Positions 1 through 62,952 of a stretch of DNA of 62,952 nt are shown piece after piece (position 1 is the first letter of the stretch; every line of letters begins with the position of its first letter). Both the position numbers and the translations under genes were made by a program. The DNA comes from Candidatus Hinthialibacter antarcticus (lineage in GTDB: Bacteria; Hinthialibacterota; Hinthialibacteria; Hinthialibacterales; Hinthialibacteraceae): positions 1 to 62,952 of the forward strand of contig JAVCCE010000035.1 of the NCBI GenBank assembly GCA_030765645.1, given 5' to 3'. The notes under the pieces were generated by a model. It saw only the letters and a program-made list of their open reading frames with translations. It did not search any database and was not told the DNA's origin.

Positions 1-2
1 AC

Positions 3-35
3 GGCGCTGAAAGCGCCAGGGGGATTTCAAAACAG
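3..35 (+). repeat. Short palindromic repeat, GGCGCTGAAAGCGCC type
   Basis: GGCGCTGAAAGCGCC followed by a G-run and TTTCAAAACAG. The same block recurs at 61579-61611 with two or three changes, and in a related form at 53871-53935. It is an intergenic dispersed repeat, cut by the window edge. No coding function is visible. Confidence 0.7.
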
Positions 36-90
36 CACAAATAAAGCGATACATTCAAACAATATTTCAAGGGCTGGCTTCATTTTATTC

Positions 91-129
91 AGCCTTGCCC
101 TTGCCACCCCTTAAGTCAATGACATTGGC
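91..129 (-). repeat. Dispersed repeat with the CATTGACTTAAGGG core
   Basis: On the minus strand this reads GCCAATGTCATTGACTTAAG then GGGTGGCAAGGGCAAGGCT. Related copies are at 43272-43305 and 61522-61554. A 16-base piece (GGGTGGCAAGGGCAAG) recurs at 53790-53805. The copies lie beside other palindromic repeats, so these intergenic regions are built as mosaics. Confidence 0.6.
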
Positions 130-214
130 ACTGAAGCGAGCAGAGTTGTACCCATGCCACATGCAGAAAAATCTCAATTCAATTTATGAGAAAGCATCCA
201 ATTTACGAAAGAAC
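129..214 (+). repeat. Truncated copy of the hairpin/MITE-like element (right half)
   Basis: This holds only the 3' arm of the hairpin (CTGAAGCGAGCAGAGTTGTA then CCCATGCC) and a right terminal segment ending in CGAAAGAAC. The left arm is replaced by the preceding repeat. It matches the right halves of the copies at 22939, 24055 and 31113. The rest of 215-380 shows no feature beyond the ribosome binding site of the next gene. Confidence 0.75.
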
Positions 215-380
215 ATCAATTTTTGATATAAATTGGCGCTGGCGCCAGCGATAACATATTCATTAAGTGTTTTATTGTGAACTCATTAATATGCAACGCC
301 GACTTTATACTGGTGCGCGGCTCTGATACCGTTGGAAGTCGGCTTACAACAAAACTTACAGAAAAACCTCAGGGGCGCAA

Positions 381-2825
381 ATGAACTTAAATCATCTCAT
401 GCGGGGCATTATTTTACTTACGCTATTCATCACATTCCCTGGCTCCACCCGGGCCGCAGAATTTTTCATCTCACTCGATGGCAAAGACAATCAGTCTGGA
501 ACCCTCGAACAACCGTTTTTAACGATGGCGCCTGCCCTGAATCACATTGAGAAAAACGCAGGCAAAGATAATGTCACTATCTATTTTCGGGAAGGAACCT
601 ACCACCTCAACGCCCCCGTCGTTTTACAGCCAAAACATTCAGGGTCTGACAATGGCGAAATTCTGTTTACCAATTGGCAAGACGAAGCAGTCACCATCAG
701 CGGCGGGTTTGAGATGGAACTCGACTGGTCGCGAAACCAGGACGGCGCCTATCAAGCAAACGTGGACGCACAATTTGATGAACTCTATGTGAACAACCAG
801 CGCTACCGCATGGCGCGTTTTCCAAACTTTGATCCAAACGCGAAATTCTTCGGCGGTACATCAAAAGAAGCGATCTCGCCTGACCAAATCAAAACGTGGG
901 CAAACCCAATCGGCGGCTATCTTCACGCGCTACATGAAGGCATGTGGGGCAGCAAGCACTACCAAATCGAAGGCGTCAACAACGATGATTCACTGCAACT
1001 AAGAGGCGGCTGGCAAGAAAACCGTGGCGGCGGCTTTGACGACCACTATCGCGGCGGCTATCACAAAGACCATCTGTTTGTTGAGAACATCCAGGAAGAA
1101 CTCGACGCCCCTGGCGAATGGTTTTATGACGGGGCGTCAAGTATGCTCTATGTGATTCCACGCAATGATGATGACCTGAATTCAGCAACAGTCATTGCAA
1201 CCCGGTTACATGAATTGATTCAACTGCAAGGAACTGAAGACAGCCCAATCAAGAACATACATTTTAAAAACCTGAAATTTCAATACACATCGCGAATTTT
1301 CATGCAGCCGTATGAACGCTTGCTGCGCGGCGACTGGTCAATCGCCCGGCTGTCAGCGCTTCGGCTCAAGAATACAGAAGATTGCTCGGTTTCAAATTGT
1401 GAATTCACCAACCTGGGCGGCAACGCGGTCTTTCTTGATGGATACAACCGCCAGGCGCAGGTCATCAATAATTACTTTAAAAATATCGGCGAGAGTGCAA
1501 TCTGCATCATTGGCGATTTTGACGCAGTACGCTCTCCAGCAATCAGCTACAGCAATACGCTGCCGCAAGACGAGATCGACCTGACGCCGGGACCGAAATC
1601 AAACCAATATCCAGTTCAATGTTTGATTGAAGGCAATTTGATTCACGACATTGGAACGATCGGCAAACAAACTGCGGGCGTGATCGTCTCAATGGCGGAA
1701 GAGATCACCATTCGCCATAACACAATTTTTAATATTCCCCGCGCGGCGATTTGCATCAACGACGGTTGTTGGGGCGGGCATATCATTGAATATAACGACG
1801 CGTTCGACACCGTGCGCGAGTCGGGCGACCACGGGCCGTTCAACAGTTGGGGGCGCGACCGCTTTTGGAAAACCTCCTACAACGGCGGCAGAGATATCGA
1901 GCCCTTCGCCAAAGAGCGCGCCTTGCTCGACAATTACAAAACGACTCACATTCGATTGAACCGCTTCGCCCACGACGCAGGCCACTCATGGGGCATCGAC
2001 CTGGATGACGGTTCCAGCAATTACCATGTCTACAAAAATTTATGCATCGGCATGGGCGTGAAACTGCGCGAAGGGTTCTACCGCCGGGTTGAGAACAACG
2101 TAATCATTAATGGATTCGGCGGGTTTCACATTTGGTTCCCTGGCTGCGACGATGTGATTGAACGCAATATCTTCGTCAGCGACAAGCCCTATCAATTCAT
2201 CCGCGCCAACCCGTCTTACGCAAAATCATTCGACAACAATCTGTTTTTCAACAATGGCGACGCGCCTATGGTGACCGGTGTCGGCGATCCGATGGCCATC
2301 AACGCATGGCAAAAAAAAGGGTTCGATAAAAACTCGCTGGTCGCCGATCCAAAATTCATCAACCCAAGCGCGGGCGATTACCGCGTCAAAGACGACTCGC
2401 CAGCAATCAAACTGGGGTTTGAAAATTTCCCCATGGACCGCTTTGGCGTAACCCGTGATGACTTTAAAACTATCGTAGACAATTACCGACAGGCGCATCC
2501 TCAGAACAAAAATTCTGGCGATATTGCCGCTAAGAGAAAACCGAATCCCCAGCGGTTCCTTGGCGCCGCCATCGACAATTTAATTGGCAAAGACCAGATG
2601 TCAGCGGCGGGAATGATCAAAGAGGCGGGCGTACGATTTGTCGCCGTCCCCACTGAGAGCGAAGCCTATCGTTTGGGCGTTCGAGAAGGCGATGTCTTGA
2701 TTCACATTAACAATACCGAAATCGAAACCGTATCCGACTGCCTGCGCGTCTACAAAAACACAAGCGAACAAAACGTGACCTTTACTTTGCATAATGCAAC
2801 TGAAAGGACGATTCGCGTTAGATAA
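381..2825 (+). CDS. Secreted right-handed beta-helix protein with C-terminal PDZ domain
   Basis: An 814-residue exported protein with a signal peptide (about 1-26, ending STRA-A). The start is a short segment typical of parallel beta-helix proteins (FFISLDGKDNQSGT, then a GTYHL motif). The long middle has repeated N- and I-rich turns such as NCEFTNLGGNAVFLDG and IEGNLIHDIGTIG. This fold is shared by pectate-lyase-like and other polysaccharide-binding or cleaving proteins. The last 80 or so residues look like a PDZ domain (RLGVREGDVLIHINNTEIE). AGGGG lies five bases before the ATG. The substrate cannot be read. It fits the other secreted carbohydrate-active genes at 6.9-10.8 kb. The beta-helix plus PDZ pairing suggests binding to a partner or peptide tail in the periplasm or outside the cell; that is inference. 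Confidence 0.85.
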   Translation: MNLNHLMRGIILLTLFITFPGSTRAAEFFISLDGKDNQSGTLEQPFLTMAPALNHIEKNAGKDNVTIYFREGTYHLNAPVVLQPKHSGSDNGEILFTNWQDEAVTISGGFEMELDWSRNQDGAYQANVDAQFDELYVNNQRYRMARFPNFDPNAKFFGGTSKEAISPDQIKTWANPIGGYLHALHEGMWGSKHYQIEGVNNDDSLQLRGGWQENRGGGFDDHYRGGYHKDHLFVENIQEELDAPGEWFYDGASSMLYVIPRNDDDLNSATVIATRLHELIQLQGTEDSPIKNIHFKNLKFQYTSRIFMQPYERLLRGDWSIARLSALRLKNTEDCSVSNCEFTNLGGNAVFLDGYNRQAQVINNYFKNIGESAICIIGDFDAVRSPAISYSNTLPQDEIDLTPGPKSNQYPVQCLIEGNLIHDIGTIGKQTAGVIVSMAEEITIRHNTIFNIPRAAICINDGCWGGHIIEYNDAFDTVRESGDHGPFNSWGRDRFWKTSYNGGRDIEPFAKERALLDNYKTTHIRLNRFAHDAGHSWGIDLDDGSSNYHVYKNLCIGMGVKLREGFYRRVENNVIINGFGGFHIWFPGCDDVIERNIFVSDKPYQFIRANPSYAKSFDNNLFFNNGDAPMVTGVGDPMAINAWQKKGFDKNSLVADPKFINPSAGDYRVKDDSPAIKLGFENFPMDRFGVTRDDFKTIVDNYRQAHPQNKNSGDIAAKRKPNPQRFLGAAIDNLIGKDQMSAAGMIKEAGVRFVAVPTESEAYRLGVREGDVLIHINNTEIETVSDCLRVYKNTSEQNVTFTLHNATERTIRVR

Positions 2826-2841
2826 GAAGCAGAGTTTTATA

Positions 2842-2963
2842 GCGTGGGTGCAACTCTGTGAGCGCCTGTGCGAAAGGGCCTGAAAGCCCGCACCGAAGCG
2901 AAGCGAGTTGTAGCCATGCCACATACAACCACTATTAAAAAGTATCCAATTTACGGAAGAACC
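2842..2963 (+). repeat. Hairpin repeat with right MITE-like end
   Basis: The complete hairpin core (GCGTGGGTGCAACTCTG to CGAGTTGTAGCCATGCC, about 2842-2920) is followed by a right terminal segment ending TTACGGAAGAACC at 2963. The left terminal inverted repeat is absent, and the core starts 16 bases after the stop codon of the beta-helix gene. It may also act as a bidirectional transcription barrier between the two converging genes. Confidence 0.8.
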
Positions 2964-2984
2964 GAAAAATCGTCAAGTTTATAT

Positions 2985-3884
2985 TTAATTCATCGTCGCC
3001 AAAAACTCTTTGGCGACCGACTTGGGGGCAACCTTATGTTCATCAACTTGAAGGTTGAGTTCCTGCATGGTTTGGTTATCTAACGAACCCGCCAATTGGG
3101 ACAGCAAGCCTTTCAACTCAGGGTGGAGATCGAACACAGCGGTCCGCGCCACTGGCGCGGCGTAATAGGGCGGAAAGAAATGCAGATCATCCTCCAACGC
3201 AACCAAATCATAAACAGAAATGCGCCCATCCGTTGAGAATCCACAAATCACATCGACATTGTTGTTGGCGATCGCCTCATACATTAGCCCCGGCTCTAAA
3301 TCAACAACCTTTGCGAATGGTAGGCCATATTGTTCCCGTAACTGGGGCCACCCGTCTTGGCGTTCCATAAACTCCGCCGTAAAGCCAGCAGTCAATTCTC
3401 CCGCGAACGATTGCAGGCCGCTGATGGATTTCACGTTCCATTTTTCAGCGTCTTCACGTCGGACAGTAATGGTGTATGTATTATTCAATCCAAACGCAGG
3501 CAACCATTCACATTGAAATTCTTCGAGATATTTTTGTTGAACAAATTTGAACGTCCGCGTCGCATCCTGTATGGTATTTTGGCCCAGTACATTCATGTAG
3601 GCAGTGCCCGTGTATTCAGGATAGAGATCAATCTCGCCTGCGAGCAACGCCTGATGGCAGACCATTGTTCCTCCCAGGTTCCATTTGCGAACGACCTTTA
3701 GTTTCGTATTTTGTTCGATCATTTGCGCAATGATTTCACCGAGAATGATCTGCTCGGTAAAATTTTTACAGCCAAGTACCACCGTCTGGCTGCGATCAAT
3801 TCCACATTGAGACAACAGCAAAACACACACGCAAATCAATCCGCAGAAAGTGTACGCGCGGGCCGCCAGAATTTTAGATTTCAT
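2985..3884 (-). CDS. Glycine betaine/choline-type ABC transporter substrate-binding lipoprotein
   Basis: Periplasmic binding protein of the OpuAC/OpuCC/OsmF family, which captures quaternary ammonium osmoprotectants for the permease encoded just upstream. Family signs are VVLGCKNFTEQIILGEI, GGTMVCHQALLAGEIDLYPE and FSTDGRISVYDLVALEDD followed by FFPPYYAAP. The start used (MKSKIL at 3884) puts a hydrophobic segment ending LLSQC at the N terminus, a typical lipoprotein signal; an upstream ATG at 3923 would add 13 residues before the signal. This start overlaps the end of the permease gene by 11 bases, so translation is probably coupled. It is the last gene of the marR-methyltransferase-ABC operon. 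Whether the ligand is betaine, choline or carnitine cannot be decided. Confidence 0.9.
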   Translation of the reverse strand: MKSKILAARAYTFCGLICVCVLLLSQCGIDRSQTVVLGCKNFTEQIILGEIIAQMIEQNTKLKVVRKWNLGGTMVCHQALLAGEIDLYPEYTGTAYMNVLGQNTIQDATRTFKFVQQKYLEEFQCEWLPAFGLNNTYTITVRREDAEKWNVKSISGLQSFAGELTAGFTAEFMERQDGWPQLREQYGLPFAKVVDLEPGLMYEAIANNNVDVICGFSTDGRISVYDLVALEDDLHFFPPYYAAPVARTAVFDLHPELKGLLSQLAGSLDNQTMQELNLQVDEHKVAPKSVAKEFLATMN

Positions 3885-4521
3885 TATCTTTCTTCCATGA
3901 GACAGAATGTTCAATCGCGCCAATCGCCTTATCTAAAAGAATCGCCAGAATTCCCGCAGGGACGGCGCCCAATAAAATCAGGCGCGTATTGTTCATCGAC
4001 AGGCCCCGGTTGATAAAATCACCCAGACCGCCAGCGCCAATAAACGCCGAGAGGGTTGCGATGCCGACGCAAATCACGGCGGCGGTGCGAATCCCGGCGA
4101 TGATGGTGGGCAACGCAGTCGGCAACTCAATGAGCCATAGACGTTGCGAACGCGAAAACCCCAATCCATCGGCGGCTTCGAGTATCGCATCGTCAATTTC
4201 ATTCATTCCAGTGTAGGTATTTCTTGCAATCGGCAATAGCGCATAGAGGATTAACGCAACCAGAGCCGGAGCGACGCCGATCCCGAGAAATGGAAGAAGA
4301 AACGCCAGCATAGCTAAGCTGGGGATGGTTTGAATAATGCCCGCAATCGTAAAGAAAACCTTGCGAACCGTCCGGTTACGCACAGCCAACACGCCAGCAG
4401 GCACTCCAATGAAAACAGCGCCGAAGACGGCGCCGCAAGAAAGAATAATATGTTCGCCCGTTTTTTGTCCAAGGTCGGGCAAGCGCTCTACGATGAAACG
4501 AAAGAGAGATTCATCCATCAT
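3874..4521 (-). CDS. Glycine betaine/choline-type ABC transporter permease
   Basis: A 215-residue inner-membrane permease of the binding-protein-dependent type (OpuCB/OpuCD-like) with about five or six hydrophobic segments. The cytoplasmic coupling loop is recognisable in ILEAADGLGFSRSQRLWLIE, which contains the EAA-type motif. The C-terminal half (AVICVGIATLSAFIGAGGLG then DFINRG) is typical of osmoprotectant permeases. Its ATG overlaps the stop of the ATPase gene by four bases (ATGA), and it overlaps the binding protein by 11. Only one permease gene is present, so the channel is presumably a homodimer. Confidence 0.9.
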   Translation of the reverse strand: MMDESLFRFIVERLPDLGQKTGEHIILSCGAVFGAVFIGVPAGVLAVRNRTVRKVFFTIAGIIQTIPSLAMLAFLLPFLGIGVAPALVALILYALLPIARNTYTGMNEIDDAILEAADGLGFSRSQRLWLIELPTALPTIIAGIRTAAVICVGIATLSAFIGAGGLGDFINRGLSMNNTRLILLGAVPAGILAILLDKAIGAIEHSVSWKKDNEI

Positions 4522-5276
4522 TCATTTCCTTGCACCAACTGTAGTTGCCGTTTGGGTTTTTCAAACAACTCGCGTACAAATTCCGTGGCGGGAGACTGCA
4601 TCAATTCATTGGGAACGCCAATTTGATCTATGCGACCGTGGTTCATCACTGCAATCCGGTCAGCCAACGTAAGCGCTTCAAACAAATCATGCGTTACAAA
4701 GACGATGGTCTTGGCCATGCGGAGCCTGATTTTCATCAACTCTTGCTGCAAATCGTCGCGGGTAATCGCATCCAGTGCGCCAAACGGTTCATCCATGAGC
4801 AAATAGTCAGGGTCCGCCGCCAACGCGCGCGCAACGCCGACCCTCTGTTTTTGACCGCCCGAGAGTTCGTTTGGATAGCGCTTGGCGTATTGCTCGGGGT
4901 CTAAACCGACGATGCCTAACCATTCGAACGCCTTGTCTTTTCGTTCGAAGGCTGATCGCCCCTGTAGCCGCAGCACGATTGAAACATTGTCTTCAACCGT
5001 TAGATGAGGAAATAATCCAATCCCTTGAAACACATATCCCATCGAACGCCGCAACGCAACAGGATCAACCGTCTTGATGTCGCGCCCGTCGACTTCGATT
5101 AAACCACTCGACGGCAGAACCAAACCATTGATCATTTTTAAGGTCGTGGTCTTGCCGCAGCCGGAAGAACCCAGAAGGACAAGCGTTTCGCCCTTATGGA
5201 TTTCAAGACAGAGGTCTCGAACAACAAACTCTCCGTCTTCACTGAAGGATTTACATACATTTGTCAAACAGATCAT
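4518..5276 (-). CDS. Glycine betaine/choline-type ABC transporter ATP-binding protein
   Basis: ATPase subunit driving the adjacent transporter. Walker A is GSSGCGKTT (about residues 36-44), the signature is LSGGQKQR, Walker B is YLLMDEPFGALD, and the H-loop is VFVTHD. At 252 residues it ends soon after the nucleotide-binding domain. It therefore lacks the tandem CBS domains that sense ionic strength in OpuA/ProV-type subunits. Osmotic control of activity would then have to come from elsewhere, perhaps from the MarR regulator at the head of the operon. The start lies 11 bases after the stop of the methyltransferase gene. Confidence 0.92.
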   Translation of the reverse strand: MICLTNVCKSFSEDGEFVVRDLCLEIHKGETLVLLGSSGCGKTTTLKMINGLVLPSSGLIEVDGRDIKTVDPVALRRSMGYVFQGIGLFPHLTVEDNVSIVLRLQGRSAFERKDKAFEWLGIVGLDPEQYAKRYPNELSGGQKQRVGVARALAADPDYLLMDEPFGALDAITRDDLQQELMKIRLRMAKTIVFVTHDLFEALTLADRIAVMNHGRIDQIGVPNELMQSPATEFVRELFEKPKRQLQLVQGNE

Positions 5277-5287
5277 TCAGGCGAAAC

Positions 5288-6097
5288 TCAAGCCATCTCA
5301 GCGAGCCAGGCTCTGGGGATGTCCGCCAGTTTCTGGGCGACAATAGCGTAGTAATACAAAGGTGAATTGTCGGTCGCCACCCGGTGTTGATATTTTTCTT
5401 GCACATGAATCGACACGATATCGTTGTCAATCATCTTTTTAAACAGCCGGGAAAACCCGGAGCTGTCTTTTCCGCTCAAAAACAGGTCTTTGATGTTAAA
5501 CGCAATCCAACCTTCTTTTGAAATTAAATTAAACGCCCGCGCATACGCCAGCGGAGGCAAATCATCGAAGCCCAGCGCGGCGACCGAGACCAAACTGTTT
5601 AGTTTATACATCAAGATATCTTCTTCGATACTCTCAGGGATATCGGTCAAATCAATCGCAAAATAATCGTCATATACGTTGGGGCGGTCGCGATAGGCGG
5701 CCAATTTGGCTTCAATCAAAATATCAACGCCAACCACAAAGGAAACGCCATGCTGCTTCATTAATTCGCCGACCATTCCGTTTCCTGAGCCAATTTCAAG
5801 CACACGCAACTGATCTTCCGACAAACCGCGCTTTCTGATCTCATCAAAGAAAAAATCACATACGGTTTCCGGCGAACAACAACGCAGGTGATCATAAAAA
5901 ATTTTCTCGTAGAGGCCTGGAATCGAATAAATTTCATCATAGTCGTGAAAGCGGATGCGCTTTTCAACGCCGTCTAATGAAATCGTGCAAAATTCTTCAT
6001 CTTGGGTAAACTTTTTATCGGGAAAATCAACGCCAATGTCATCGCTGACTTCAAGAAACACATCGGTGTCTGTGCCTGTAGCATTATCGACAATCAT
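5288..6097 (-). CDS. Class I SAM-dependent methyltransferase in the osmolyte uptake operon
   Basis: A 269-residue protein with a Rossmann-type SAM-binding core: motif I VLEIGSGNGMVGE (about residues 100-112), followed by VVGVDIL as the acidic end of strand 2. The first 90 residues are acidic and not recognised. A GGGAG lies seven bases before the ATG. It sits between marR and the ABC genes with only 11 bases to the ATPase gene, so it is clearly co-transcribed. The substrate is unknown. A role in making or modifying a methylated osmolyte is an attractive guess from context only; nothing in the sequence shows a glycine or sarcosine methyltransferase. Confidence 0.8.
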   Translation of the reverse strand: MIVDNATGTDTDVFLEVSDDIGVDFPDKKFTQDEEFCTISLDGVEKRIRFHDYDEIYSIPGLYEKIFYDHLRCCSPETVCDFFFDEIRKRGLSEDQLRVLEIGSGNGMVGELMKQHGVSFVVGVDILIEAKLAAYRDRPNVYDDYFAIDLTDIPESIEEDILMYKLNSLVSVAALGFDDLPPLAYARAFNLISKEGWIAFNIKDLFLSGKDSSGFSRLFKKMIDNDIVSIHVQEKYQHRVATDNSPLYYYAIVAQKLADIPRAWLAEMA

Positions 6098-6140
6098 TTC
6101 ATCACTCCCTTACTGGCTTAATCTTTAACATCTTATTTTA

Positions 6141-6152
6141 TTCGTGCACGAA
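6141..6152. promoter_or_regulatory. Palindromic operator before the methyltransferase-ABC genes
   Basis: TTCGTGCACGAA is a perfect 12-base palindrome in the 71-base gap between marR and the methyltransferase gene. On the minus strand it directly follows a possible -10 box (TATACT, 6153-6158). A near copy lies in front of marR at 6706-6717. Both have AT-rich flanks, giving a shared core TTCGTGYACGAA. MarR-family dimers bind such palindromes. Confidence 0.75.
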
Positions 6153-6168
6153 GTATATTAGAAAAAAA

Positions 6169-6675
6169 TCACCCGAACTCTTCATCCAACGGCTGTGTGA
6201 TTGCACCCGAAGTCAGAATCGGCGATGCTTCGATTTCTTTTGCTTCCATCATTGACGCAATCCGCTGCAGCGAAGACAACAACGTGTTCTGCTCCCATTC
6301 CTCTAATTTCACAAACTCGCTGACAAAGCGTTCCTGAAGAGGAGACGGCGCGTTTTTTAGGACTTCTTGACCCAGCGGCGTCAGGGAAACGAATACTTGC
6401 CGCTTGTCTTGAGAACTTCTTTTTCTCTCGATAAATACGCGCTTTTCCAGCCGATTGATAATTTCTGTCGTTGTCGCGTTGCTTAAATGAATTCGCTTGG
6501 CAATATCGCCCGCCGAACTTGAACCGTCTCCACTCAAGTGCTGCATTAAAAGCAACTGCGGGCCAGTGATTCCATAATTGCGAACGAGGTCTTTCGAATG
6601 GAGGTCAATCGCGCGGGTAATTCGACGAATCGCAACAAGCACGTTATTACAAATTGGATTTTTTTGATCTGGCAT
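6169..6675 (-). CDS. MarR-family transcriptional regulator
   Basis: A 168-residue winged-helix repressor-like protein. The recognition region reads AGDIAKRIHLSNATTTEIIN (about residues 57-76), followed by the wing DKRQVFVSLTPLG typical of MarR. MarR proteins bind palindromic operators as dimers and often release DNA on ligand binding or redox change. Here the gene heads the leftward osmolyte operon and is flanked by two matching palindromes. MarR-type regulators of compatible-solute genes are known (CosR, EctR1), so control of betaine uptake is plausible. The ligand is unknown; two cysteines are not arranged in an obvious sensor. Confidence 0.92.
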   Translation of the reverse strand: MPDQKNPICNNVLVAIRRITRAIDLHSKDLVRNYGITGPQLLLMQHLSGDGSSSAGDIAKRIHLSNATTTEIINRLEKRVFIERKRSSQDKRQVFVSLTPLGQEVLKNAPSPLQERFVSEFVKLEEWEQNTLLSSLQRIASMMEAKEIEASPILTSGAITQPLDEEFG

Positions 6676-6705
6676 TCATGTGACCTCAATAACAGTATAC
6701 AGTTT

Positions 6706-6717
6706 TTCGTGTACGAA
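6706..6717. promoter_or_regulatory. Palindromic operator before marR
   Basis: TTCGTGTACGAA has 5-base arms with a 2-base centre; with flanking bases it is TTTCGTGTACGAAA. It lies about 30 bases upstream of the marR start. On the minus strand a TATACT box (6694-6699) lies just downstream of it, so a bound repressor would cover the -35/-10 spacer. Matching site: 6141-6152. Confidence 0.75.
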
Positions 6718-6877
6718 ATAAAGTAGAGATACATTTTTCACACTGTAAATCCTGGATTTGATGCGCCAGCCGGTGTTTTTATTAACGTAAAACATAAAAA
6801 TGAAACATCAAAGCGCTCTGCTTTACGATAAACTACCTGAACATGGCATTCATATTATGACATAATCCACTGATTGA

Positions 6878-8038
<1,161 letters not shown>

Positions 8039-8101
8039 CCGGAGAGATGAATACGGCGGCAACCGTGTTCAAAAAAAATAACATTCATACCACACAAAAA
8101 C

Positions 8102-8139
8102 AAAGCGGGCGTTTGAGTGATCTCAGGCGTCCGCTTTTT
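8102..8139. terminator. Terminator-like hairpin between convergent genes
   Basis: AAAGCGGGCG ... GGCGTCCGCTTTTT forms a stem with a T-run on the plus strand and an A-run start for the minus strand. It lies between the stops of the esterase (8038) and the GH88/105 gene (8164) and could serve both. Confidence 0.7.
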
Positions 8140-8163
8140 CATTCCGTTTTGATCAAGACGAAT

Positions 8164-9672
8164 CTATCCGCGCTCGTCCCAAAGTTCAGCAACCAGGCTT
8201 CCCATCAGGCCCATGCCCATTTGTTGGGTTGCGCGGTAGGGATTGCGCTGCAACGCCTCTCCGCCAACATTGCCTGGAGCAACGCCCGTCAACCAACCGT
8301 CAAGCGTAAGTTTTCTTTTGAGACCCTGTAACGCAAGACGAGACGCACTCAGATATTTGTCATCCACCCATCCACAACGCACCGCCGCCGCAATCGCCGC
8401 TGCAATGCCGGAGGTTCCCGATGTATCCGCTGGCGTAGTTGCATCATGTACAAAGGTGTGCCACAAGCCGTCATCGCGCTGGTATTGAACGATCCAATCC
8501 GCGCAGCGTTGGATTTCCTCAATGATATCATCAACGCCGGATTTACGCCCCGACGCTTCCAAGGTGCGCACCATGCCGATGTAGTACCAGCAGATCCCAC
8601 GGCACCAATTCTGAAAATAATATTCGCCGGACTGCTTACGCCGCAAATAGAGTGAACCGTCATGCACCAATTCGCGAATGTGATATCGAATTTGATTGAG
8701 CGCTTCATCGACGAGGTCTTCATCGTTACGTTGTCGCCCGATCACAGCCAATGGATACGCGACCGTATAATTCGTTTCTGTAACGATGTTGCTCCCGTCG
8801 CTCATCACGCCGTCAGGACGGCGTTTTTCAAACCACTTCTTGATTGCAAAATCAATCGAGCGGTGGTCGGGGCGAACATGCGCCAGCGTCGACCAGGTCA
8901 GCGTGTTCTCCATCCCCGGAACATCAGGCGCCGTCTTACCTTCCGGCCAGATGAGGCGCTCAAAGTACACATCGAGTTGATCGTTGATTGCTTTTTGAAA
9001 ACGCTTTTGCTTTGAGAACCGCGCCAGCATCCACAGGCCGTCCATCACCGCCCCGCTGCGCCAACAAAACTCGTTCAAACTTTCATACGACGCCATGCGT
9101 TGCAAGAATTGTTCGAGCCGGTCGGTCTCTTCCAATGGAACAAACAAATGCGGCATGAATGCAGGCGCGCGGCCAAACTCACTGGCTGGATCTGACACAA
9201 ACCATAATGGAACGTCTCCAACCGATTGCCGTAATACGACGCCCTCTTTTATCACCGCAGCAAGATATTCATCTGCAATCGGCGCATCAATCGGCTGGAA
9301 CAACGCGGGGTTGCGGATTTCAAATTTGGCAATCACCGTCTTGCTTTTTGCCAACAGCAGTTCGAGTTGTTTATTCTTACGATCACGAACACCGACCGTA
9401 ATCCGAAACGACGCGTTGTTGATTGGCTTGTTGGTTGAAAACTGAATCTCCGCCGAGTTCCCTTCCCCTGCCGGGGGCGTAGAAAAAACTGACCACCCCA
9501 TCATCACCTCAAGTTCACTTTTACTGTTCAACTGGTCGCCTCGAAAAACAGTCAGTCCGGCAATCCGAAGATACGGTTCGTTCTCATCTACTGAAACAGC
9601 AGCACGGGACCATGTCGCAGCCAATCCAGCCGCGCCCGCAATGAATGTTCGTCTCAGAATATCTTGTGTCAT
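8164..9672 (-). CDS. Tat-exported glycoside hydrolase, GH88/GH105 type (unsaturated glycuronyl hydrolase-like)
   Basis: A 502-residue protein with an N-terminal twin-arginine signal (RRTFIAGAAGLAATWSRAA), a beta-sandwich-like segment (about 30-140) and an (alpha/alpha)6-barrel of the GH88/GH105 type (about 155-500). Family features include FCWRSGAVMDGLWMLARF, YYFQNWCRGICWYYIGMVRT, QRDDGLWH and DTSGTSGIAAAI. These enzymes release unsaturated uronic acids left by polysaccharide lyases acting on pectin or glycosaminoglycans. With the neighbouring beta-helix protein and esterase this suggests uronate-rich polysaccharide use. The extra N-terminal domain and Tat signal are unusual points. The exact substrate is unknown. 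Confidence 0.85.
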   Translation of the reverse strand: MTQDILRRTFIAGAAGLAATWSRAAVSVDENEPYLRIAGLTVFRGDQLNSKSELEVMMGWSVFSTPPAGEGNSAEIQFSTNKPINNASFRITVGVRDRKNKQLELLLAKSKTVIAKFEIRNPALFQPIDAPIADEYLAAVIKEGVVLRQSVGDVPLWFVSDPASEFGRAPAFMPHLFVPLEETDRLEQFLQRMASYESLNEFCWRSGAVMDGLWMLARFSKQKRFQKAINDQLDVYFERLIWPEGKTAPDVPGMENTLTWSTLAHVRPDHRSIDFAIKKWFEKRRPDGVMSDGSNIVTETNYTVAYPLAVIGRQRNDEDLVDEALNQIRYHIRELVHDGSLYLRRKQSGEYYFQNWCRGICWYYIGMVRTLEASGRKSGVDDIIEEIQRCADWIVQYQRDDGLWHTFVHDATTPADTSGTSGIAAAIAAAVRCGWVDDKYLSASRLALQGLKRKLTLDGWLTGVAPGNVGGEALQRNPYRATQQMGMGLMGSLVAELWDERG

Positions 9673-9833
9673 AGTTATTCCTCTCGCAATCCATACGCAT
9701 CATGCTAAGCATTGAGTGTAAAGAAATTGCCCTGCTGCGTCTACACAATGAATGCAACCCTGCCATCCAACAAACCACTAAAAATCTTTAGGCGTACATG
9801 CAACAATAGCAAAAACGCTGCGGGAGAATTTCC

Positions 9834-10799
9834 ATGACGCGAATACGCTATTTTGTTTGCTGCATTCTTACATTGACGATTCATGCAAGCGCAACGTCCG
9901 TTTCTATTGATGGAACCAATTGGAAAATTAATAACGCGATTACGCATCCAGGCGCGCCTGCCGAAGGTCTGTTGATGAATGTCCGCATGGTGAACAGCAC
10001 CTTTGAAGACGCATCGAAACCCGACTTTGATTCGACGACAAATACAGACCAATTTTTGTCAAAGATACCTGAATACAAATCGTATGAAGTCCGCGCAATT
10101 ACGCTGAACTTACAAGGCGGGTTCCCTGGTTACGAAGGCGCAGTCAATTCCGCGTTTCGCCCCAACGGCGCGTTGAAAAAACCTTACATGAAACGCATCA
10201 AGCGTGTGATTGATGAATGCGACAAGCAAGGCATGGTGGTCATACTGGGATTGTTTTATCAGCGGCAAGACCAGATTCTAAACGATGCAGAGGCGGTCAA
10301 GCGCGCTGTCGTCAACGCGATGAAATGGATTCAAGAAAACAAGATAACGAATGTCGCCATCGAAATCGCCAATGAATATGACCATAATGGATTTGACCAT
10401 CATCAGATTAAATCGGCTACAGGCGAGTTAGAACTCATCCGCCTCGCGAAGAAAACCGCGCCCAATCTCCTCGTCTCGACCAGCGGTTTGGGCCACGGCA
10501 GAATGGACGCAATGATCGCCGAAGAAGCCGATTTCATTCTGATCCATTTCAATGGAACCAAAATCGAAGACATTCCATCACGCATTCAAGCCTTCAAAAA
10601 ATTCAACAAGCCCATTGTCTGTAACGAAGACGACAAGTTAGGCGAGACCGCCGCGCAGGCATTACGCGCCAGCGTTGAAAACGGCTGTTCGTGGGGATTC
10701 ATGCACAAAGAATTAAACCAATACAGCCCGTTTGAATTTAACGGCGCCGCTGATGACCCGATTGTGTATGAGGCGTTTAAGAAGGCAGCGGGGAAGTAA
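9834..10799 (+). CDS. Secreted glycoside-hydrolase-like TIM-barrel protein (GH5-like)
   Basis: A 321-residue exported protein; the signal peptide ends near HASA-T. The barrel pattern matches cellulase-like (GH5-type) folds: VRAITLNLQGGFPG near strand 2, GMVVILGLFYQ near strand 3, and VAIEIANEYDHNG, where Asn-Glu is the expected acid/base pair after strand 4. A late glutamate in PIVCNEDD is a candidate nucleophile, and WGFMHKE is the last strand. No carbohydrate-binding module is attached. It is divergent from the GH88/105 gene. The family call is moderate because the motifs are loose. Confidence 0.7.
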   Translation: MTRIRYFVCCILTLTIHASATSVSIDGTNWKINNAITHPGAPAEGLLMNVRMVNSTFEDASKPDFDSTTNTDQFLSKIPEYKSYEVRAITLNLQGGFPGYEGAVNSAFRPNGALKKPYMKRIKRVIDECDKQGMVVILGLFYQRQDQILNDAEAVKRAVVNAMKWIQENKITNVAIEIANEYDHNGFDHHQIKSATGELELIRLAKKTAPNLLVSTSGLGHGRMDAMIAEEADFILIHFNGTKIEDIPSRIQAFKKFNKPIVCNEDDKLGETAAQALRASVENGCSWGFMHKELNQYSPFEFNGAADDPIVYEAFKKAAGK

Positions 10800-10833
10800 C
10801 GGTTTGGGGATGTCTTCTCTTCGCTTCAGTTCA

Positions 10834-10925
10834 GTAGGGTGGGGTGGGATGAATGCAATGAATCCCACCGTGGCATAACGGTAGGTTTTTATTGGTGGGT
10901 TTCGCTTCGCTCAACGCCACCCTAC
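10834..10925 (+). repeat. GTAGGGTGGG-type palindromic repeat, copy 1
   Basis: A 92-base element with inverted ends GTAGGGTGG/CCACCCTAC. A second copy at 20201-20287 is nearly identical except for a 5-base duplication here (GGGGT). The interior has a second inverted pair (TGGGATGAATGCAATGAATCCCA). No ORF. Confidence 0.85.
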
Positions 10926-10963
10926 TTGAAATGTTGGGAGCAGGCGAGGATGAGGGCAAACAA

Positions 10964-10997
10964 AAAAAGCGGGTAGAGAATTTCTCCACCCGCTTTC
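10964..10997. terminator. Terminator of the ATP synthase operon
   Basis: AAAGCGGGTAGAGAA followed directly by TTTCTCCACCCGCTTT gives a strong hairpin with T-runs on both strands. It lies 22 bases beyond the atpC stop (minus strand) and also faces the rightward GH5-like gene. Confidence 0.8.
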
Positions 10998-11019
10998 GCT
11001 AAATTTTATGGAATGCCTG

Positions 11020-11286
11020 CTACTTCTTTTCTTCGATACTTTCCGTCAACAAAACCGCTTCGCCGCCGGAGACTTCCAATACGCCGCCGTCAACCACAAA
11101 ATTATGGACCTCATCGTCGCTCACGCGGACCATCAAATCCCCTTTGGTCAACGTGGTGAGATAAGGCGCGTGATGGGCCATGATTCCAACCGAACCCTCA
11201 TACGCCGGCGCCATAACGGACACAACCTCGCCCTCGAACAGCGTGGCTTCGTGAGACAAAACGCGGAATATATATGTTGACGCCAT
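11020..11286 (-). CDS. atpC: F1Fo ATP synthase epsilon subunit (short form)
   Basis: Central-stalk subunit of the ATP synthase. Only 88 residues, covering the N-terminal beta-sandwich (FRVLSHEATLFEGEVVSVMA to GGEAVLLTESIE). The family motif GSVGIMAHHAPY is present. The C-terminal two-helix domain, which in longer forms inhibits ATP hydrolysis and binds ATP, is absent. The gene ends in EEKK followed by a stop and then the terminator, so the short form looks genuine rather than frameshifted. Last gene of the operon, 28 bases after atpD. Confidence 0.95.
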   Translation of the reverse strand: MASTYIFRVLSHEATLFEGEVVSVMAPAYEGSVGIMAHHAPYLTTLTKGDLMVRVSDDEVHNFVVDGGVLEVSGGEAVLLTESIEEKK

Positions 11287-11314
11287 AATTCGTTTAGGCT
11301 CTCAATCTTCGTGT

Positions 11315-12802
<1,488 letters not shown>

Positions 12803-13669
12803 TTAGCCAGACAGCGCGTTGGCGCCGCTAACGATTTCGAGAATTTCCGTCGTGATTGAGGTCTGTCGCGCCTTGTTCATGTCAAGCGTCAGCGTGTCAA
12901 TCAATTCACGGCAGTTGGTATTCGCCGCCGCCATCGCCATCATGCGCGCCTGGTGTTCAGCGGCGAATGCGTCCACGAACGTGAACAATAATTTCGTTTC
13001 GAGAAACTTCGGCAGCAATTGTTTCAACAGCGTTAGCGGGTCCGGTTCAAAAATATAATCAATCGGGGCCGACGCGCCGCCGCTGCTTGGAGCCAGTTCA
13101 TCCTGCTTGAGCGGCAACAGTAGTTCATGATGAGGCCGATAATTCATCGCGCTGATCGCACGGTTGCAAACCAATTCGACTGCGTCATATTCGCCGCTCA
13201 AAAACAGGTCGCGCAGCTCGCGGGCAATTTCAAGAACCCGGGGAACGTCTACATTACCGCTAAAATCTTCATACGACTTGCAAATAGGAAACCCTTGTCG
13301 ACGAATGGCGCTGGCGGCGCGTTTACCTACAATATAGAATGTTCCGTTTTCGACGGCTTTCGCCCTGTCGATTGCGTATCGAGAAATTGTGTTGTTGAAA
13401 GCGCCGCACAGCCCGCGGTCAGATGAAAACACAACCATCAAGCGCTTTTTGACTTCACGGTTTTCTAAGAGCGGCTGCCCTTCCGAACCGACAGAGTTGA
13501 CCAGATTGGCGACCAACTGCTGTAAGCGCTCAACATACGGACGCGCCTTATCACGGCGTTCGTGAGTGCGGCGCATCTTGGATGCGGCGACCGAACGCAT
13601 GGCGCGGGTAATCAGTTGTGTGTTCTTCACCGTACGGATGCGGCGGCGAAGGTCTTTTAACGACGGCAT
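12803..13669 (-). CDS. atpG: F1Fo ATP synthase gamma subunit
   Basis: Rotating central shaft of F1; 288 residues, the usual length. The N-terminal helix (LRRRIRTVKNTQLITRAM) and C-terminal helix (ARMMAMAAANTNCRELIDTL) form the coiled coil. The central Rossmann-like part contains VVFSSDRGLCGAFNN. It lies between atpA and atpD in the leftward operon. Confidence 0.97.
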   Translation of the reverse strand: MPSLKDLRRRIRTVKNTQLITRAMRSVAASKMRRTHERRDKARPYVERLQQLVANLVNSVGSEGQPLLENREVKKRLMVVFSSDRGLCGAFNNTISRYAIDRAKAVENGTFYIVGKRAASAIRRQGFPICKSYEDFSGNVDVPRVLEIARELRDLFLSGEYDAVELVCNRAISAMNYRPHHELLLPLKQDELAPSSGGASAPIDYIFEPDPLTLLKQLLPKFLETKLLFTFVDAFAAEHQARMMAMAAANTNCRELIDTLTLDMNKARQTSITTEILEIVSGANALSG

Positions 13670-13691
13670 TGTTCGTATCCCGTCCTAGAAT

Positions 13692-15203
13692 TTACGCTGT
13701 TTGAAACTGCTCTTTATACTTTGTGATTGCTTCGTTTAACTTTTCGACCGCATCATCATCCACAATTTTCTTTTCTTCAATCGAATGGATGACGTCGCCG
13801 TAACCCTTCTCAACAAACGCAAACAAGCCTTCTTCAAACTTGCGCACGTCATGCGTATCGAGAGAATCTAAGAAACCGTGGGCGCCCGCAAAAATAATGA
13901 CGACTTGCTGGGCAAGCGTCTTAGGCGCGTATTGGTTTTGTTTGAGCAACTCAGTCATGCGCTCGCCGCGAATCAGCTGGGCCTGGGTCGCCTTATCAAG
14001 GTCAGAACCAAACTGCGCAAACGCCGCCAATTCACGATACTGGGCCAGATCGAGGCGCAGACGGCCTGCGACCGATTTCATCGCTTTGGTCTGCGCGTTT
14101 CCACCGACGCGGGACACGGAAAGTCCGACATTGATCGCTGGCTTAACGCCCGCGTAGAACAAGTCAGGTTCCAGATAAATCTGTCCATCGGTAATCGAAA
14201 TGACGTTGGTTGGAATGTATGCGGAAACGTCGCCCGCCTGAGTTTCGATAATGGGAAGCGCGGTCAAAGAACCGCCGCTTTTTTCATCGCTGAGTTTTGC
14301 GGCGCGTTCTAACAAACGGCTGTGCAAGTAGAAAACGTCGCCAGGATACGCTTCGCGTCCGGGAGGACGGCGTAAGAGCAAAGACAACTGGCGATAAGCC
14401 GCCGCGTGTTTGGAAAGATCGTCATATACAACCAACACAGAGCGCCCGCTGTACATGAAATATTCGCCCATCGCACAACCAGCGTAAGGGGCGATATATT
14501 GCAGCGAGGCGGACTGTTCCGCCGTCGAAGAAACAATCGTGGTGTATTCCATCGCGCCGTTTTTCTTTAATACTTCCGCTACAGCGGCGACGCTGGAAGC
14601 TTTTTGACCAATAGCGACGTAAATACAGAAAACGTCGGCGCCTTTTTGATTGATGATGGCGTCGATTGCGACGGCCGTCTTGCCCGTGCCTCGGTCGCCA
14701 ATAATCAATTCGCGCTGACCGCGTCCGATTGGAATCATCGAATCGATCGCTTTTATTCCCGTCATCAACGGTTCCTTAACGGGCTGGCGATCAAGTACGC
14801 CCGGCGCCATTGATTCAACGGTGCGGAACTCGGTCGATGCGATGGGGCCGTCGCCGTCGATTGGCTCGCCCAGCGCGTTGACCACGCGGCCAATCACGCC
14901 TTCGCCAACGGGAACCGACGCAATGCGTCCGGTGCGTTTGACGATATCGCCTTCTTTAATGCCCCGGTCAGAACCGAACAAAGCGGCGCCAACGGAGTTT
15001 TCTTCCAAGTTCAATACCATGCCCATCAGGCCGCCGGGAAATTCCAGCAACTCGCCGGACATGGCTTCTTCTAATCCATAAATCGTAGCGATGCCGTCGC
15101 CGACTTTCAGGACGCTGCCAACCGTCTCCATCTTGAGATCGGTTTCAAATGCCGACAGTTCCCGTTCAAGAACCGACGTGATTTCTTCCGGTCGCAAAGC
15201 CAT
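13692..15203 (-). CDS. atpA: F1Fo ATP synthase alpha subunit
   Basis: Regulatory nucleotide-binding subunit of F1; 503 residues, standard. The P-loop is [15 protein letters not shown], with [13 protein letters not shown] before it and the [16 protein letters not shown] segment and [14 protein letters not shown] arginine-finger region after it. It starts 42 bases downstream of the atpH stop. No anomalies. Confidence 0.98.
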
Positions 15204-15245
15204 CGTTTTCGCCTCTCCGTCAGTGGTTCACTCTATGGCGCAGCG

Positions 15246-15803
15246 TTAAGACGCCAATCGCGCCAAGGACATCCGGCGCCGCAAATCGACCAACTGCGAC
15301 TGAATGGTCGCATCAATCAGCGTGTCGCCAAACTGTACCCGTACGCCCCCGACAATTGTGGGATCGACCTTGAATTGCATGATAAACTTTCGTTCGCAAT
15401 AGGCGTCCAGTTTTTGTCGCAGGGTATCTTTTTCTTCATCCGACAACTCGACCGCAGTCGTTACTAAGCCTTCAGTAACGCCGCCTTCTTTTTCCACGAG
15501 CCGCTCGAACTCATCAAGGATGTCGATCAAATGGTCTAGTCGTCCGCGCCGCAACAATAGCAAGAGAAAATACATGAACAATTCAGAGCTATTGTTCTGA
15601 AATGCGTCGCGAATCATCTTGCGCTTATCGTCCGCGCGAAACTGCGGGCCTTCTAGAAACACCTTAAAACGGGATTGGGACAATATCAATTCGCGCAACG
15701 ACAACGCTTCGCTCAGCGCGTCGTCTAACGAGACATTGTGCTTACCTGCGGCGGCCAACAAGGCTGACGCATAGTTTTTGGAAACGTCCGGGTCCCGCTC
15801 CAC
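15246..15803 (-). CDS. atpH: F1Fo ATP synthase delta subunit
   Basis: Peripheral-stalk subunit that joins F1 to the b subunits; 185 residues. It has the conserved start SKNYASALLAAA and the C-terminal signature VGGVRVQFGDTLIDATIQSQ typical of the OSCP/delta family. It begins three bases after the atpF stop, so translation is probably coupled. Confidence 0.95.
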   Translation of the reverse strand: MERDPDVSKNYASALLAAAGKHNVSLDDALSEALSLRELILSQSRFKVFLEGPQFRADDKRKMIRDAFQNNSSELFMYFLLLLLRRGRLDHLIDILDEFERLVEKEGGVTEGLVTTAVELSDEEKDTLRQKLDAYCERKFIMQFKVDPTIVGGVRVQFGDTLIDATIQSQLVDLRRRMSLARLAS

Positions 15804-15806
15804 GCT

Positions 15807-16349
15807 CTAGTTCCTTTCGATCCGATTCAAGAAGTCGCCGATCAGGCTGCGTTGCTTCTCGTCATCGAGCCGTTCTTTGATCAGGTGTTCAGAGGCCATG
15901 ATCGTCATATTGACAATGTCGGCCTTGAGTTCTTCGCGGGCCTTTTGGATTTCATACTGGACGTTCTGCCTGGCTTTTTCCAGCAGCGCTTCCGCATCCG
16001 CATGGCCCTTCTCGCGAATTCCATCCGCCGTACGCTTGCCTTCGTTGAGAAGTTCCAGCATTTTCTGGCGGGACTCCTCTTCGATGCCGCGCAGCCGCGC
16101 AGAAATCGCTTCCTGGTCTTTCTCTGATTGAAGGCGCACATCCTCGGCGCGCTTCAAATCTGCATCAATCGCGTTGCGACGCTCATCAATGATGTTCATG
16201 ATGGGACCAAACGCAAACAGCTTCAATATCCAAAATACAATAAGGAAGCAGACAATATGCGTAATGATCTGCGCGTACAAAGGCGGACCTCCGCCGGACG
16301 CGCCAACGACCGCAACGCTTTGAACCGTCTGAAGAATCGAACTGATCAC
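15807..16349 (-). CDS. atpF: F1Fo ATP synthase b subunit
   Basis: Membrane anchor and long helix of the peripheral stalk; 180 residues. One transmembrane helix near residues 28-48 (ITHIVCFLIVFWILKLFAF) is followed by a highly charged continuous helix (DERRNAIDADLKRAEDVRLQ onward). Only one b-type gene is present, so a homodimer is expected. 44 bases downstream of atpE. Confidence 0.95.
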   Translation of the reverse strand: MISSILQTVQSVAVVGASGGGPPLYAQIITHIVCFLIVFWILKLFAFGPIMNIIDERRNAIDADLKRAEDVRLQSEKDQEAISARLRGIEEESRQKMLELLNEGKRTADGIREKGHADAEALLEKARQNVQYEIQKAREELKADIVNMTIMASEHLIKERLDDEKQRSLIGDFLNRIERN

Positions 16350-16393
16350 AATAACTACTCCTTCCGCTGCTGGTGGTTTAATTCAGGAGCGAA

Positions 16394-16648
<255 letters not shown>

Positions 16649-16731
16649 CTAGCATTTTACCGAACTATGGACGGCGTTATTTTATCGTCCTGATGCCGAC
16701 GCAACGCGCCGACGACATTTCTAAATTGTAA

Positions 16732-17607
16732 TCAATGGTGTTCTTCGTGCGGCAACACCATTGAAATATACACAGTCGCCAATAATGAAAAAACTAAAGC
16801 CTGAATCGTCCCTAACAACATCGACAAGAACACAAACGGCAAGTGCAGCGGGATGCCGACTGGCGACATGGGAATCAGGGCGACAACCATTTGCACACCT
16901 AAAATCAGGGCGATTCCCAGCAGCATGTCTTCGCCGAAGATGTTACCAAAAAGTCGGCAAGCCAGACTCAGCGGCTTAATAAATTCTTCCATAATATGCA
17001 GCGGCAAAAACAGCGGCACTAGCCCCCACCCAACGGCGTCTTTCGGTTCGCCCATCAGGTGATAAAAATACTTCGCAGGACCGAGACGGGTCAGCGCAGC
17101 AAATTGAACATATAAAAACACGCAAATCGCGAGTGCGCTGGTGACGGCAAAACTCGAAGTCGGCGACTTCATCAACGGAATCAGGCCGAACCAGTTCATC
17201 GTAAAAATGAAGAGAAACAGGCTGCCGATAAATGGAAAATAGCGCCGCCCTTCTTTTTCACCCAGAATTCCAGTCACGATACCGAGCAGGGCTTCAATAA
17301 TCAATTCAGCGCACGCCTGCAAGCGCCCAGGAATAATCGAACATTTGCGCGTCGCCGTGTAGAAAAACGCTGCGATGGCGGCAATCGCCAGAATAATAAA
17401 GATTTGGTTTTCAAAATACCGCATCAATTCGATGAATTGATTATGAGGAAAATACACATGAAGCGCATGGACAAAGTTAGGCAGTTCAGGAATCGCGGCG
17501 GCCTCTTGACCGTGGCTCGCGCTTTCAGCAGCGTGCTCAACGGCATGCCCGGCTTCTTCTGATGCTTGAATGACCGCAAACCATAAGGTACTTGCGACGT
17601 TCATCAA
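16732..17607 (-). CDS. atpB: F1Fo ATP synthase a subunit
   Basis: Stator subunit forming the proton half-channels; 291 residues with five or six helices. The essential arginine lies in SLACRLFGNIFGEDML. The N-terminal 45 residues are periplasmic-looking and histidine- and glutamate-rich (ASEEAGHAVEHAAESASHG), longer than in many species. Its ATG overlaps the preceding atpI stop by four bases. Confidence 0.95.
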   Translation of the reverse strand: MMNVASTLWFAVIQASEEAGHAVEHAAESASHGQEAAAIPELPNFVHALHVYFPHNQFIELMRYFENQIFIILAIAAIAAFFYTATRKCSIIPGRLQACAELIIEALLGIVTGILGEKEGRRYFPFIGSLFLFIFTMNWFGLIPLMKSPTSSFAVTSALAICVFLYVQFAALTRLGPAKYFYHLMGEPKDAVGWGLVPLFLPLHIMEEFIKPLSLACRLFGNIFGEDMLLGIALILGVQMVVALIPMSPVGIPLHLPFVFLSMLLGTIQALVFSLLATVYISMVLPHEEHH

Positions 17608-17999
17608 TCAACCTCGACTTTTGTTTCTGCGGCGGTTTCAGTCGGCCCGGCTTCTCTTCCGCCCCGCAACGATTCGAGCAAGACAAAAAGAAACGGAACC
17701 TGAAATGCTGCAAGCGCCGGAAGCAGCGCCACTTTCATCGTCAACAAAATAAACGCGCCCAATCCATAAAACACGGGCAGTTTAACAAGTATGTACAAAA
17801 AAATTCGGAATGATCGGCAAGGCCCCATTGCCTCTTCGATCAGACTCTTTAATAACCACAAATTAACCGCTGATGCTAGGCCGCCAAACAAACATCCAAA
17901 AGCGGCGTCTAATCCAAAAACCGGCCAAGCCAACAGCGACAGAATAATAATCGCGCCGAGTGAATTCGCCACAACCTGGTTAATGTCTTTCGGAGTCAC
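17604..17999 (-). CDS. atpI: ATP synthase subunit I-like membrane protein
   Basis: Small membrane protein with four hydrophobic segments, in the atpI position and of the ATP synthase I chain type, which helps c-ring assembly or Mg2+ handling. The start chosen is GTG at 17999 because GGAG lies seven bases before it; an upstream TTG at 18020 would add seven residues and has no such site. The tail is acidic and low in hydrophobicity (GPTETAAETKVEVD). It overlaps atpZ by 20 bases and atpB by four. Confidence 0.75.
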   Translation of the reverse strand: MTPKDINQVVANSLGAIIILSLLAWPVFGLDAAFGCLFGGLASAVNLWLLKSLIEEAMGPCRSFRIFLYILVKLPVFYGLGAFILLTMKVALLPALAAFQVPFLFVLLESLRGGREAGPTETAAETKVEVD

Positions 18000-18240
18000 T
18001 CTTCTTCTCCAACTGGTCAATCAACCGGCGAATCACAAAATATGTTTGTCGAAATCCTGAAAACATTCCCAAAAATAAAAAAGGAATTTTTAACCAAGTC
18101 AAGCCAAAATAATCATCCAGCCAGCGTCCAATCATAAAAAACGCGATGGGATACAAAGCCAGAAACACCGGAATAAAAGAGGCTTGCCCGGCGATGCGAA
18201 CCCAATTGGGTTCATCATCCTGTAATTTATTTGTGGACAT
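17980..18240 (-). CDS. atpZ: AtpZ/AtpI-type small ATP synthase-associated membrane protein
   Basis: About 86 residues, two membrane segments (FIPVFLALYPIAFFMIGRWL and IPFLFLGMFSGFRQTYFVI), with the GRWLDD motif of the AtpZ/AtpI family (putative F0F1-ATPase assembly or cation-handling subunit). First gene of the operon. Start uncertain: ATG at 18240, or TTG at 18249 with AGAGAG five bases before it. The 18250-18539 gap upstream is AT-rich and should hold the operon promoter and that of the divergent radical SAM gene, but no clear boxes stand out. Confidence 0.75.
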   Translation of the reverse strand: MSTNKLQDDEPNWVRIAGQASFIPVFLALYPIAFFMIGRWLDDYFGLTWLKIPFLFLGMFSGFRQTYFVIRRLIDQLEKKSDSERH

Positions 18241-18539
18241 TTTGTCCAACGAATCTCTCTTCAGGCCAATAACAAAGCAGTCCTAAAGAAACTGTCTTAT
18301 GAGATTGATAATCCTACTAATACGTCGGGGCAGTGTCAACGCCTACTCACAAAACTTGGATATATTTATGACTAAATTTAGGTTCTTAGTCAATTTAACC
18401 AAAAAGACATGCTGCTACTACAATGAGATTATCGTGAAACAACGCGGTTTCTCATTCACAGAATCAAAAAACGCTATACTCTTCCATAGAATTAGCAACC
18501 ACTTCCATGAAAGATAAATACCCGTAACCTTATAAAAAT

Positions 18540-20075
18540 ATGGGACTTAAAGAGAAAATTGCCCACGAGAAGCACCTGCTTGCCTACCCCGAGACGCCGC
18601 ATGGCCCGCTGGGGATGATCTACCCCAATGTGTATGGCGTCGGCATGGCGTGTCTTGGCTTTCAACAAATTTATCGCTTGTTTCAAGAATCAGGCATTGC
18701 CGCCGAGCGAATTTTTTTTGATAAAAAAGGGCGCGAAACGCGCAGTTTGAACAATCAAATCCCGCTTTTTCGGTTCCCCTATCTGGCGACATCATATACC
18801 TACGAGCTCGACATCATTCATTTGTTGCAGATGATGATTCGCGGCGGCGTCGAACCGCTATGGCAAGACCGCAGCGAAGGTTCCCCTATATTAATCGTCG
18901 GAGGCCAAGCCTCGACGGCGAATGTACGTGTGGTCTCGCGCATCGCAGACATCATCGTCATTGGCGAAGGCGAGCGCGTTGTTTCGACGCTCGCTCAAAC
19001 TCTGATCGAAGCCCAAGGGCTTCCGCGCATGGACGTGCTCACCCGCGTCGCAGAGCGCGTGCCCAATGTGTTTGTCCCTGCGGTGCATGAAGTCTACGAT
19101 CCCACGGTCCACACCGCCCACTCGATGGATGAGATCGACGAAGTCGATTGCCACTCGATCATGCTGGCTCCCGACGATGAATTCGGCGGGGCGTTTTTGC
19201 TTGAAGTTTCGCGCGGCTGCATGTACCGCTGCAAATTTTGCATCGTCCATTACATGAACGGCTCGGCGCGTTACCGCAACTACGATAAGTTAATCGGCGT
19301 TCTTGAGCGCTATCAGAACGATTACCACAAAGTCGGCCTATTGGGCGCCGCAGTCGCAGACCATCCGCAAGTGGAAGAGATCACCGAATGGCTGCTCACG
19401 CGCGGCAAGCAGGTTTCAACCTCGTCCCTTCGCGCAGAACGCATCACTGAGCGCTTTCTCGATTTGCTCAAAGCAGCCGGACAACACAACATCACCGTCG
19501 CGCCGGAGACGGGCAGCATCGAAAGCCGTAAGCGCATGAGAAAAGGCGTGAAGGACGAGAAGTACATCCGGCTGGCGGAATGGGCGGGCAAACGGCGCTT
19601 TCCCAGCATGAAATTGTATTTCGTCATTGGAACGCCCGAATCAGAGCCAATGCAGGAAGCCAGCGACATCATCGAGTTCGGCAAAAAAATGAACGACGCC
19701 TTCACCAAATCAGGCGGCGGGCGGCTGACGATTACCGTATCCCCGTTTGTACCAAAGCCGACCACCCCTTGGGCGGACGGTGGGCTGTGGGAACCCAAGG
19801 TCGTCAAAAAAGCCTCGCGCATCATCCGCAAGGAACTCGCGTTTCGTAACAACGTGCGCGTCCCGCCGGTGAATGTCAAAGAGGCGCGCGCGGAAACCGT
19901 CTTGTCATGGTCTGGCGCCGAATTGACCGACGAACTCTTGCGGCTCGCCCACGGCGAACTCTCGCTTGAAAACGCATTTAAAGATTTTGACTTTGCCTCG
20001 CTCGACCGTAACGCCGAGACCAGCGCCCTGCCCCACGCCTCCACGCTGAAATATCTGGCGAAAGCAAGAGGGTGA
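18540..20075 (+). CDS. B12-binding-type radical SAM protein
   Basis: A 511-residue protein with an N-terminal cobalamin-binding-like Rossmann region (about 20-150; ILIVGGQASTANVRVVSRIA followed by DIIVIGEGE) and a radical SAM core. The cluster motif is EVSRGCMYRCKFC (Cys spacing 3 and 2). SAM-binding segments such as TVAPETGSIESRKRMRKG follow. It resembles the TIGR03960-like family, whose members are often encoded near tRNA-modification or ribosome genes. It stands alone here, divergent from the ATP synthase operon. The reaction is unknown. Confidence 0.85.
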   Translation: MGLKEKIAHEKHLLAYPETPHGPLGMIYPNVYGVGMACLGFQQIYRLFQESGIAAERIFFDKKGRETRSLNNQIPLFRFPYLATSYTYELDIIHLLQMMIRGGVEPLWQDRSEGSPILIVGGQASTANVRVVSRIADIIVIGEGERVVSTLAQTLIEAQGLPRMDVLTRVAERVPNVFVPAVHEVYDPTVHTAHSMDEIDEVDCHSIMLAPDDEFGGAFLLEVSRGCMYRCKFCIVHYMNGSARYRNYDKLIGVLERYQNDYHKVGLLGAAVADHPQVEEITEWLLTRGKQVSTSSLRAERITERFLDLLKAAGQHNITVAPETGSIESRKRMRKGVKDEKYIRLAEWAGKRRFPSMKLYFVIGTPESEPMQEASDIIEFGKKMNDAFTKSGGGRLTITVSPFVPKPTTPWADGGLWEPKVVKKASRIIRKELAFRNNVRVPPVNVKEARAETVLSWSGAELTDELLRLAHGELSLENAFKDFDFASLDRNAETSALPHASTLKYLAKARG

Positions 20076-20112
20076 TGTATAAAATCCCCCCCCAAGTTGA
20101 GGGAGGTTTACC

Positions 20113-20168
20113 CCGTAGGATGAGTTCTTAACCCATCAGAAGCAAAAAGGGCGCAGCACGCTGCGCCC
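20113..20168 (+). repeat. Two small palindromic repeats
   Basis: GTAGGATGAGTTCTTAACCC then ATCAG is a variant of the palindrome seen at 40678-40701 and 61617-61642. GGGCGCAGCACGCTGCGCCC (20149-20168) is a perfect-arm hairpin. They fill the region after the radical SAM stop, together with the next repeat, and could help end transcription. Confidence 0.7.
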
Positions 20169-20200
20169 CTACAATGAATCCTCTTACAAATTAGCCCAAT

Positions 20201-20287
20201 GTAGGGTGGGATGAATGCAATGAATCCCACCGTGGCATAACGCTAGGTTTTCATTGGTGGGTTTCGCTTCGCTCAACACCACCCTAC
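20201..20287 (+). repeat. GTAGGGTGGG-type palindromic repeat, copy 2
   Basis: An 87-base copy of the element at 10834-10925. Inverted ends GTAGGGTGG/CCACCCTAC and the interior TTTCGCTTCGCTCAAC are shared. Confidence 0.85.
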
Positions 20288-20333
20288 TTGATAAGCCTGT
20301 CTTCATCGTTTCTATGATTCCGGTGAAACGTTT

Positions 20334-22844
20334 TTAATCATCCTGAAACACAAACTCGCCGGATTCAACTCCCCAGTCCATGCCGAAGAAACCTGCGGCG
20401 ACGATGCCCTCAGCGCCGTCTTTCAGATAACCAGGCGTTAAGACCGTCACATCAGGATACCCGACGCCGGATGTGAAATAGGGGCAGCGGTCGGTCAACT
20501 TCATCCCGACAAGACCCGAGCCAGACACAACCGCGACGCTGGCGAGTTTGCTATCCTGGCGGGGATACATAAACAAACAAGCCAAGTCGCTGCCTTGAAT
20601 CTCTCTTGCCCCGATTGTCACTGAGCCGTTATTGACTTGTACAGGGCAATCGGCAAGCAATTTCTTCCACGCCAAGTTTGAATTTGCGTTGCCATATAGA
20701 ACGACATTGCGGTCAGGATAATCGGCGGGGTCAAATTCATTATCGGCGATGACAGGTACGGAGGCGTTGCCGCGATACCAAAACTGTTCGGCGTCATAGC
20801 GCGCTTTGTTAAACGCCCATTGGCTTTGCCCCGACGAACCGCGCGTTCCATAAACAAACACCATCCGGTTACGAAACGCCTGTTTAAACGGCCCATAGCG
20901 GTGCGGCCCTTTGTCGGCTTTTGAGAACTTGTCAACGACAGACCATTCGCCCTCTTGCTTTTCAAGATTGACGGTTTCGCTCCAAGGCCAACGAATGTCC
21001 GCGATTTCCTGCTGGTCCAATGAAACCATCAATGCCCCATTTGGAGGCAACACGCTGACGTCCAACGACAAGCGGCTGACGTTCTTCGTCTCGCCGACAA
21101 AGCGGCGTTTGTAGGGATCAAACTGAATATCAATGGCGCTCGGCTCAAGCATCTTTTCTTGAGCGAAGATTGTCGCCCAATGGTTTTTCGCTGAGACGCC
21201 GGGGTTCACCGTCGTAAAACTGGCGCGGCGAACCTGCTCGCTTGACGGCAGCGCATGACGGGCGAAAAAGTCAAACATCGGCGCCCAATCGACGCAATCC
21301 GCGCCATTCTCATCAGAGAGGTTCCACCAGTGGCCTTGTCCAGGTTCTTCGTGATAAACGAAGTCGCGATGAAAACCGCTCAGCTCTTCGACCATCGTTT
21401 GCGCTTGTGACGCGGGCACGTTGTCGTCCGCGCCGCCGTGGAGAATATAGACGCCCTCTTGCGCATAATTATGTTTCATCGCCAGCGTGTCGCTGGCGTT
21501 TGATGAACGCTGGATGAGTTTTCCGATTTCGGTTTCAGGCTCGCGGCTGCCGCGCCCTACATAGGAGAAGAAACTGATCCAGCCCGCGCTGGGCGCGATG
21601 GCGGCGAATTGGTCGGGGAAATGCACGCCGACTTGCCAGGTTCCATGACCGCCCATCGAGTGTCCGGTCAAGTAAGTTCGCGCGGGATCGGTATGAAGCG
21701 TTTGTTTCGCAATGCCAAGCACTTCGAGCGCATCCATGCGGCCCCATTCTTCCCAATCGAACCCATACGGACGGCGGTTGGTCGGCGCCACGATATGCGC
21801 CCAGGTCTTGCTTGAATAAGCATTGGCTTGATTGATGGCTTCGACGCTGGCGCCGTGAAGCGACAACACCAACGCCGGGTCGCGCCAACCGCCCGGCAAC
21901 CGGTTCGCTGGTTGGACTGCATAATATTGTACGCTGCCGTCAATATCGCTAATGAAAGTGCGCTTGCGGCTTTGCGTCGGTTCGCGTATATCTAGGGTCA
22001 ACTCTTTGAAGTCACGCCGCGATAATCCATTGTCCGACTCCATCAACAGTTCAATCTGTAGTTTCTGTTTTCCTGGTTGTACGGGAGCATCGCTAATGAT
22101 TCGAAACGGAACTTTCGCTGCGCTCATCGGTTGGATGGGCGGCGCGGGAGTCAATGTACTCCCGCCTTGTTCGAGCGAGGCGCGAATGAACAAACCTCTC
22201 ATCTGCTTGCGCATGGGTTGAATCACGATGATTCCGCCCCAAACGTCAACGTCTTCCCCGACGACGAGATCAGGCAACGTCATATCACGATCATTCAATT
22301 GAAGGATGTTCGATGGAGTAACAAGAGAGGCCTTTAAGCGCCCGCGGCTGCATTGAAATAAGAACTCATTGTCGCCTTGATTCAAACGCACCGGCAAGAA
22401 TGAATAGCCGTATCCATACACATCGCCCATGCGCGGTACCTGATTCACGTAGACCATCGAATGGCCCGACCCATTCAACAGCATCATTCGATCACTGTCT
22501 GAATGAACATTCACGGAGATATAGCCGCGACGGCGCCCCGGCCCCTGAAACCAGCCGTCTTCATCGGCTTCAGTCTTTTGCCAGGTCGGTTCATCCGTCG
22601 CGCCAGTGATAAGAACGTCTCCTTCTTTGGGAGCCACCCACGTTCCAGTCACAATTTGATATTCAACCGGGTCCGTCCGAATCGCCGAGCGCCCGGATCG
22701 TCCCACCCGGTCAATACCAACGCCTTGCGTCAGTTGAATGGTTTCTTCTTCTGCGGTGTTCGCGGCAGATATCGTCAACGCCATACCGGTAATCAAAAGC
22801 AGATTAAACAATAAGTAACTCAAAGGGAAATTTTTTCGCGCCAT
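20334..22844 (-). CDS. Large secreted alpha/beta hydrolase (prolyl-oligopeptidase/PHB-depolymerase-like)
   Basis: An exported protein of about 836 residues. The start is placed at MARKNFPLS (22844) because AAGG lies ten bases before it and a clean signal peptide ending ISAANT follows; an in-frame ATG at 22925 would add a non-conserved leader. After about 300 residues of beta-rich sequence comes an alpha/beta-hydrolase domain: VLSLHGASVE (oxyanion region), nucleophile Ser in GHSMGGHGTW, Asp in HGGADDNVP, His in GQGHWW. The final 250 residues form another unassigned domain. Substrates may be esters or peptides; the family is used widely by polysaccharide-degrading bacteria. Probably periplasmic or secreted. 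Confidence 0.8.
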   Translation of the reverse strand: MARKNFPLSYLLFNLLLITGMALTISAANTAEEETIQLTQGVGIDRVGRSGRSAIRTDPVEYQIVTGTWVAPKEGDVLITGATDEPTWQKTEADEDGWFQGPGRRRGYISVNVHSDSDRMMLLNGSGHSMVYVNQVPRMGDVYGYGYSFLPVRLNQGDNEFLFQCSRGRLKASLVTPSNILQLNDRDMTLPDLVVGEDVDVWGGIIVIQPMRKQMRGLFIRASLEQGGSTLTPAPPIQPMSAAKVPFRIISDAPVQPGKQKLQIELLMESDNGLSRRDFKELTLDIREPTQSRKRTFISDIDGSVQYYAVQPANRLPGGWRDPALVLSLHGASVEAINQANAYSSKTWAHIVAPTNRRPYGFDWEEWGRMDALEVLGIAKQTLHTDPARTYLTGHSMGGHGTWQVGVHFPDQFAAIAPSAGWISFFSYVGRGSREPETEIGKLIQRSSNASDTLAMKHNYAQEGVYILHGGADDNVPASQAQTMVEELSGFHRDFVYHEEPGQGHWWNLSDENGADCVDWAPMFDFFARHALPSSEQVRRASFTTVNPGVSAKNHWATIFAQEKMLEPSAIDIQFDPYKRRFVGETKNVSRLSLDVSVLPPNGALMVSLDQQEIADIRWPWSETVNLEKQEGEWSVVDKFSKADKGPHRYGPFKQAFRNRMVFVYGTRGSSGQSQWAFNKARYDAEQFWYRGNASVPVIADNEFDPADYPDRNVVLYGNANSNLAWKKLLADCPVQVNNGSVTIGAREIQGSDLACLFMYPRQDSKLASVAVVSGSGLVGMKLTDRCPYFTSGVGYPDVTVLTPGYLKDGAEGIVAAGFFGMDWGVESGEFVFQDD

Positions 22845-22938
22845 TGTAGTCATGCCTTTATATTTAGTTAGAAAAACTAATTTATAGGGGTGGCATAAAA
22901 GAACGTCAACGGTTGGTTCGTTCATTTATTAAAAATGA

Positions 22939-23153
22939 GGTTCATCCGGTAATTGAATACCTACATTGATGGATGGTCATGTTTTTGATTTCAAAAACGT
23001 ATTCCGGCGTATCAAAAATTGCCAAACAAGAATAGGTATGGGTGCAACTCTGGGAGCGCCTGTGCATAAGGGCCTGAAAGCCCGCACTGAAGCGAGCAGA
23101 GCTGTACCCATACCGAATGCAGAAAAAAAAGTATCCAACTATACGTGAGAACC
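22939..23153 (+). mobile_element. MITE-like element with internal hairpin, copy 1
   Basis: Left end GGTTCATCCGGTAATTGAAT; right end, on the opposite strand, GGTTCTCACGTATAGTTGGA. The hairpin core (GGTATGGGTGCAACTCTG to CAGAGCTGTACCCATACC) lies at about 23034-23113. The flanking 8-mers are AAAAATGA (left) and CAAAATGA (right), a possible target duplication. No ORF is carried. It ends 127 bases before the pseudopilin gene. Confidence 0.8.
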
Positions 23154-23280
23154 CAAAATGAGTTCACCAAATAGAAATAAAATTCGATTAAGAGTTCATT
23201 ACGATAGGCAAAGAATCAAAAATATTTTATGATAATTTATATTCTTACTATTAATCGAATGATGATTGGGGAGAAAGTTA

Positions 23281-23886
23281 ATGAAACAATCCGGCTTTAC
23301 TTTAATTGAGTTGTTAATCGTCGTAGCGATTATTGGCATCCTCGCGGCAATCGCTGTACCCAATTTTTTGAACGCGCAAATTCGCGCCAAAGTCGCCCGT
23401 TGCGTTTCAGACATGAAGACGCTTGAGACTGCATTGGAAATGTATCAAATGGATGCGGGCGACTATCCGCCTTATGGTGGTCAAACGCCGAATGTACGAC
23501 GCTGGTATGTATTGACCAGCCCCATCGCTTATATCTCTTCGATACCGATAGATCCGTTTTTTTCAGACGCATCCGCAGACGCCGTCCAGTGGGGTTCGGC
23601 CTATGACATTACTCTCGTGAACGCCGCCAAAGACAATTACAACTGGGATTGTCTATGGGGCGCCCATTATCGTATTAACGCCTGGGGGCCTGACGCCCGC
23701 AACGACTGGGGCGGATGCCGCCAGAGCCGTGATGGAAGACAAGGGACCTTCGGTTGTCCGAACGGAATCCCCAATTTTCAATATCAGGTGTCGAACGGCC
23801 TTGTCAGCGACGGCGACATTGTGTGGCTTGGGCCAAAGACGGGTCGAAGAACCAGCCCTGATTGCAAAATCCGAAACGCCATCTAA
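23281..23886 (+). CDS. Type II secretion/type IV pilin-like pseudopilin (GspG-like)
   Basis: A 201-residue prepilin with the class III leader MKQSG|FTLIELLIVVAIIGI, Glu at +5, and an N-terminal hydrophobic helix. The region ALEMYQMDAGDYPPYG is typical of GspG-like pseudopilins. The globular tail is Trp/Gly-rich with several cysteines. The start at 23281 follows GGGGAG at nine bases; an ATG at 23266 would give a longer leader. No secretion machinery genes are adjacent. A stand-alone pseudopilin such as this may act as a surface fibre or secreted-protein carrier; a terminator follows. Confidence 0.88.
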   Translation: MKQSGFTLIELLIVVAIIGILAAIAVPNFLNAQIRAKVARCVSDMKTLETALEMYQMDAGDYPPYGGQTPNVRRWYVLTSPIAYISSIPIDPFFSDASADAVQWGSAYDITLVNAAKDNYNWDCLWGAHYRINAWGPDARNDWGGCRQSRDGRQGTFGCPNGIPNFQYQVSNGLVSDGDIVWLGPKTGRRTSPDCKIRNAI

Positions 23887-23923
23887 CGACAAACGAGTTC
23901 AATAATTTACTTCACAGTCTATC

Positions 23924-23955
23924 GGGGCGGGGAGAAATCTCCGCTCCATTTTTAT
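23924..23955. terminator. Terminator after the pseudopilin gene
   Basis: GGGGCGGGGAGAAATCTCCG then CTCCATTTTT: GC-rich stem with a four-base loop and a T-run, 38 bases after the stop codon. The following 23960-24045 is a degenerate piece of the CGCAATGAC repeat family (ends CATCGCAATGACGC). Confidence 0.75.
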
Positions 23956-24054
23956 AAAAAACGAGCGCTTCTCATTTTCGCGGCTCGTCGGGAGACTCGC
24001 CCTCCCCACGCTTCGGTCGCTAACGCTTCATCGCAATGACGCTATAGAAATTTT

Positions 24055-24309
24055 GGTTCATCTGGTACTTACATTGATGAATGGCCATAATTTTGTTTAA
24101 GAAAACGTATTCGGGCATATTGAAAATTGACGAACCAATCAGGCATGGGTGCAACTCTGGGAGCGCCTGCGCATAAGGGCCTGAAAGCCCGCACTGAAGC
24201 GAGCAGAGTTGTACCCATGCCACACACAGCGAAAGATCAAGTATTGATGAAGAGGCTTCTATAAATCTCAATTCTATTTGTGAAAAAGTATCCAAATACC
24301 GAAAGAACC
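24055..24309 (+). mobile_element. MITE-like element with internal hairpin, copy 2
   Basis: Left end GGTTCATCTGGTACTTACAT; right end, on the opposite strand, GGTTCTTTCGGTATTTGGAT. The hairpin core runs from GGCATGGGTGCAACTCTG to CAGAGTTGTACCCATGCC (about 24143-24220). Flanks are GAAATTTT (left) and GAAATTGC (right). The interior right segment (ACAGCGAAAGATCAAG) is shared with copy 3. Confidence 0.82.
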
Positions 24310-24386
24310 GAAATTGCTGACAAGAATTTATATATTGAAGATCATCTTCCCTTTGCTGTTTGCAGCGAATTCGATAGAGTCAGAGC

Positions 24387-26246
24387 ATGAACGACGCAAC
24401 GCATCCCCCAACTGATGGCTGGCATTCTTATTCTCAACTTTCGCTTCCCTATCTGGCGGCGCATCAACAACTCCTCGAACTCACCGCCCCTGAACTATTG
24501 GCTCCCATAACAAAAGAACGCCCCAAACTCGCTACGCTCAAAGTGCAATATCAAAACGGCGCGGCTCAACAAGCGAGTTTTGATCAAGGCGACGCCATCG
24601 CACTACAACCCGGCGAAGAATTGATGCGAAAGTTTCAAACCAAAATTGATGAGATAAAAACCCAGTCGCCGCCCCTCATCGTTGTCGCCGGGCTGGGGAC
24701 GTTCGCTGAATACCAATACCTGCAGCAGGCCGCCCAAGCGCTGCCGCAAACCATCATTCTATTGATTGACCGCGATCCGCTTGCGCTCACGGTCAACTTG
24801 GCGTTATTTGATTTCCGTTCCATTTTGCTCAGCGGCGCCTGGGTGTGGGCGGTGGGCGAGCCTCTGGCAGAAACCCTATTGAACCAAGTGAAAGCCCATT
24901 CACTTTTCATGACATTTACCAACAACATGGACATCGTCTTTGGCTCAAACGCGCAAGACGCAGCGACAGCCGAAGCCTACGTCCAAGCCTTTCAAACCTG
25001 TATCGGACAACTTGCCGAGCATTGCCAAACCTTGAATCAAGCGTCGCAAGAATTTCAGTCGAACATACAAACGCTTCCGAAACGCGCCGCAAAAGTTTGG
25101 TCGTCGGGCGCTATTTCTGAATATACGTCAACCCCCATATTGCGGGCGATCCATCGTGGACTGAGTTCCGTCGGCGTCGAGAGCGCTTTTACTCCGTTGC
25201 CGCGAGGGCGTACGCGAAAATTCGTCGAATATGAAGGGCTAGTTCGCGCACAACCGGACATCGTTCTGAGTTTAAACGACCCGTCTCACAGCGTGGTTCC
25301 TCAAGGAGAATTCCACCGGGCGGTCTGGGTGACCGACGACCCCACCATGCGCAAAAATCTCGATGCCTTTCCAACCTATGACGAAAACGAAGTCGTGTTT
25401 CACGCCGATCACGCATACCTGCCTGCTCTGATAAAGCAGGGCGCGATACGCACCGCCCACCTGCCAGTGTTTGCGTTATTGGAGCATGAAGGCAAACACA
25501 ACGACGAGTATGCGTTTCCCATCACCTTCGTTGGCATGATCTGGAACCTCAATCCATTTTTAGAAAAAGTATCACCCAGCGACCGCGATTTGTTGCAAGA
25601 AGCCCATCAATATGCGCTCGTTTCAGGGACAGGCACCCTGGGCTTACGCGAATGGTGGGCGCAACGCGACCTCCCTGCGTCACTGCTGCAATCCGCGCAA
25701 CGGTATTTCCAAGTCAGTGGACGCGTGTTTCGCGAAGACGCCGCCGCCCTGACCTATCTAACCTATATGCTGGATATGGATTGGCGCCGCCGCCGCATGG
25801 CCGAAGCGCTCTTGCCTTTAGGATTACACGTCTTCGGCAACCGCGACTGGTTATCGGTTCTCGGCGAGAAATATGCGAACCGCTATCATGGATTCGTCCC
25901 CTATGACCGCTTGGGCGACGTATACCGATCCGCGCAAATCGTGATCGGCGTCCACAGTTTGCAACTTCCCGGCAGCATCAATATCCGCGACTGTGACGTG
26001 CTGCGTGCAGGCGGGTGTTTTCTGACCGATTCAGTAAGCGGGATGAATGAACAAGCCATCCTGCCGGGCCGCGACTGCGAAGCAGCCAACACGCCGGAAG
26101 AATTTGTCGCGGCGGCGCACAAATTATTAAACCATGAAGACCGCCGCCAACAGTTACGTCAACAAGGAATGAAAACCATCGAATCGGGATTTCTCCCTCA
26201 GCACCGCGCCCAATTGATACTTGATGCGCTCAAGGTCTCATCATAA
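24387..26246 (+). CDS. Glycosyltransferase with Maf-N-like N terminus and CgeB-like C terminus
   Basis: A 619-residue cytoplasmic protein. The first 200 or so residues resemble the N-terminal domain of motility-associated (Maf) glycosyltransferases: LIVVAGLGTFAEYQYLQQAA then IILLIDRDPLALTVNLALFD. They parallel the start of the DUF115 protein at 45534. The C-terminal 350 residues look like the CgeB/Glyco_trans_1_2 family (LRAQPDIVLSLND-like segment, GFVPYDRLGDVYRSAQIVIG, RDCDVLRAGGCFLTD), a GT-B glycosyltransferase. It may glycosylate a surface protein such as the pilin next door; that is inference. Ends at a terminator shared with a convergent gene. Confidence 0.72.
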   Translation: MNDATHPPTDGWHSYSQLSLPYLAAHQQLLELTAPELLAPITKERPKLATLKVQYQNGAAQQASFDQGDAIALQPGEELMRKFQTKIDEIKTQSPPLIVVAGLGTFAEYQYLQQAAQALPQTIILLIDRDPLALTVNLALFDFRSILLSGAWVWAVGEPLAETLLNQVKAHSLFMTFTNNMDIVFGSNAQDAATAEAYVQAFQTCIGQLAEHCQTLNQASQEFQSNIQTLPKRAAKVWSSGAISEYTSTPILRAIHRGLSSVGVESAFTPLPRGRTRKFVEYEGLVRAQPDIVLSLNDPSHSVVPQGEFHRAVWVTDDPTMRKNLDAFPTYDENEVVFHADHAYLPALIKQGAIRTAHLPVFALLEHEGKHNDEYAFPITFVGMIWNLNPFLEKVSPSDRDLLQEAHQYALVSGTGTLGLREWWAQRDLPASLLQSAQRYFQVSGRVFREDAAALTYLTYMLDMDWRRRRMAEALLPLGLHVFGNRDWLSVLGEKYANRYHGFVPYDRLGDVYRSAQIVIGVHSLQLPGSINIRDCDVLRAGGCFLTDSVSGMNEQAILPGRDCEAANTPEEFVAAAHKLLNHEDRRQQLRQQGMKTIESGFLPQHRAQLILDALKVSS

Positions 26247-26249
26247 AAA

Positions 26250-26277
26250 AACCGGGCCGCAAAACGCAGCCCGGTTT
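26250..26277. terminator. Bidirectional terminator
   Basis: AACCGGGC-CGCAAAACGCA-GCCCGGTTT, preceded by an A-run, lies in the 56-base gap between two convergent genes and can serve both. Confidence 0.8.
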
Positions 26278-26302
26278 CATAACTTGATTATTCACATACG
26301 CC

Positions 26303-27619
26303 TTAGTGAAGCATATATTGTTCGACTTCTGTTTTATCATTCGCCAGCGTGATTCCAAAGAAGCTAAGAATCGGGCTTGCGTGAGGAATGTTGTTCGGCA
26401 TTTGAAGACCGGTCAATGTACGGTTTTCATCCAAACGATATTGCTTGCGAATGAGGATCAAGCCGCCCGGAGGTGAAGCGCCGTCATAACGCACCAAGTC
26501 AGGCCACAAACGATCACCGAGTGACGTTTCTTCCACTTCACCTGTGAAGATGCCAATATTGCGAACGCGGGGTCCCCACGGATTGTTTTCTACGCCTTCT
26601 GCGTTGCCTGGCGCGGCGTCTTCAAACTTGTAATACAGTTCGGTGACATCGCCGTTAGCAAGAAACGGGGCCAGATCAAACGAACGCAGAGCCAAGTTCG
26701 GCTGATAACCGTCCAGGTTGCCTGCAGGGGCCGTATAAACCTGATCTTCTGTGGCAGAGTTATACAATTCAGTGAAGTTCACATTGTCTGTTGAAATTGA
26801 GAACTTGACGTTGCCCCACATTTCAACCCACAAGGTCGCTTCGGTCAGGCCTTCTAACGAGCCGGGGTAACCATCCATGTAATAAGTGAAATAGTTATCG
26901 ACGCCGTTGCAGTAGGTGTACTGGCCATAGTCATGATTGGCTTGTCCAACGCCTTCCCAGACATAAATCAAACCGTTGGGATCGCCTTCATAGGCTTTGT
27001 ACTGCTGGACGATTTCTTCTGCATCGCCGCTGACGGGCGCCACCCATACTGGCGGTTCCCAGAACCAGTCGTTCACAATGCCGATTTCCATCCAGTCGCC
27101 TTCACCGTCAGCGTAAATCGGCTTGAAGTTATTCAGTTCCGTACGCGGATCGACCAATTCACCGGTATCAGGGTCCTGTTCCGGGCCCCATTGGGTCTCG
27201 TTGCCCGGCCAATTGCCGCTGCCCGACATCATGGCGAAGAAGGCGTATTTATAATTGCCTTCGGGCACTGCGATGATATTTCCAACAGGATAATAGACAT
27301 CAAGTGCGCCGACCATTTCAGGCAACAAAAACTCAACTTCTCCGTCTGCCGTCAGGTTCACTTGTCCTGGAATGACGTCTTCAGGCAAAGTTGAAATTTG
27401 AATCCGCTGCGTTGTACCACTATCCAGCGTCCATGTCCCGCCAGATTCATGGCTGGTTGCAACGGCAGGCTCATCCGCAACATCATCATACCAACCATCA
27501 GCGTTTAAGTAATCCAATAAATCGACAGGCGTACAATCAAATGATTGCGCCTGTACTGAAGGCAACAGTAACAGCGCCGCTGCCCCAGCCAAGGTGAGTT
27601 TTCCAATCAATCTTTTCAT
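26303..27619 (-). CDS. Secreted protein of unknown family
   Basis: A 438-residue protein with a clear Sec signal (MKRLIGKLTLAGAAALLLLP, cleavage after SVQAQ) and a strong GGAGGAG ribosome site before the start, suggesting high expression. The mature part is acidic, rich in Trp, Tyr, Gly and Pro, and predicted to be all-beta (for example GNYKYAFFAMMSGSG and TLWVEMWGNVKFSISTDNVN). I do not recognise a domain. Only two cysteines (CTPVD, YCNGVD) are evident in the mature chain. It could be a surface or carbohydrate-binding protein; no function is claimed. No repeats or sorting tail are visible. Confidence 0.75.
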   Translation of the reverse strand: MKRLIGKLTLAGAAALLLLPSVQAQSFDCTPVDLLDYLNADGWYDDVADEPAVATSHESGGTWTLDSGTTQRIQISTLPEDVIPGQVNLTADGEVEFLLPEMVGALDVYYPVGNIIAVPEGNYKYAFFAMMSGSGNWPGNETQWGPEQDPDTGELVDPRTELNNFKPIYADGEGDWMEIGIVNDWFWEPPVWVAPVSGDAEEIVQQYKAYEGDPNGLIYVWEGVGQANHDYGQYTYCNGVDNYFTYYMDGYPGSLEGLTEATLWVEMWGNVKFSISTDNVNFTELYNSATEDQVYTAPAGNLDGYQPNLALRSFDLAPFLANGDVTELYYKFEDAAPGNAEGVENNPWGPRVRNIGIFTGEVEETSLGDRLWPDLVRYDGASPPGGLILIRKQYRLDENRTLTGLQMPNNIPHASPILSFFGITLANDKTEVEQYMLH

Positions 27620-28037
27620 CTACAACTCCTCCAGTTCAATTATGCCGCTTATTGGGCAAAATCCCCGGAAATCCATCTATTTCCCGAGTCTTACAACTAC
27701 CTAACACACCAATTTTTTGTTTTCAATGGCCAAGTATCATATTCTCATAAATAATCACTTTTATTTATACCTAAAGCAAATCAATACAAATATTTACTCG
27801 ATTGACATAATGACTTCTACATAATTAACTAAACAGGAAATTAAAGGACATTTGCTCATTAAATAATCTAGCCTGACATTCAATTAAGTACGACTAGAGA
27901 AAAGCGTCAGTTTTGTGTGAATCATTTGTTTTACCTGCTGTCCCTCTATTCATTGCGAGCATTGGTTTAGTATACTGAGTGTCAATCGCGGAAACGTGAT
28001 CCCCCTGATCGACTTCATCAATAGAAAGGATTTCGCG
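27620..28037. other. Divergent intergenic region, promoter candidates only
   Basis: 418 AT-rich bases separate the secreted orphan from the oxidase operon. Weak rightward promoter candidates are TTGACA (27802-27807) with TTAACT 17 bases later, and a TATACT box at 27971-27976. No repeat, RNA gene or ORF stands out. AGAAAGGA (28023-28030) is the ribosome site of the next gene. Confidence 0.4.
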
Positions 28038-29378
28038 ATGCAATATCCGATTTGGGACGTCCCTATCCTCGGCGGCGGCATGGTGATTGCCATAATCGCC
28101 ATTGTTCACGTCGTCGTCGCTCACTTTGCCGTCGGCGCTGGTCTCTTCACTGCTTGGGCTGAATGGCGGGCCTTGCGCACCAACGACCAGCTCATGTTGA
28201 AGTTCCTCAAAGATTTCAGCAAATACTTGATCTTGGGGCCATTCATATTCGGCGCACTGACTGGAGTCGCCATCTGGTTCTCGATTTCGCTCGTCAGTCC
28301 CGACGCCACTTCGGCGCTGATCCATCAATTCGTATGGGGATGGGCGACAGAATGGGTCTTCTTTCTTGTCGAGATCGTCGCGGGCTACGTGTATTACTAC
28401 ACTTGGGGAAAACTCAGCCCCGGTCGGCATAACATGGTCGGTTGGATCTACGCGATTTCAGCGTTTATGAGCCTGGTCATTATCAACGGGATATTGACGT
28501 TCATGCTGACCCCCGGCGCCTGGATCGAAACCCGTTTCTTCTGGGACGCTTTCTTGAATCCGACCTACTGGCCTTCGCTCGCGCTTCGCACCATCAGCGC
28601 CATGTCGCTAGTCGGTATTTTTGTCGCGATCATCGCCAATCTGGTTAAAGACTATACCCGCGAAGAACGCCACCACATCATCACCGCCGGCGGAAAGTGG
28701 TTGATTCCCATGGCGCTAATGGCCCCGGTTTCGGTATGGTATTTCATGTATGTCCCCGAAGCAGCGGTGCAGATGATTAGCGGCGGCGCCATCGCCATGA
28801 CCATGTTTTTCATGTTTGGCGTGGCGGCCTCTACCCTGGTCGGGCTTTACGCCTATTTCGGGCTGGTATGGAACAAACGCTACGTCAATCTTGAGACGGC
28901 GATACTCCTGGGCATGATCGCCTTTATCGCGACTGGCGCGATGGAGTTCGTCCGCGAAGGAGTACGCAAGCCGTATATCATTTATGACTATATGTATTCC
29001 AACGGCATCCTGGTGGACGACGTTGAGCGCTTACAACAAGAAGGCACGCTCGCCTGGGCGCCGTGGACTCTAGTACGCCTGGGCGCTGACCCGGAAAACC
29101 TCAGTATTGAACAACGCGGCGAGGCTCTCTTTGCGGCGCAATGCAGCCGCTGCCACACTCTCGACGGCGTCAATGGCATCAAACCGCTCATTTTGAATTG
29201 GCCGGAAGATTCCATCCGCCATTCGCTCGAAAAACTACATATCGAACAATTATTTATGCCACCGTTTGTGGGGCCGGAAGAAGACCTCAAGGCCATGACT
29301 CAATATCTGTTAAACCTCCATCGCGAACAAGAAGCCGCGATGGGCCTGCGTTCCGCAACAAGCGAACGCAAATCATAA
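28038..29378 (+). CDS. Cytochrome bd-like oxidase subunit I fused to a cytochrome c domain
   Basis: About 446 residues: roughly nine membrane helices of the CydA type, then a soluble tail with a c-heme motif (CSRCH at about residue 369) and a distal FMPPFV that offers the axial Met. Conserved-looking histidines lie in helix 1 (H24 and H29 in HVVVAHFAVGAG). The start at 28038 follows AGAAAGGA; an ATG at 27996 would add 14 residues. The bd superfamily includes OR-C-type members with c-type heme, which fits this architecture. Electrons may therefore come from a cytochrome c rather than directly from quinol; that is inference. Co-transcribed with the next gene. Confidence 0.78.
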   Translation: MQYPIWDVPILGGGMVIAIIAIVHVVVAHFAVGAGLFTAWAEWRALRTNDQLMLKFLKDFSKYLILGPFIFGALTGVAIWFSISLVSPDATSALIHQFVWGWATEWVFFLVEIVAGYVYYYTWGKLSPGRHNMVGWIYAISAFMSLVIINGILTFMLTPGAWIETRFFWDAFLNPTYWPSLALRTISAMSLVGIFVAIIANLVKDYTREERHHIITAGGKWLIPMALMAPVSVWYFMYVPEAAVQMISGGAIAMTMFFMFGVAASTLVGLYAYFGLVWNKRYVNLETAILLGMIAFIATGAMEFVREGVRKPYIIYDYMYSNGILVDDVERLQQEGTLAWAPWTLVRLGADPENLSIEQRGEALFAAQCSRCHTLDGVNGIKPLILNWPEDSIRHSLEKLHIEQLFMPPFVGPEEDLKAMTQYLLNLHREQEAAMGLRSATSERKS

Positions 29379-29391
29379 AGGAGAACGCGCC

Positions 29392-30699
29392 GTGAATGGA
29401 TTGATTCCACCGACGGACCCGCTGGGCGTACCCTCGCCGACGATTATCTTTCAATCGTTAGGCTGGCTGACGCTGACGCTGCACTTTATTTTTATGAATT
29501 TCGTTCTAGGCGGAACCCTGATCGTCACCGTCAATGAATGGTTGTTCGGCGGGCGCCCCAACACTTCGCAAGCCAATTATTGGATGGTCAAAGTGATGCC
29601 CGTCGCCTTATCAATGGCGATTACCATGGGCGTGGCGCCGCTGTTGTTCGTCCAGGTGTTATATGGGCAGTTCTTTTATACCGCCAATATCATGATGGGC
29701 TGGGGCTGGATGGCGATTATCGGCCTGGTCATGCTCGGCTTCTACCTGCTTTACGTCATGATCGCCGTCCGGCCCGAAGACAAACGCGCTTCGCTGCTCA
29801 CACGGTTGATTGTCCTGGTGAATCTGGCGCTGTTTCTCACCGTCGCCGCCATCTTCACCAACAACGCCATGCTGGTTGAACACCCTGACCTGTGGAAAGC
29901 CATCCACGCAGGCGAGCGTAGTTTCATCGTTGGCACGGCGGAATTCTGGACGCGCTACTTACACAACGTGACTGGCGCCATCGCCATCGCCGGGCTGTGG
30001 GCTGCGGGCATCGCCCGTTTTCAATTGCGCTACCACTCCTCAAAAGCCGAAGCCGCAGCATGGATGTATAAGAACGGCCTGCTTTGGGGCAAGACAGGGA
30101 CATTTCTGGCGATCATTATCGGTTTTGGCTACCTGGGCATGTTAGGCGGCGACCGCATGAAAGCCTTTATGGGCAACGGCCTCCTGTTTGTTGGCTGGAC
30201 GGTCGGCGTATTGACCGCGTTCGCGTCGCTGGGCTTTTTGATTGTCGCCTTCATTAAACGCGACCAACCCAAATTCTATTGGGGCGCAGTGTTGACCGCG
30301 TTCCTGACGCTATTCGGTATGGTGATGGGGCGCGACTTGGTGCGCTCGATTTCGCTTGCCCAGTATTATGAATTCGCCGACCTGACCCCGAACTACGAAT
30401 GGACCAGCCTGATACTTTTCCTGGCGACGTTCGTGATCGGCCTGTTGACGCTGGCCTATATGATGCGCCTGCTGTGGACCATCCCCGGCGAACCGCAACT
30501 CGCCGCAGCGACGCCAACCGACTCGCCGCCTGCTGATGCTCCTGAACTAACGATTTCGGTTTCCGTTGAAACCAAAACGCCGGAGGCGACGCAACCCGCA
30601 GAAGAACCGCTTGAACCGGAAACACCGAAAGAGCCAGAGGAAACAGTGGAGATAGTGGAACCAGAGCCGCCGGAAGACGAAACAAAACCGCAGCAATAA
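29392..30699 (+). CDS. Second membrane subunit of the bd-like oxidase
   Basis: A 435-residue multi-helix membrane protein starting at GTG with AAAGGAG nine bases before it, 13 bases after the upstream stop. Helix 1 again holds a histidine (LTLHFIFMNFVLGG, H31), so it looks more like a second CydA-type chain than a classical CydB. About nine helices end near residue 365. A soluble Pro/Glu-rich tail (PEEPLEPETPKEPEETVEIV-like) of about 70 residues follows; it is low complexity and probably faces one side of the membrane. CydA-A' pairs are known in the superfamily. Function as the oxidase partner is inferred from the operon. Confidence 0.7.
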   Translation: MNGLIPPTDPLGVPSPTIIFQSLGWLTLTLHFIFMNFVLGGTLIVTVNEWLFGGRPNTSQANYWMVKVMPVALSMAITMGVAPLLFVQVLYGQFFYTANIMMGWGWMAIIGLVMLGFYLLYVMIAVRPEDKRASLLTRLIVLVNLALFLTVAAIFTNNAMLVEHPDLWKAIHAGERSFIVGTAEFWTRYLHNVTGAIAIAGLWAAGIARFQLRYHSSKAEAAAWMYKNGLLWGKTGTFLAIIIGFGYLGMLGGDRMKAFMGNGLLFVGWTVGVLTAFASLGFLIVAFIKRDQPKFYWGAVLTAFLTLFGMVMGRDLVRSISLAQYYEFADLTPNYEWTSLILFLATFVIGLLTLAYMMRLLWTIPGEPQLAAATPTDSPPADAPELTISVSVETKTPEATQPAEEPLEPETPKEPEETVEIVEPEPPEDETKPQQ

Positions 30700-30720
30700 A
30701 TTCAACTCATTGAAACGCAA

Positions 30721-30754
30721 ACGGGGCGGTCAATCGACCGCCCCGTGGTTTTAT
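30721..30754. terminator. Bidirectional terminator after the oxidase operon
   Basis: ACGGGGCGGT-CAATCG-ACCGCCCCGT followed by GGTTTTATT; a near-perfect 10-base stem lying between the oxidase stop and the stop of the convergent HEPN-like gene. Confidence 0.85.
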
Positions 30755-31119
30755 TGAAGGTTCTTGATTTTCTGGATTATACTTTTCCCCATGCTAATGA
30801 TTTCTTCCGTTTTTGAACGAAGTTCCGTCATATCAACATAGGGATTTGGAAATCTTGGATTGGGCTCGTAATCTGCCTGTTTACGCGCATCAGACATCCG
30901 TTTAATTCCATAATGGGTAGAAACTGATTTTATTTCGAACCAATCCAAAATCTTTTTGTGTATATTGGATGTACTATATTTAAATGATGGATCAATCTCA
31001 TTTATTTTATCAATCGCAATGTGGAATACAGCATAATATGCCCGACTGATAGATGTTCTCAGTTCTGCTTCATTAGAAGAATCCTTAACTAGCTGCTCGG
31101 AAAGAAAAATAAAGTTCAT
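30751..31119 (-). pseudogene. HEPN-domain-like protein with 5' end replaced by a MITE-like element
   Basis: The open frame is 122 residues. EAELRTSISRAYYAVFHIAI is typical of HEPN-domain proteins, which are small helical proteins common in toxin-antitoxin and defence settings. The frame begins inside the terminal inverted repeat at 31113: the ATG and the next codon (M-N) come from element sequence. Relatives usually start a few residues earlier with a different N terminus. It may still be translated as a slightly altered protein, so pseudogene is a moderate call. No nucleotidyltransferase partner is adjacent. Confidence 0.6.
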
Positions 31120-31374
31120 CCGGTAAGTGAGTACCTACCTTGATGGATGGCCATTTTTTGGATTCAGAAACGGGCTCCGGCATTTCAAAAATGGACAACC
31201 CAATCAGGTATGGGTGGAACTCTGGGAGCGCCTGTGCATAAGGGCTTGAAAGCCCGCACTGAAGCAAGCAGAGTTGTACCCATGCCTGATACAGCGAAAG
31301 ATCAAGAATTCACGAAAAAGCGTCAACAAAACGCAATTCAATTTGTGATAAAGTACCCAAATACCGGAAGAACC
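31113..31374 (+). mobile_element. MITE-like element with internal hairpin, copy 3
   Basis: Left end AGTTCATCCGGTAAGTGAGT; right end, on the opposite strand, GGTTCTTCCGGTATTTGGGT. The two ends match at about 15 of 20 positions. The hairpin core (GGTATGGGTGGAACTCTG to CAGAGTTGTACCCATGCC) lies near 31207-31286. One side is the HEPN-like gene and the other a cut response-regulator gene. No clean target duplication is seen here. Confidence 0.85.
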
Positions 31375-31632
31375 ATAAAAAATAGGAGAGAAAGAGAAGT
31401 CGCTATTCCACGTTTTTTCTAAAAGTTGTGCGCCATCGGCGCCATTCACGAACAAATCTAATATCAATAGATCGGGTTTCAGGCGTTGAATGTTTTCTTC
31501 GGCGTCTTCCACGGTTAATGCGCTGCCGCACAGCGAAAGATGAGTTAACGAAGAAATCGTTTTTTTCACGCCTTCGATGACAATCGGCTGGTCGTCACAG
31601 ATGAATATCCGTTTGGCGCCTAATTCTGACAT
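31375..31632 (-). pseudogene. Truncated response-regulator receiver domain
   Basis: The N-terminal 86 residues of a receiver domain: acidic pair D13-D14 in IFICDDQPIVIEG and phospho-acceptor D59 in DLLILDLFVNGADGAQLLEK. This layout is typical of NarL/LuxR-type regulators. The frame then runs directly into the MITE-like element at 31374, so the rest of the receiver domain and any DNA-binding output domain are missing. No histidine kinase gene is nearby. Remnant of a two-component gene. Confidence 0.75.
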
Positions 31633-31741
31633 TTGGGCTCGCTAGAAAATAAAATAGAAGCTTGGCTGATGAAATTTACATCAGATAGGCTTGTAGTGTT
31701 TAATTACTAGACGAATTATCGGAGCCGGTTCGGTCAGAAAA

Positions 31742-33286
31742 TTAATACAAATGATAATTTTTCGCGTTAGAGGTTGAAATATACTCCAATTGGTGGACTA
31801 TATTATGACTAACTTTATCAATGAAGTAAACTTCTGGGTATCCATCACGGTCAATGTCAGCAATTGCACTTGCATTATCTTGAAGATATGGCATCGAAAG
31901 TTTGCTAAGCAGTGTTAAGTCAGAGTTGTATATACAAACACATTGTTGACCAAATTCGATGATTTCTAATATTACGTCAGGGCTGCCGTTGCCATCCATG
32001 TCGGAAATGCCAGTCATTTCTACTCTAGCATTATCATCATCGGATACGTTTACAGAACCCTGAAGCCCATCAAACAAGTCATAGCGTTGAAGCACAGGCT
32101 CTTCTTGATATATCGCAAACAACTGCTCATCGCCATCTGATATGACTGCATTCATAAACGATTTTCCTTCTTCGGCATGGTGCTCTGCGACAATTTCTCC
32201 GCTCTCAAAATTATAAACGTGAATGGCCCCTGTTGAGGTCGAATCCCAAATTCTGATGTAATCGTCCCATGAGACGCCATATAACGTTCCGTTTTTGCTC
32301 TTCGTAATCATCCCGCGGCCTGACATTAACTCACCGCGTTTGTTGTACCACTCAAGGGTCAGTGGAGGTTGATTTGGGTCGCTGTCATCAAACTTGAGAC
32401 AAAAGTCATACGCTTCATTATCTTTCACCGTCATGCCGGCGAAGGTCTCACTGACGTTTATATAGTTTCCGTTCTCGTCCAATATCGGCACACCGTCTAC
32501 TTTTATCCAATTGTCTGGCGTTAGAGGAACAAAGAAAAAGCGAGTACTCCCATCCTGCTGACGAACAAATGTTGGAAATGGTGGAGGCGTCGCTGTATGA
32601 AACTGGGCCTGTAATTCTTCTGTCTCAATATCCCAGATATTCAATGAACGGGGTTTATAGTCTGAATGCCCAGCCGATGATCGCGAGATGAATTTCCATT
32701 TCCCTGATGGGCTTTGAAATGCGAAAAGTCCATTTTCGGCGCCGTTCCAGATTTCGTCGCCGTCAACATCTTGAATCGGCAAGCCCTCAAAATGGGTGAG
32801 AACGCTTTGTTTGGCAGGTGAAACAATTTGAAAAACGGGCCGCTGGTTCGCTCGGTTACCTATTGAACAAAAAACTTCCATACCTTCAATGTCGTCATAA
32901 TTGAATAGTTGAGTGATAAGGAACACCTCATCGCCTGTTCCAGAGATTTCACTTGGCTGAACAAGAGGGACGCTCAGTGTTTCATTCATCATTGGGTCAA
33001 AAACAACTAGAGATAATCGCTCTGGGTTAACGCCAATAATTTGTTGCGTCTCTGAACCTAAAACGTCCCCTACCAACAACTCATCATCAAAAGAGATATT
33101 AAGTTCAAAAGACGTAACAGAAATCTGTTCTGAAATAGACGTTTGAATGGGGCTGTCGAAATGAAACGTCCCCAGTTCATTTCCCCACCAATACCCCCAA
33201 TCTTGAGCGAAGACGGAGCTGGTTTGGATTAAACAAACGGTTGAAAATAGCAGTAGGGGACAATAAAAACGCTGGTAGAGTAACAT
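31742..33286 (-). CDS. Secreted FG-GAP/VCBS-type beta-propeller-like protein
   Basis: A 514-residue exported protein; signal peptide ends near SSVFAQ. It carries calcium-loop-like repeats of the integrin-alpha/FG-GAP type, for example DVDGDEIWNG, DMDGNGSPDV and DIDRDGYPEV, spread over the chain. The family forms propellers used in adhesion or ligand sensing outside the cell. It is divergent from a second FG-GAP protein (33455), with 168 bases between them, and the pair lies next to an ECF sigma/FecR module. Codon use and base composition are more AT-rich than in the flanking genes. Confidence 0.78.
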   Translation of the reverse strand: MLLYQRFYCPLLLFSTVCLIQTSSVFAQDWGYWWGNELGTFHFDSPIQTSISEQISVTSFELNISFDDELLVGDVLGSETQQIIGVNPERLSLVVFDPMMNETLSVPLVQPSEISGTGDEVFLITQLFNYDDIEGMEVFCSIGNRANQRPVFQIVSPAKQSVLTHFEGLPIQDVDGDEIWNGAENGLFAFQSPSGKWKFISRSSAGHSDYKPRSLNIWDIETEELQAQFHTATPPPFPTFVRQQDGSTRFFFVPLTPDNWIKVDGVPILDENGNYINVSETFAGMTVKDNEAYDFCLKFDDSDPNQPPLTLEWYNKRGELMSGRGMITKSKNGTLYGVSWDDYIRIWDSTSTGAIHVYNFESGEIVAEHHAEEGKSFMNAVISDGDEQLFAIYQEEPVLQRYDLFDGLQGSVNVSDDDNARVEMTGISDMDGNGSPDVILEIIEFGQQCVCIYNSDLTLLSKLSMPYLQDNASAIADIDRDGYPEVYFIDKVSHNIVHQLEYISTSNAKNYHLY

Positions 33287-33454
33287 GATGAAAATTCTCC
33301 CTTGCTAAATTGTAATTCTAAATCAAGATTTGCGGTTGACTATAACAATAAACTAAGTGATTTGAAGTGCGACCGCGCTTTATGACCGAAAAAATGAGTC
33401 ATGAACGTCATTTAATGGACGTAAGTTATAGTATGCTTTATCCTGATTGATATA

Positions 33455-34933
33455 ATGAAAAGTATAACTTTTCGAATCGTTTTTTTTTGTCGCTTGTGTC
33501 GAGAGATTAATTTGATTTGTCGATTTTCCGCCATCGTCTTTTTTATTATTGCCCAACCCGTTTTTGCGCAATGGGCGCATCAATACGCCGACATTCAATC
33601 AACAAATTTTATTACATTACCAGAAACGGCCAGCCGCGCAATCAACATCCCATTAATCGACAGTTTTGAAACGCAGCATTTCTATTCATCCTTGCTCAGC
33701 GGCGATGTGGATGGCGATCATGTTAACGAGTTGGTCGCGTTATCAAATGATCAAAAAAATTTAGCCATCGTCGATTTTTTTGAACGCAAAAAGATTGTCG
33801 TCCCATTTCAAGATGATATTACTGAAATCAACCTCTTATTCTTGACCGATTTTGATGAAGACGGCGCACAGGATATCGTATTCCAATCGTCAAAAGAACC
33901 GGATATTCATTTCATTATTTATTCACCCAAACAAGAGACAACGCTATTCGAGTATAATTACCGCGCTCCACAAATCGGCGCAGTCTCTTCAACGTCTCGT
34001 TTAACCACATGTACTCCAATTGCCTTCATTGACGCTAACTTTGATCGTCAAAAAGAAATTATCACTCTGAAATCATTCACTGATGATAGAACGATACTGA
34101 CGATGATTTCTAGCCGGACTACAGAAGAGCAAATACTTCTAGAGACAAACCGAATTGACGACTCATCTCTCGTGATGACGAGTGTTGGCGGTTTTGAAGA
34201 AACCTACATCATTTTCTCTACTTTAATAAACGGTGTCACAAACCTTAACGCGTATATAATTGAAAAAAACTCTCAAGAAGCGCTTTTGCTTTGGAGCAAG
34301 CCTCTCAGGCCGAATGATTCGGTTTCTAGAATTGCGGCTTCAAACGGAGACCTGGAAGAACCTGTGGTTTATGTCGGAATTAATTCAGACGATCCTGACC
34401 AGGAGCGCTTTTTTAGTAAAATAAACCTGTTAACCGGTGAAGAAGAACAAACCTTCAGCATTGATCGATGGGACTGTATTGACCTGGCAGCAGGAGATTT
34501 CGACGGGAATGGCCTCGCTGAAGCCACATTGCTTACAACGGATTCTAACTTGCGACGACTTGATTTTGAGATGAATTCAAGTCGTATTTTTACTATCAAT
34601 GATACTCATCATTACATTGGTGGAATTGAGTTGCTAAACAGTAATCGGGGGATTGAGCATTGTATTGTGCAGAACAACCTCAACGGCTTTGAATTGGTGA
34701 TGCTCAATTATGATTTTAGTCCCATTTTTCTAAATTCCAGCGTTTTGATTCGAGGCAACAAAATTAGCCGGGGAATTTTGGGAGATTTTGACGGGAACCA
34801 TCTTGGAGAGATTGTTATTTCTTCTCAAAGTGAGAATGGAAGCCGCATAAACCGCGTCTACTTTGCAGACCCGTTGCTTCCTCCATTTCCACTTGGCCCC
34901 ATCACCACGATTGAAGGATGGGAGATATACTAA
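33455..34933 (+). CDS. Secreted FG-GAP/VCBS-type protein upstream of an ECF sigma gene
   Basis: A 492-residue exported protein with a late signal peptide (AIVFFIIAQPVFAQW, about 29-43). DxDxDG-type repeats include GDVDGDHVNELVAL, DFDEDGAQDIVF, DFDGNGLAEATLL and DFDGNHLGEIVI. It probably folds as a propeller and is a paralogue of the divergent neighbour. It ends 62 bases before the sigma factor gene on the same strand, so they may be co-transcribed. A role as extracellular sensor for the sigma/anti-sigma pair is inference. Confidence 0.78.
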   Translation: MKSITFRIVFFCRLCREINLICRFSAIVFFIIAQPVFAQWAHQYADIQSTNFITLPETASRAINIPLIDSFETQHFYSSLLSGDVDGDHVNELVALSNDQKNLAIVDFFERKKIVVPFQDDITEINLLFLTDFDEDGAQDIVFQSSKEPDIHFIIYSPKQETTLFEYNYRAPQIGAVSSTSRLTTCTPIAFIDANFDRQKEIITLKSFTDDRTILTMISSRTTEEQILLETNRIDDSSLVMTSVGGFEETYIIFSTLINGVTNLNAYIIEKNSQEALLLWSKPLRPNDSVSRIAASNGDLEEPVVYVGINSDDPDQERFFSKINLLTGEEEQTFSIDRWDCIDLAAGDFDGNGLAEATLLTTDSNLRRLDFEMNSSRIFTINDTHHYIGGIELLNSNRGIEHCIVQNNLNGFELVMLNYDFSPIFLNSSVLIRGNKISRGILGDFDGNHLGEIVISSQSENGSRINRVYFADPLLPPFPLGPITTIEGWEIY

Positions 34934-34995
34934 AAATGACCGAATTTTAAAACTGACGCGTCTTTTTATTAGATGTGCATTTTAAGTTAAAATCC

Positions 34996-35523
34996 ATGGA
35001 TTATCATTATTCAACCAACGGCTCTGAAACGGAGTTGAGGCGAATCATACGCGAGTTTCAGGCTCCGTTAACGCGGTTTGTTCACTTTTTAGTTAAAAAT
35101 ACCGACGATATCGATGATATCGTACATGGTACGTTTGTGAAACTCTGGAAGGAAACAGCCGTAAAGAAAAAAAATATTGACAATATTAAAGCGTTTTTAT
35201 ATCGAGTCGCGCGCAATCACGCTATAGACGTGCTGCGAAAAGACCGGGTTAGAAAGATATTTTCATCCCAGGAATCATCCGCCACCAATTCATATACTCC
35301 TCTTGACGCTCTATATTCATCTGAAACCGAGTCGACTCTAGCGAACGCAATGAACCAACTATCATACAAAGAGCGCGAGATTCTTGCCTTAATTTATGTT
35401 GAAAATATGAAGATGCATGAAGCGGCAAAAGTATTAAATATTGGCGAAGAAGCAGTCAGCAGCAGGCTTCGACGGGCAAGAACCAGTTTGAAATCAAAAC
35501 TTCCTGAATCGTTTCAGATGTAG
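34996..35523 (+). CDS. ECF-type RNA polymerase sigma factor
   Basis: About 175 residues with sigma region 2 (LTRFVHFLVKNTDDIDDIVH then GTFVKLWKE, and the RVARNHAIDVLRKDR region 2.4) and region 4 (LSYKEREILALIYVENMKMH then EAAKVLNIGEEAVSSRLRRA). The start is uncertain: ATG at 34996 or GTG at 34975; neither has a strong ribosome site. The FecR-like gene follows after 12 bases. ECF sigma factors direct transcription of a small regulon on an external signal. The conserved elements look intact. Confidence 0.9.
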   Translation: MDYHYSTNGSETELRRIIREFQAPLTRFVHFLVKNTDDIDDIVHGTFVKLWKETAVKKKNIDNIKAFLYRVARNHAIDVLRKDRVRKIFSSQESSATNSYTPLDALYSSETESTLANAMNQLSYKEREILALIYVENMKMHEAAKVLNIGEEAVSSRLRRARTSLKSKLPESFQM

Positions 35524-35535
35524 TGGAAAACTATT

Positions 35536-36267
35536 ATGTCAAAACCATCAAATGACTTAAACGACGCACTCAAAGAGACCCTGAGTCGCACCAATTTGTA
35601 CAAAAGCAGCAATCCCTCGTTAGAAAACCGGGTCATTGAATCCATTCGTCAATACCAGGTTCAAAGACGACGTGTTCGAAAGACGTTGAGCCTTTGTACA
35701 TGCGTCATTCTCATCGCTGTTATCACATGGACCTATGCAATATTTAACTCCGGAAAACCGATCACCATCATTGATGGCCCGGGTTTAGTTCTTCTTAATT
35801 CTAAACCGGTTCAGATTGACGCCGAACTATATTCTATGAGCGTAGGTTCAAAACTAAATACTCAGACGAACCAGGTTCTGGTTCGTCTAAGCGACGACGA
35901 ACAGATTATCTTAAACCGCGAAACAACGATCTCGTTAATTGAAAAGCATACCGTTCAGATAGACATGGGCCAGATTCGCTATCGAAATAAATCATCTAAC
36001 CATCAAACGGTTTTTATGGTTCCCAATGGTTCAATTACTCCACTGGGCACAGAATTCGATCTGCTGGTGTCTCCACAACACATTGAATTGATATTGCTCG
36101 AAGGTGAAGCGGAAATTCAAATTGGTTCTCAACGCGATCTGTTACAGTCAGGGCAAAAAATTCAAATTAAGGACGACTCAAGTCAGGTTGAGTTTATTAA
36201 TGCGCAGACGCCTGAATGGTGGAACATCAATAATGACAAACCCTGGACTGACTATTTAAAAGAATGA
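35536..36267 (+). CDS. FecR-like membrane anti-sigma/sigma-regulator
   Basis: A 243-residue protein with a cytoplasmic N-terminal 53 residues, one membrane helix (LCTCVILIAVITWTYAIF, about 55-72) and a periplasmic FecR-type domain (VLVRLSDDEQIILNRET then VPNGSITPLGTEFDLLV and LEGEAEIQIG). FecR proteins transmit a periplasmic signal to a partner ECF sigma. The N-terminal part lacks an obvious zinc anti-sigma motif. It is coupled to the sigma gene (12-base gap). No TonB receptor with a signalling domain is present in the window, so the input would have to be something else. Confidence 0.85.
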   Translation: MSKPSNDLNDALKETLSRTNLYKSSNPSLENRVIESIRQYQVQRRRVRKTLSLCTCVILIAVITWTYAIFNSGKPITIIDGPGLVLLNSKPVQIDAELYSMSVGSKLNTQTNQVLVRLSDDEQIILNRETTISLIEKHTVQIDMGQIRYRNKSSNHQTVFMVPNGSITPLGTEFDLLVSPQHIELILLEGEAEIQIGSQRDLLQSGQKIQIKDDSSQVEFINAQTPEWWNINNDKPWTDYLKE

Positions 36268-36351
36268 ATTGACTTTCTATTGACTCTATCCATAAAATAT
36301 TCCACAATCCATCATATACTTCTATAATGATTTTGTATTTTGGATAGTCGG

Positions 36352-36957
36352 ATGGAGCCTGCCTCAAAAGCAACATTAGAAAGCCATCAAGTATTGCGAG
36401 GGTTTTCGTTATTGGAATTATTGGTCGTAACTGCGATTTTAATGATTCTTGGTTCGATATCTGCATTTAATTTTCAAAACGCTCTCGTTCAGACAAAAGT
36501 TTCAGCCGTCTATACAAAGTCACAACAAATTTCAACCGAATACTTTCTATTTCAAGCCGAGACCAGTGTGTCACCGGTATTACCGCAAGGCGTCATCCTC
36601 AATGGACATGACATTTACGTTAAAAATCAAACCAATGATTTGGCGAATATGTTGCGGTTTCGATTTGTCGAGCGTTTACCTTTAAATAGCCTGATTGACC
36701 CTTTTTTCTCACGAGAGGCTGATTGCCGTCACTTTCTTGGCATCGAAGCGCAAAAATTGAATTCATTGTTTCCATTTGAAGAAGCCCAAACAAATTGTTT
36801 AGTTATTGTCAGCAAGGGGCCGGATGGAGAGATTGCGCAAATTTCATCAATATTTGACTATGATGGAATGATTTATGACCCGACGAATGGGGTCACCAGT
36901 AACGGTGATATTTTTCGATTGGCGCCCCACAATATCAATCCTACCTTCATTTATTAA
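36352..36957 (+). CDS. Prepilin-like secreted protein
   Basis: About 201 residues. The N-terminal leader contains the type IV prepilin motif RG|FSLLELLVVTAILMILGSI with Glu at +5. It lies about 18 residues from the chosen ATG (36352), a longer leader than usual; a TTG at 36340 is possible. The body (FVERLPLNSLIDPFFS and GPDGEIAQISSIFDYDG) resembles the pseudopilins at the other locus. It is 84 bases downstream of the FecR-like gene on the same strand and may belong to the sigma regulon. Confidence 0.78.
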   Translation: MEPASKATLESHQVLRGFSLLELLVVTAILMILGSISAFNFQNALVQTKVSAVYTKSQQISTEYFLFQAETSVSPVLPQGVILNGHDIYVKNQTNDLANMLRFRFVERLPLNSLIDPFFSREADCRHFLGIEAQKLNSLFPFEEAQTNCLVIVSKGPDGEIAQISSIFDYDGMIYDPTNGVTSNGDIFRLAPHNINPTFIY

Positions 36958-37085
36958 TTTTTTCTCGCCATATCTTGACCGATTCTTTTATGAATTCGTC
37001 CAATAAGTACTTAAACTTCTCGATCATAGGCTCCCTGTTCCATGTACGATACGGAACTTATCTCTCATGAGAGAGGATCGATACG
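36958..37085. other. Short intergenic region before IS21 remnant
   Basis: No gene is visible. A small inverted repeat, CTCTCATGAGAG (37060-37075 region), precedes the istA fragment. The left end of the IS element is missing. Confidence 0.4.
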
Positions 37086-37192
37086 ATTGATTTAACATTA
37101 CAAATTGAAGGGCGGGAGCATCTCAAGCCGGTGCAAGTGGAGCCTCCGAATTTGAACGCATATCAAACGATGCTGAAAGGGGGAGCCTCATG
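37086..37192 (+). pseudogene. 3' remnant of istA (IS21-family transposase)
   Basis: The last 35 codons of an IstA-like reading frame (IDLTLQIEGREHLKPVQVEP to MLKGGAS) end in TGA that overlaps the istB ATG (ATGA), as in intact IS21 elements. Everything upstream, including the DDE catalytic domain, is missing. Confidence 0.65.
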
Positions 37193-37940
37193 AACCAAGC
37201 CTCGCTTCTCCTTCAGCATTACCTCAAGCAATTGAAACTGCCCGCTTTCCTGCGCGACTATCAAGCGATTGGCGGAACAATGCCGGGCGGACCGTTCGGA
37301 TTATCCCATATATCTGCCTCGCCTGGCCGAACGGGAGACCATCGAACGAGAGCAACGAGCGGCGGAGCGCCGGATCAAAGCCGCTCGATTTCCGGTGATC
37401 AAAACCTTGGACGCGTTTGATTTCAACGCTCAGCCTTCGATCAATGAATCCCTGGTTCGAGAATTGATCCCGGGAGACTATATCGATAACCGGGAAAATG
37501 TTCTTCTGGTGGGCAACCCGGGAACCGGCAAGACTCATATCGCGTGCGCGTTGGGTTTTTCCGCTTGTCAGCAGGGCCGCAAGGTCTGTTTCTTCACCGT
37601 GACGAGTTTGGCGACTCAACTCCTGGAGCGCCGGGAAGAAAAATCGCTGGAGAAATTCCACAAACAATTGGAGCGTTTCGATCTCTTGATTCTGGATGAA
37701 TTGGGATACGTCCCATTCTCGAAAACCGGAGCCGAACTCTTGTTTGATGTGGCGAGCCGGGCCTATGAACGAACCAGTCTGATGGTGACCACCAACCTTC
37801 CTTTCGAAGAATGGCCCGAAGTCATGGGAAGCGAACGTCTCACGGGCGCTCTTCTCGACCGCCTGACCCACCGCGTTCATATTCTGGAGGCGAATGGGGA
37901 GAGTTTTCGGTTGCAGGAATCCAAAAAACGATTCAAGTAG
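37190..37940 (+). pseudogene. Frameshifted istB (IS21-family helper ATPase)
   Basis: IstB-type ATPase that assists IS21 transposition. Walker A GNPGTGKTHIACAL and Walker B LLILDELGYVPFS are intact, followed by SLMVTTNLPFEEWPEV and the C-terminal GSERLTGALLDRLTHRVHIL. The first 27 residues (MNQASLLLQHYLKQLKLPAF to RDYQA) are in another frame. One extra base just after CAAGCG (about 37268) shifts the frame, since LAEQCRADRSDYP resumes immediately. With istA also truncated, the element is dead. The total length would otherwise be normal (about 250). Confidence 0.85.
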
Positions 37941-37992
37941 AAGCCGTCTTCTCAACAGAAAAAGTAATCGAACTCCACTTTACGAAACCATT

Positions 37993-38050
37993 AAAAGCCC
38001 GTCGCAACTCCAGTCGGCCTACGGCCTCCTTCCGATGCGTCGGGCTTTCT
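37993..38050. terminator. Hairpin after the istB remnant
   Basis: AAAAGCCCGTCGC ... GCGTCGGGCTTTC pairs at its ends, with an inner GGCCTACGGCC palindrome; it ends in a pyrimidine-rich run. It could be a terminator or part of the IS right end. Confidence 0.5.
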
Positions 38051-38141
38051 TCTCTTGATTCTTTATCTAATATTCCTTACCGTATATTCACCGCGATTTT
38101 CGACCGCCACAACCGCAATTTTCAACCGCCGTTAGTAGACA

Positions 38142-38312
38142 AAGAAGCAACCGCAGACCATCAGTTTTCTGGAGTTCATTTTTTAGAGATTCAAATCCGT
38201 AGATTGAAAAAATACTGGAAATTACTGAGAGTCTTGAGCCCGTGATTAAATGCTTGCGCAGCGTATCTCCCACATTTCCGTTTTTTTTATTATCGAGTAG
38301 CATGCTTTGCAT
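38142..38312 (-). pseudogene. N-terminal fragment of a PLD-domain helicase-like defence gene
   Basis: The first 57 residues of a 74-codon frame read MLLDNKKNGNVGDTLRKHL, GSRLSVISSIFSIYGFESLK and NELQKTDGLRLLL. This matches from memory the opening of phospholipase-D-like/SNF2-helicase proteins found in defence and mobile islands, which start with DN...VGD.L and SKLSIISAYFTIYA-type segments. After residue 57 the similarity stops and the frame soon ends. It looks like a 5' remnant left by deletion. The identification rests on a short stretch and is tentative. Confidence 0.45.
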
Positions 38313-38713
38313 AAGAACCTTGCTCTCTAAATAGATTTAATTGAAATTGAATGTGAGATTTTTATTGGATCCTACACCTCACCCCTGACAACCACTGTCA
38401 CCCAATCTTCACAACCCAATCCAACAACCATTCAAAACCATCTGCTGAATTTCACATCATTAATCACGTAATTCCCGTATTGTTGTAAATTTTATGAGCG
38501 AGTGCAAGGCTTAGCCGTTTTAATTATTTGACTTGAATGGATTGGATGAGCGAAATAAACGGGGAATTGTTATGGGTACTGTGGCGTTTGTTAATAAAAT
38601 GCGTGATGATTTGACTTAAAACGGAATTAAGTCACCAAAAATCCAACTTTTCGTCCATTTGATGACTATGTGATGACACCATGTTTTAGAGGGGTTTCGT
38701 AAGTGAAGGGAAA
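38313..38713. other. AT-rich region without recognisable genes
   Basis: Several hundred bases with no ORF, tRNA or clear repeat between the helicase fragment and the tRNA-Trp 3' copy. Probably decayed island DNA. Confidence 0.5.
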
Positions 38714-38741
38714 CAGGCGCGGCAGGAATTGAACCCGCAAC
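38714..38741 (-). repeat. Duplicate of the tRNA-Trp 3' end (attachment-site-like)
   Basis: 28 bases match the 3' end of the tRNA-Trp gene (40443-40470) at 27 positions, in the same orientation. The match covers the acceptor 3' strand and T-arm but not the rest of the tRNA. This is the usual look of an att site left by tRNA-targeted integration. No integrase gene is in the window. Confidence 0.75.
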
Positions 38742-38772
38742 GCCTATTCAATTTAAGTTCGGTCGCAATTTT

Positions 38773-39678
38773 TTATCGCAGATGTTTGTTGAAAAATTCG
38801 ATGGTGCGCGTCCAGGCCAGTTCCGCCATTTCTTCGTTATAGCGCCCGGTTGAATCATTGTGGAAGCCGTGATTTGAATTCTCATACTGATACATAACGT
38901 AGTCAACTTTGTTCGCTTTTAAATCTTGTTCATATTCAGGCCAAGCGCCGTTGACGCGGTTGTCTAACTCCGCCAGTTGAATCATCATCGCGGCGCGGAT
39001 GTTCTTTCGGATCTCTTTCGCGGCGGGCGTTCCGTAAAAGGGGACGCCTGCGCTTAATTGGTCGCCAAGCGTTGCTGCCAACATGTTCACGATGTAACCG
39101 CCGAAGCAGAAACCGACTGCGCCGAGTTTTCCATTACTCGATTCATGCGACTTGATGAACTTGGCGGCGGCGATGAAGTCTTGCTCGATTTTGGCGCGGT
39201 CAAGAGAACCCTGCATGCTGCGGCCCTCGTCGTCGTTGCCAGGGTATCCACCCACCGGGTGAAGCGCGTCTGGCGCGAAAGCGATGAACCCCGCTTTGGC
39301 GACGCGGCGGGCGACGTCTTTAACGTAGGGGTTGAGGCCGCGGTTTTCGTGGATGACCAACACGGCTGGAATCTTGCCTTCGATCTTTGCGGGCGTGACC
39401 AGATAGCCTCGTCCTTCGCCATGCCCGTTCGGTGATTCAAACGTCGCATACTTTGCCACAATGTCGGGGTCGTTAAACGAAACTTGTTCGGCGAGCGCAT
39501 AATTGGGCATCAATACTGGCAGCAGCATATTCATGGTGAAGCCAGCGGCGGCCAGCGTCCCCAGGCGGTCCATGAATGTGCGGCGGTCGATGATTCCGTG
39601 GGCGTATTCGTCGTACCAATCAAACGCTTCTTGTGGAATGGGGTGATGAGCGGGTTTTTGCTTCATTGTTTCTGACAT
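38773..39678 (-). CDS. Tat-exported dienelactone hydrolase-family protein
   Basis: A 301-residue alpha/beta hydrolase. The catalytic Cys is in GAVGFCFGGYI, the partner Glu in VIHENRGLNP, an Asp probably in AELDNRVNG, and the His in NSNHGFHN: the Cys-Asp-His triad with Glu typical of dienelactone hydrolases. Before it lies a twin-arginine-like segment (IDRRTFMDRLGTLAAAGFTM, about 31-50) preceded by 30 residues, a layout common in exported COG0412 proteins. Substrate unknown. Flanked by the tRNA-Trp fragment and the tRNA gene. Confidence 0.88.
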   Translation of the reverse strand: MSETMKQKPAHHPIPQEAFDWYDEYAHGIIDRRTFMDRLGTLAAAGFTMNMLLPVLMPNYALAEQVSFNDPDIVAKYATFESPNGHGEGRGYLVTPAKIEGKIPAVLVIHENRGLNPYVKDVARRVAKAGFIAFAPDALHPVGGYPGNDDEGRSMQGSLDRAKIEQDFIAAAKFIKSHESSNGKLGAVGFCFGGYIVNMLAATLGDQLSAGVPFYGTPAAKEIRKNIRAAMMIQLAELDNRVNGAWPEYEQDLKANKVDYVMYQYENSNHGFHNDSTGRYNEEMAELAWTRTIEFFNKHLR

Positions 39679-39889
39679 CGTATTCTCCTGTCTTAAATTT
39701 CAAAATGGATAAAAAATGGATAACGCTGTCTGAGAAGCCCAGGTGTGTTTTGAAAAAGGAATTTCGTAACGAATGCGAGTTCAGAGGAGATTGTATTTGT
39801 GAAGTGTAAAATCTATGACAAATAAAGTCAATAAAATTAAGAAATAAAATATTGAAAGTTCTTTTGAGACGATATGCCCGCGCCGTTGG

Positions 39890-40360
39890 TTATTCACCGG
39901 GTTGGGCGGTAGGGGTCGGTAATAACAGTTCCACTTTGTCAATATAATCTTTAAATTCTTGTACTGATTTAAAGCGATTGGTGCTTACAACATCTATTTT
40001 CTTCTGTAATTCTGTGATTCGATTAGTTAGTAATTCAAGGCCTTTTTCAAAACCAACTTTCTGAATATTTGTTAATTCAATTAAACGTTCTCTTTCTTCT
40101 TTCAACTTCTGAATTTCCATTTCGTACAATTCTTTTTGCGCCTTAATATTTTCCAACGCTTTTGGGAAAGTTGTTAACTCTAAAATTTGCTTTTGTTGGT
40201 CAAAAGACTCTTGGAGTATTTTGATGAGTTCGTCTTTTAGAGCGATTTGTTGATTAGGGAAATAGAGAACTGCTGCGAGTGCAAAACCGCCGATTGCGAT
40301 AAGAGCGACAATAGTCGGTGCCCAGCGGTGTAACCAATCATATTTGTTTTTGTTCGCCAT
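39890..40360 (-). CDS. Small membrane-anchored coiled-coil protein
   Basis: 156 residues: one membrane helix (IVALIAIGGFALAAVLYFP, about 17-35), then a long charged helix with heptad-like pattern (ALENIKAQKELYEMEIQKLK onward to LLTNRITELQKKID), and a Pro-rich end (PTPTAQPGE). No family recognised. It lies between the dienelactone hydrolase gene and tRNA-Trp, in the segment bounded by the tRNA-end direct repeats. Could be a structural or membrane-tethering protein. Confidence 0.65.
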   Translation of the reverse strand: MANKNKYDWLHRWAPTIVALIAIGGFALAAVLYFPNQQIALKDELIKILQESFDQQKQILELTTFPKALENIKAQKELYEMEIQKLKEERERLIELTNIQKVGFEKGLELLTNRITELQKKIDVVSTNRFKSVQEFKDYIDKVELLLPTPTAQPGE

Positions 40361-40443
40361 AGCATTTCCGGTACTGCTATGTATATGCGATGAATTTTTT
40401 TAAGATTGAATCCGTCGCGTTCGTAAGTCGAGAGGAATCATAC

Positions 40444-40515
40444 AGGCGTGGCAGGAATTGAACCCGCAACCTACTGATTTGGAGTCAGTCGCTCTGCCAA
40501 TTGAGCTACACGCCT
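40444..40515 (-). tRNA. tRNA-Trp (anticodon CCA)
   Basis: 72 bases on the minus strand. A 7-bp acceptor (AGGCGTG/CACGCCT), D-arm GCTC-AATTGGCA-GAGC, anticodon arm ACTGA-CTCCAAA-TCAGT with anticodon CCA, T-arm GCGGG-TTCAATT-CCTGC. CCA is not encoded at the 3' end. All stems pair perfectly. Confidence 0.97.
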
Positions 40516-40677
40516 ATAGATGTGCGCTAAAACTATAACCCGCCGCCGCCAATCGTCAATCCCTTACATGCGTACGCATTGACAGAAGTACGCCGCAACG
40601 AATTAATATAGGCCTCAAATTCAAGATTATTACAGAGTGGATCGCGTTGGAATTGCCGGATAGAAAAAGGTCGATTC

Positions 40678-40701
40678 TGGTGGTGTAAGAACCCACCCTA
40701 C
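40678..40701 (-). repeat. GTAGGGTGGGTTCTTACACC-type small palindrome
   Basis: Minus strand GTAGGGTGGGTTCTTACACC then ACCA; related to 20113 and 61617. The following 40702-40760 has a hairpin-like run CCTTCTCCCAGGGGGAGAAGG. These fill the 300-base gap between tRNA-Trp and gatA. Confidence 0.65.
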
Positions 40702-40822
40702 ATAAGCCGCTCCTTCTCCCAGGGGGAGAAGGGATTCTGTTTTGACTCTGCTTACCGTCAACCTCATTTTTCGAGAAGGCGACGGTTGACATGGCAATTT
40801 TGGTAAATAATTGGAAAAACAC

Positions 40823-42289
40823 ATGACTGAACCGTATCAACTGACCGCCTGGCAGGCGGCGGAACTGCTGCAATCAAAAGAACTTTCGGCGCGGGAACTG
40901 ACGGCGTCCGTCTATCAACGCATCGACTCGGTCGAAGCAAAGGTAAACGCCTACCAAACCCTGTTGCGTGAACAGGCGGAACAGCGGGCGGATGAGATTG
41001 ATGCAAAACGGACGAAAGGCGAGGCGCTCTCTCCCTGGGCGGGCGTTCCGATTGCGTTAAAAGACAACCTCTGTATGCAGGGCAGCCCTACGACCTGCTC
41101 GTCGAAAATACTGCAAGAGTTTACGCCTCCATACGACGCAACCGTGATTACAAAGATGCTCGACGCTGGTTTGATCCCTGTTGGTAAAACCAACATGGAT
41201 GAATTCGCGATGGGCTCCTCGACGGAAAATTCCGCATTCGGGCGGACATCAAACCCCTGGGATTTAGACTACGTCCCGGGCGGTTCCAGCGGCGGTTCGA
41301 CGGCTTGCGTCAGCGCGGACGAAACCATACTTAGCATCGGTTCTGACACGGGCGGTTCGATTCGCCAGCCAGCGGCGTTTTGTTCGGTTACGGGGCTGAA
41401 GCCTACATACGGACGAGTGTCACGATATGGGCTGGTTGCATTTGCGTCGTCGCTCGATCAAATCGGGCCGATCACCAAAGACGCGCGCGACGCGGCGATA
41501 CTTCTCAAGATTATTTCCGGGCTTGACCGGATGGATTCAACGTCCATCGATACGCCCGTGCCGGATTATCCCGCCGCATTAACGGGAGACGTGAAGCGAA
41601 TGCGAATTGGCGTTCCCAAAGAATATTTTCCCAAGGGTATGAACGCTGAAATCAAGAACGCCGTCGATGAAGCCATCAAAGTGTACGAAGGCCTTGGCGC
41701 TGAGATCAAAGAGATTTCCTTACCGCATACCGAATACGCTATCGCGACGTATTACATCGTCTGCACGGCGGAGGCGTCCAGCAACCTGGCGCGCTATGAC
41801 GGGGTTGTGTACGGTCATCGCGAAGGCCAGCAGGACAACATCGTTGAGATGTATAAAAAGATGCGCAGCGAAGGTTTCGGCCCCGAAGTCAAACGGCGAA
41901 TCATGCTGGGGACGTATGTCCTTAGCGCGGGATTCTTCGACGCGTATTACCGCAAGGCGCAAAAAGTGCGGACGCTGATGAAGCGAGATTTTGAGAACGC
42001 ATTCGAAGAAGTGGATGCGGTGATTTGTCCTGCAACGCCGTCGCCTCCGTTTAAAGCGGGCGAGAAGACGACCGACCCGCTTGAGATGTATCTTTCAGAT
42101 GTGTTCACCGCGCCGACCAACCTGGCTGGTTTGCCGGGCATGGTGATTCCAGGCGGATTCAGCAAGGACAATCTCCCCATCGGGCTGCAGATCATCGGGC
42201 CGGTGCTGAGTGAAGAACGCGTGTTAAACTTAGGGCACGCGTTTCAACTGGCGACCGACCATCACACCAAAAAGCCGCCGTTGGCTTAA
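40823..42289 (+). CDS. gatA: Glutamyl-tRNA(Gln)/aspartyl-tRNA(Asn) amidotransferase subunit A
   Basis: Amidase subunit that releases ammonia from glutamine to convert Glu-tRNA(Gln) or Asp-tRNA(Asn). The Ser-cisSer-Lys triad is visible: Lys in PIALKDNLC, Ser in GGSSGGSTACV and the GSDTGGSIRQPAAF nucleophile. Full length (488 from the ATG at 40823; TTG at 40811 would add four residues). gatB and gatC are not in the window. GltX at 48212 supplies the mischarging substrate, consistent with the indirect pathway. Confidence 0.97.
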   Translation: MTEPYQLTAWQAAELLQSKELSARELTASVYQRIDSVEAKVNAYQTLLREQAEQRADEIDAKRTKGEALSPWAGVPIALKDNLCMQGSPTTCSSKILQEFTPPYDATVITKMLDAGLIPVGKTNMDEFAMGSSTENSAFGRTSNPWDLDYVPGGSSGGSTACVSADETILSIGSDTGGSIRQPAAFCSVTGLKPTYGRVSRYGLVAFASSLDQIGPITKDARDAAILLKIISGLDRMDSTSIDTPVPDYPAALTGDVKRMRIGVPKEYFPKGMNAEIKNAVDEAIKVYEGLGAEIKEISLPHTEYAIATYYIVCTAEASSNLARYDGVVYGHREGQQDNIVEMYKKMRSEGFGPEVKRRIMLGTYVLSAGFFDAYYRKAQKVRTLMKRDFENAFEEVDAVICPATPSPPFKAGEKTTDPLEMYLSDVFTAPTNLAGLPGMVIPGGFSKDNLPIGLQIIGPVLSEERVLNLGHAFQLATDHHTKKPPLA

Positions 42290-42319
42290 ATAATTTGCAA
42301 CGGCTGAAAGCGGGAATTC

Positions 42320-43264
42320 ATGTCAGACCGTCCATTATTGATTAACGTGATTTGCACGGGCAACAGCTGCCGCAGCCCGATTGCTGAGGCGCTGCTCAAA
42401 AAAGCCGTCGAGCAGCAAATCGATGACGCTGTCGAGGTTGTGTCCAGCGGCGTATCCGCCGTCGATGGGATGCCTGCTTCGGAGGGCGCCTTGCAGATGT
42501 GCGCAAAGCGTGAAGTTTCGTTGGACGGTTTTCATTCCAGCCTGTTGACTGCCGAAATGGCTGCCGACGCCGACCTCTTATTGGTGATGGAGCAATACCA
42601 CCGCGAATTTATTGAAGAGATGTTTCCGCAAGACGCTGACAAGGTGCGTTTGCTGGGGCAATTTTTATATCCCGACGGCCCCTTGGAAATTCCCGATCCA
42701 GTCGGCGGCGACGAGACGCTGTTCGAGAGCGTTACGCAAATGATCGAAATATCGATTCAGAATATGATGCGAGATTGGGAGTTCGTCAAACAGCGTTTTT
42801 ATGATTCAAAGCAGTTTGTTGTTGCGTTGGGTTCTGACCATCGCGGTTTCAAAGTAAAAAATGAATTGCGCGAACGCCTGACGAAAAACGGATACCTGGT
42901 CATCGACAGCGGTACGGACGATGAGAAGTCGTGCGATCATCCTGATTATGCAATCCGGGTGTCAGAACTGGTTGCGCTGGGCCGCGCTGACCGGGGCATT
43001 TTGATTTGCGGTTCTGCGCATGGAATGGTGATTACCGCCAACAAAGTGCCCGGCGTCAGGGCGGTGTTGCCGTTGAATGAAGAACACGCGGAGAAATCCC
43101 GCGAGCATAACAACGCCAACGTAATTACCTTCGGCGCCGATTGGCAGGAAGCCGACGATATTTTTGCCATGGTAGACCGCTGGCTGGCCAAAGAGTTTCT
43201 CGGCGGAAAATACCAGCGGCGTATCAACATCATTTCCGACTACGAACGCGGCGTGGGGCAGTAA
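42320..43264 (+). CDS. Fusion of low-molecular-weight tyrosine phosphatase and RpiB-like isomerase
   Basis: 314 residues with two enzyme domains. Residues 6-155 are a low-Mr protein tyrosine phosphatase: P-loop C12-TGNSC-R18 with S19, and general acid D126 in IPDPVGG. Residues 166-310 resemble RpiB/LacA sugar-phosphate isomerase: ALGSDHRGFKVKNEL (D173-H174), LICGSAHGMVITANKVPG and REHNNANVITFGA. In typical RpiB the Cys loop is CGTGxG; here it is C230-G-S-A-H-G, so Thr becomes Ser and a His is placed in the phosphate/base loop. The fusion and the altered loop suggest a sugar substrate other than ribose 5-phosphate. 30 bases after gatA. Confidence 0.88.
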   Translation: MSDRPLLINVICTGNSCRSPIAEALLKKAVEQQIDDAVEVVSSGVSAVDGMPASEGALQMCAKREVSLDGFHSSLLTAEMAADADLLLVMEQYHREFIEEMFPQDADKVRLLGQFLYPDGPLEIPDPVGGDETLFESVTQMIEISIQNMMRDWEFVKQRFYDSKQFVVALGSDHRGFKVKNELRERLTKNGYLVIDSGTDDEKSCDHPDYAIRVSELVALGRADRGILICGSAHGMVITANKVPGVRAVLPLNEEHAEKSREHNNANVITFGADWQEADDIFAMVDRWLAKEFLGGKYQRRINIISDYERGVGQ

Positions 43265-43271
43265 ATACAGA

Positions 43272-43305
43272 GGCAATGTCGTTGACTTAAGGGCACCCAA
43301 GCCTT
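43272..43305 (+). repeat. CATTGACTTAAGGG-type dispersed repeat
   Basis: GGCAATGTCGTTGACTTAAG then GGCACCCAAGCCTT; matches the copies at 91-129 (minus) and 61522-61554. It directly precedes the next palindromic repeat. Confidence 0.6.
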
Positions 43306-43310
43306 TGTCA

Positions 43311-43394
43311 GTGTCATTGCGAGGAGGCCGCAGGCCGACGCGGCAATCTCACGCATCGAAAACCGAGATTGCTTCGCTTTGCTCGCAATGACAC
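43311..43394 (+). repeat. CATTGCGAGGAGGCC-type palindromic repeat, copy 1
   Basis: 84 bases bounded by perfect 13-base inverted ends GTGTCATTGCGAG/CTCGCAATGACAC, with GGCCGCAGGCC and CGAGATTGC inside. A shorter copy is at 61416-61484 and a remnant at about 24030. This type of repeat occurs in many unrelated genomes. Confidence 0.85.
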
Positions 43395-43441
43395 TGATTA
43401 TACGTGGAGCGAAATCTCGTAATTTGGTGAAATTTTTATAC

Positions 43442-43529
43442 CAAAGGTTCGGGTACGTCTCTCTTCGCTTCGGTGCGGGCTTATTGCCCTTTTTGCACAG
43501 GCGTTCATAGAGACGCCCCCAAACCTTTG
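43442..43529 (-). repeat. Hairpin repeat core, inverted, with changed stem
   Basis: Minus strand CAAAGGTTTGGGGGCGTCTC to GAGACGTACCCGAACCTTTG. It has the same layout as the hairpin in the MITE-like copies (inner GTGC/GCAC and GGGC/GCCC stems) but with different paired bases in the outer stem. No terminal inverted repeats of the MITE type nearby. Confidence 0.8.
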
Positions 43530-43698
43530 AACTTCTAACAATGCTATTCTTTTCGGTCTCCAAAATTTTTGATTGCATTCACAAAATCCAGATTTTCTTG
43601 TCTTAATGTGCTGGACGGCACTGTGTTTTGATTTATGATGATATACAATATATTGTGGTATTTTGTGTATTTCTAATTCTAAATCCAGACGAACGTAC

Positions 43699-43723
43699 GT
43701 AGTCGGGGAGTCTGGGCGACTAC
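43699..43723 (+). promoter_or_regulatory. Hairpin in the glyA leader
   Basis: GTAGTC and GACTAC pair around a 13-base G-rich loop, ending eight bases before the GGAG ribosome site (43731-43734) of glyA. It could affect translation or mRNA stability. It does not match a glycine riboswitch. Confidence 0.4.
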
Positions 43724-43741
43724 ACCAATAGGAGTATCGCC

Positions 43742-45022
43742 ATGCTCGAGAATTTACGCAGCACCGATCCAGAAGTGTTTAGTTCCATTCTGGATGAAGC
43801 AAACCGTCAGCACTCAAAACTCGAACTCATCGCATCTGAGAATTTCACTTCTGAAGCCGTGATGGAAGCCATGGGCACGCCGTTAACCAATAAGTACGCC
43901 GAAGGCTATCCAGGCAAGCGCTACTATGGCGGGTGCGAACATGTTGACGTCGTTGAAACTCTGGCGATTGAACGCGCCAAGAAATTATTCAATGCAGAAC
44001 ATGCCAATGTGCAGCCGCACTCCGGCTCCGGCGCGAACTTGGCGTCGTATTTTGCGCTGGTCGCGCCCGGCAGCAAAATCATGGGGCTTGATCTTGCGCA
44101 AGGCGGCCACTTGACCCACGGCAGCCCGGTCAACTTTTCGGGCAACCTCTACGAATTTCACTCGTACGGCGTGAGTAAAGAAACCGAACAGATCGACCTC
44201 GACGAGTTTCGTAAACAAGTTGAGGAAGTCAAACCCGCATTGGTGGTGTTTGGCGCGTCTGCGTATTCGCGTACGTTAGACTTTGCGGCAATGGCCGAGA
44301 TTGCCCGTTCCGTTGGCGCAAAGACGATGGCGGACATCGCCCATATCGCCGGGCTAGTTGCGGTGGGATTGCACCCAAGCCCCGTCGAGCATTGCGACGT
44401 AGTGACGACGACCACTCACAAAACATTGCGCGGGCCGCGCGGCGGTATGATCTTATGCAAAGAGCAATATAAGAAAGATATTAACAAGCAAATCTTCCCC
44501 GGCAGCCAGGGCGGGCCGTTGATGCACGTCATTGCGGCGAAAGCGGTGGCGTTTCATGAAGCCTTGAAGCCTTCGTTCAAAGAATATCAACAACGCATTC
44601 TTAACAATGCCAAAGCAATGGAAGAGGCTTTTAAAGAACGCAACATCCGCTTGATTGCAGGCGGGACAGACACGCACTTGCTCTTGTTGGACGTCAGTCA
44701 CAACGGGCTTACCGGTAAGGCGTCTGAACATGCGTTGGATAGCGCTTGGTTGACCTGCAACAAGAACATGATTCCGTATGATAAAGAGAAGCCTTTCGTC
44801 ACCAGCGGCATTCGCTTAGGAACGCCGGCGTTGACCTCGCGCGGTATGGGCGTTGAAGAAATGAAGACCGTCGCCAATTGTATCGCGGACATTCTCGAAT
44901 CAAAACTGGATGAGACGGTCATCAAAAACGTCCAAGGGAAAGTCAAGGAATTGACCCAGGCGTTTCCCTTGTATCCCCAATGGATTTCTTTAGTGGAACA
45001 GCATCAAGCTGTGTCTGCATAA
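43742..45022 (+). CDS. glyA: Serine hydroxymethyltransferase
   Basis: PLP enzyme that interconverts serine and glycine with tetrahydrofolate; 426 residues, standard. It opens with the typical [19 protein letters not shown]-like segment, then [12 protein letters not shown], and the PLP lysine lies in [17 protein letters not shown] is eight bases before the start. It heads a likely operon with nrdR (18-base gap) and a Maf-type glycosyltransferase gene; glyA-nrdR neighbours are common in bacteria. Confidence 0.98.
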
Positions 45023-45040
45023 CGATAAAGGATTGCATCT

Positions 45041-45520
45041 GTGAAGTGTCCCTATTGCGGCCTTGATGATGACAAAGTGGTTGACTCGCGTTCGATGGCG
45101 GGCGGGATGAGTATTCGCCGCCGTCGCGAATGCAATAAATGCGAGCGGCGCTTTACGACCTATGAACGACTGGAAGAGATTCCCGTCCGTGTAATTAAAC
45201 GCAACCACGGGCGGGAAGATTTTAACCGAAAAAAAGTGGAGCAGTCGATTCGTATCGCGTGTCAGAAACGTCCTGTGTCAGAAGAGCAGATTCAAGACGT
45301 GACTGACCGCATCGAAGGCAAAATTCACACCATGAGCGACCGCGAGATTGAAACCTCGGTGATTGGCGAAGAGGTCATGCGGGAACTGCGCGATCTCGAC
45401 CAAGTCGCGTATGTGCGGTTTGCGTCGGTGTATCGCGATTTTAAAACCGTGAATGAATTTTTCTCTGAACTGTCTTATATGATGAAACAAGACGACGCGG
45501 GCGCTTCGCAAAAAACGTAA
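45041..45520 (+). CDS. nrdR: Transcriptional repressor of ribonucleotide reductase genes
   Basis: 159 residues starting at GTG with AAAGGA eight bases before it. It has the N-terminal zinc ribbon CPYCGLDDDKVVDSR ... RECNKCERRFTTYE and an ATP-cone domain (VIKRNHGREDFNRKKVEQSI). NrdR senses ATP/dATP and represses nrd promoters through NrdR boxes. No nrd gene or NrdR box is recognised nearby. Confidence 0.97.
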   Translation: MKCPYCGLDDDKVVDSRSMAGGMSIRRRRECNKCERRFTTYERLEEIPVRVIKRNHGREDFNRKKVEQSIRIACQKRPVSEEQIQDVTDRIEGKIHTMSDREIETSVIGEEVMRELRDLDQVAYVRFASVYRDFKTVNEFFSELSYMMKQDDAGASQKT

Positions 45521-45533
45521 AAAGACGGGTTCT

Positions 45534-47510
45534 ATGGCGAACTTTTTCCAGGACAACATTAAACTGCTTCATGACTATCAACCGGATTTAGCTGTTCGTC
45601 TTGGGAACCACGTACCATCACTCAATCTGGAACTATTTGATACCTCAAGCGGCGCACCGTCGTTGCGAATTCACCATGATAAAAACGGGCAAACGACGTT
45701 GCTGCACAGCAGCCGCGATCCGTTGCAGGAAGCGCAGCGCTGGGCGGCGAATGTTACCATTGAATCGCCGTTTCATTTAATGGTTCTTGGATGCGGGTTG
45801 ATGCACCATGTGTTTCAGCTGGTGCAAATCTGCAAAAAAACGCTCAGCCAAATCGTAATTATTGAAGACGATATTGATGTTGTTCACGCTGCCTTTACCG
45901 CCATTGATCTCTCGCCCTATCTATTGACCAAGTCGGTCTATTTTTTTGTTCAGCCAACACCGACTGAAATCCGAAGCCATTTCAACGCAAACCTGACGCA
46001 ATACAGCCTCAATGGACTGTCGCTCATTCGGCACCAGGCTTCGTGTGACCGCAATCCCGCTTATTACAATCAAGTCGCGACCATTGTGCACGAATCAATG
46101 CAAGGCGGCGAAATTTTACTGCGAACCAAAGTGCAAATTGGCGCGATGATTCAGGAAAATATCATTCGCAATTTTCCTGTGATGTTGAAATCGCCGAATG
46201 TTTCCACATTGAGAGATCTTTTCGCGGGGAAGCCATGTTACATTATCGGCGCCGGGCCGTCGCTCGATCAGGATATAGAATCCATTAAACAGATCGGCGT
46301 CAATGCAGTAATCATTGCCGTTGATACCGCCTATAAAGCGCTGTGCGCAGCAGGGACGCCGCCTCACATTGTTGTTTCAACCGACCCGACAGCGTTGAAT
46401 GCCAAACACTTTGAGGGCGTGACGGATTTAGGCTCGACCACACTGGTGTATTCACCCAGTTTGTATCATGAAGCCGCCGCGCAATTGCAAGGAACAAAAG
46501 TCACTATCCCAATGACATCGTCTAAACTGTTGGCGACGCTGCCGGAACTGTCTCAAGGCGCGGCGGATGTGAAAATTGGCACCAACGTCGGGCAGACCTG
46601 TTTTTATCTCGCCCGATATATGGGGTGCGCCCCAATTATTTTGATTGGCCTCGATTTTTCATTCCCCAAAGAAGGCGGGACAACTCACTTCAACCAAGCA
46701 GCATTCAACCGGAAAATCGAGATCGCTGAAACGCCGGGAAAAATGCGGGTTGAGTTGATTGGCGACAAACCGGAGTGGGAAGAATTTGATCCAATCTTTG
46801 TCCCATCGAATGCGGGCGGAGAAGCGGCGACCAGCAAGTTTTGGTTAGCGTATTTGCGTTCGCTCGAAGAAGAAATCAAATCGACCACCCAGGATGTGAT
46901 TAATTGCTCTGCCACCGGCGCGAAGGTAGAAGGCGCGTTGTTCCAGCCTCTATCGCAAGTGATTGAACAATTTTCACCGGGCGGCGGAGGCGCTGATCCC
47001 AGCGGCGCCAGCGAGACTCACAACACGCTAGCGTTGACGGTCGGGTTTTTCTTTGGCGACCACTCCGCGCAAGGGCTCGACGTTTTGAATATGGCGATGC
47101 AGATATTGCAACTGGCGCTTCAACACGCTGGAGAGGGGCTGCAGAAAGCGCAGGAACTCGATGCTGAATTAAACGCGCAAGAGCCAAGAAACGAAAAAAT
47201 TGCAGATTTGTTGCAGCAGATTCATGCCTGTCATACGGCAGCCGTGCAAGAGCAAAAATTGTATGTTGTGCTCGACGAAGCGGCTGATCAGGTTCTCGCG
47301 CCGTTTTTGCGATTGCAGAATCGTCCTCGTCAGAACGCGAGTGAACTCGACAATGCGAGGCGAAGCGCTGACCGGTATATTGCCTATTTTACAGGGATAT
47401 TGGATGTTGCTGGGCGATTTCAAACTGTGATTGAAGAAACAATTCGCGCAATGGGGGCGCCGCCCTCTGATCCATTTTCTGACTTCACGCCGCCTTCTGA
47501 ATCGTTCTAG
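45534..47510 (+). CDS. Maf-type (DUF115) glycosyltransferase
   Basis: 658 residues. The N-terminal third is Maf-N-like (FHLMVLGCGLMHHVFQLVQI then IVIIEDDIDVVHAAF), and the central part is the DUF115/MptE-like domain: LFAGKPCYIIGAGPSLDQDI, AVDTAYKALCAAGTPPHIVV, STDPTALNAKHFEG and GLDFSFPKEGGTTHF. The remainder is helical. In flagellated bacteria Maf proteins transfer nonulosonic acids to flagellin. No flagellar genes are in this window, so the acceptor here could be a pilin or another surface protein. 13 bases after nrdR; its stop TAG lies in a short repeat (47505-47527). Confidence 0.85.
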   Translation: MANFFQDNIKLLHDYQPDLAVRLGNHVPSLNLELFDTSSGAPSLRIHHDKNGQTTLLHSSRDPLQEAQRWAANVTIESPFHLMVLGCGLMHHVFQLVQICKKTLSQIVIIEDDIDVVHAAFTAIDLSPYLLTKSVYFFVQPTPTEIRSHFNANLTQYSLNGLSLIRHQASCDRNPAYYNQVATIVHESMQGGEILLRTKVQIGAMIQENIIRNFPVMLKSPNVSTLRDLFAGKPCYIIGAGPSLDQDIESIKQIGVNAVIIAVDTAYKALCAAGTPPHIVVSTDPTALNAKHFEGVTDLGSTTLVYSPSLYHEAAAQLQGTKVTIPMTSSKLLATLPELSQGAADVKIGTNVGQTCFYLARYMGCAPIILIGLDFSFPKEGGTTHFNQAAFNRKIEIAETPGKMRVELIGDKPEWEEFDPIFVPSNAGGEAATSKFWLAYLRSLEEEIKSTTQDVINCSATGAKVEGALFQPLSQVIEQFSPGGGGADPSGASETHNTLALTVGFFFGDHSAQGLDVLNMAMQILQLALQHAGEGLQKAQELDAELNAQEPRNEKIADLLQQIHACHTAAVQEQKLYVVLDEAADQVLAPFLRLQNRPRQNASELDNARRSADRYIAYFTGILDVAGRFQTVIEETIRAMGAPPSDPFSDFTPPSESF

Positions 47511-47527
47511 AGCGTTTGACAAAATAC
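47505..47527 (+). repeat. 23-base motif shared with 61730-61752
   Basis: TTCTAGAGCGTTTGACAAAA then TAC, matching 21 of 23 bases at 61730-61752. It includes the stop codon of the Maf gene and TTGACA (47516-47521), which could be a -35 box for the STAS gene (17 bases to TTTATT). A TATAAT is at 47581-47586. Confidence 0.5.
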
Positions 47528-47612
47528 CAAGGATAGATTTTATTTTAAACATTTATCTTCGTATATGTTTAATCATTTACTATAATGATCGAATTACTTG
47601 TGGAGCCAATTG

Positions 47613-48185
47613 ATGCGGATTACGCGCCGTGAACAAGACCAAATTCAAATCATCGAAATGTCCGGCGATCTCGGAAAGAATGATTCGAACACGCTAAAAA
47701 GCCTGCTTGAACAACTGGTCGAATCATCCCGTCATTTCATCATACTAGACATAGAACAAGTGCGTTTTATTGATAGCGCGATGGTGTTAGTCATGCTACG
47801 GATGAAGCGTGAAGCGCTCGCGGCAGGCGGCAGCATAAAACTGTTGCGTCCCCGTGCAAGCGTCAAGCGTTTTTTGAGCATCGGCCAAGTGCTGCAATTA
47901 TTTGAATGTTTTGAAACCAAGATCGAAGCCATTCGTTCATTTGATAACCTTAAGCGGGACGAAAAATTAAAAAAACAAGGATTAGACATTAGAAATCCCC
48001 GTAAAACAGCGGCTTCCATCCAACAAAAAGTTTTAATGCAACTGCTCGAAATCTTGGCCCAAAAAGGCTATCTCGAAAACGAAGCCTTCATGCAAGAACT
48101 TTATCGTTCCTCCAATGAAGTGTTAGATGTATACCGGAAAGAATTAGAGGAACGGCACATCGACTCCAACGTCCAGCCTTCCTAA
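47613..48185 (+). CDS. STAS-domain (anti-sigma factor antagonist-like) protein
   Basis: 190 residues; the ATG at 47613 has GGAG seven bases before it (TTG at 47598 rejected). Residues 1-105 are a STAS domain: IIEMSGDLGKNDSNTLKSLL and the phosphorylatable-Ser segment LDIEQVRFIDSAMVLVML. The C-terminal 85 residues form a separate charged helical part (TAASIQQKVLMQLLEILAQK) that is not recognised. STAS proteins bind anti-sigma kinases in partner-switching. No such kinase is adjacent. 26 bases before gltX. Confidence 0.82.
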   Translation: MRITRREQDQIQIIEMSGDLGKNDSNTLKSLLEQLVESSRHFIILDIEQVRFIDSAMVLVMLRMKREALAAGGSIKLLRPRASVKRFLSIGQVLQLFECFETKIEAIRSFDNLKRDEKLKKQGLDIRNPRKTAASIQQKVLMQLLEILAQKGYLENEAFMQELYRSSNEVLDVYRKELEERHIDSNVQPS

Positions 48186-48211
48186 ACCACCAATGCAAGG
48201 AAAGAATTTTG

Positions 48212-49660
48212 ATGACTTCACAACCGGTCATTCGCGTCCGTTTTGCGCCTAGCCCGACGGGCAATCCACATGTCGGCAACTTTCGTACTGCGCTGTATAA
48301 CTATTTGTATGCGCGCAACAAAGGCGGCCTGTTTTTGCTGCGCGTTGAAGACACCGACAAAGAGCGCTCGAAAGATGAATATGTGGACGCGATTCTTGAA
48401 AGTTTAAACTGGATGGGACTGCCGATTGATGAGCCGCCCGTTTTCCAAAGCAAGAACGCCAAGCGGCATCAAGACGAAGCGCTGCGCATGATTGAAGAGG
48501 GCAATGCCTACCGCTGCCGTTGTTCGTCGGAACGCATTGACCAAATGCGCCAGGAGCAACAGGCCGCCGGACAGACGGCGCGCTATGACGGCCTCTGCCG
48601 CGAGGCGAACCACCCCGATGATGGAACGCCGTTTTGCGTACGTTTGAAAGTTCCTTCCGTTGGCGTTACCCAAATCCATGACATGGTGCGGGGAGAGATC
48701 GTCAAGCAGAATGAAGACATGGACGATTTAGTATTGCTGCGTACCGACGGTGCGCCGACCTACAACCTTGCGGTTGTGGTTGATGACTTCGATATGCAAA
48801 TTACTCATGTGATGCGCGGCGACGATCATATTAACAATACGCTTCGCCAGGTTGTGATTGGAACGCTGCTGGGCTATCCGACGCCGCAGTTTATTCACTT
48901 GCCGCAAATCTTAGGGCCGGACAAAACCAGGCTCTCCAAACGGCACGGCGCCGCCGGGGTGTTGGAGTATCGCGAGCAGGGTTACTTGCCTGAGGCGCTG
49001 GTCAATTATCTGGCGCGTTTGGGTTGGGGACACGGCGATCAGGAATATTTCACGCCCAATGAGTTGGTTAAATTGTTTGGCGTCGAAAATTTGAACAAGT
49101 CGGCAGCCGTGTTTGACGCCAAAAAACTGGAGTGGCTCAATGGCGAGCATATCCGTCAACTCACACCGGAAGATTTTATCACTCGCTTTAAAACATTCGC
49201 AGCCGTGAAGAGTTATCTGCCGATGGAATTTATTACGGCAGAAGAGAACGACGCTTTATTCAAAGGCATCGCCGAAGCGGTCCAAGAGCGTTCGCACACC
49301 TTGGAAGAAACCTGGGAGAAAATTCAATTTCTTTTCAATGACGAGTTAGAGTTTCCTGAAAAGGAATCGAAGAAATTCTTCACGTCCGAAGCGATGGCGG
49401 GCTTGGGCGACCTCGCGAAGTTCGCTGCCTCGTATCCCGACGCGCCGCCCAACAAAGAAGCGTGGGAAGCAGAGTTTGGCCGTATCATGGAAACCCGCGA
49501 CCTGAAAATGAAAGTGTTGGCGCAGGCGGTGCGGATCGGGTTGACGGGGTCGGTGGTTAGTCCGCCGATCTTTAATGTGTTGGAACTACTTGGATGTGAA
49601 AAAATCGCTGCCCGTTTGAACCGCGCCGTTCAATACGCGGAAACCATGGAGAGTGAATAG
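48212..49660 (+). CDS. gltX: Glutamyl-tRNA synthetase
   Basis: Class I aminoacyl-tRNA synthetase; 482 residues from the ATG at 48212 with AAGGAAAG seven bases upstream. The HIGH motif is in FAPSPTGNPHVGNFRTALYN and the KMSKS variant is KTRLSKRHGA. The anticodon-binding C-terminal domain ends with GLTGSVVSPPIFNVLELLG. With gatA at 40.8 kb this fits the mischarging/amidation route for Gln-tRNA. Confidence 0.97.
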   Translation: MTSQPVIRVRFAPSPTGNPHVGNFRTALYNYLYARNKGGLFLLRVEDTDKERSKDEYVDAILESLNWMGLPIDEPPVFQSKNAKRHQDEALRMIEEGNAYRCRCSSERIDQMRQEQQAAGQTARYDGLCREANHPDDGTPFCVRLKVPSVGVTQIHDMVRGEIVKQNEDMDDLVLLRTDGAPTYNLAVVVDDFDMQITHVMRGDDHINNTLRQVVIGTLLGYPTPQFIHLPQILGPDKTRLSKRHGAAGVLEYREQGYLPEALVNYLARLGWGHGDQEYFTPNELVKLFGVENLNKSAAVFDAKKLEWLNGEHIRQLTPEDFITRFKTFAAVKSYLPMEFITAEENDALFKGIAEAVQERSHTLEETWEKIQFLFNDELEFPEKESKKFFTSEAMAGLGDLAKFAASYPDAPPNKEAWEAEFGRIMETRDLKMKVLAQAVRIGLTGSVVSPPIFNVLELLGCEKIAARLNRAVQYAETMESE

Positions 49661-49662
49661 CC

Positions 49663-51255
49663 TTACTCTGGCTGGCTCTTTGCTGATTCGGCTTCTTTTA
49701 ATTGAAGCAAGCGGTCGTGATAGACTTCTTGGGCGATTTTAGCGATATCTTTGGTGATTTTTTTGTTCATCACACCGCCGACTGCGGCGCCAATAAATGG
49801 GAGCACTTGAGCGGTTTTTCGCCCGCCCATCGAGATGCCGATTTTCTGCGCCGCCTTGGTAAGCCCTTGGACGAACATGCGTTTTTGCAACAGTCCCAGT
49901 GGAGAATTGGTTTTCATTAACTTCGCCGCCGCGCGCATTTCTTCCAACAGAGTGCGGCGGTCTTGTCGCATGGGGTGGGTATAGCCTTCGACCAGCAGTT
50001 TGACGGCGAACAGTTTTTCTTCAGGTTGAGTGACGTCAAATCCATAGCAATAACCGATTTGCTGAATGGTGCGCAATTGCAGCGCCAACAGCGATGCCGC
50101 GTCGACGCCCATTAAGAGAAATCCACCTGCGCCCGTCGCCACGCCTTCGACGGCGCTGAGCCATTCGCCTTGTTTGCGATAGGTTTTGGCGATGGCCTCG
50201 ATTTGTTCCGCTGGCAGCCGTTGGATGTCATGCAGCGTGTGGATGTCGGGGTTTTGCTCAGCATATTTCTTCAAGATGGGCGCGGGGCTGGCGAGTTTCT
50301 CCCACAGGTGCAGGCTGCCCTCAATAAATAATGACAGCGTTTTTGCCGCATTTTCATAGAGAGTCGATTGCTGATTGTTTTCGTTGTTCCATTCAGGCGG
50401 CATGTCTTCCTCAGTTTTGATGGTCTGGAGATCGCTCATTTCATCTTGAACCGGAGTATGACTGCTTTCTTCCGGCATGATGATGTCTGGCTGGATGCTT
50501 TCGTTATCTAAATTTTCGGAAACGGAATGGTCTAAATCTTTCAGCATGACTTCATCGGGACGAATGGTGGAAGACGAGCGATAGGTTTTCATGGCTTCGA
50601 CGCCGACGATGCGGTAAATCGACGCCAGCGCTTTGCGCCCCGCCATTTCGGATGCGCCCAGGTAAATCGCCCGCGACACCCAATATTGCGGGTTCACGAC
50701 ATTCACTGCCGTCCAAACGGCGTTAATGATGCGGCGTCCGGTACGAACGCCGCGTTTGTCGATGACAGTTTGGGTTTTCTCAAATATCTCTTTGGTTTGC
50801 AGCAGATGCTTGACGGAGACTTTTTGCAGCGGAGCGATGGGCGCAATCAGCGTCTTGATCTCACGGTGGACGCGCTCGCTCAATAATAGAATTTCATAGA
50901 GAGAGGCTTCATATTCAGGCCGGTTGGAATTGGGGTAATAGGCTGCCGCCACATCGCGGATCAAGGCAAAGCAATCATCGCGGATGTGTTCCAGATCAAA
51001 CCAATGGGTTTTAGAAACCGTGCGCCAAATGTGCTTGACGCGCTGGTCGATCAGTTCTTGTGCTTGGCGGTCGGCGTCGCTGAGGTGTGAGAACAGCCGT
51101 CCTTCGCGTTCTTTTTGGCTAAGCGGTTTGAGTCCGCGTCGAATCAACAAGAATAGTCTAAGCCATTGCCAAGTATATCGTCCCAGAAAAAGAATGCCCG
51201 TGACGGTAAACATCGCCAGCAGCGCCCAAAGGTATAGGGGGAGGCTTATTGCCAT
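49663..51255 (-). CDS. EcsC-family membrane-associated protein
   Basis: 530 residues. One membrane helix at the N terminus (LYLWALLAMFTVTGILFL), then about 200 helical residues, an acidic linker near 255-300, and the EcsC domain (about 310-515): GEWLSAVEGVATGAGGFLLM, LALQLRTIQQIGYCYGFDV and the glycine-rich KTAQVLPFIGAAVGGVMNK. EcsC domains occur in membrane-linked, poorly understood proteins and in some defence contexts. It converges on gltX with only two bases between the stops. Function unknown. Confidence 0.75.
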   Translation of the reverse strand: MAISLPLYLWALLAMFTVTGILFLGRYTWQWLRLFLLIRRGLKPLSQKEREGRLFSHLSDADRQAQELIDQRVKHIWRTVSKTHWFDLEHIRDDCFALIRDVAAAYYPNSNRPEYEASLYEILLLSERVHREIKTLIAPIAPLQKVSVKHLLQTKEIFEKTQTVIDKRGVRTGRRIINAVWTAVNVVNPQYWVSRAIYLGASEMAGRKALASIYRIVGVEAMKTYRSSSTIRPDEVMLKDLDHSVSENLDNESIQPDIIMPEESSHTPVQDEMSDLQTIKTEEDMPPEWNNENNQQSTLYENAAKTLSLFIEGSLHLWEKLASPAPILKKYAEQNPDIHTLHDIQRLPAEQIEAIAKTYRKQGEWLSAVEGVATGAGGFLLMGVDAASLLALQLRTIQQIGYCYGFDVTQPEEKLFAVKLLVEGYTHPMRQDRRTLLEEMRAAAKLMKTNSPLGLLQKRMFVQGLTKAAQKIGISMGGRKTAQVLPFIGAAVGGVMNKKITKDIAKIAQEVYHDRLLQLKEAESAKSQPE

Positions 51256-51266
51256 TTTGGTTATGC

Positions 51267-52007
51267 CTAGTTCGTTGGCTTGTGGTTTCGGCCCATCATA
51301 AAATCTTCTTTGAGTAGACGGCCCTCTTCATCCCAAGACAAATACGGCCCCCAGGGGACGCCTTCAAAAAAATGGCTGTAGCTATGAATGCGCCCGTTGG
51401 GATGAAACTCATACGCGCCGCCATTGATTTTTCCCGCCCCGTTAAAGTGTTTCATTTTTCGTGGATTGCCGTTTGAGTAATATACGATGGATAGCCGTGG
51501 TTTCTTTCTAAATGATTCTTCGTAATATTCTTTGATCCCGCCTAACTGGTTCCATACAACAATTGCGCGAATTTGCCTGCGTGGGTCTTCGATGATGGTT
51601 TGGGTCGATTGACCGCCCTGGGAGTTTCCATGTTTTTTTGTTTCTTCGAGGAACCAGTTCAGCGTAAAATCGCTATACGATACATTGGCGGCAATATCGC
51701 CTCGCAACCGCCCTTCGATAACTTTCAATATCTGTTCGTTTTTCGGCCCTTCCAGGTTCTCTTGATAGGGGCGAGGCGCAAAAAATTCATCCTGCATCCA
51801 ATCATAGAGAACGAAGGAGCCGTCGGGAGCGTTAAAAAAAACTTGAGAAGGGCCTGAGACGGCGACAATATTTGTTCGTGAGATGTCGGCGTACACCCAT
51901 GCTTCGGTGGATTGTGAAGGGGCGTCTAGCCATGAATATCCCCATGCGACAGTCGCGACGAAAGATGCGCAAAAAACAAATAAGCCGGCTTCTTTAAGTA
52001 TGTTCAT
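51267..52007 (-). CDS. Secreted MORN-repeat/YwqK-like protein
   Basis: 246 residues with a signal peptide (GLFVFCASFVATVAWG, about 8-24). The C-terminal third has two or three MORN-like units: IVYYSNGNPRKMKHFNGAGK, GAYEFHPNGRIHSYSHFFEG and GPYLSWDEEGRLLKEDF. The family is annotated as YwqK-like antitoxin, but MORN repeats are generic and no toxin gene is adjacent. Directly upstream of the EcsC gene (11 bases apart), so the two are probably one transcription unit. Confidence 0.75.
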   Translation of the reverse strand: MNILKEAGLFVFCASFVATVAWGYSWLDAPSQSTEAWVYADISRTNIVAVSGPSQVFFNAPDGSFVLYDWMQDEFFAPRPYQENLEGPKNEQILKVIEGRLRGDIAANVSYSDFTLNWFLEETKKHGNSQGGQSTQTIIEDPRRQIRAIVVWNQLGGIKEYYEESFRKKPRLSIVYYSNGNPRKMKHFNGAGKINGGAYEFHPNGRIHSYSHFFEGVPWGPYLSWDEEGRLLKEDFMMGRNHKPTN

Positions 52008-52094
52008 AAAAAATCCATAGTTCGCCCCGTGACCTGGCGATGATATTGTTTCACAATTGGAGATGAAATATCTAAACGATCAAGGGGAATCGCT

Positions 52095-52871
52095 ATGTCT
52101 ACATCAATGTGCGCGCTCGTGACTGGGGCCAGCCGGGGCATCGGGCGGGGAATCGCTTGCCAACTCGCCCAGGCTGGATATGACGTGATGGTCAATTACG
52201 CAGGCAACCAAGCGGCGGCGAAAGAGACCCAAGAGAAGATTCAACAACTGGGGCGGCGCGCAGAAATCATCCAAGCGAACGTCGCCAATGAAGCCGATGG
52301 ACGCCGTATGGTGGATGAGACCATCAAAGCCTTTGGGCGGTTTGATTTGCTGGTGAACAACGCAGGCGTGGCGCCTAAGGTGCGCGCCGACTTGCTTGAC
52401 ATGTCGCAAGACAGTTATGAATACGTTATGGACACCAACCTGAAAGGCCCGTTCTTTCTTACGCAATACGCCGCAAACAAGATGATTGAATTGCGCGGGC
52501 AGGGCGCTCAACAACAGGCGCGCATCGTGTTTGTTACGTCGATTTCAGCGTATACCGCGTCGATCAACCGGGGCGAGTATTGCCTGTCAAAAGCGGGACT
52601 GAGCATGGCGGTGAAATTGTTCGCCGACCGTCTCGCCCACGAAGATATATTGGTTTATGAGATACAACCCGGCGTGATTGCGACTGATATGACTTCGGGC
52701 GTGAAAGAAAAATACGACAAATTAATTTCAGAAGGCATGAGCCCTCAACCACGATGGGGGACGCCCGAAGACGTTGGCAAAGCAGTCAGCGCGATTGCGT
52801 TGGGGCATTTCGATTTTTCAACGGGATCATCTATCGAAGTCGGCGGCGGCTTCGGCATCCGGCGATTGTAA
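52095..52871 (+). CDS. Short-chain dehydrogenase/reductase (3-ketoacyl-ACP reductase-like)
   Basis: 258 residues. NAD(P)-binding ALVTGASRGIGRGIA, structural NNAG, catalytic Ser in VTSISAY, and YCLSK (Tyr-x3-Lys). The C-terminal end GSSIEVGGGFGIRRL is typical. AAGGGGA precedes the ATG. Closest style is the FabG-like classical SDR group; the substrate could be a sugar or keto acid rather than an acyl-ACP. Divergent from the MORN gene. Confidence 0.9.
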   Translation: MSTSMCALVTGASRGIGRGIACQLAQAGYDVMVNYAGNQAAAKETQEKIQQLGRRAEIIQANVANEADGRRMVDETIKAFGRFDLLVNNAGVAPKVRADLLDMSQDSYEYVMDTNLKGPFFLTQYAANKMIELRGQGAQQQARIVFVTSISAYTASINRGEYCLSKAGLSMAVKLFADRLAHEDILVYEIQPGVIATDMTSGVKEKYDKLISEGMSPQPRWGTPEDVGKAVSAIALGHFDFSTGSSIEVGGGFGIRRL

Positions 52872-52931
52872 TTAAATCGCTATCAAGTTTAATTTCTCGC
52901 CTTTTGATACAGTGTACTTTATGTTGCGAAA

Positions 52932-53011
52932 GGCGTGGGTACATCTCTCTTCGCTTCCGTGCGGGCTTTCAGGCCCTTTTGCACAGGCGCTCACAGAGAT
53001 GCCCCCACGCC
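52932..53011 (-). repeat. Hairpin repeat core, inverted
   Basis: Minus strand GGCGTGGGGGCATCTCTGTG to AGAGAGATGTACCCACGCC. Same inner stems (GTGC/GCAC and GGGC/GCCC with CTGAAA loop) as the other copies. No MITE-like ends are recognised on either side. Confidence 0.82.
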
Positions 53012-53124
53012 AGAATGGCTGGTCTACTGTTGGCAGTCCGTATTCCCACCTCAAACGAAATGGGTATGAGATGGATTCTCAAGACTCGATTTGATATCCC
53101 GCAGCTTTATCTTGGTGTATTTAT

Positions 53125-53661
53125 TTAGGCGGTGCTTGCTAAGAATAAAATATAGACGACGGCGTTATGCAGCGCGTGGGCAATGTAGGTTACCCGCGCC
53201 GCTTTAAACCACGATTCTGACCAGCAAAACAAGAAGCAAACGGCGAACACCCAGCCCACAAAAAAAGTCTGAATGACGTGGGCTGGACCATTGGCGATAT
53301 GCAGCGCGGCAAACCAAATGGAAGCCCACAGAATTTGAACCAACTTCTTGCGACGGACGACTTTTGCAAAGAACAACGGCAGGAATTGTCCGACAGCGGT
53401 CTCCATCATCGGCCCTGCGACCACGACGACGAGGATGCCGGCGATAACGCCTTGTTCTTGTTTGATCTGCTGTTTGAAATCTGCGGCGTCGGTGAAGTCC
53501 AATGGAAGAATCATAAAACCGATCACGAGATTGATAAACAATGCGGTGCAGCCAAAAAATAGCATTTGCGCCCATTCTGGCCAACGCCGCAGCATGGGAG
53601 ACTCTGCGTCGCGAAACAGCGTGCTTGTGCGAATGGGGCGATTGGAGTGGGTTTCAGTCAT
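53125..53661 (-). CDS. CPBP-type intramembrane protease-like protein
   Basis: 178 residues with four or five membrane segments. Motif 1 is GPMMETAVGQF, a variant of EExxxR in which only one Glu is kept and Gln replaces Arg; motif 2 is WFAALHI (FxxxH), and motif 3 is IAHALHNAVVYI. CPBP (Abi/CaaX protease-like) proteins process lipoproteins or act in bacteriocin immunity. The E-T-xxx-Q form also occurs in some family members, so activity is possible but unproven. A terminator-like hairpin lies upstream on the other side. Confidence 0.7.
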   Translation of the reverse strand: MTETHSNRPIRTSTLFRDAESPMLRRWPEWAQMLFFGCTALFINLVIGFMILPLDFTDAADFKQQIKQEQGVIAGILVVVVAGPMMETAVGQFLPLFFAKVVRRKKLVQILWASIWFAALHIANGPAHVIQTFFVGWVFAVCFLFCWSESWFKAARVTYIAHALHNAVVYILFLASTA

Positions 53662-53712
53662 TCTGGTCTCTAGATCAATGATTGTTCGAGTCTAGACAGA
53701 AACACGAAATAG

Positions 53713-53744
53713 AAAAAGGCGAGGCAGTAATAGCCTCGCCTTTT
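53713..53744. terminator. Terminator-like hairpin
   Basis: AAAAAGGCGAGGC-AGTAATA-GCCTCGCCTTTT with A and T runs on both sides. It lies between the CPBP gene start and a short gene-tail remnant (53767). Confidence 0.75.
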
Positions 53745-53766
53745 CATGTGAGCATTTCGAGTTCTC

Positions 53767-53790
53767 TACACGATTTCCTGGCGTTTAGCG
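53767..53790 (-). pseudogene. C-terminal tail remnant of a Gfo/Idh/MocA-type gene
   Basis: Minus strand codes AKRQEIV-stop, as at the end of the oxidoreductase gene whose tail is at 54067; 20 bases (TACACGATTTCCTGGCGTTT) are identical at 54068-54087. The rest of the gene is replaced by repeats. The gap 53790-54066 holds a GGGTGGCAAGG repeat piece, the palindrome at 53871 and another degenerate repeat (53986-54030). Confidence 0.55.
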
Positions 53791-53870
53791 GGTGGCAAGG
53801 GCAAGACAGCGAAACGGGCAGCCATTACAACACTGTCAGTGAAAACAAGGGAAGTCCAAATATCTCGCTA

Positions 53871-53935
53871 TCCCCCCGGCGCTTGCAGCGCCACCCCCCT
53901 TTTTTAAGGGGGGCTAGGGGGGATCCTAAAAAGCG
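53871..53935. repeat. Compound palindromic repeat (GGCGC...GCGCC, CCCCCCTTTTTTAAGGGGGG)
   Basis: TCCCCCCGGCGCTTGCAGCG then CCACCCCCCTTTTTTAAGGG and GGGCTAGGGGGGATCC: nested palindromes related to 3-35 and 61555-61611. It may also terminate transcription. Confidence 0.75.
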
Positions 53936-54066
53936 AGATTTGCTAAAAAGCGAGACTTGCTTTCAGTTACATGCTGGTTGAAGTTCATTTAGCCTTGGCT
54001 CGCCGCCCCATATGTCTATAACATTGGGATGAATTACTCCCTAACACGACACTAACGGAATGACGC

Positions 54067-55419
54067 TTACACGATTTCCTGGCGTTTGGCGTCCCAAGTG
54101 ACGGTGCGTTTTTGGAAATAGGCTTCGACAGTCATGATGCAGGTGACGGCTTCCACGAAGGCTTCGTCCTCATTGTCTTTGGGTTTCTCGCGCGTTCTCA
54201 TGCAATCAATAAAGTCTTGCATGTGAGTCGGCTGCTCAGGCGTCTGCGAGGGATCAAACGACTTGAATGGCTTATCAGTTTTAATCTCGCCCGAGTCTAT
54301 TTTCGATTTGTATTTTTTCGACGTTTCTTCCACGTACACGTTGTAGTCGTTGGCGCCAGTGACCATGACGGCGTCTTTGCCGCGAATATCAATCTCAAAT
54401 GGTCCCGGTGATTTGGCTTGGCTATTGAAACTCGAGTTCCACACTAAGGTCATGTCGAGGTGAGGATATTCAAAGATGCAGTTCCATGTGTCGGGAGCTT
54501 CACGACCGTCTTTCAATAAGTTGTTCTGACCGGAGCAGGCGCAGCTGCCGGGGATTCCCATGCCGAGAATCATTTGCGTATAGTCGAACGAGTGCGAGAG
54601 CAAGTCGCCGGAGATGCCGGTGCCGTAATCCCAATAGCAGCGCCAATGCCAGAATCGCTCCATGCTGAACGGATGGTAAGGGGCGGCGCCGAGGAAGCGG
54701 TCCCAATCCAAATTGGCTTTGACCATTTCTTCATCGGGGCGTTCAAAGTCTGAATACCAGCCATACCAGCGCCATTCATCTGTGCCCCACGGGCGGTTGC
54801 GAAAGATGCCGGTGCGGACAAAGGTGATCGGGCCGAGGATGCCAGTGTTAATGACTTCGCGGGCTTGGACGGCGGCGGCGCTGGCGCGGGTGTTGTGCCC
54901 TAATTGCATGACGGTCTTGTTTTGTTTGATGGCTTTGTACATGGCCTTGGCTTCGGGCAATGTTCGCGTCCAACACTTTTCGACGTAAATGTCTTTGCCC
55001 GCGTTGGCTGCGTCGATTGTCATTTTTGAATGCCAATGGTCGGGCGTCGCGATGACTACGGCGTCAACATTCTTATCTGCGAGCACGTCTTCATAATTAT
55101 GGTAGGTTTTGACGTTTTTATTTGCGCTGGATTTCACGCCTTTCTCGAGGTGAGGTTTGTAGATGTCGCAAACCGCAACCACTTTCGCGCCTTTAGTGCC
55201 GGGGCGGTCCTTTTCAGGCTCCCCCGCGACGTCGACAATCAACTGCCCGCCGCGAACGCCGAGTCCAATATGGGCGACGCCGATGGTTTCGTTGGGGCTG
55301 TAACCGGCCGCCCACACCGCCGGAGCGGATGTCATTGCAGCAATCGCCGCAGCGCCTGAACCAGCGCCTTCTAAAAATGTCCGGCGGTTTACATTTGTTT
55401 TTTCTTTCTTTGTTGTCAT
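54067..55419 (-). CDS. Tat-exported Gfo/Idh/MocA-family oxidoreductase
   Basis: 450 residues with a twin-arginine signal (NRRTFLEGAGSGAAAIAAMT, about 11-30). The Rossmann start is IGVAHIGLGVRGGQLI, with AVVIATPDHWHSKM and the EKCWTRTLPEAKAM (EKP-like, here EKC) motif that usually carries the catalytic Lys in the form EKP. Members of this exported subgroup are abundant in Planctomycetes-like sugar degraders and act on sugars with NAD(P) bound. EKC instead of EKP still keeps the Lys. GAGGA lies before the ATG. A paralogue remnant is downstream at 53767. Confidence 0.9.
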   Translation of the reverse strand: MTTKKEKTNVNRRTFLEGAGSGAAAIAAMTSAPAVWAAGYSPNETIGVAHIGLGVRGGQLIVDVAGEPEKDRPGTKGAKVVAVCDIYKPHLEKGVKSSANKNVKTYHNYEDVLADKNVDAVVIATPDHWHSKMTIDAANAGKDIYVEKCWTRTLPEAKAMYKAIKQNKTVMQLGHNTRASAAAVQAREVINTGILGPITFVRTGIFRNRPWGTDEWRWYGWYSDFERPDEEMVKANLDWDRFLGAAPYHPFSMERFWHWRCYWDYGTGISGDLLSHSFDYTQMILGMGIPGSCACSGQNNLLKDGREAPDTWNCIFEYPHLDMTLVWNSSFNSQAKSPGPFEIDIRGKDAVMVTGANDYNVYVEETSKKYKSKIDSGEIKTDKPFKSFDPSQTPEQPTHMQDFIDCMRTREKPKDNEDEAFVEAVTCIMTVEAYFQKRTVTWDAKRQEIV

Positions 55420-55951
55420 TGCGCGAGTCCTCCAGGACGGGGTTTTGGTTTAAAACGAACTCTTCGGAAGATATTAAGGTTCCAAAATAAAAAAAACAAC
55501 TCACGGATGACTATTTACGATCATGGATGATAAATAAATAGATAAGAGTGTGGTCTGCTTCATCATCATCCACTTAACTTGAAATTTATTAGGAGGATAT
55601 GGGATTAATATCTAAATAGATTTAACACAAGACCTATCTACGCATATTGTTTTAAGTTTATATAAATGAGATGGTTGAATTGCCCCTGTTCGCTTTGTTG
55701 ATAAAAATAGATGATTATGTCTGAAAAAAATGTAAATAAACGTAACGGTTTTTATCGTTCATTCCGCCGGACAGGAACCATGCTCCCGGTCGTTCTAAAT
55801 GGGCTTCGATGTAAAAAAACATTCAAGCTAAAGCAGTTACGGTAACTCCGATAAAAAAAGATTTTCAGTAAAAAGACAAAATGCTCTTGCTAAGAACGTT
55901 AATTTCTTTTAAGATGGGGTGGTTAAATGACCATCGCTGTAAGGAGATTCC
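55420..55951. other. AT-rich intergenic region
   Basis: 532 bases without a convincing gene. A 42-codon frame from ATG 55717 to the stop at 55845 (MSEKNVNKRNGFYRSFRRTG...) is basic and has no ribosome site; I treat it as chance. AAGGAG (55940 region) serves the next gene. Promoters of the two divergent genes must lie here. Confidence 0.5.
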
Positions 55952-57526
55952 ATGATGAAGAAAATTTCCGTGCGTTTTCTTCTCGTTCCTACCTTCTTTT
56001 TTGCGCTTGCTTTGGCAATGATGATTGGAACGACGACCGTTAACGCACAAACATCAGAGACGCCGACTGAAACGCCAGTTGAAACCCCGACTGCGACGCC
56101 AGTTCCACCGACGAACACTCCGGTTCCGCCGACAGCGACGCCTGAGTCTCCTGGTGAAACTCCTGTAGAAACCCCTACAGCGACCCCTGTTCCGCCGACG
56201 AACACGCCGGTTCCGCCGACAGCGACACCTGAATCTCCAGGTGAGACGCCGACGGCGACGCCAGTTCCACCGACGAACACTCCGGTTCCGCCGACAGCGA
56301 CGCCTGAGTCTCCTGGTGAAACGCCAACAGCGACTCCGGTTCCACCGACGAATACTCCGGTTCCGCCGACAGCGACGCCTGAGTCTCCTGGTGAAACGCC
56401 AACAGCGACGCCGATTCCGCCGACAGCGACTCCAGAGTCTCCGACGGAAACTCCGACGCCAATTGTTCCGACTGCGACTCCAAAACCGACGAAGACGCCG
56501 ATTCCGATCTTTGAGAACGCAAACCAAGGCATCAACTTGCTCGACCGCTTTGGCGGTATCCACGAGTTAGGCGATACATTAGGTTGGTTCGACTTCAACG
56601 GAGACGGTGAACTTGATCCTGCATCGAGTCTCGGCTTCTTGAGTTTCAACACGACAAAACAATATGTTGATCTCGAAATTCTGACGGCAGGTTCAGAGAG
56701 TACGGAAGTGAGCGCCGTTATTGCTGCGCGTAACGATGGATTTATCCGTTCCGTGCGACGCAATGCTGAAACTGGATTTATTCAGCGCAACTACTTACCG
56801 TCAATTGATCTGCGTCCTGTTGATATCGAATTTGCGACGAACGCAGACGGTTACTTTGCCTTATCAAAAGAAGGCGATGTCTTTGCCGTGGGCGCTGACG
56901 GTTCGTTGAACGCTTTCCGTACAATCCGTACTTCACGCACAGGCAAGAAGGCTGTTGATATGGAAGTTGTGTCGGGCGACCTCAACAACCCCGTCATTTA
57001 CGTCCTGTTTAGCGGCGGATTGATTTCTCGCATTGATTCCCCAGCCGGAAGCGCATCTCCTGCGTTAACAGGGCCTCCGGTTTCTAACGTGCCTGCTTAT
57101 ACCGACCTCGAATTAATCGTCGAGAGCGGCATATTGGCTGGCGGTGTGGCCTGCACCGGCCCTGGCGACTTCTTTGAAGTCTACCCAGAGGGCGGCGAAC
57201 CAACGGGAATCGAATTGCCGACGTTCTTCTTCGGCTCTAACTCGACGCTGGTTGGCTTTGCAGTGCAGAACGATCCCACGCACGGTCTCGGTATCTTTGC
57301 CGTAACGCGCTTTGGTTCGATTCACACCTTTGGCGGCGCTGACAACTTCTTGACCACGGTTCGTGAGAACCGCTTGTTGCCAGTCAATCCAGTAGACCCG
57401 ATCGGGCCGTTTATCTTCTCGTTCACCGATCCATCGAACGGCGAAGAGATCTTTACAATTAACTCCGGCATCGGAGCGCCAATTGTTGAAGATATCGAAG
57501 TCTTCCTGGTGAATCCGGGCAACTAA
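55952..57526 (+). CDS. Secreted protein with Thr/Pro-rich tandem repeats and beta-rich C-terminal domain
   Basis: 524 residues. Signal peptide (about 1-32, ending TVNAQ), then a Thr/Pro-rich stalk of about 150 residues built on a 25-residue unit containing [20 protein letters not shown] (four copies plus partial ones), then a 335-residue beta-rich domain with GWFDFNGDGELDP and propeller-like repeats (GFIRSVRRNAETG, GDVFAVGADGSLNAF, GGLISRIDSP). Such stalks usually hold a domain away from the cell surface and may be O-glycosylated. No sorting signal was recognised. The same linker style is used by the unfinished gene at 61900. Confidence 0.82.
   Translation: MMKKISVRFLLVPTFFFALALAMMIGTTTVNAQTSETPTETPVETPTATPVPPTNTPVPPTATPESPGETPVETPTATPVPPTNTPVPPTATPESPGETPTATPVPPTNTPVPPTATPESPGETPTATPVPPTNTPVPPTATPESPGETPTATPIPPTATPESPTETPTPIVPTATPKPTKTPIPIFENANQGINLLDRFGGIHELGDTLGWFDFNGDGELDPASSLGFLSFNTTKQYVDLEILTAGSESTEVSAVIAARNDGFIRSVRRNAETGFIQRNYLPSIDLRPVDIEFATNADGYFALSKEGDVFAVGADGSLNAFRTIRTSRTGKKAVDMEVVSGDLNNPVIYVLFSGGLISRIDSPAGSASPALTGPPVSNVPAYTDLELIVESGILAGGVACTGPGDFFEVYPEGGEPTGIELPTFFFGSNSTLVGFAVQNDPTHGLGIFAVTRFGSIHTFGGADNFLTTVRENRLLPVNPVDPIGPFIFSFTDPSNGEEIFTINSGIGAPIVEDIEVFLVNPGN
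56067..56475 (+). repeat. Tandem 75-base coding repeat
   Basis: The Thr/Pro-rich stalk DNA repeats in units of about 75 bases (for example GGTTCCGCCGACAGCGACGC recurs). Unit copies differ by a few bases, mostly silent. Slippage could change stalk length between strains. Confidence 0.85.
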
Positions 57527-57550
57527 GTTTCAATGAAATATGATTCTCGA

Positions 57551-57577
57551 AAGGGGTGGATCTGATCCACCCCTTTT
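57551..57577 (+). terminator. Rho-independent terminator
   Basis: AAGGGGTGGATCTGATCCACCC then CTTTTT: an 11-base stem with a small loop and a T-run, 24 bases after the stop codon of the Thr/Pro-rich gene. Confidence 0.9.
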
Positions 57578-57605
57578 TCTTTTGTACTTAAGGCAAATAA
57601 GGTAA

Positions 57606-58304
57606 ATGATGAAAACCGAAGTGATTATTCCGGCCTATAACGAAGAACACTCAATCGCACAGGTGATTGAAGCCATTCCTGCGGGATGCGTTGAGCGAAT
57701 CATCGTTGTTGATAACGCATCAACTGACGCGACAGCGTCGCTTGCGCGTGAGGCTGGCGCCCATGTTGTCTACGAAGGACAGCGGGGCTACGGCAGCGCC
57801 TGTCTACGTGGGATTGAAGAAGCCTCTGACGCGGATGTCATTCTGTTCTTGGATGCGGATTTTAGCGACGACCCATCGAAGGCGCCTGAACTATTGTCTC
57901 CTATCATCAATAATAAAGCCGATTTAGTGATCGGGTCGCGCATCCTTGGCGACGCCGACCCTGGCGCGCTGCCTCCACATGCGCGTTTTGGAAATATCCT
58001 GGCGTGCTTTCTGATTCGCCGTCTCTACGGATACGCCTTTACTGATTTGGGGCCGTTTCGGGCGATTCGGCGTGATGCGTTAGAGCGAATCGAGATGAAA
58101 GATACCAACTATGGTTGGACGGTTGAAATGCAGGTGAAGGCGGCCATCGCCGGGCTGCGTTGCGTTGAGATTCCGGTTCCGTATAAGATTCGAATCGGGC
58201 GCTCAAAAATATCCGGTACCATTTCGGGCAGCGTCAAAGCGGGAGTAAAAATCCTCTGGACTGTGTTTTCTTTATGGTTTCAACGAAGACCCGAGAGGAA
58301 TTAA
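57606..58304 (+). CDS. Family 2 glycosyltransferase (dolichyl-phosphate-mannose-synthase type)
   Basis: 232 residues, soluble GT-A fold. Nucleotide-sugar site VIIPAYNEEHSIAQVIEAI and IIVVDNASTDATASLA, metal-binding FLDADFSDDP (DxD), and DLGPFRAIRRDAL with GWTVEMQVKAAIAGLR as the acceptor region. It resembles polyprenyl-phosphate sugar synthases. AAGG precedes the start. Its last 33 bases overlap the 3' end of the convergent dockerin-like gene. The neighbour at 59233 is another glycosyltransferase. Confidence 0.88.
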   Translation: MMKTEVIIPAYNEEHSIAQVIEAIPAGCVERIIVVDNASTDATASLAREAGAHVVYEGQRGYGSACLRGIEEASDADVILFLDADFSDDPSKAPELLSPIINNKADLVIGSRILGDADPGALPPHARFGNILACFLIRRLYGYAFTDLGPFRAIRRDALERIEMKDTNYGWTVEMQVKAAIAGLRCVEIPVPYKIRIGRSKISGTISGSVKAGVKILWTVFSLWFQRRPERN

Positions 58305-59240
58305 CGGCGGTTCTTGTTGGGGCAAAAAGCGGACAAAGAAAAGCAAATCGCCTGCGTCATTTTTTCCGTTATGATTAAAATCAACTGATGGATCATTGGT
58401 TTGATATCGCGTCGCAAACAAAAATAAATCGCCTGCGTTAACTTCACCATCATTGTTTAAGTCGAGACTCAATGCTGAGGGCGTTGGAGTCGGGAACGGT
58501 ACGCTGCCTTGCCGGTCGATCAGAAACCAGTTGCGGTTGCTCCAATATCCAGTGCGGCCTTCATCATCCAATGCGCGGACGCGCCATTGATACGTTTTTT
58601 GTACGAAGGGAACTCCTGCTAATACTAAAGAAACTTCGTTCAAGACGGTTCCGCCAGGTAAACGTATTTGGTTATCTAAATAGATTTGATATTCATAAGA
58701 AGAGGCTTCTTCTAAAGCGCTCCAGCGAAAATTGATCGCTTGGCTGGCATCAAGCGCTGCGCCATTTGCTGGATCAATCAATTGCGGCGCGGGCAGCGGC
58801 GTCGGCGTCGGTAAAAAGTCAGGCAGCGGCGTCCCTGTGGTTCCAATGGTGAATGAGAAAGCAGTTGGAGGAGCACTCGGAGGAAATCCATCCGCTAAAC
58901 TTTGAACAGCCCATTGTATGATTGTTGTTCCTTGAAGGTCTTCTACTGAAAAAGTGAGAATGGTTCTAGTTTCAGGTGTAGTTATAAATTTAGGGAATTG
59001 ATCGCTACTACTCCTATAATTGACCCGATATGATGTAGCGCCCGTAACTGCCGTCCATTGCAGGGGAATCTCAAACGCTTCATTGGGGTTTTGCAATATG
59101 GTCCCATTTGGCGGCGAGACTAACGTGGGCGGGTCCAATACGGCAGTTTGCGCATTCGACGTGAGTCCGCCAAACATAAAAACAAACAGCAGGACGAAAA
59201 ATAAAAATTGAAATTGATTTCTTCTCGATAACATGACCAT
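58272..59240 (-). CDS. Secreted protein with fibronectin-like domains and a dockerin-like C terminus
   Basis: About 322 residues from ATG 59240 (59234 also possible; 59375 in-frame start lacks a signal there). A signal peptide (FQFLFFVLLFVFMFGGLTSN) precedes two fibronectin III-like domains (PPTLVSPPNGTIL ... YRVNYRSSSDQF and APQLIDPANGAALDASQAIN ... YQWRVRALDDEG). The last 70 residues have two calcium-loop repeats LDLNNDGEVNAGDLFLFATR and VDFNHNGKNDAGDLLFFVRF typical of dockerin type I. No cohesin gene is seen here. It may bind a partner protein or be a surface tether. Confidence 0.82.
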   Translation of the reverse strand: MVMLSRRNQFQFLFFVLLFVFMFGGLTSNAQTAVLDPPTLVSPPNGTILQNPNEAFEIPLQWTAVTGATSYRVNYRSSSDQFPKFITTPETRTILTFSVEDLQGTTIIQWAVQSLADGFPPSAPPTAFSFTIGTTGTPLPDFLPTPTPLPAPQLIDPANGAALDASQAINFRWSALEEASSYEYQIYLDNQIRLPGGTVLNEVSLVLAGVPFVQKTYQWRVRALDDEGRTGYWSNRNWFLIDRQGSVPFPTPTPSALSLDLNNDGEVNAGDLFLFATRYQTNDPSVDFNHNGKNDAGDLLFFVRFLPQQEPPLIPLGSSLKP

Positions 59241-59910
59241 GAATATATCGCAGGCTTCCTTATTTGTCTTTGTGAAAAAACCCGCGCCCGGCGCCGTCAA
59301 AACGCGTCTGGGTGAAGCAATCGGTTTTGAAAATTCCGCCCGGTTATACCAGGGGTTGGCCGAAGTTTGCCTCAAGCGCTTTCAGCGCGTACGTAATGCG
59401 AATTGTACGGTCTACTTTGATCCACCCGAAGAGGCGCGCTTTTTTCAGCAATGGTTTGGCGATGGAGTTGAGTATCTGCCTCAATGCGTGGGAGGGCTGG
59501 GAAAACGATTGCAGCATGGCTTCGCCAAAATACTGAACAATTCAGACGCCGCAATCGCCTTGGGCAGCGACAGCCCTGACTTGCCATTAGAATATCTTGA
59601 ACAGGCCGCTGACGCTTTATCAACTCATGATGTCGTTATCGGGCCTACGGACGATGGCGGGTATTATTGCACTGGATTAAAGAAACAGGTTCCAGAATTG
59701 TTTGACGGCATCCATTGGTCGACTGGCCAGGTTCTTGAACAGACGCTGCAACGCTGCGAATCGCTCGATCTTTCAGTCTACACCGCACCGCAATGGAGCG
59801 ATATCGACTATAAAGATGATTTAATCCGTTTATGCAATTCAGACGATGCAGACATCAAGCGCTTCGTGCAACAACATGCTCAAATCTTAAAAGATATTCA
59901 TGTGATTTGA
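59233..59910 (+). CDS. DUF2064/TIGR04282-type glycosyltransferase
   Basis: 225 residues of the GT-A-like DUF2064 family: LFVFVKKPAPGAVKTRLGEA at the N terminus (basic KxR site), IALGSDSPDLPLEYLEQAAD and VVIGPTDDGGYYCTGLKK. The family often lies beside GT2 genes, as here (57606). The first ATG (59233) and the one at 59239 overlap the divergent dockerin-like gene start, so no separate promoter region exists between them. Substrate unknown. Confidence 0.85.
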   Translation: MTMNISQASLFVFVKKPAPGAVKTRLGEAIGFENSARLYQGLAEVCLKRFQRVRNANCTVYFDPPEEARFFQQWFGDGVEYLPQCVGGLGKRLQHGFAKILNNSDAAIALGSDSPDLPLEYLEQAADALSTHDVVIGPTDDGGYYCTGLKKQVPELFDGIHWSTGQVLEQTLQRCESLDLSVYTAPQWSDIDYKDDLIRLCNSDDADIKRFVQQHAQILKDIHVI

Positions 59911-60029
59911 TAAAAATTATTCTTTCATTTCAATAGGCCTTGGCGAACGGGATCAAAATAAGGTAACGTAATAGAGCACCATGCCCGCCCTGCGCGGACG
60001 TCCATCTTTGTGAGTCGGGGAGTGACCCT

Positions 60030-61385
60030 ATGCGACAACGAAAAATCATCTTGCCTGAAGACCAGATGCCGCGTCAGTGGCTCAATTTGATTCCGTATTT
60101 GAAAAAGCCGCCTGCACCGTATTTAAATCCACAAACGCTGGAACCTGCCAAGCCGGAAGAATTAGCGGTCATTTTCCCTAATGCTCTTCTTGAGCAGGAA
60201 ATGAGTCCAGACCCTTGGATTGATATTCCTGATCCGGTTTTAGATTTTCTGACGCTATGGCGTCCAACCCCGTTGGTGCGCGCCTATGGCCTGGAAAAAG
60301 CGCTCGATACGCCCGCCAAGATTTATTATAAGAACGAGTCGCTCAGTCCAGCGGGCAGCCACAAGCCCAATACTGCCATCGCGCAAGCCTACTATAACAA
60401 GATGCAAGGCGTGAAGCGCATGACCACCGAGACTGGCGCAGGCCAGTGGGGAAGTTCACTCGCGCTCTGTTGCCAGCATTTTGATCTGGAATGCAAAGTC
60501 TACATGGTCAAGATCAGTGCACAGCAGAAACCGCACCGCTTGACTATGATGCGTATCTGGGGCGCTGATGTTGTTCCCAGCCCGTCCGATCAGACGGAAT
60601 CAGGCCGCGCAGTTCTCGCGGAAGACCCGGATTGCCTCGGCAGTTTAGGCATCGCCATCAGCGAAGCGGTCGAAGACGCCGCCAAACGCGAGGACACCAA
60701 ATACGGCCTGGGCAGCGTGTTGAATCACGTCTTGCACCACCAGACCATCATCGGCCTCGAAGCGAAAAAGCAACTCAGCCAGATCGAAATCGACCCGGAC
60801 GTTGTTATCGGCTGCGTCGGCGGCGGCAGCAACTTCGCAGGCATCGCGTTTCCGTTCTGTGTGGATAAAGCGCAGGGACGCGATATCAAAATCATCGCGA
60901 CCGAACCGACAGCCTGCCCGTCTATGACCAAAGGCCAACTGACTTATGATTTTGGTGATAAAGCCCAATCAACCCCATTGATGCGGATGCACACCCTGGG
61001 GCACGATTTCATCCCGCCGGGAATCCATGCGGGCGGTCTTCGCTATCACGGCATCGCCCCGCTGTTATCATGCGCGATTGAAGAAGGCCTGGTTGAACCG
61101 CGCTCCGTTCCGCAGACGGAGATATTCAACGCGGCGATGATTTTTGCGAAATCAGAAGGCATCGTCCCCGCGCCGGAAGCCTGCCACGCCATCGCGGGCG
61201 TGATCCAGGAAGCGGAAATCGCCAAAGAAGAAGGCAAAGAGAAGACGATTCTGTTTAACTTCTGCGGACATGGTCACTTTGATATGAGCGCCTATGAAGC
61301 CTATTTCGGCGGCAAATTGGTTGACTATGAATACCCGGAAGAAAAAGTCAAAGAGGCGCTTGCGCGCTTGCCAAAGATTGGATGA
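60030..61385 (+). CDS. trpB2: Tryptophan synthase beta-like protein, TrpB2 type
   Basis: 451 residues, longer than TrpB1, with the TrpB2-type N-terminal extension (about 80 residues, PRQWLNLIPYLKKPPAPYLN). PLP Lys is K112 in SPAGSHKPNTAIAQ; glycine-rich phosphate loop CVGGGSNFAGIAF; ETGAGQWGSS (Glu109-type catalytic Glu) is present. TrpB2 uses indole and serine, and can work without TrpA. No trpA or other trp gene is adjacent. GGGGAG precedes the ATG. A stand-alone indole-salvage role is likely. Confidence 0.95.
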   Translation: MRQRKIILPEDQMPRQWLNLIPYLKKPPAPYLNPQTLEPAKPEELAVIFPNALLEQEMSPDPWIDIPDPVLDFLTLWRPTPLVRAYGLEKALDTPAKIYYKNESLSPAGSHKPNTAIAQAYYNKMQGVKRMTTETGAGQWGSSLALCCQHFDLECKVYMVKISAQQKPHRLTMMRIWGADVVPSPSDQTESGRAVLAEDPDCLGSLGIAISEAVEDAAKREDTKYGLGSVLNHVLHHQTIIGLEAKKQLSQIEIDPDVVIGCVGGGSNFAGIAFPFCVDKAQGRDIKIIATEPTACPSMTKGQLTYDFGDKAQSTPLMRMHTLGHDFIPPGIHAGGLRYHGIAPLLSCAIEEGLVEPRSVPQTEIFNAAMIFAKSEGIVPAPEACHAIAGVIQEAEIAKEEGKEKTILFNFCGHGHFDMSAYEAYFGGKLVDYEYPEEKVKEALARLPKIG

Positions 61386-61415
61386 ATGTAGCGACTGTCT
61401 TGATATTCAAGGCCA

Positions 61416-61484
61416 GTGTCATTGCGAGGAGGCCGAAGGCCGACGCGGCAATCTCACAAATCGAAAAGCGAGTCGCGATGACAC
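61416..61484 (+). repeat. CATTGCGAGGAGGCC-type palindromic repeat, copy 2
   Basis: GTGTCATTGCGAGGAGGCCG ... GCGATGACAC; 69 bases, shorter inside than copy 1 (43311). It begins 31 bases after the trpB2 stop. Confidence 0.85.
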
Positions 61485-61521
61485 GAACCAAACGTAGTCA
61501 CTGTGACCCAGTAGAGTGGGC

Positions 61522-61554
61522 TCTTCATTGACTTAAGGCTCGGAACCCAGGCTT
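61522..61554 (+). repeat. CATTGACTTAAGG-type dispersed repeat
   Basis: TCTTCATTGACTTAAGGCTC then GGAACCCAGGCTT; related to 91-129 and 43272-43305. It sits between two other palindromic repeats. Confidence 0.55.
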
Positions 61555-61556
61555 TT

Positions 61557-61642
61557 CGCCCCCTTTTTTAAGGGGGGTGGCGCTGAAAGCGCCGGGGGGA
61601 TCTCAAAACAGTGAATGTAGGGTGGGTTCTTAACCCACCAGA
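61557..61642 (+). repeat. Compound palindromic repeats
   Basis: CCCCCTTTTTTAAGGGGGGT (61558-61577 region), then GGCGCTGAAAGCGCC block (61579-61611, repeats 3-35), then GTAGGGTGGGTTCTTAACCC ACCAGA (61617-61642). Three families stacked end to end. Confidence 0.8.
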
Positions 61643-61666
61643 ATTATAATCCTGTGTGAAACTAAG

Positions 61667-61695
61667 AAGGGCGGATTCTTTCCGCCCTTTTCTTT
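61667..61695. terminator. Terminator-like hairpin
   Basis: AAGGGCGGA-TTCTT-TCCGCCCTTTTCTTT; strong stem and T-run, about 280 bases after trpB2. The rest of 61696-61899 holds the 23-base motif (61730-61752) and presumably the promoter of the last gene. Confidence 0.8.
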
Positions 61696-61729
61696 GAAAA
61701 TTGCTTGATATGTATCCCGCAATGGCTTA

Positions 61730-61752
61730 TTCTAGAGCGGTTGTCAAAATAC
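61730..61752 (+). repeat. 23-base motif shared with 47505-47527
   Basis: TTCTAGAGCGGTTGTCAAAA then TAC. 21 of 23 bases match 47505-47527. Confidence 0.5.
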
Positions 61753-61899
61753 TGTGCGTAAAGCGCGCCCGTAGGGCTCAGCGATAGATACAGTTACGAA
61801 AACTCAATCCGCACATAATTCTGGCGACCACTATAAAAGGGTTCGTGAATCCCGGCTCTTGTCGTTGTATTGAAATCATCAATGTGAGTTGGTTCAGCA

Positions 61900-62952
61900 A
61901 TGTCGATCAACATCCGGTTTTTCAGCTTTGCGATTGTAGTATTCTTGCTGGTTACGGCGATTGTCCCGAAACCAGTAGAAGCCATATCGTTGATTGAACT
62001 ATTACGAATGCTCAAGCCGGAGCTGTTAGAAGAACTGCTTCGGGCGCATGAACCCACCCCGATACCGCCGACCCCGACAATACAGCCTACAGCGACTCGG
62101 GCTCCAACCCCGACTCCATCTCCGGTTCCGGTTCCTTTGGTGTATATCACCGATTCGATCATCGGGGATATAAGCGACCGCATCGACGGAATTCACCAGG
62201 GGATTGATACGGATTTGTATGTTGAGCGCGGCCTGGTCATCAATTGGAACGACGCGCTGCAATCGCAGGCGGCTGAATATCATGTCATCGTTTCACTGGA
62301 TGGCGGCGCTAATTATCAATTTTTAGGAAAGACGCAATCGAATGGTGAATCCTATTTAAAATGGGAACCGGATAATCAACAAATAGATGAAAAATTCCAA
62401 TCCGGGCCGCAAGATGGTCAAACTTACTTATTCAGCGTGTTTCGGATAGAACCGCAACCGGATCATACGCTGCTTCCCGTCTTTTTTGCTATCTCCGGTT
62501 TGGTTGAGATGGCGTTGACTGACATTCCCACGGCGACGAATACGCCTGTGCCTCCTACGAACACACCAACGCCAGAAGCAACATCAACATACACGCCAAC
62601 CAACACGCCGACACCGACAAACACGCCAGTTCCCCCAACGCCAACAATTATTATTCCCACAGCGACAAACACGCCTGTACCGCCTACAGCCACGCCAACA
62701 ATAGTGGTCCCAACCCCGACGCCTGGATATGTTTGGTTTGAGGGCTATGTTACTGAAAGAACTGGTGAACATAAGGGTGATGTAATTTCCAATGCGAAGG
62801 TACAACTTACAAATAAATTATATCAAGTAAGAACGCTTGACGAATCAATTGTTGCTTCTGGATATAACGGTGCTTCTTCAGCGCTTGTTCTTGATGGCAC
62901 ATTTGCAATAACTAACAATGAAGGATATTTTAAAATTGGGATTCTTCCGTCT
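61900..62952 (+). CDS. Secreted Thr/Pro-rich multidomain protein, 3' end beyond window
   Basis: An open frame of 351 codons from ATG 61900 to the last base, with no stop. Signal peptide [20 protein letters not shown] (cleavage near PVEA), then a Thr/Pro segment (about 68-88), a beta-rich domain (about 90-200, [17 protein letters not shown]), a longer Thr/Pro linker ([20 protein letters not shown] and on, about 208-285) and the start of a carboxypeptidase-regulatory/CNA-B-like domain ([20 protein letters not shown]). Architecture parallels the gene at 55952. A TGA lies in frame 15 bases upstream, which fixes the start region. Several minus-strand frames here are its shadows. Confidence 0.8.

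Follow-up and report, generated by a model that had tools for sequence, protein, structure and literature searches.

A divergent ECF sigma/FecR gene block linked to a pseudopilin and exported, tagged proteins in Candidatus Hinthialibacter antarcticus

The window analysed here, a stretch of 62,952 nucleotides that is contig C35 of the Candidatus Hinthialibacter antarcticus draft genome (5.15 Mb, 96.5% complete), contains a block of five genes in which an ECF sigma factor and a FecR-domain regulator are accompanied by a prepilin-like protein and two secreted proteins, FgB of the FG-GAP type and FgA putatively so. With about even confidence, we read this block as one copy, divergent and probably acquired, of a recurrent module of the phylum that comprises a sigma factor, FecR, a pseudopilin and one or more exported proteins with a C-terminal tag, regulated and exported as proposed below. 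Most of what is known about FecR-type regulators comes from signalling through TonB receptors. A set spread across the phylum in which they are paired with pseudopilins and tagged exported proteins would extend the range of inputs and outputs open to this switch. It would also offer a first way into the study of protein export in a large uncultured lineage, where the tag would predict the tagged exported proteins of each genome. A search of the available literature found no published work on FecR with FG-GAP proteins, pseudopilins or DUF1559, or on the tag.

Organization of the gene block

The initial annotation had described five open reading frames, two of the FG-GAP type together with sigma, FecR and prepilin genes, and their positions and strands were borne out by ORF calls and Pfam matches. 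The block and its flanks are as follows.

31204-31632: truncated response regulator, flanking the block
31742..33286, minus strand: FgA, secreted, with a weak FG-GAP match (FG-GAP_3, E 0.0019, below cut-off) and a C-terminal tag variant
33455..34933, plus strand: FgB, secreted FG-GAP protein (FG-GAP_3, 2.9e-08) whose C-terminus fits the tag
34975..35523, plus strand: ECF sigma factor with a GTG start and sigma regions 2 and 4 in Pfam (TIGR02937, 4e-25)
35536..36267, plus strand: FecR-domain anti-sigma factor (PF04773, 1.5e-06, above cut-off)
36268..36351, plus strand: intergenic FecR-prepilin region with two sigma70-like promoter matches
about 36352..36957, plus strand: prepilin-like (GspG-like pseudopilin) gene (N_methyl, 5e-05; RGFSLLELLVV)
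37269-37940: IS21-type istB, flanking the block, with related copies elsewhere in the genome

GC3 is 0.38-0.43 in all five block genes, FgA included, versus 0.54-0.68 in the flanking genes tested. Because the low GC3 is common to all, the five genes look like one unit that was probably acquired, and the matching value of the divergent FgA gene places it in the same compositional unit as FgB-sigma-FecR-prepilin. The flanking istB and truncated response regulator suit acquisition or rearrangement of the block. FgB and sigma are separated by 41 bp and sigma and FecR by 12 bp, spacings that suggest a single FgB-sigma-FecR transcript. The FecR-prepilin gap is about 84 bp, and the sigma70-like matches within it indicate that the prepilin may have its own promoter; such matches are in weak excess in the region (28 found versus 16.9 expected). 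A TTGACT-type element shared between the FgA/FgB intergenic region and the sequence upstream of the prepilin agreed at 17 of 24 positions; it was equalled in 2 of 40 shuffles and is not relied on.

The window proteins and their divergence

Regions 2 and 4 of the sigma factor match Pfam at 1.5e-10 and 1.9e-11, its TIGR02937 match exceeds the cut-off, and a later in-frame ATG is an alternative to the GTG start. The FecR protein has a short cytoplasmic N-terminus, one membrane helix at about residues 53-72, assigned by eye, and a periplasmic FecR domain at residues 107-192. PF04773 is its only match above cut-off; FecR_N and C-terminal accessory domains gave none, an absence that carries little weight in so divergent a protein. 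For the prepilin, ATG 36352 is a more probable start than TTG 36340, and the N-methylation motif scores above the Pfam cut-off.

Two FG-GAP neighbours had been claimed for the sigma-FecR pair. This holds for FgB, which exceeds the Pfam cut-offs of both FG-GAP_3 and FG-GAP (2.5e-06 for the latter), but FgA reaches only 19.2 bits against FG-GAP_3, for which the cut-off is 26.9. A propeller nature of FgA is thus the weaker assignment, suggested by this sub-threshold match and a faint similarity to FgB. AlphaFold single-sequence models of both proteins had pLDDT values of 38-40, too poor to judge a propeller fold. By eye, FgA carries the signal peptide MLLYQRFYCPLLLFSTVCLIQTSSVFA|Q, and FgB likewise has an N-terminal signal sequence.

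Searches of the other 13 class genomes turned up no close orthologue for any of the five block genes; FgA and FgB gave only short, repeat-level matches there. Identities to other proteins reach at most 27% for sigma, 19% for FecR and 31% for the prepilin, with the best class matches of sigma and FecR at 19-30%, and the genome collection searched held no close relatives of the window sigma. In phylogenetic trees, sigma, FecR and prepilin form long branches in no supported module clade, and clade tests neither joined them to the module lineages nor excluded them (p-AU 0.18-0.45). The best tree places FecR beside the type Ib-1 proteins described below, without support, and placement with type Ia or Ib-2 was not rejected; the tail motif Y[YF]PSLAxP, present in 7/7 type Ia proteins, is absent from the window FecR. 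The block is assigned to the module as a putative divergent copy by its composition, order, GC3 and tag rather than by phylogeny.

Recurrence of the architecture in the class

Fourteen genomes of the class, including that of the window, were sampled; the neighbourhoods of their FecR-domain genes were fetched, genes were re-called, and sigma, FecR and prepilin genes were marked with profiles. A prepilin is the immediate neighbour of 17 of the 35 sigma-FecR pairs (16 recognized by motif and one, L097, by profile), with ~1.7 expected. Assuming a 2.5% prepilin rate, P is about 2e-12, a value computed with estimated base rates and with kinship ignored, although related loci are not independent. Prepilins are common, at 77-137 per genome in the six genomes of the same family and G008 (an estimated ~2% of genes), and the count over the 35 pairs rejects chance adjacency.

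Most of the 17 pairs fall into two arrangements. The prepilin lies downstream in type Ia (L081, L086, L089, L090, L093, L096 and L102), whereas in type Ib-1 (L082, L087, L088, L109 and L116) it is divergent and a propeller-like gene follows FecR. The remaining pairs are Ib-2 (L080 and L085), L097, L107 and that of the window. A sigma tree divides the prepilin-bearing pairs into several separate supported lineages, at least four, and a single clade (support 99/99), distinct from the prepilins sampled from the general pool, unites the 15 linked prepilins from Ia, Ib and L097; none of 20 other prepilins in the same genome adjoins a sigma gene. Taken together, the separate sigma lineages, the single clade of linked prepilins and the sigma-free pool indicate, at the level of sequence comparison, that the sigma-FecR-prepilin association is old and specific. 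In the best tree the window prepilin lies outside this clade (inclusion p-AU 0.18, not rejected).

A propeller-like protein, predicted to be exported, is a frequent third partner: some Ia loci have an FG-GAP protein, Ib loci an NHL-like one. Three relatives (G001, G002 and G005) have the genes in the order FG-GAP, sigma, FecR, prepilin, and in a fourth (G012) the order is sigma, FecR, prepilin, FG-GAP. The FG-GAP genes directly before sigma in L086, L089 and L102 encode proteins that are 40-52% identical to one another; in L097 the FG-GAP gene follows the prepilin and is itself followed by a GH38 mannosidase gene. The genes after FecR in Ib-1 and Ib-2 encode a related protein set, some members of which match NHL, SGL or PQQ-like models. 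In L081, the type Ia copy of the window's own genome, the place of the propeller is taken by a sulfatase gene and a gene for a tagged protein of 620 residues. The expectation that the neighbours would be kept together in relatives was thus upheld for the architecture, in the four relatives named, but not for orthologous genes.

A C-terminal tag on unrelated exported proteins

FgB ends in ...TIEGWEIY, which fits the pattern V/I-x-x-W-x-L/I/V-Y-COOH, a feature that the initial annotation had overlooked; FgA ends in a variant, ...AKNYHLY. Among the 596 proteins of the fetched loci, 17 have W-x-[LIVM]-[YFHR] exactly at the C-terminus, compared with 0-2 at other distances from it. In 26 strict cases, position -7 is V (24) or I (2), -4 is W, -2 is L, V, M or I, and -1 is Y. 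When the last 15 residues were removed, 37 tagged proteins fell into 21 sequence families, FG-GAP, LamG, subtilase and NHL-like proteins among them; because it spans so many families, the tag is taken to be a short linear motif rather than a shared domain. No Pfam or NCBIfam model matched the tag on the 9-10 tagged proteins searched.

Tag sites were counted across genomes by a DNA pattern, with the reversed pattern as control. The six same-family genomes have 33-74 sites each and the control 3-11, in total 319 versus 44; counts elsewhere in the class are 76 versus 20 in the sister family and 78 versus 32 in the others. All 6 sites of G011 encode the variant W-R-[LV]-Y. No general excess over the control was seen in 46 genomes of other phyla; the exceptions noted, G060 and G023, have one identical site listed many times, like a repeated element. 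In the window's own genome, long ORFs terminate at 13 of the 14 sites fetched among those listed, and almost all of these ORFs carry what looks like a signal peptide.

The tag also occurs near sigma-FecR pairs more often than expected. Eleven of the 66 genes adjoining such pairs are tagged (about 1 expected), and a tagged gene lies within two genes of 12/17 prepilin-bearing pairs, L097 included, versus 1/18 of the others. Most Ib partner proteins carry the tag; the FG-GAP proteins of L086, L089 and L102 lack it. Genomes with more tag sites also tend to have more prepilins (Spearman 0.81, confounded by relatedness). Most tagged genes do not adjoin a prepilin, so the link between tag and pseudopilin is a statistical one. 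Overall, the tag is a candidate for a new C-terminal sorting signal.

A promoter-like box in type Ib-1 loci

The box TGAAGCTTT-N15-GTCT precedes sigma at a fixed spacing in 5/5 Ib-1 loci. In L109 it overlaps the annotated start of sigma, which is therefore probably placed too early. The box also precedes a few other genes, several of them encoding exported proteins; five of six genomes contain 2-4 copies each (control 0-1). It is absent before the divergent prepilin of the Ib-1 loci and from the window block. In sequence it is promoter-like, with the form of an autoregulated ECF promoter serving a small regulon.

Proposed working and alternatives

In the proposed working of the window block, FecR would keep sigma at the inner membrane until a periplasmic or envelope signal, rather than a TonB receptor, releases it. 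Sigma would then transcribe its own operon and hence the propeller gene. The propeller protein would cross the inner membrane via its Sec signal and then reach the surface or the outside of the cell by means of its C-terminal tag and a GspG-like pseudopilus, with the linked prepilin contributing to this pseudopilus. We favour an output role for the propeller over a sensory one; the tag is common to many unrelated exported proteins, which argues that FgB is an exported product. A broader and more tentative proposal, possible rather than probable in our estimate, is that the lineage has a hitherto undescribed means of export: a free V-x-x-W-x-L-Y C-terminus would direct dozens of unrelated exported proteins to a pseudopilus-type machine, and several sets of cargo and pseudopilin, that of the window included, would each be switched by a separate ECF sigma/FecR pair rather than a TonB receptor.

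Alternatively, the propeller could serve as sensor: an FG-GAP protein at the surface or in the periplasm would recognize a ligand or a surface and, standing in for FecA, make contact with the periplasmic domain of FecR. As would suit a partner, some Ia loci have the propeller gene ahead of sigma-FecR and in Ib it comes after FecR in the same orientation, and the propeller family varies with the sigma lineage, FG-GAP proteins going with Ia and NHL-like ones with Ib. However, the propellers of different modules come from unrelated families, and most Ib partners have a tag that also occurs on many exported proteins encoded away from any sigma-FecR pair, which suits an output, so we consider a sensory propeller unlikely. 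More doubtful still is a secretion-coupled feedback in which FecR monitors the prepilin, and thereby the state of the pseudopilin or of secretion, and sigma adjusts cargo expression. A dedicated prepilin clade tracks the sigma-FecR pairs across genomes, and several type Ia loci have FecR and prepilin genes that overlap or almost abut, but the window prepilin stands apart from that clade in the best tree, lies about 84 bp from FecR and may have its own promoter. It is improbable that an unrelated sigma-FecR pair simply landed beside common gene types. Such genes are indeed frequent (77 prepilin and 98 FG-GAP domain matches in the window's own genome), close orthologues are lacking and the flanks point to rearrangement; against this stand the shared gene order or composition in the four relatives, the common GC3, the tight gaps and the tag match at the end of FgB.

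Classical signalling of the FecA type requires an STN domain (PMC9249621). No TonB receptor ORF lies at positions 26-42 kb of the window, but the genome does encode two TonB-dependent receptors, with plug domains on contigs C11 and C64, and one of these might serve as an unlinked partner. Both consist of plug and barrel only, without the STN signalling domain, which makes FecA-type signalling here unlikely; a missed receptor is possible but unlikely at 96.5% completeness, and we give this alternative very little credence. The initial annotation had singled out the block for having a propeller and a pilin instead of a TonB receptor. The description stands, in that no STN-bearing receptor was found, but not as a peculiarity of the locus. 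FecR domains occur in 14/14 class genomes and TonB plug domains in 7/14; it is thus usual in this class for FecR to lack a TonB partner.

Relation to known systems

In FecA-FecR-FecI cell-surface signalling, known from E. coli fec and Pseudomonas pup/fpv (reviewed in PMC9249621), as in the window, an ECF sigma factor is paired with a FecR-domain membrane regulator whose FecR domain is periplasmic. The window differs in that the partners are a pseudopilin and exported propeller-type proteins, with no TonB receptor in the locus. The FecR proteins of L086, L089, L090, L093 and L102 resemble Class I (ASDI) membrane anti-sigma factors (PMC7406223) in an N-terminal H-x3-C-x2-C, seen by eye, unlike the window FecR, which lacks this motif and has a FecR domain as its periplasmic part.

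The W-x-L-Y tag resembles known sorting tags in its distribution over many unrelated exported proteins of one lineage, and differs from them in comprising ~7-9 residues that end in W-x-L-Y-COOH, with no hydrophobic helix and basic tail seen. PEP-CTERM, GlyGly-CTERM and the type IX CTD are such C-terminal sorting tags, each a short conserved C-terminus carried by many unrelated exported proteins within one lineage. The window prepilin shares its N-methylation motif with the major pseudopilins (GspG) of type II secretion and type IV pili. Unlike GspG, it fails the equivalog TIGR01710 (20 bits versus a cut-off of 88.85) and belongs to a family with dozens of prepilin paralogues per genome. Its C-terminal GPDG...GDI stretch resembles the calcium site of GspG.

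A candidate sorting tag on exported proteins

In the family of Ca. Hinthialibacter antarcticus, approximately 30–70 exported proteins per genome, FgB (33455–34933) among them, terminate in V-x-x-W-x-L-Y-COOH. This ending, noted across the class, is a candidate C-terminal sorting tag, for which no model was seen in NCBIfam or Pfam. An exported 438-residue protein encoded in the window (26303–27619) ends in ...TEVEQYMLH, possibly a further variant of the tag. Elsewhere in the genome, at locus L216, the gene of a tagged FG-GAP protein is divergent from a prepilin gene, and no sigma-FecR pair was recognized within the 8 kb fetched.

Sigma-FecR types of the class

The type Ib-1 sigma gene, whose lineage has a divergent prepilin and a propeller-like gene after FecR, is preceded by a conserved promoter-like box, TGAAGCTTT-N15-GTCT, in loci L082, L087, L088, L109 and L116. 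The box is also located upstream of a few non-sigma genes, some encoding exported proteins, and five of six genomes contain 2–4 sites each. The FecR proteins of type Ia, the lineage with a prepilin downstream, share the conserved periplasmic tail Y[YF]PSLAxP (L081, L086, L089, L090, L093, L096 and L102). In a further type (L103, L104, L114, L115, L117, L119, L124 and L128), sigma-FecR is followed by a very large gene (~680–1290 residues); L107 has a 929-residue gene in a similar position, with repeated carboxypeptidase-regulatory-like domains.

Neighboring genes in the window

23266–23886, second prepilin gene of the window, T2SSG match
30751–31119, small protein, weak HEPN match
31204–31632, minus strand, response-regulator receiver domain
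37269–37940, IS21-type istB

The second prepilin belongs to the general prepilin pool. The receiver domain, which adjoins the sigma-FecR block, appears truncated. No istA was seen adjoining istB, and a short stretch upstream of istB recurs at three places on contig C59 of the same draft genome (83–93%).
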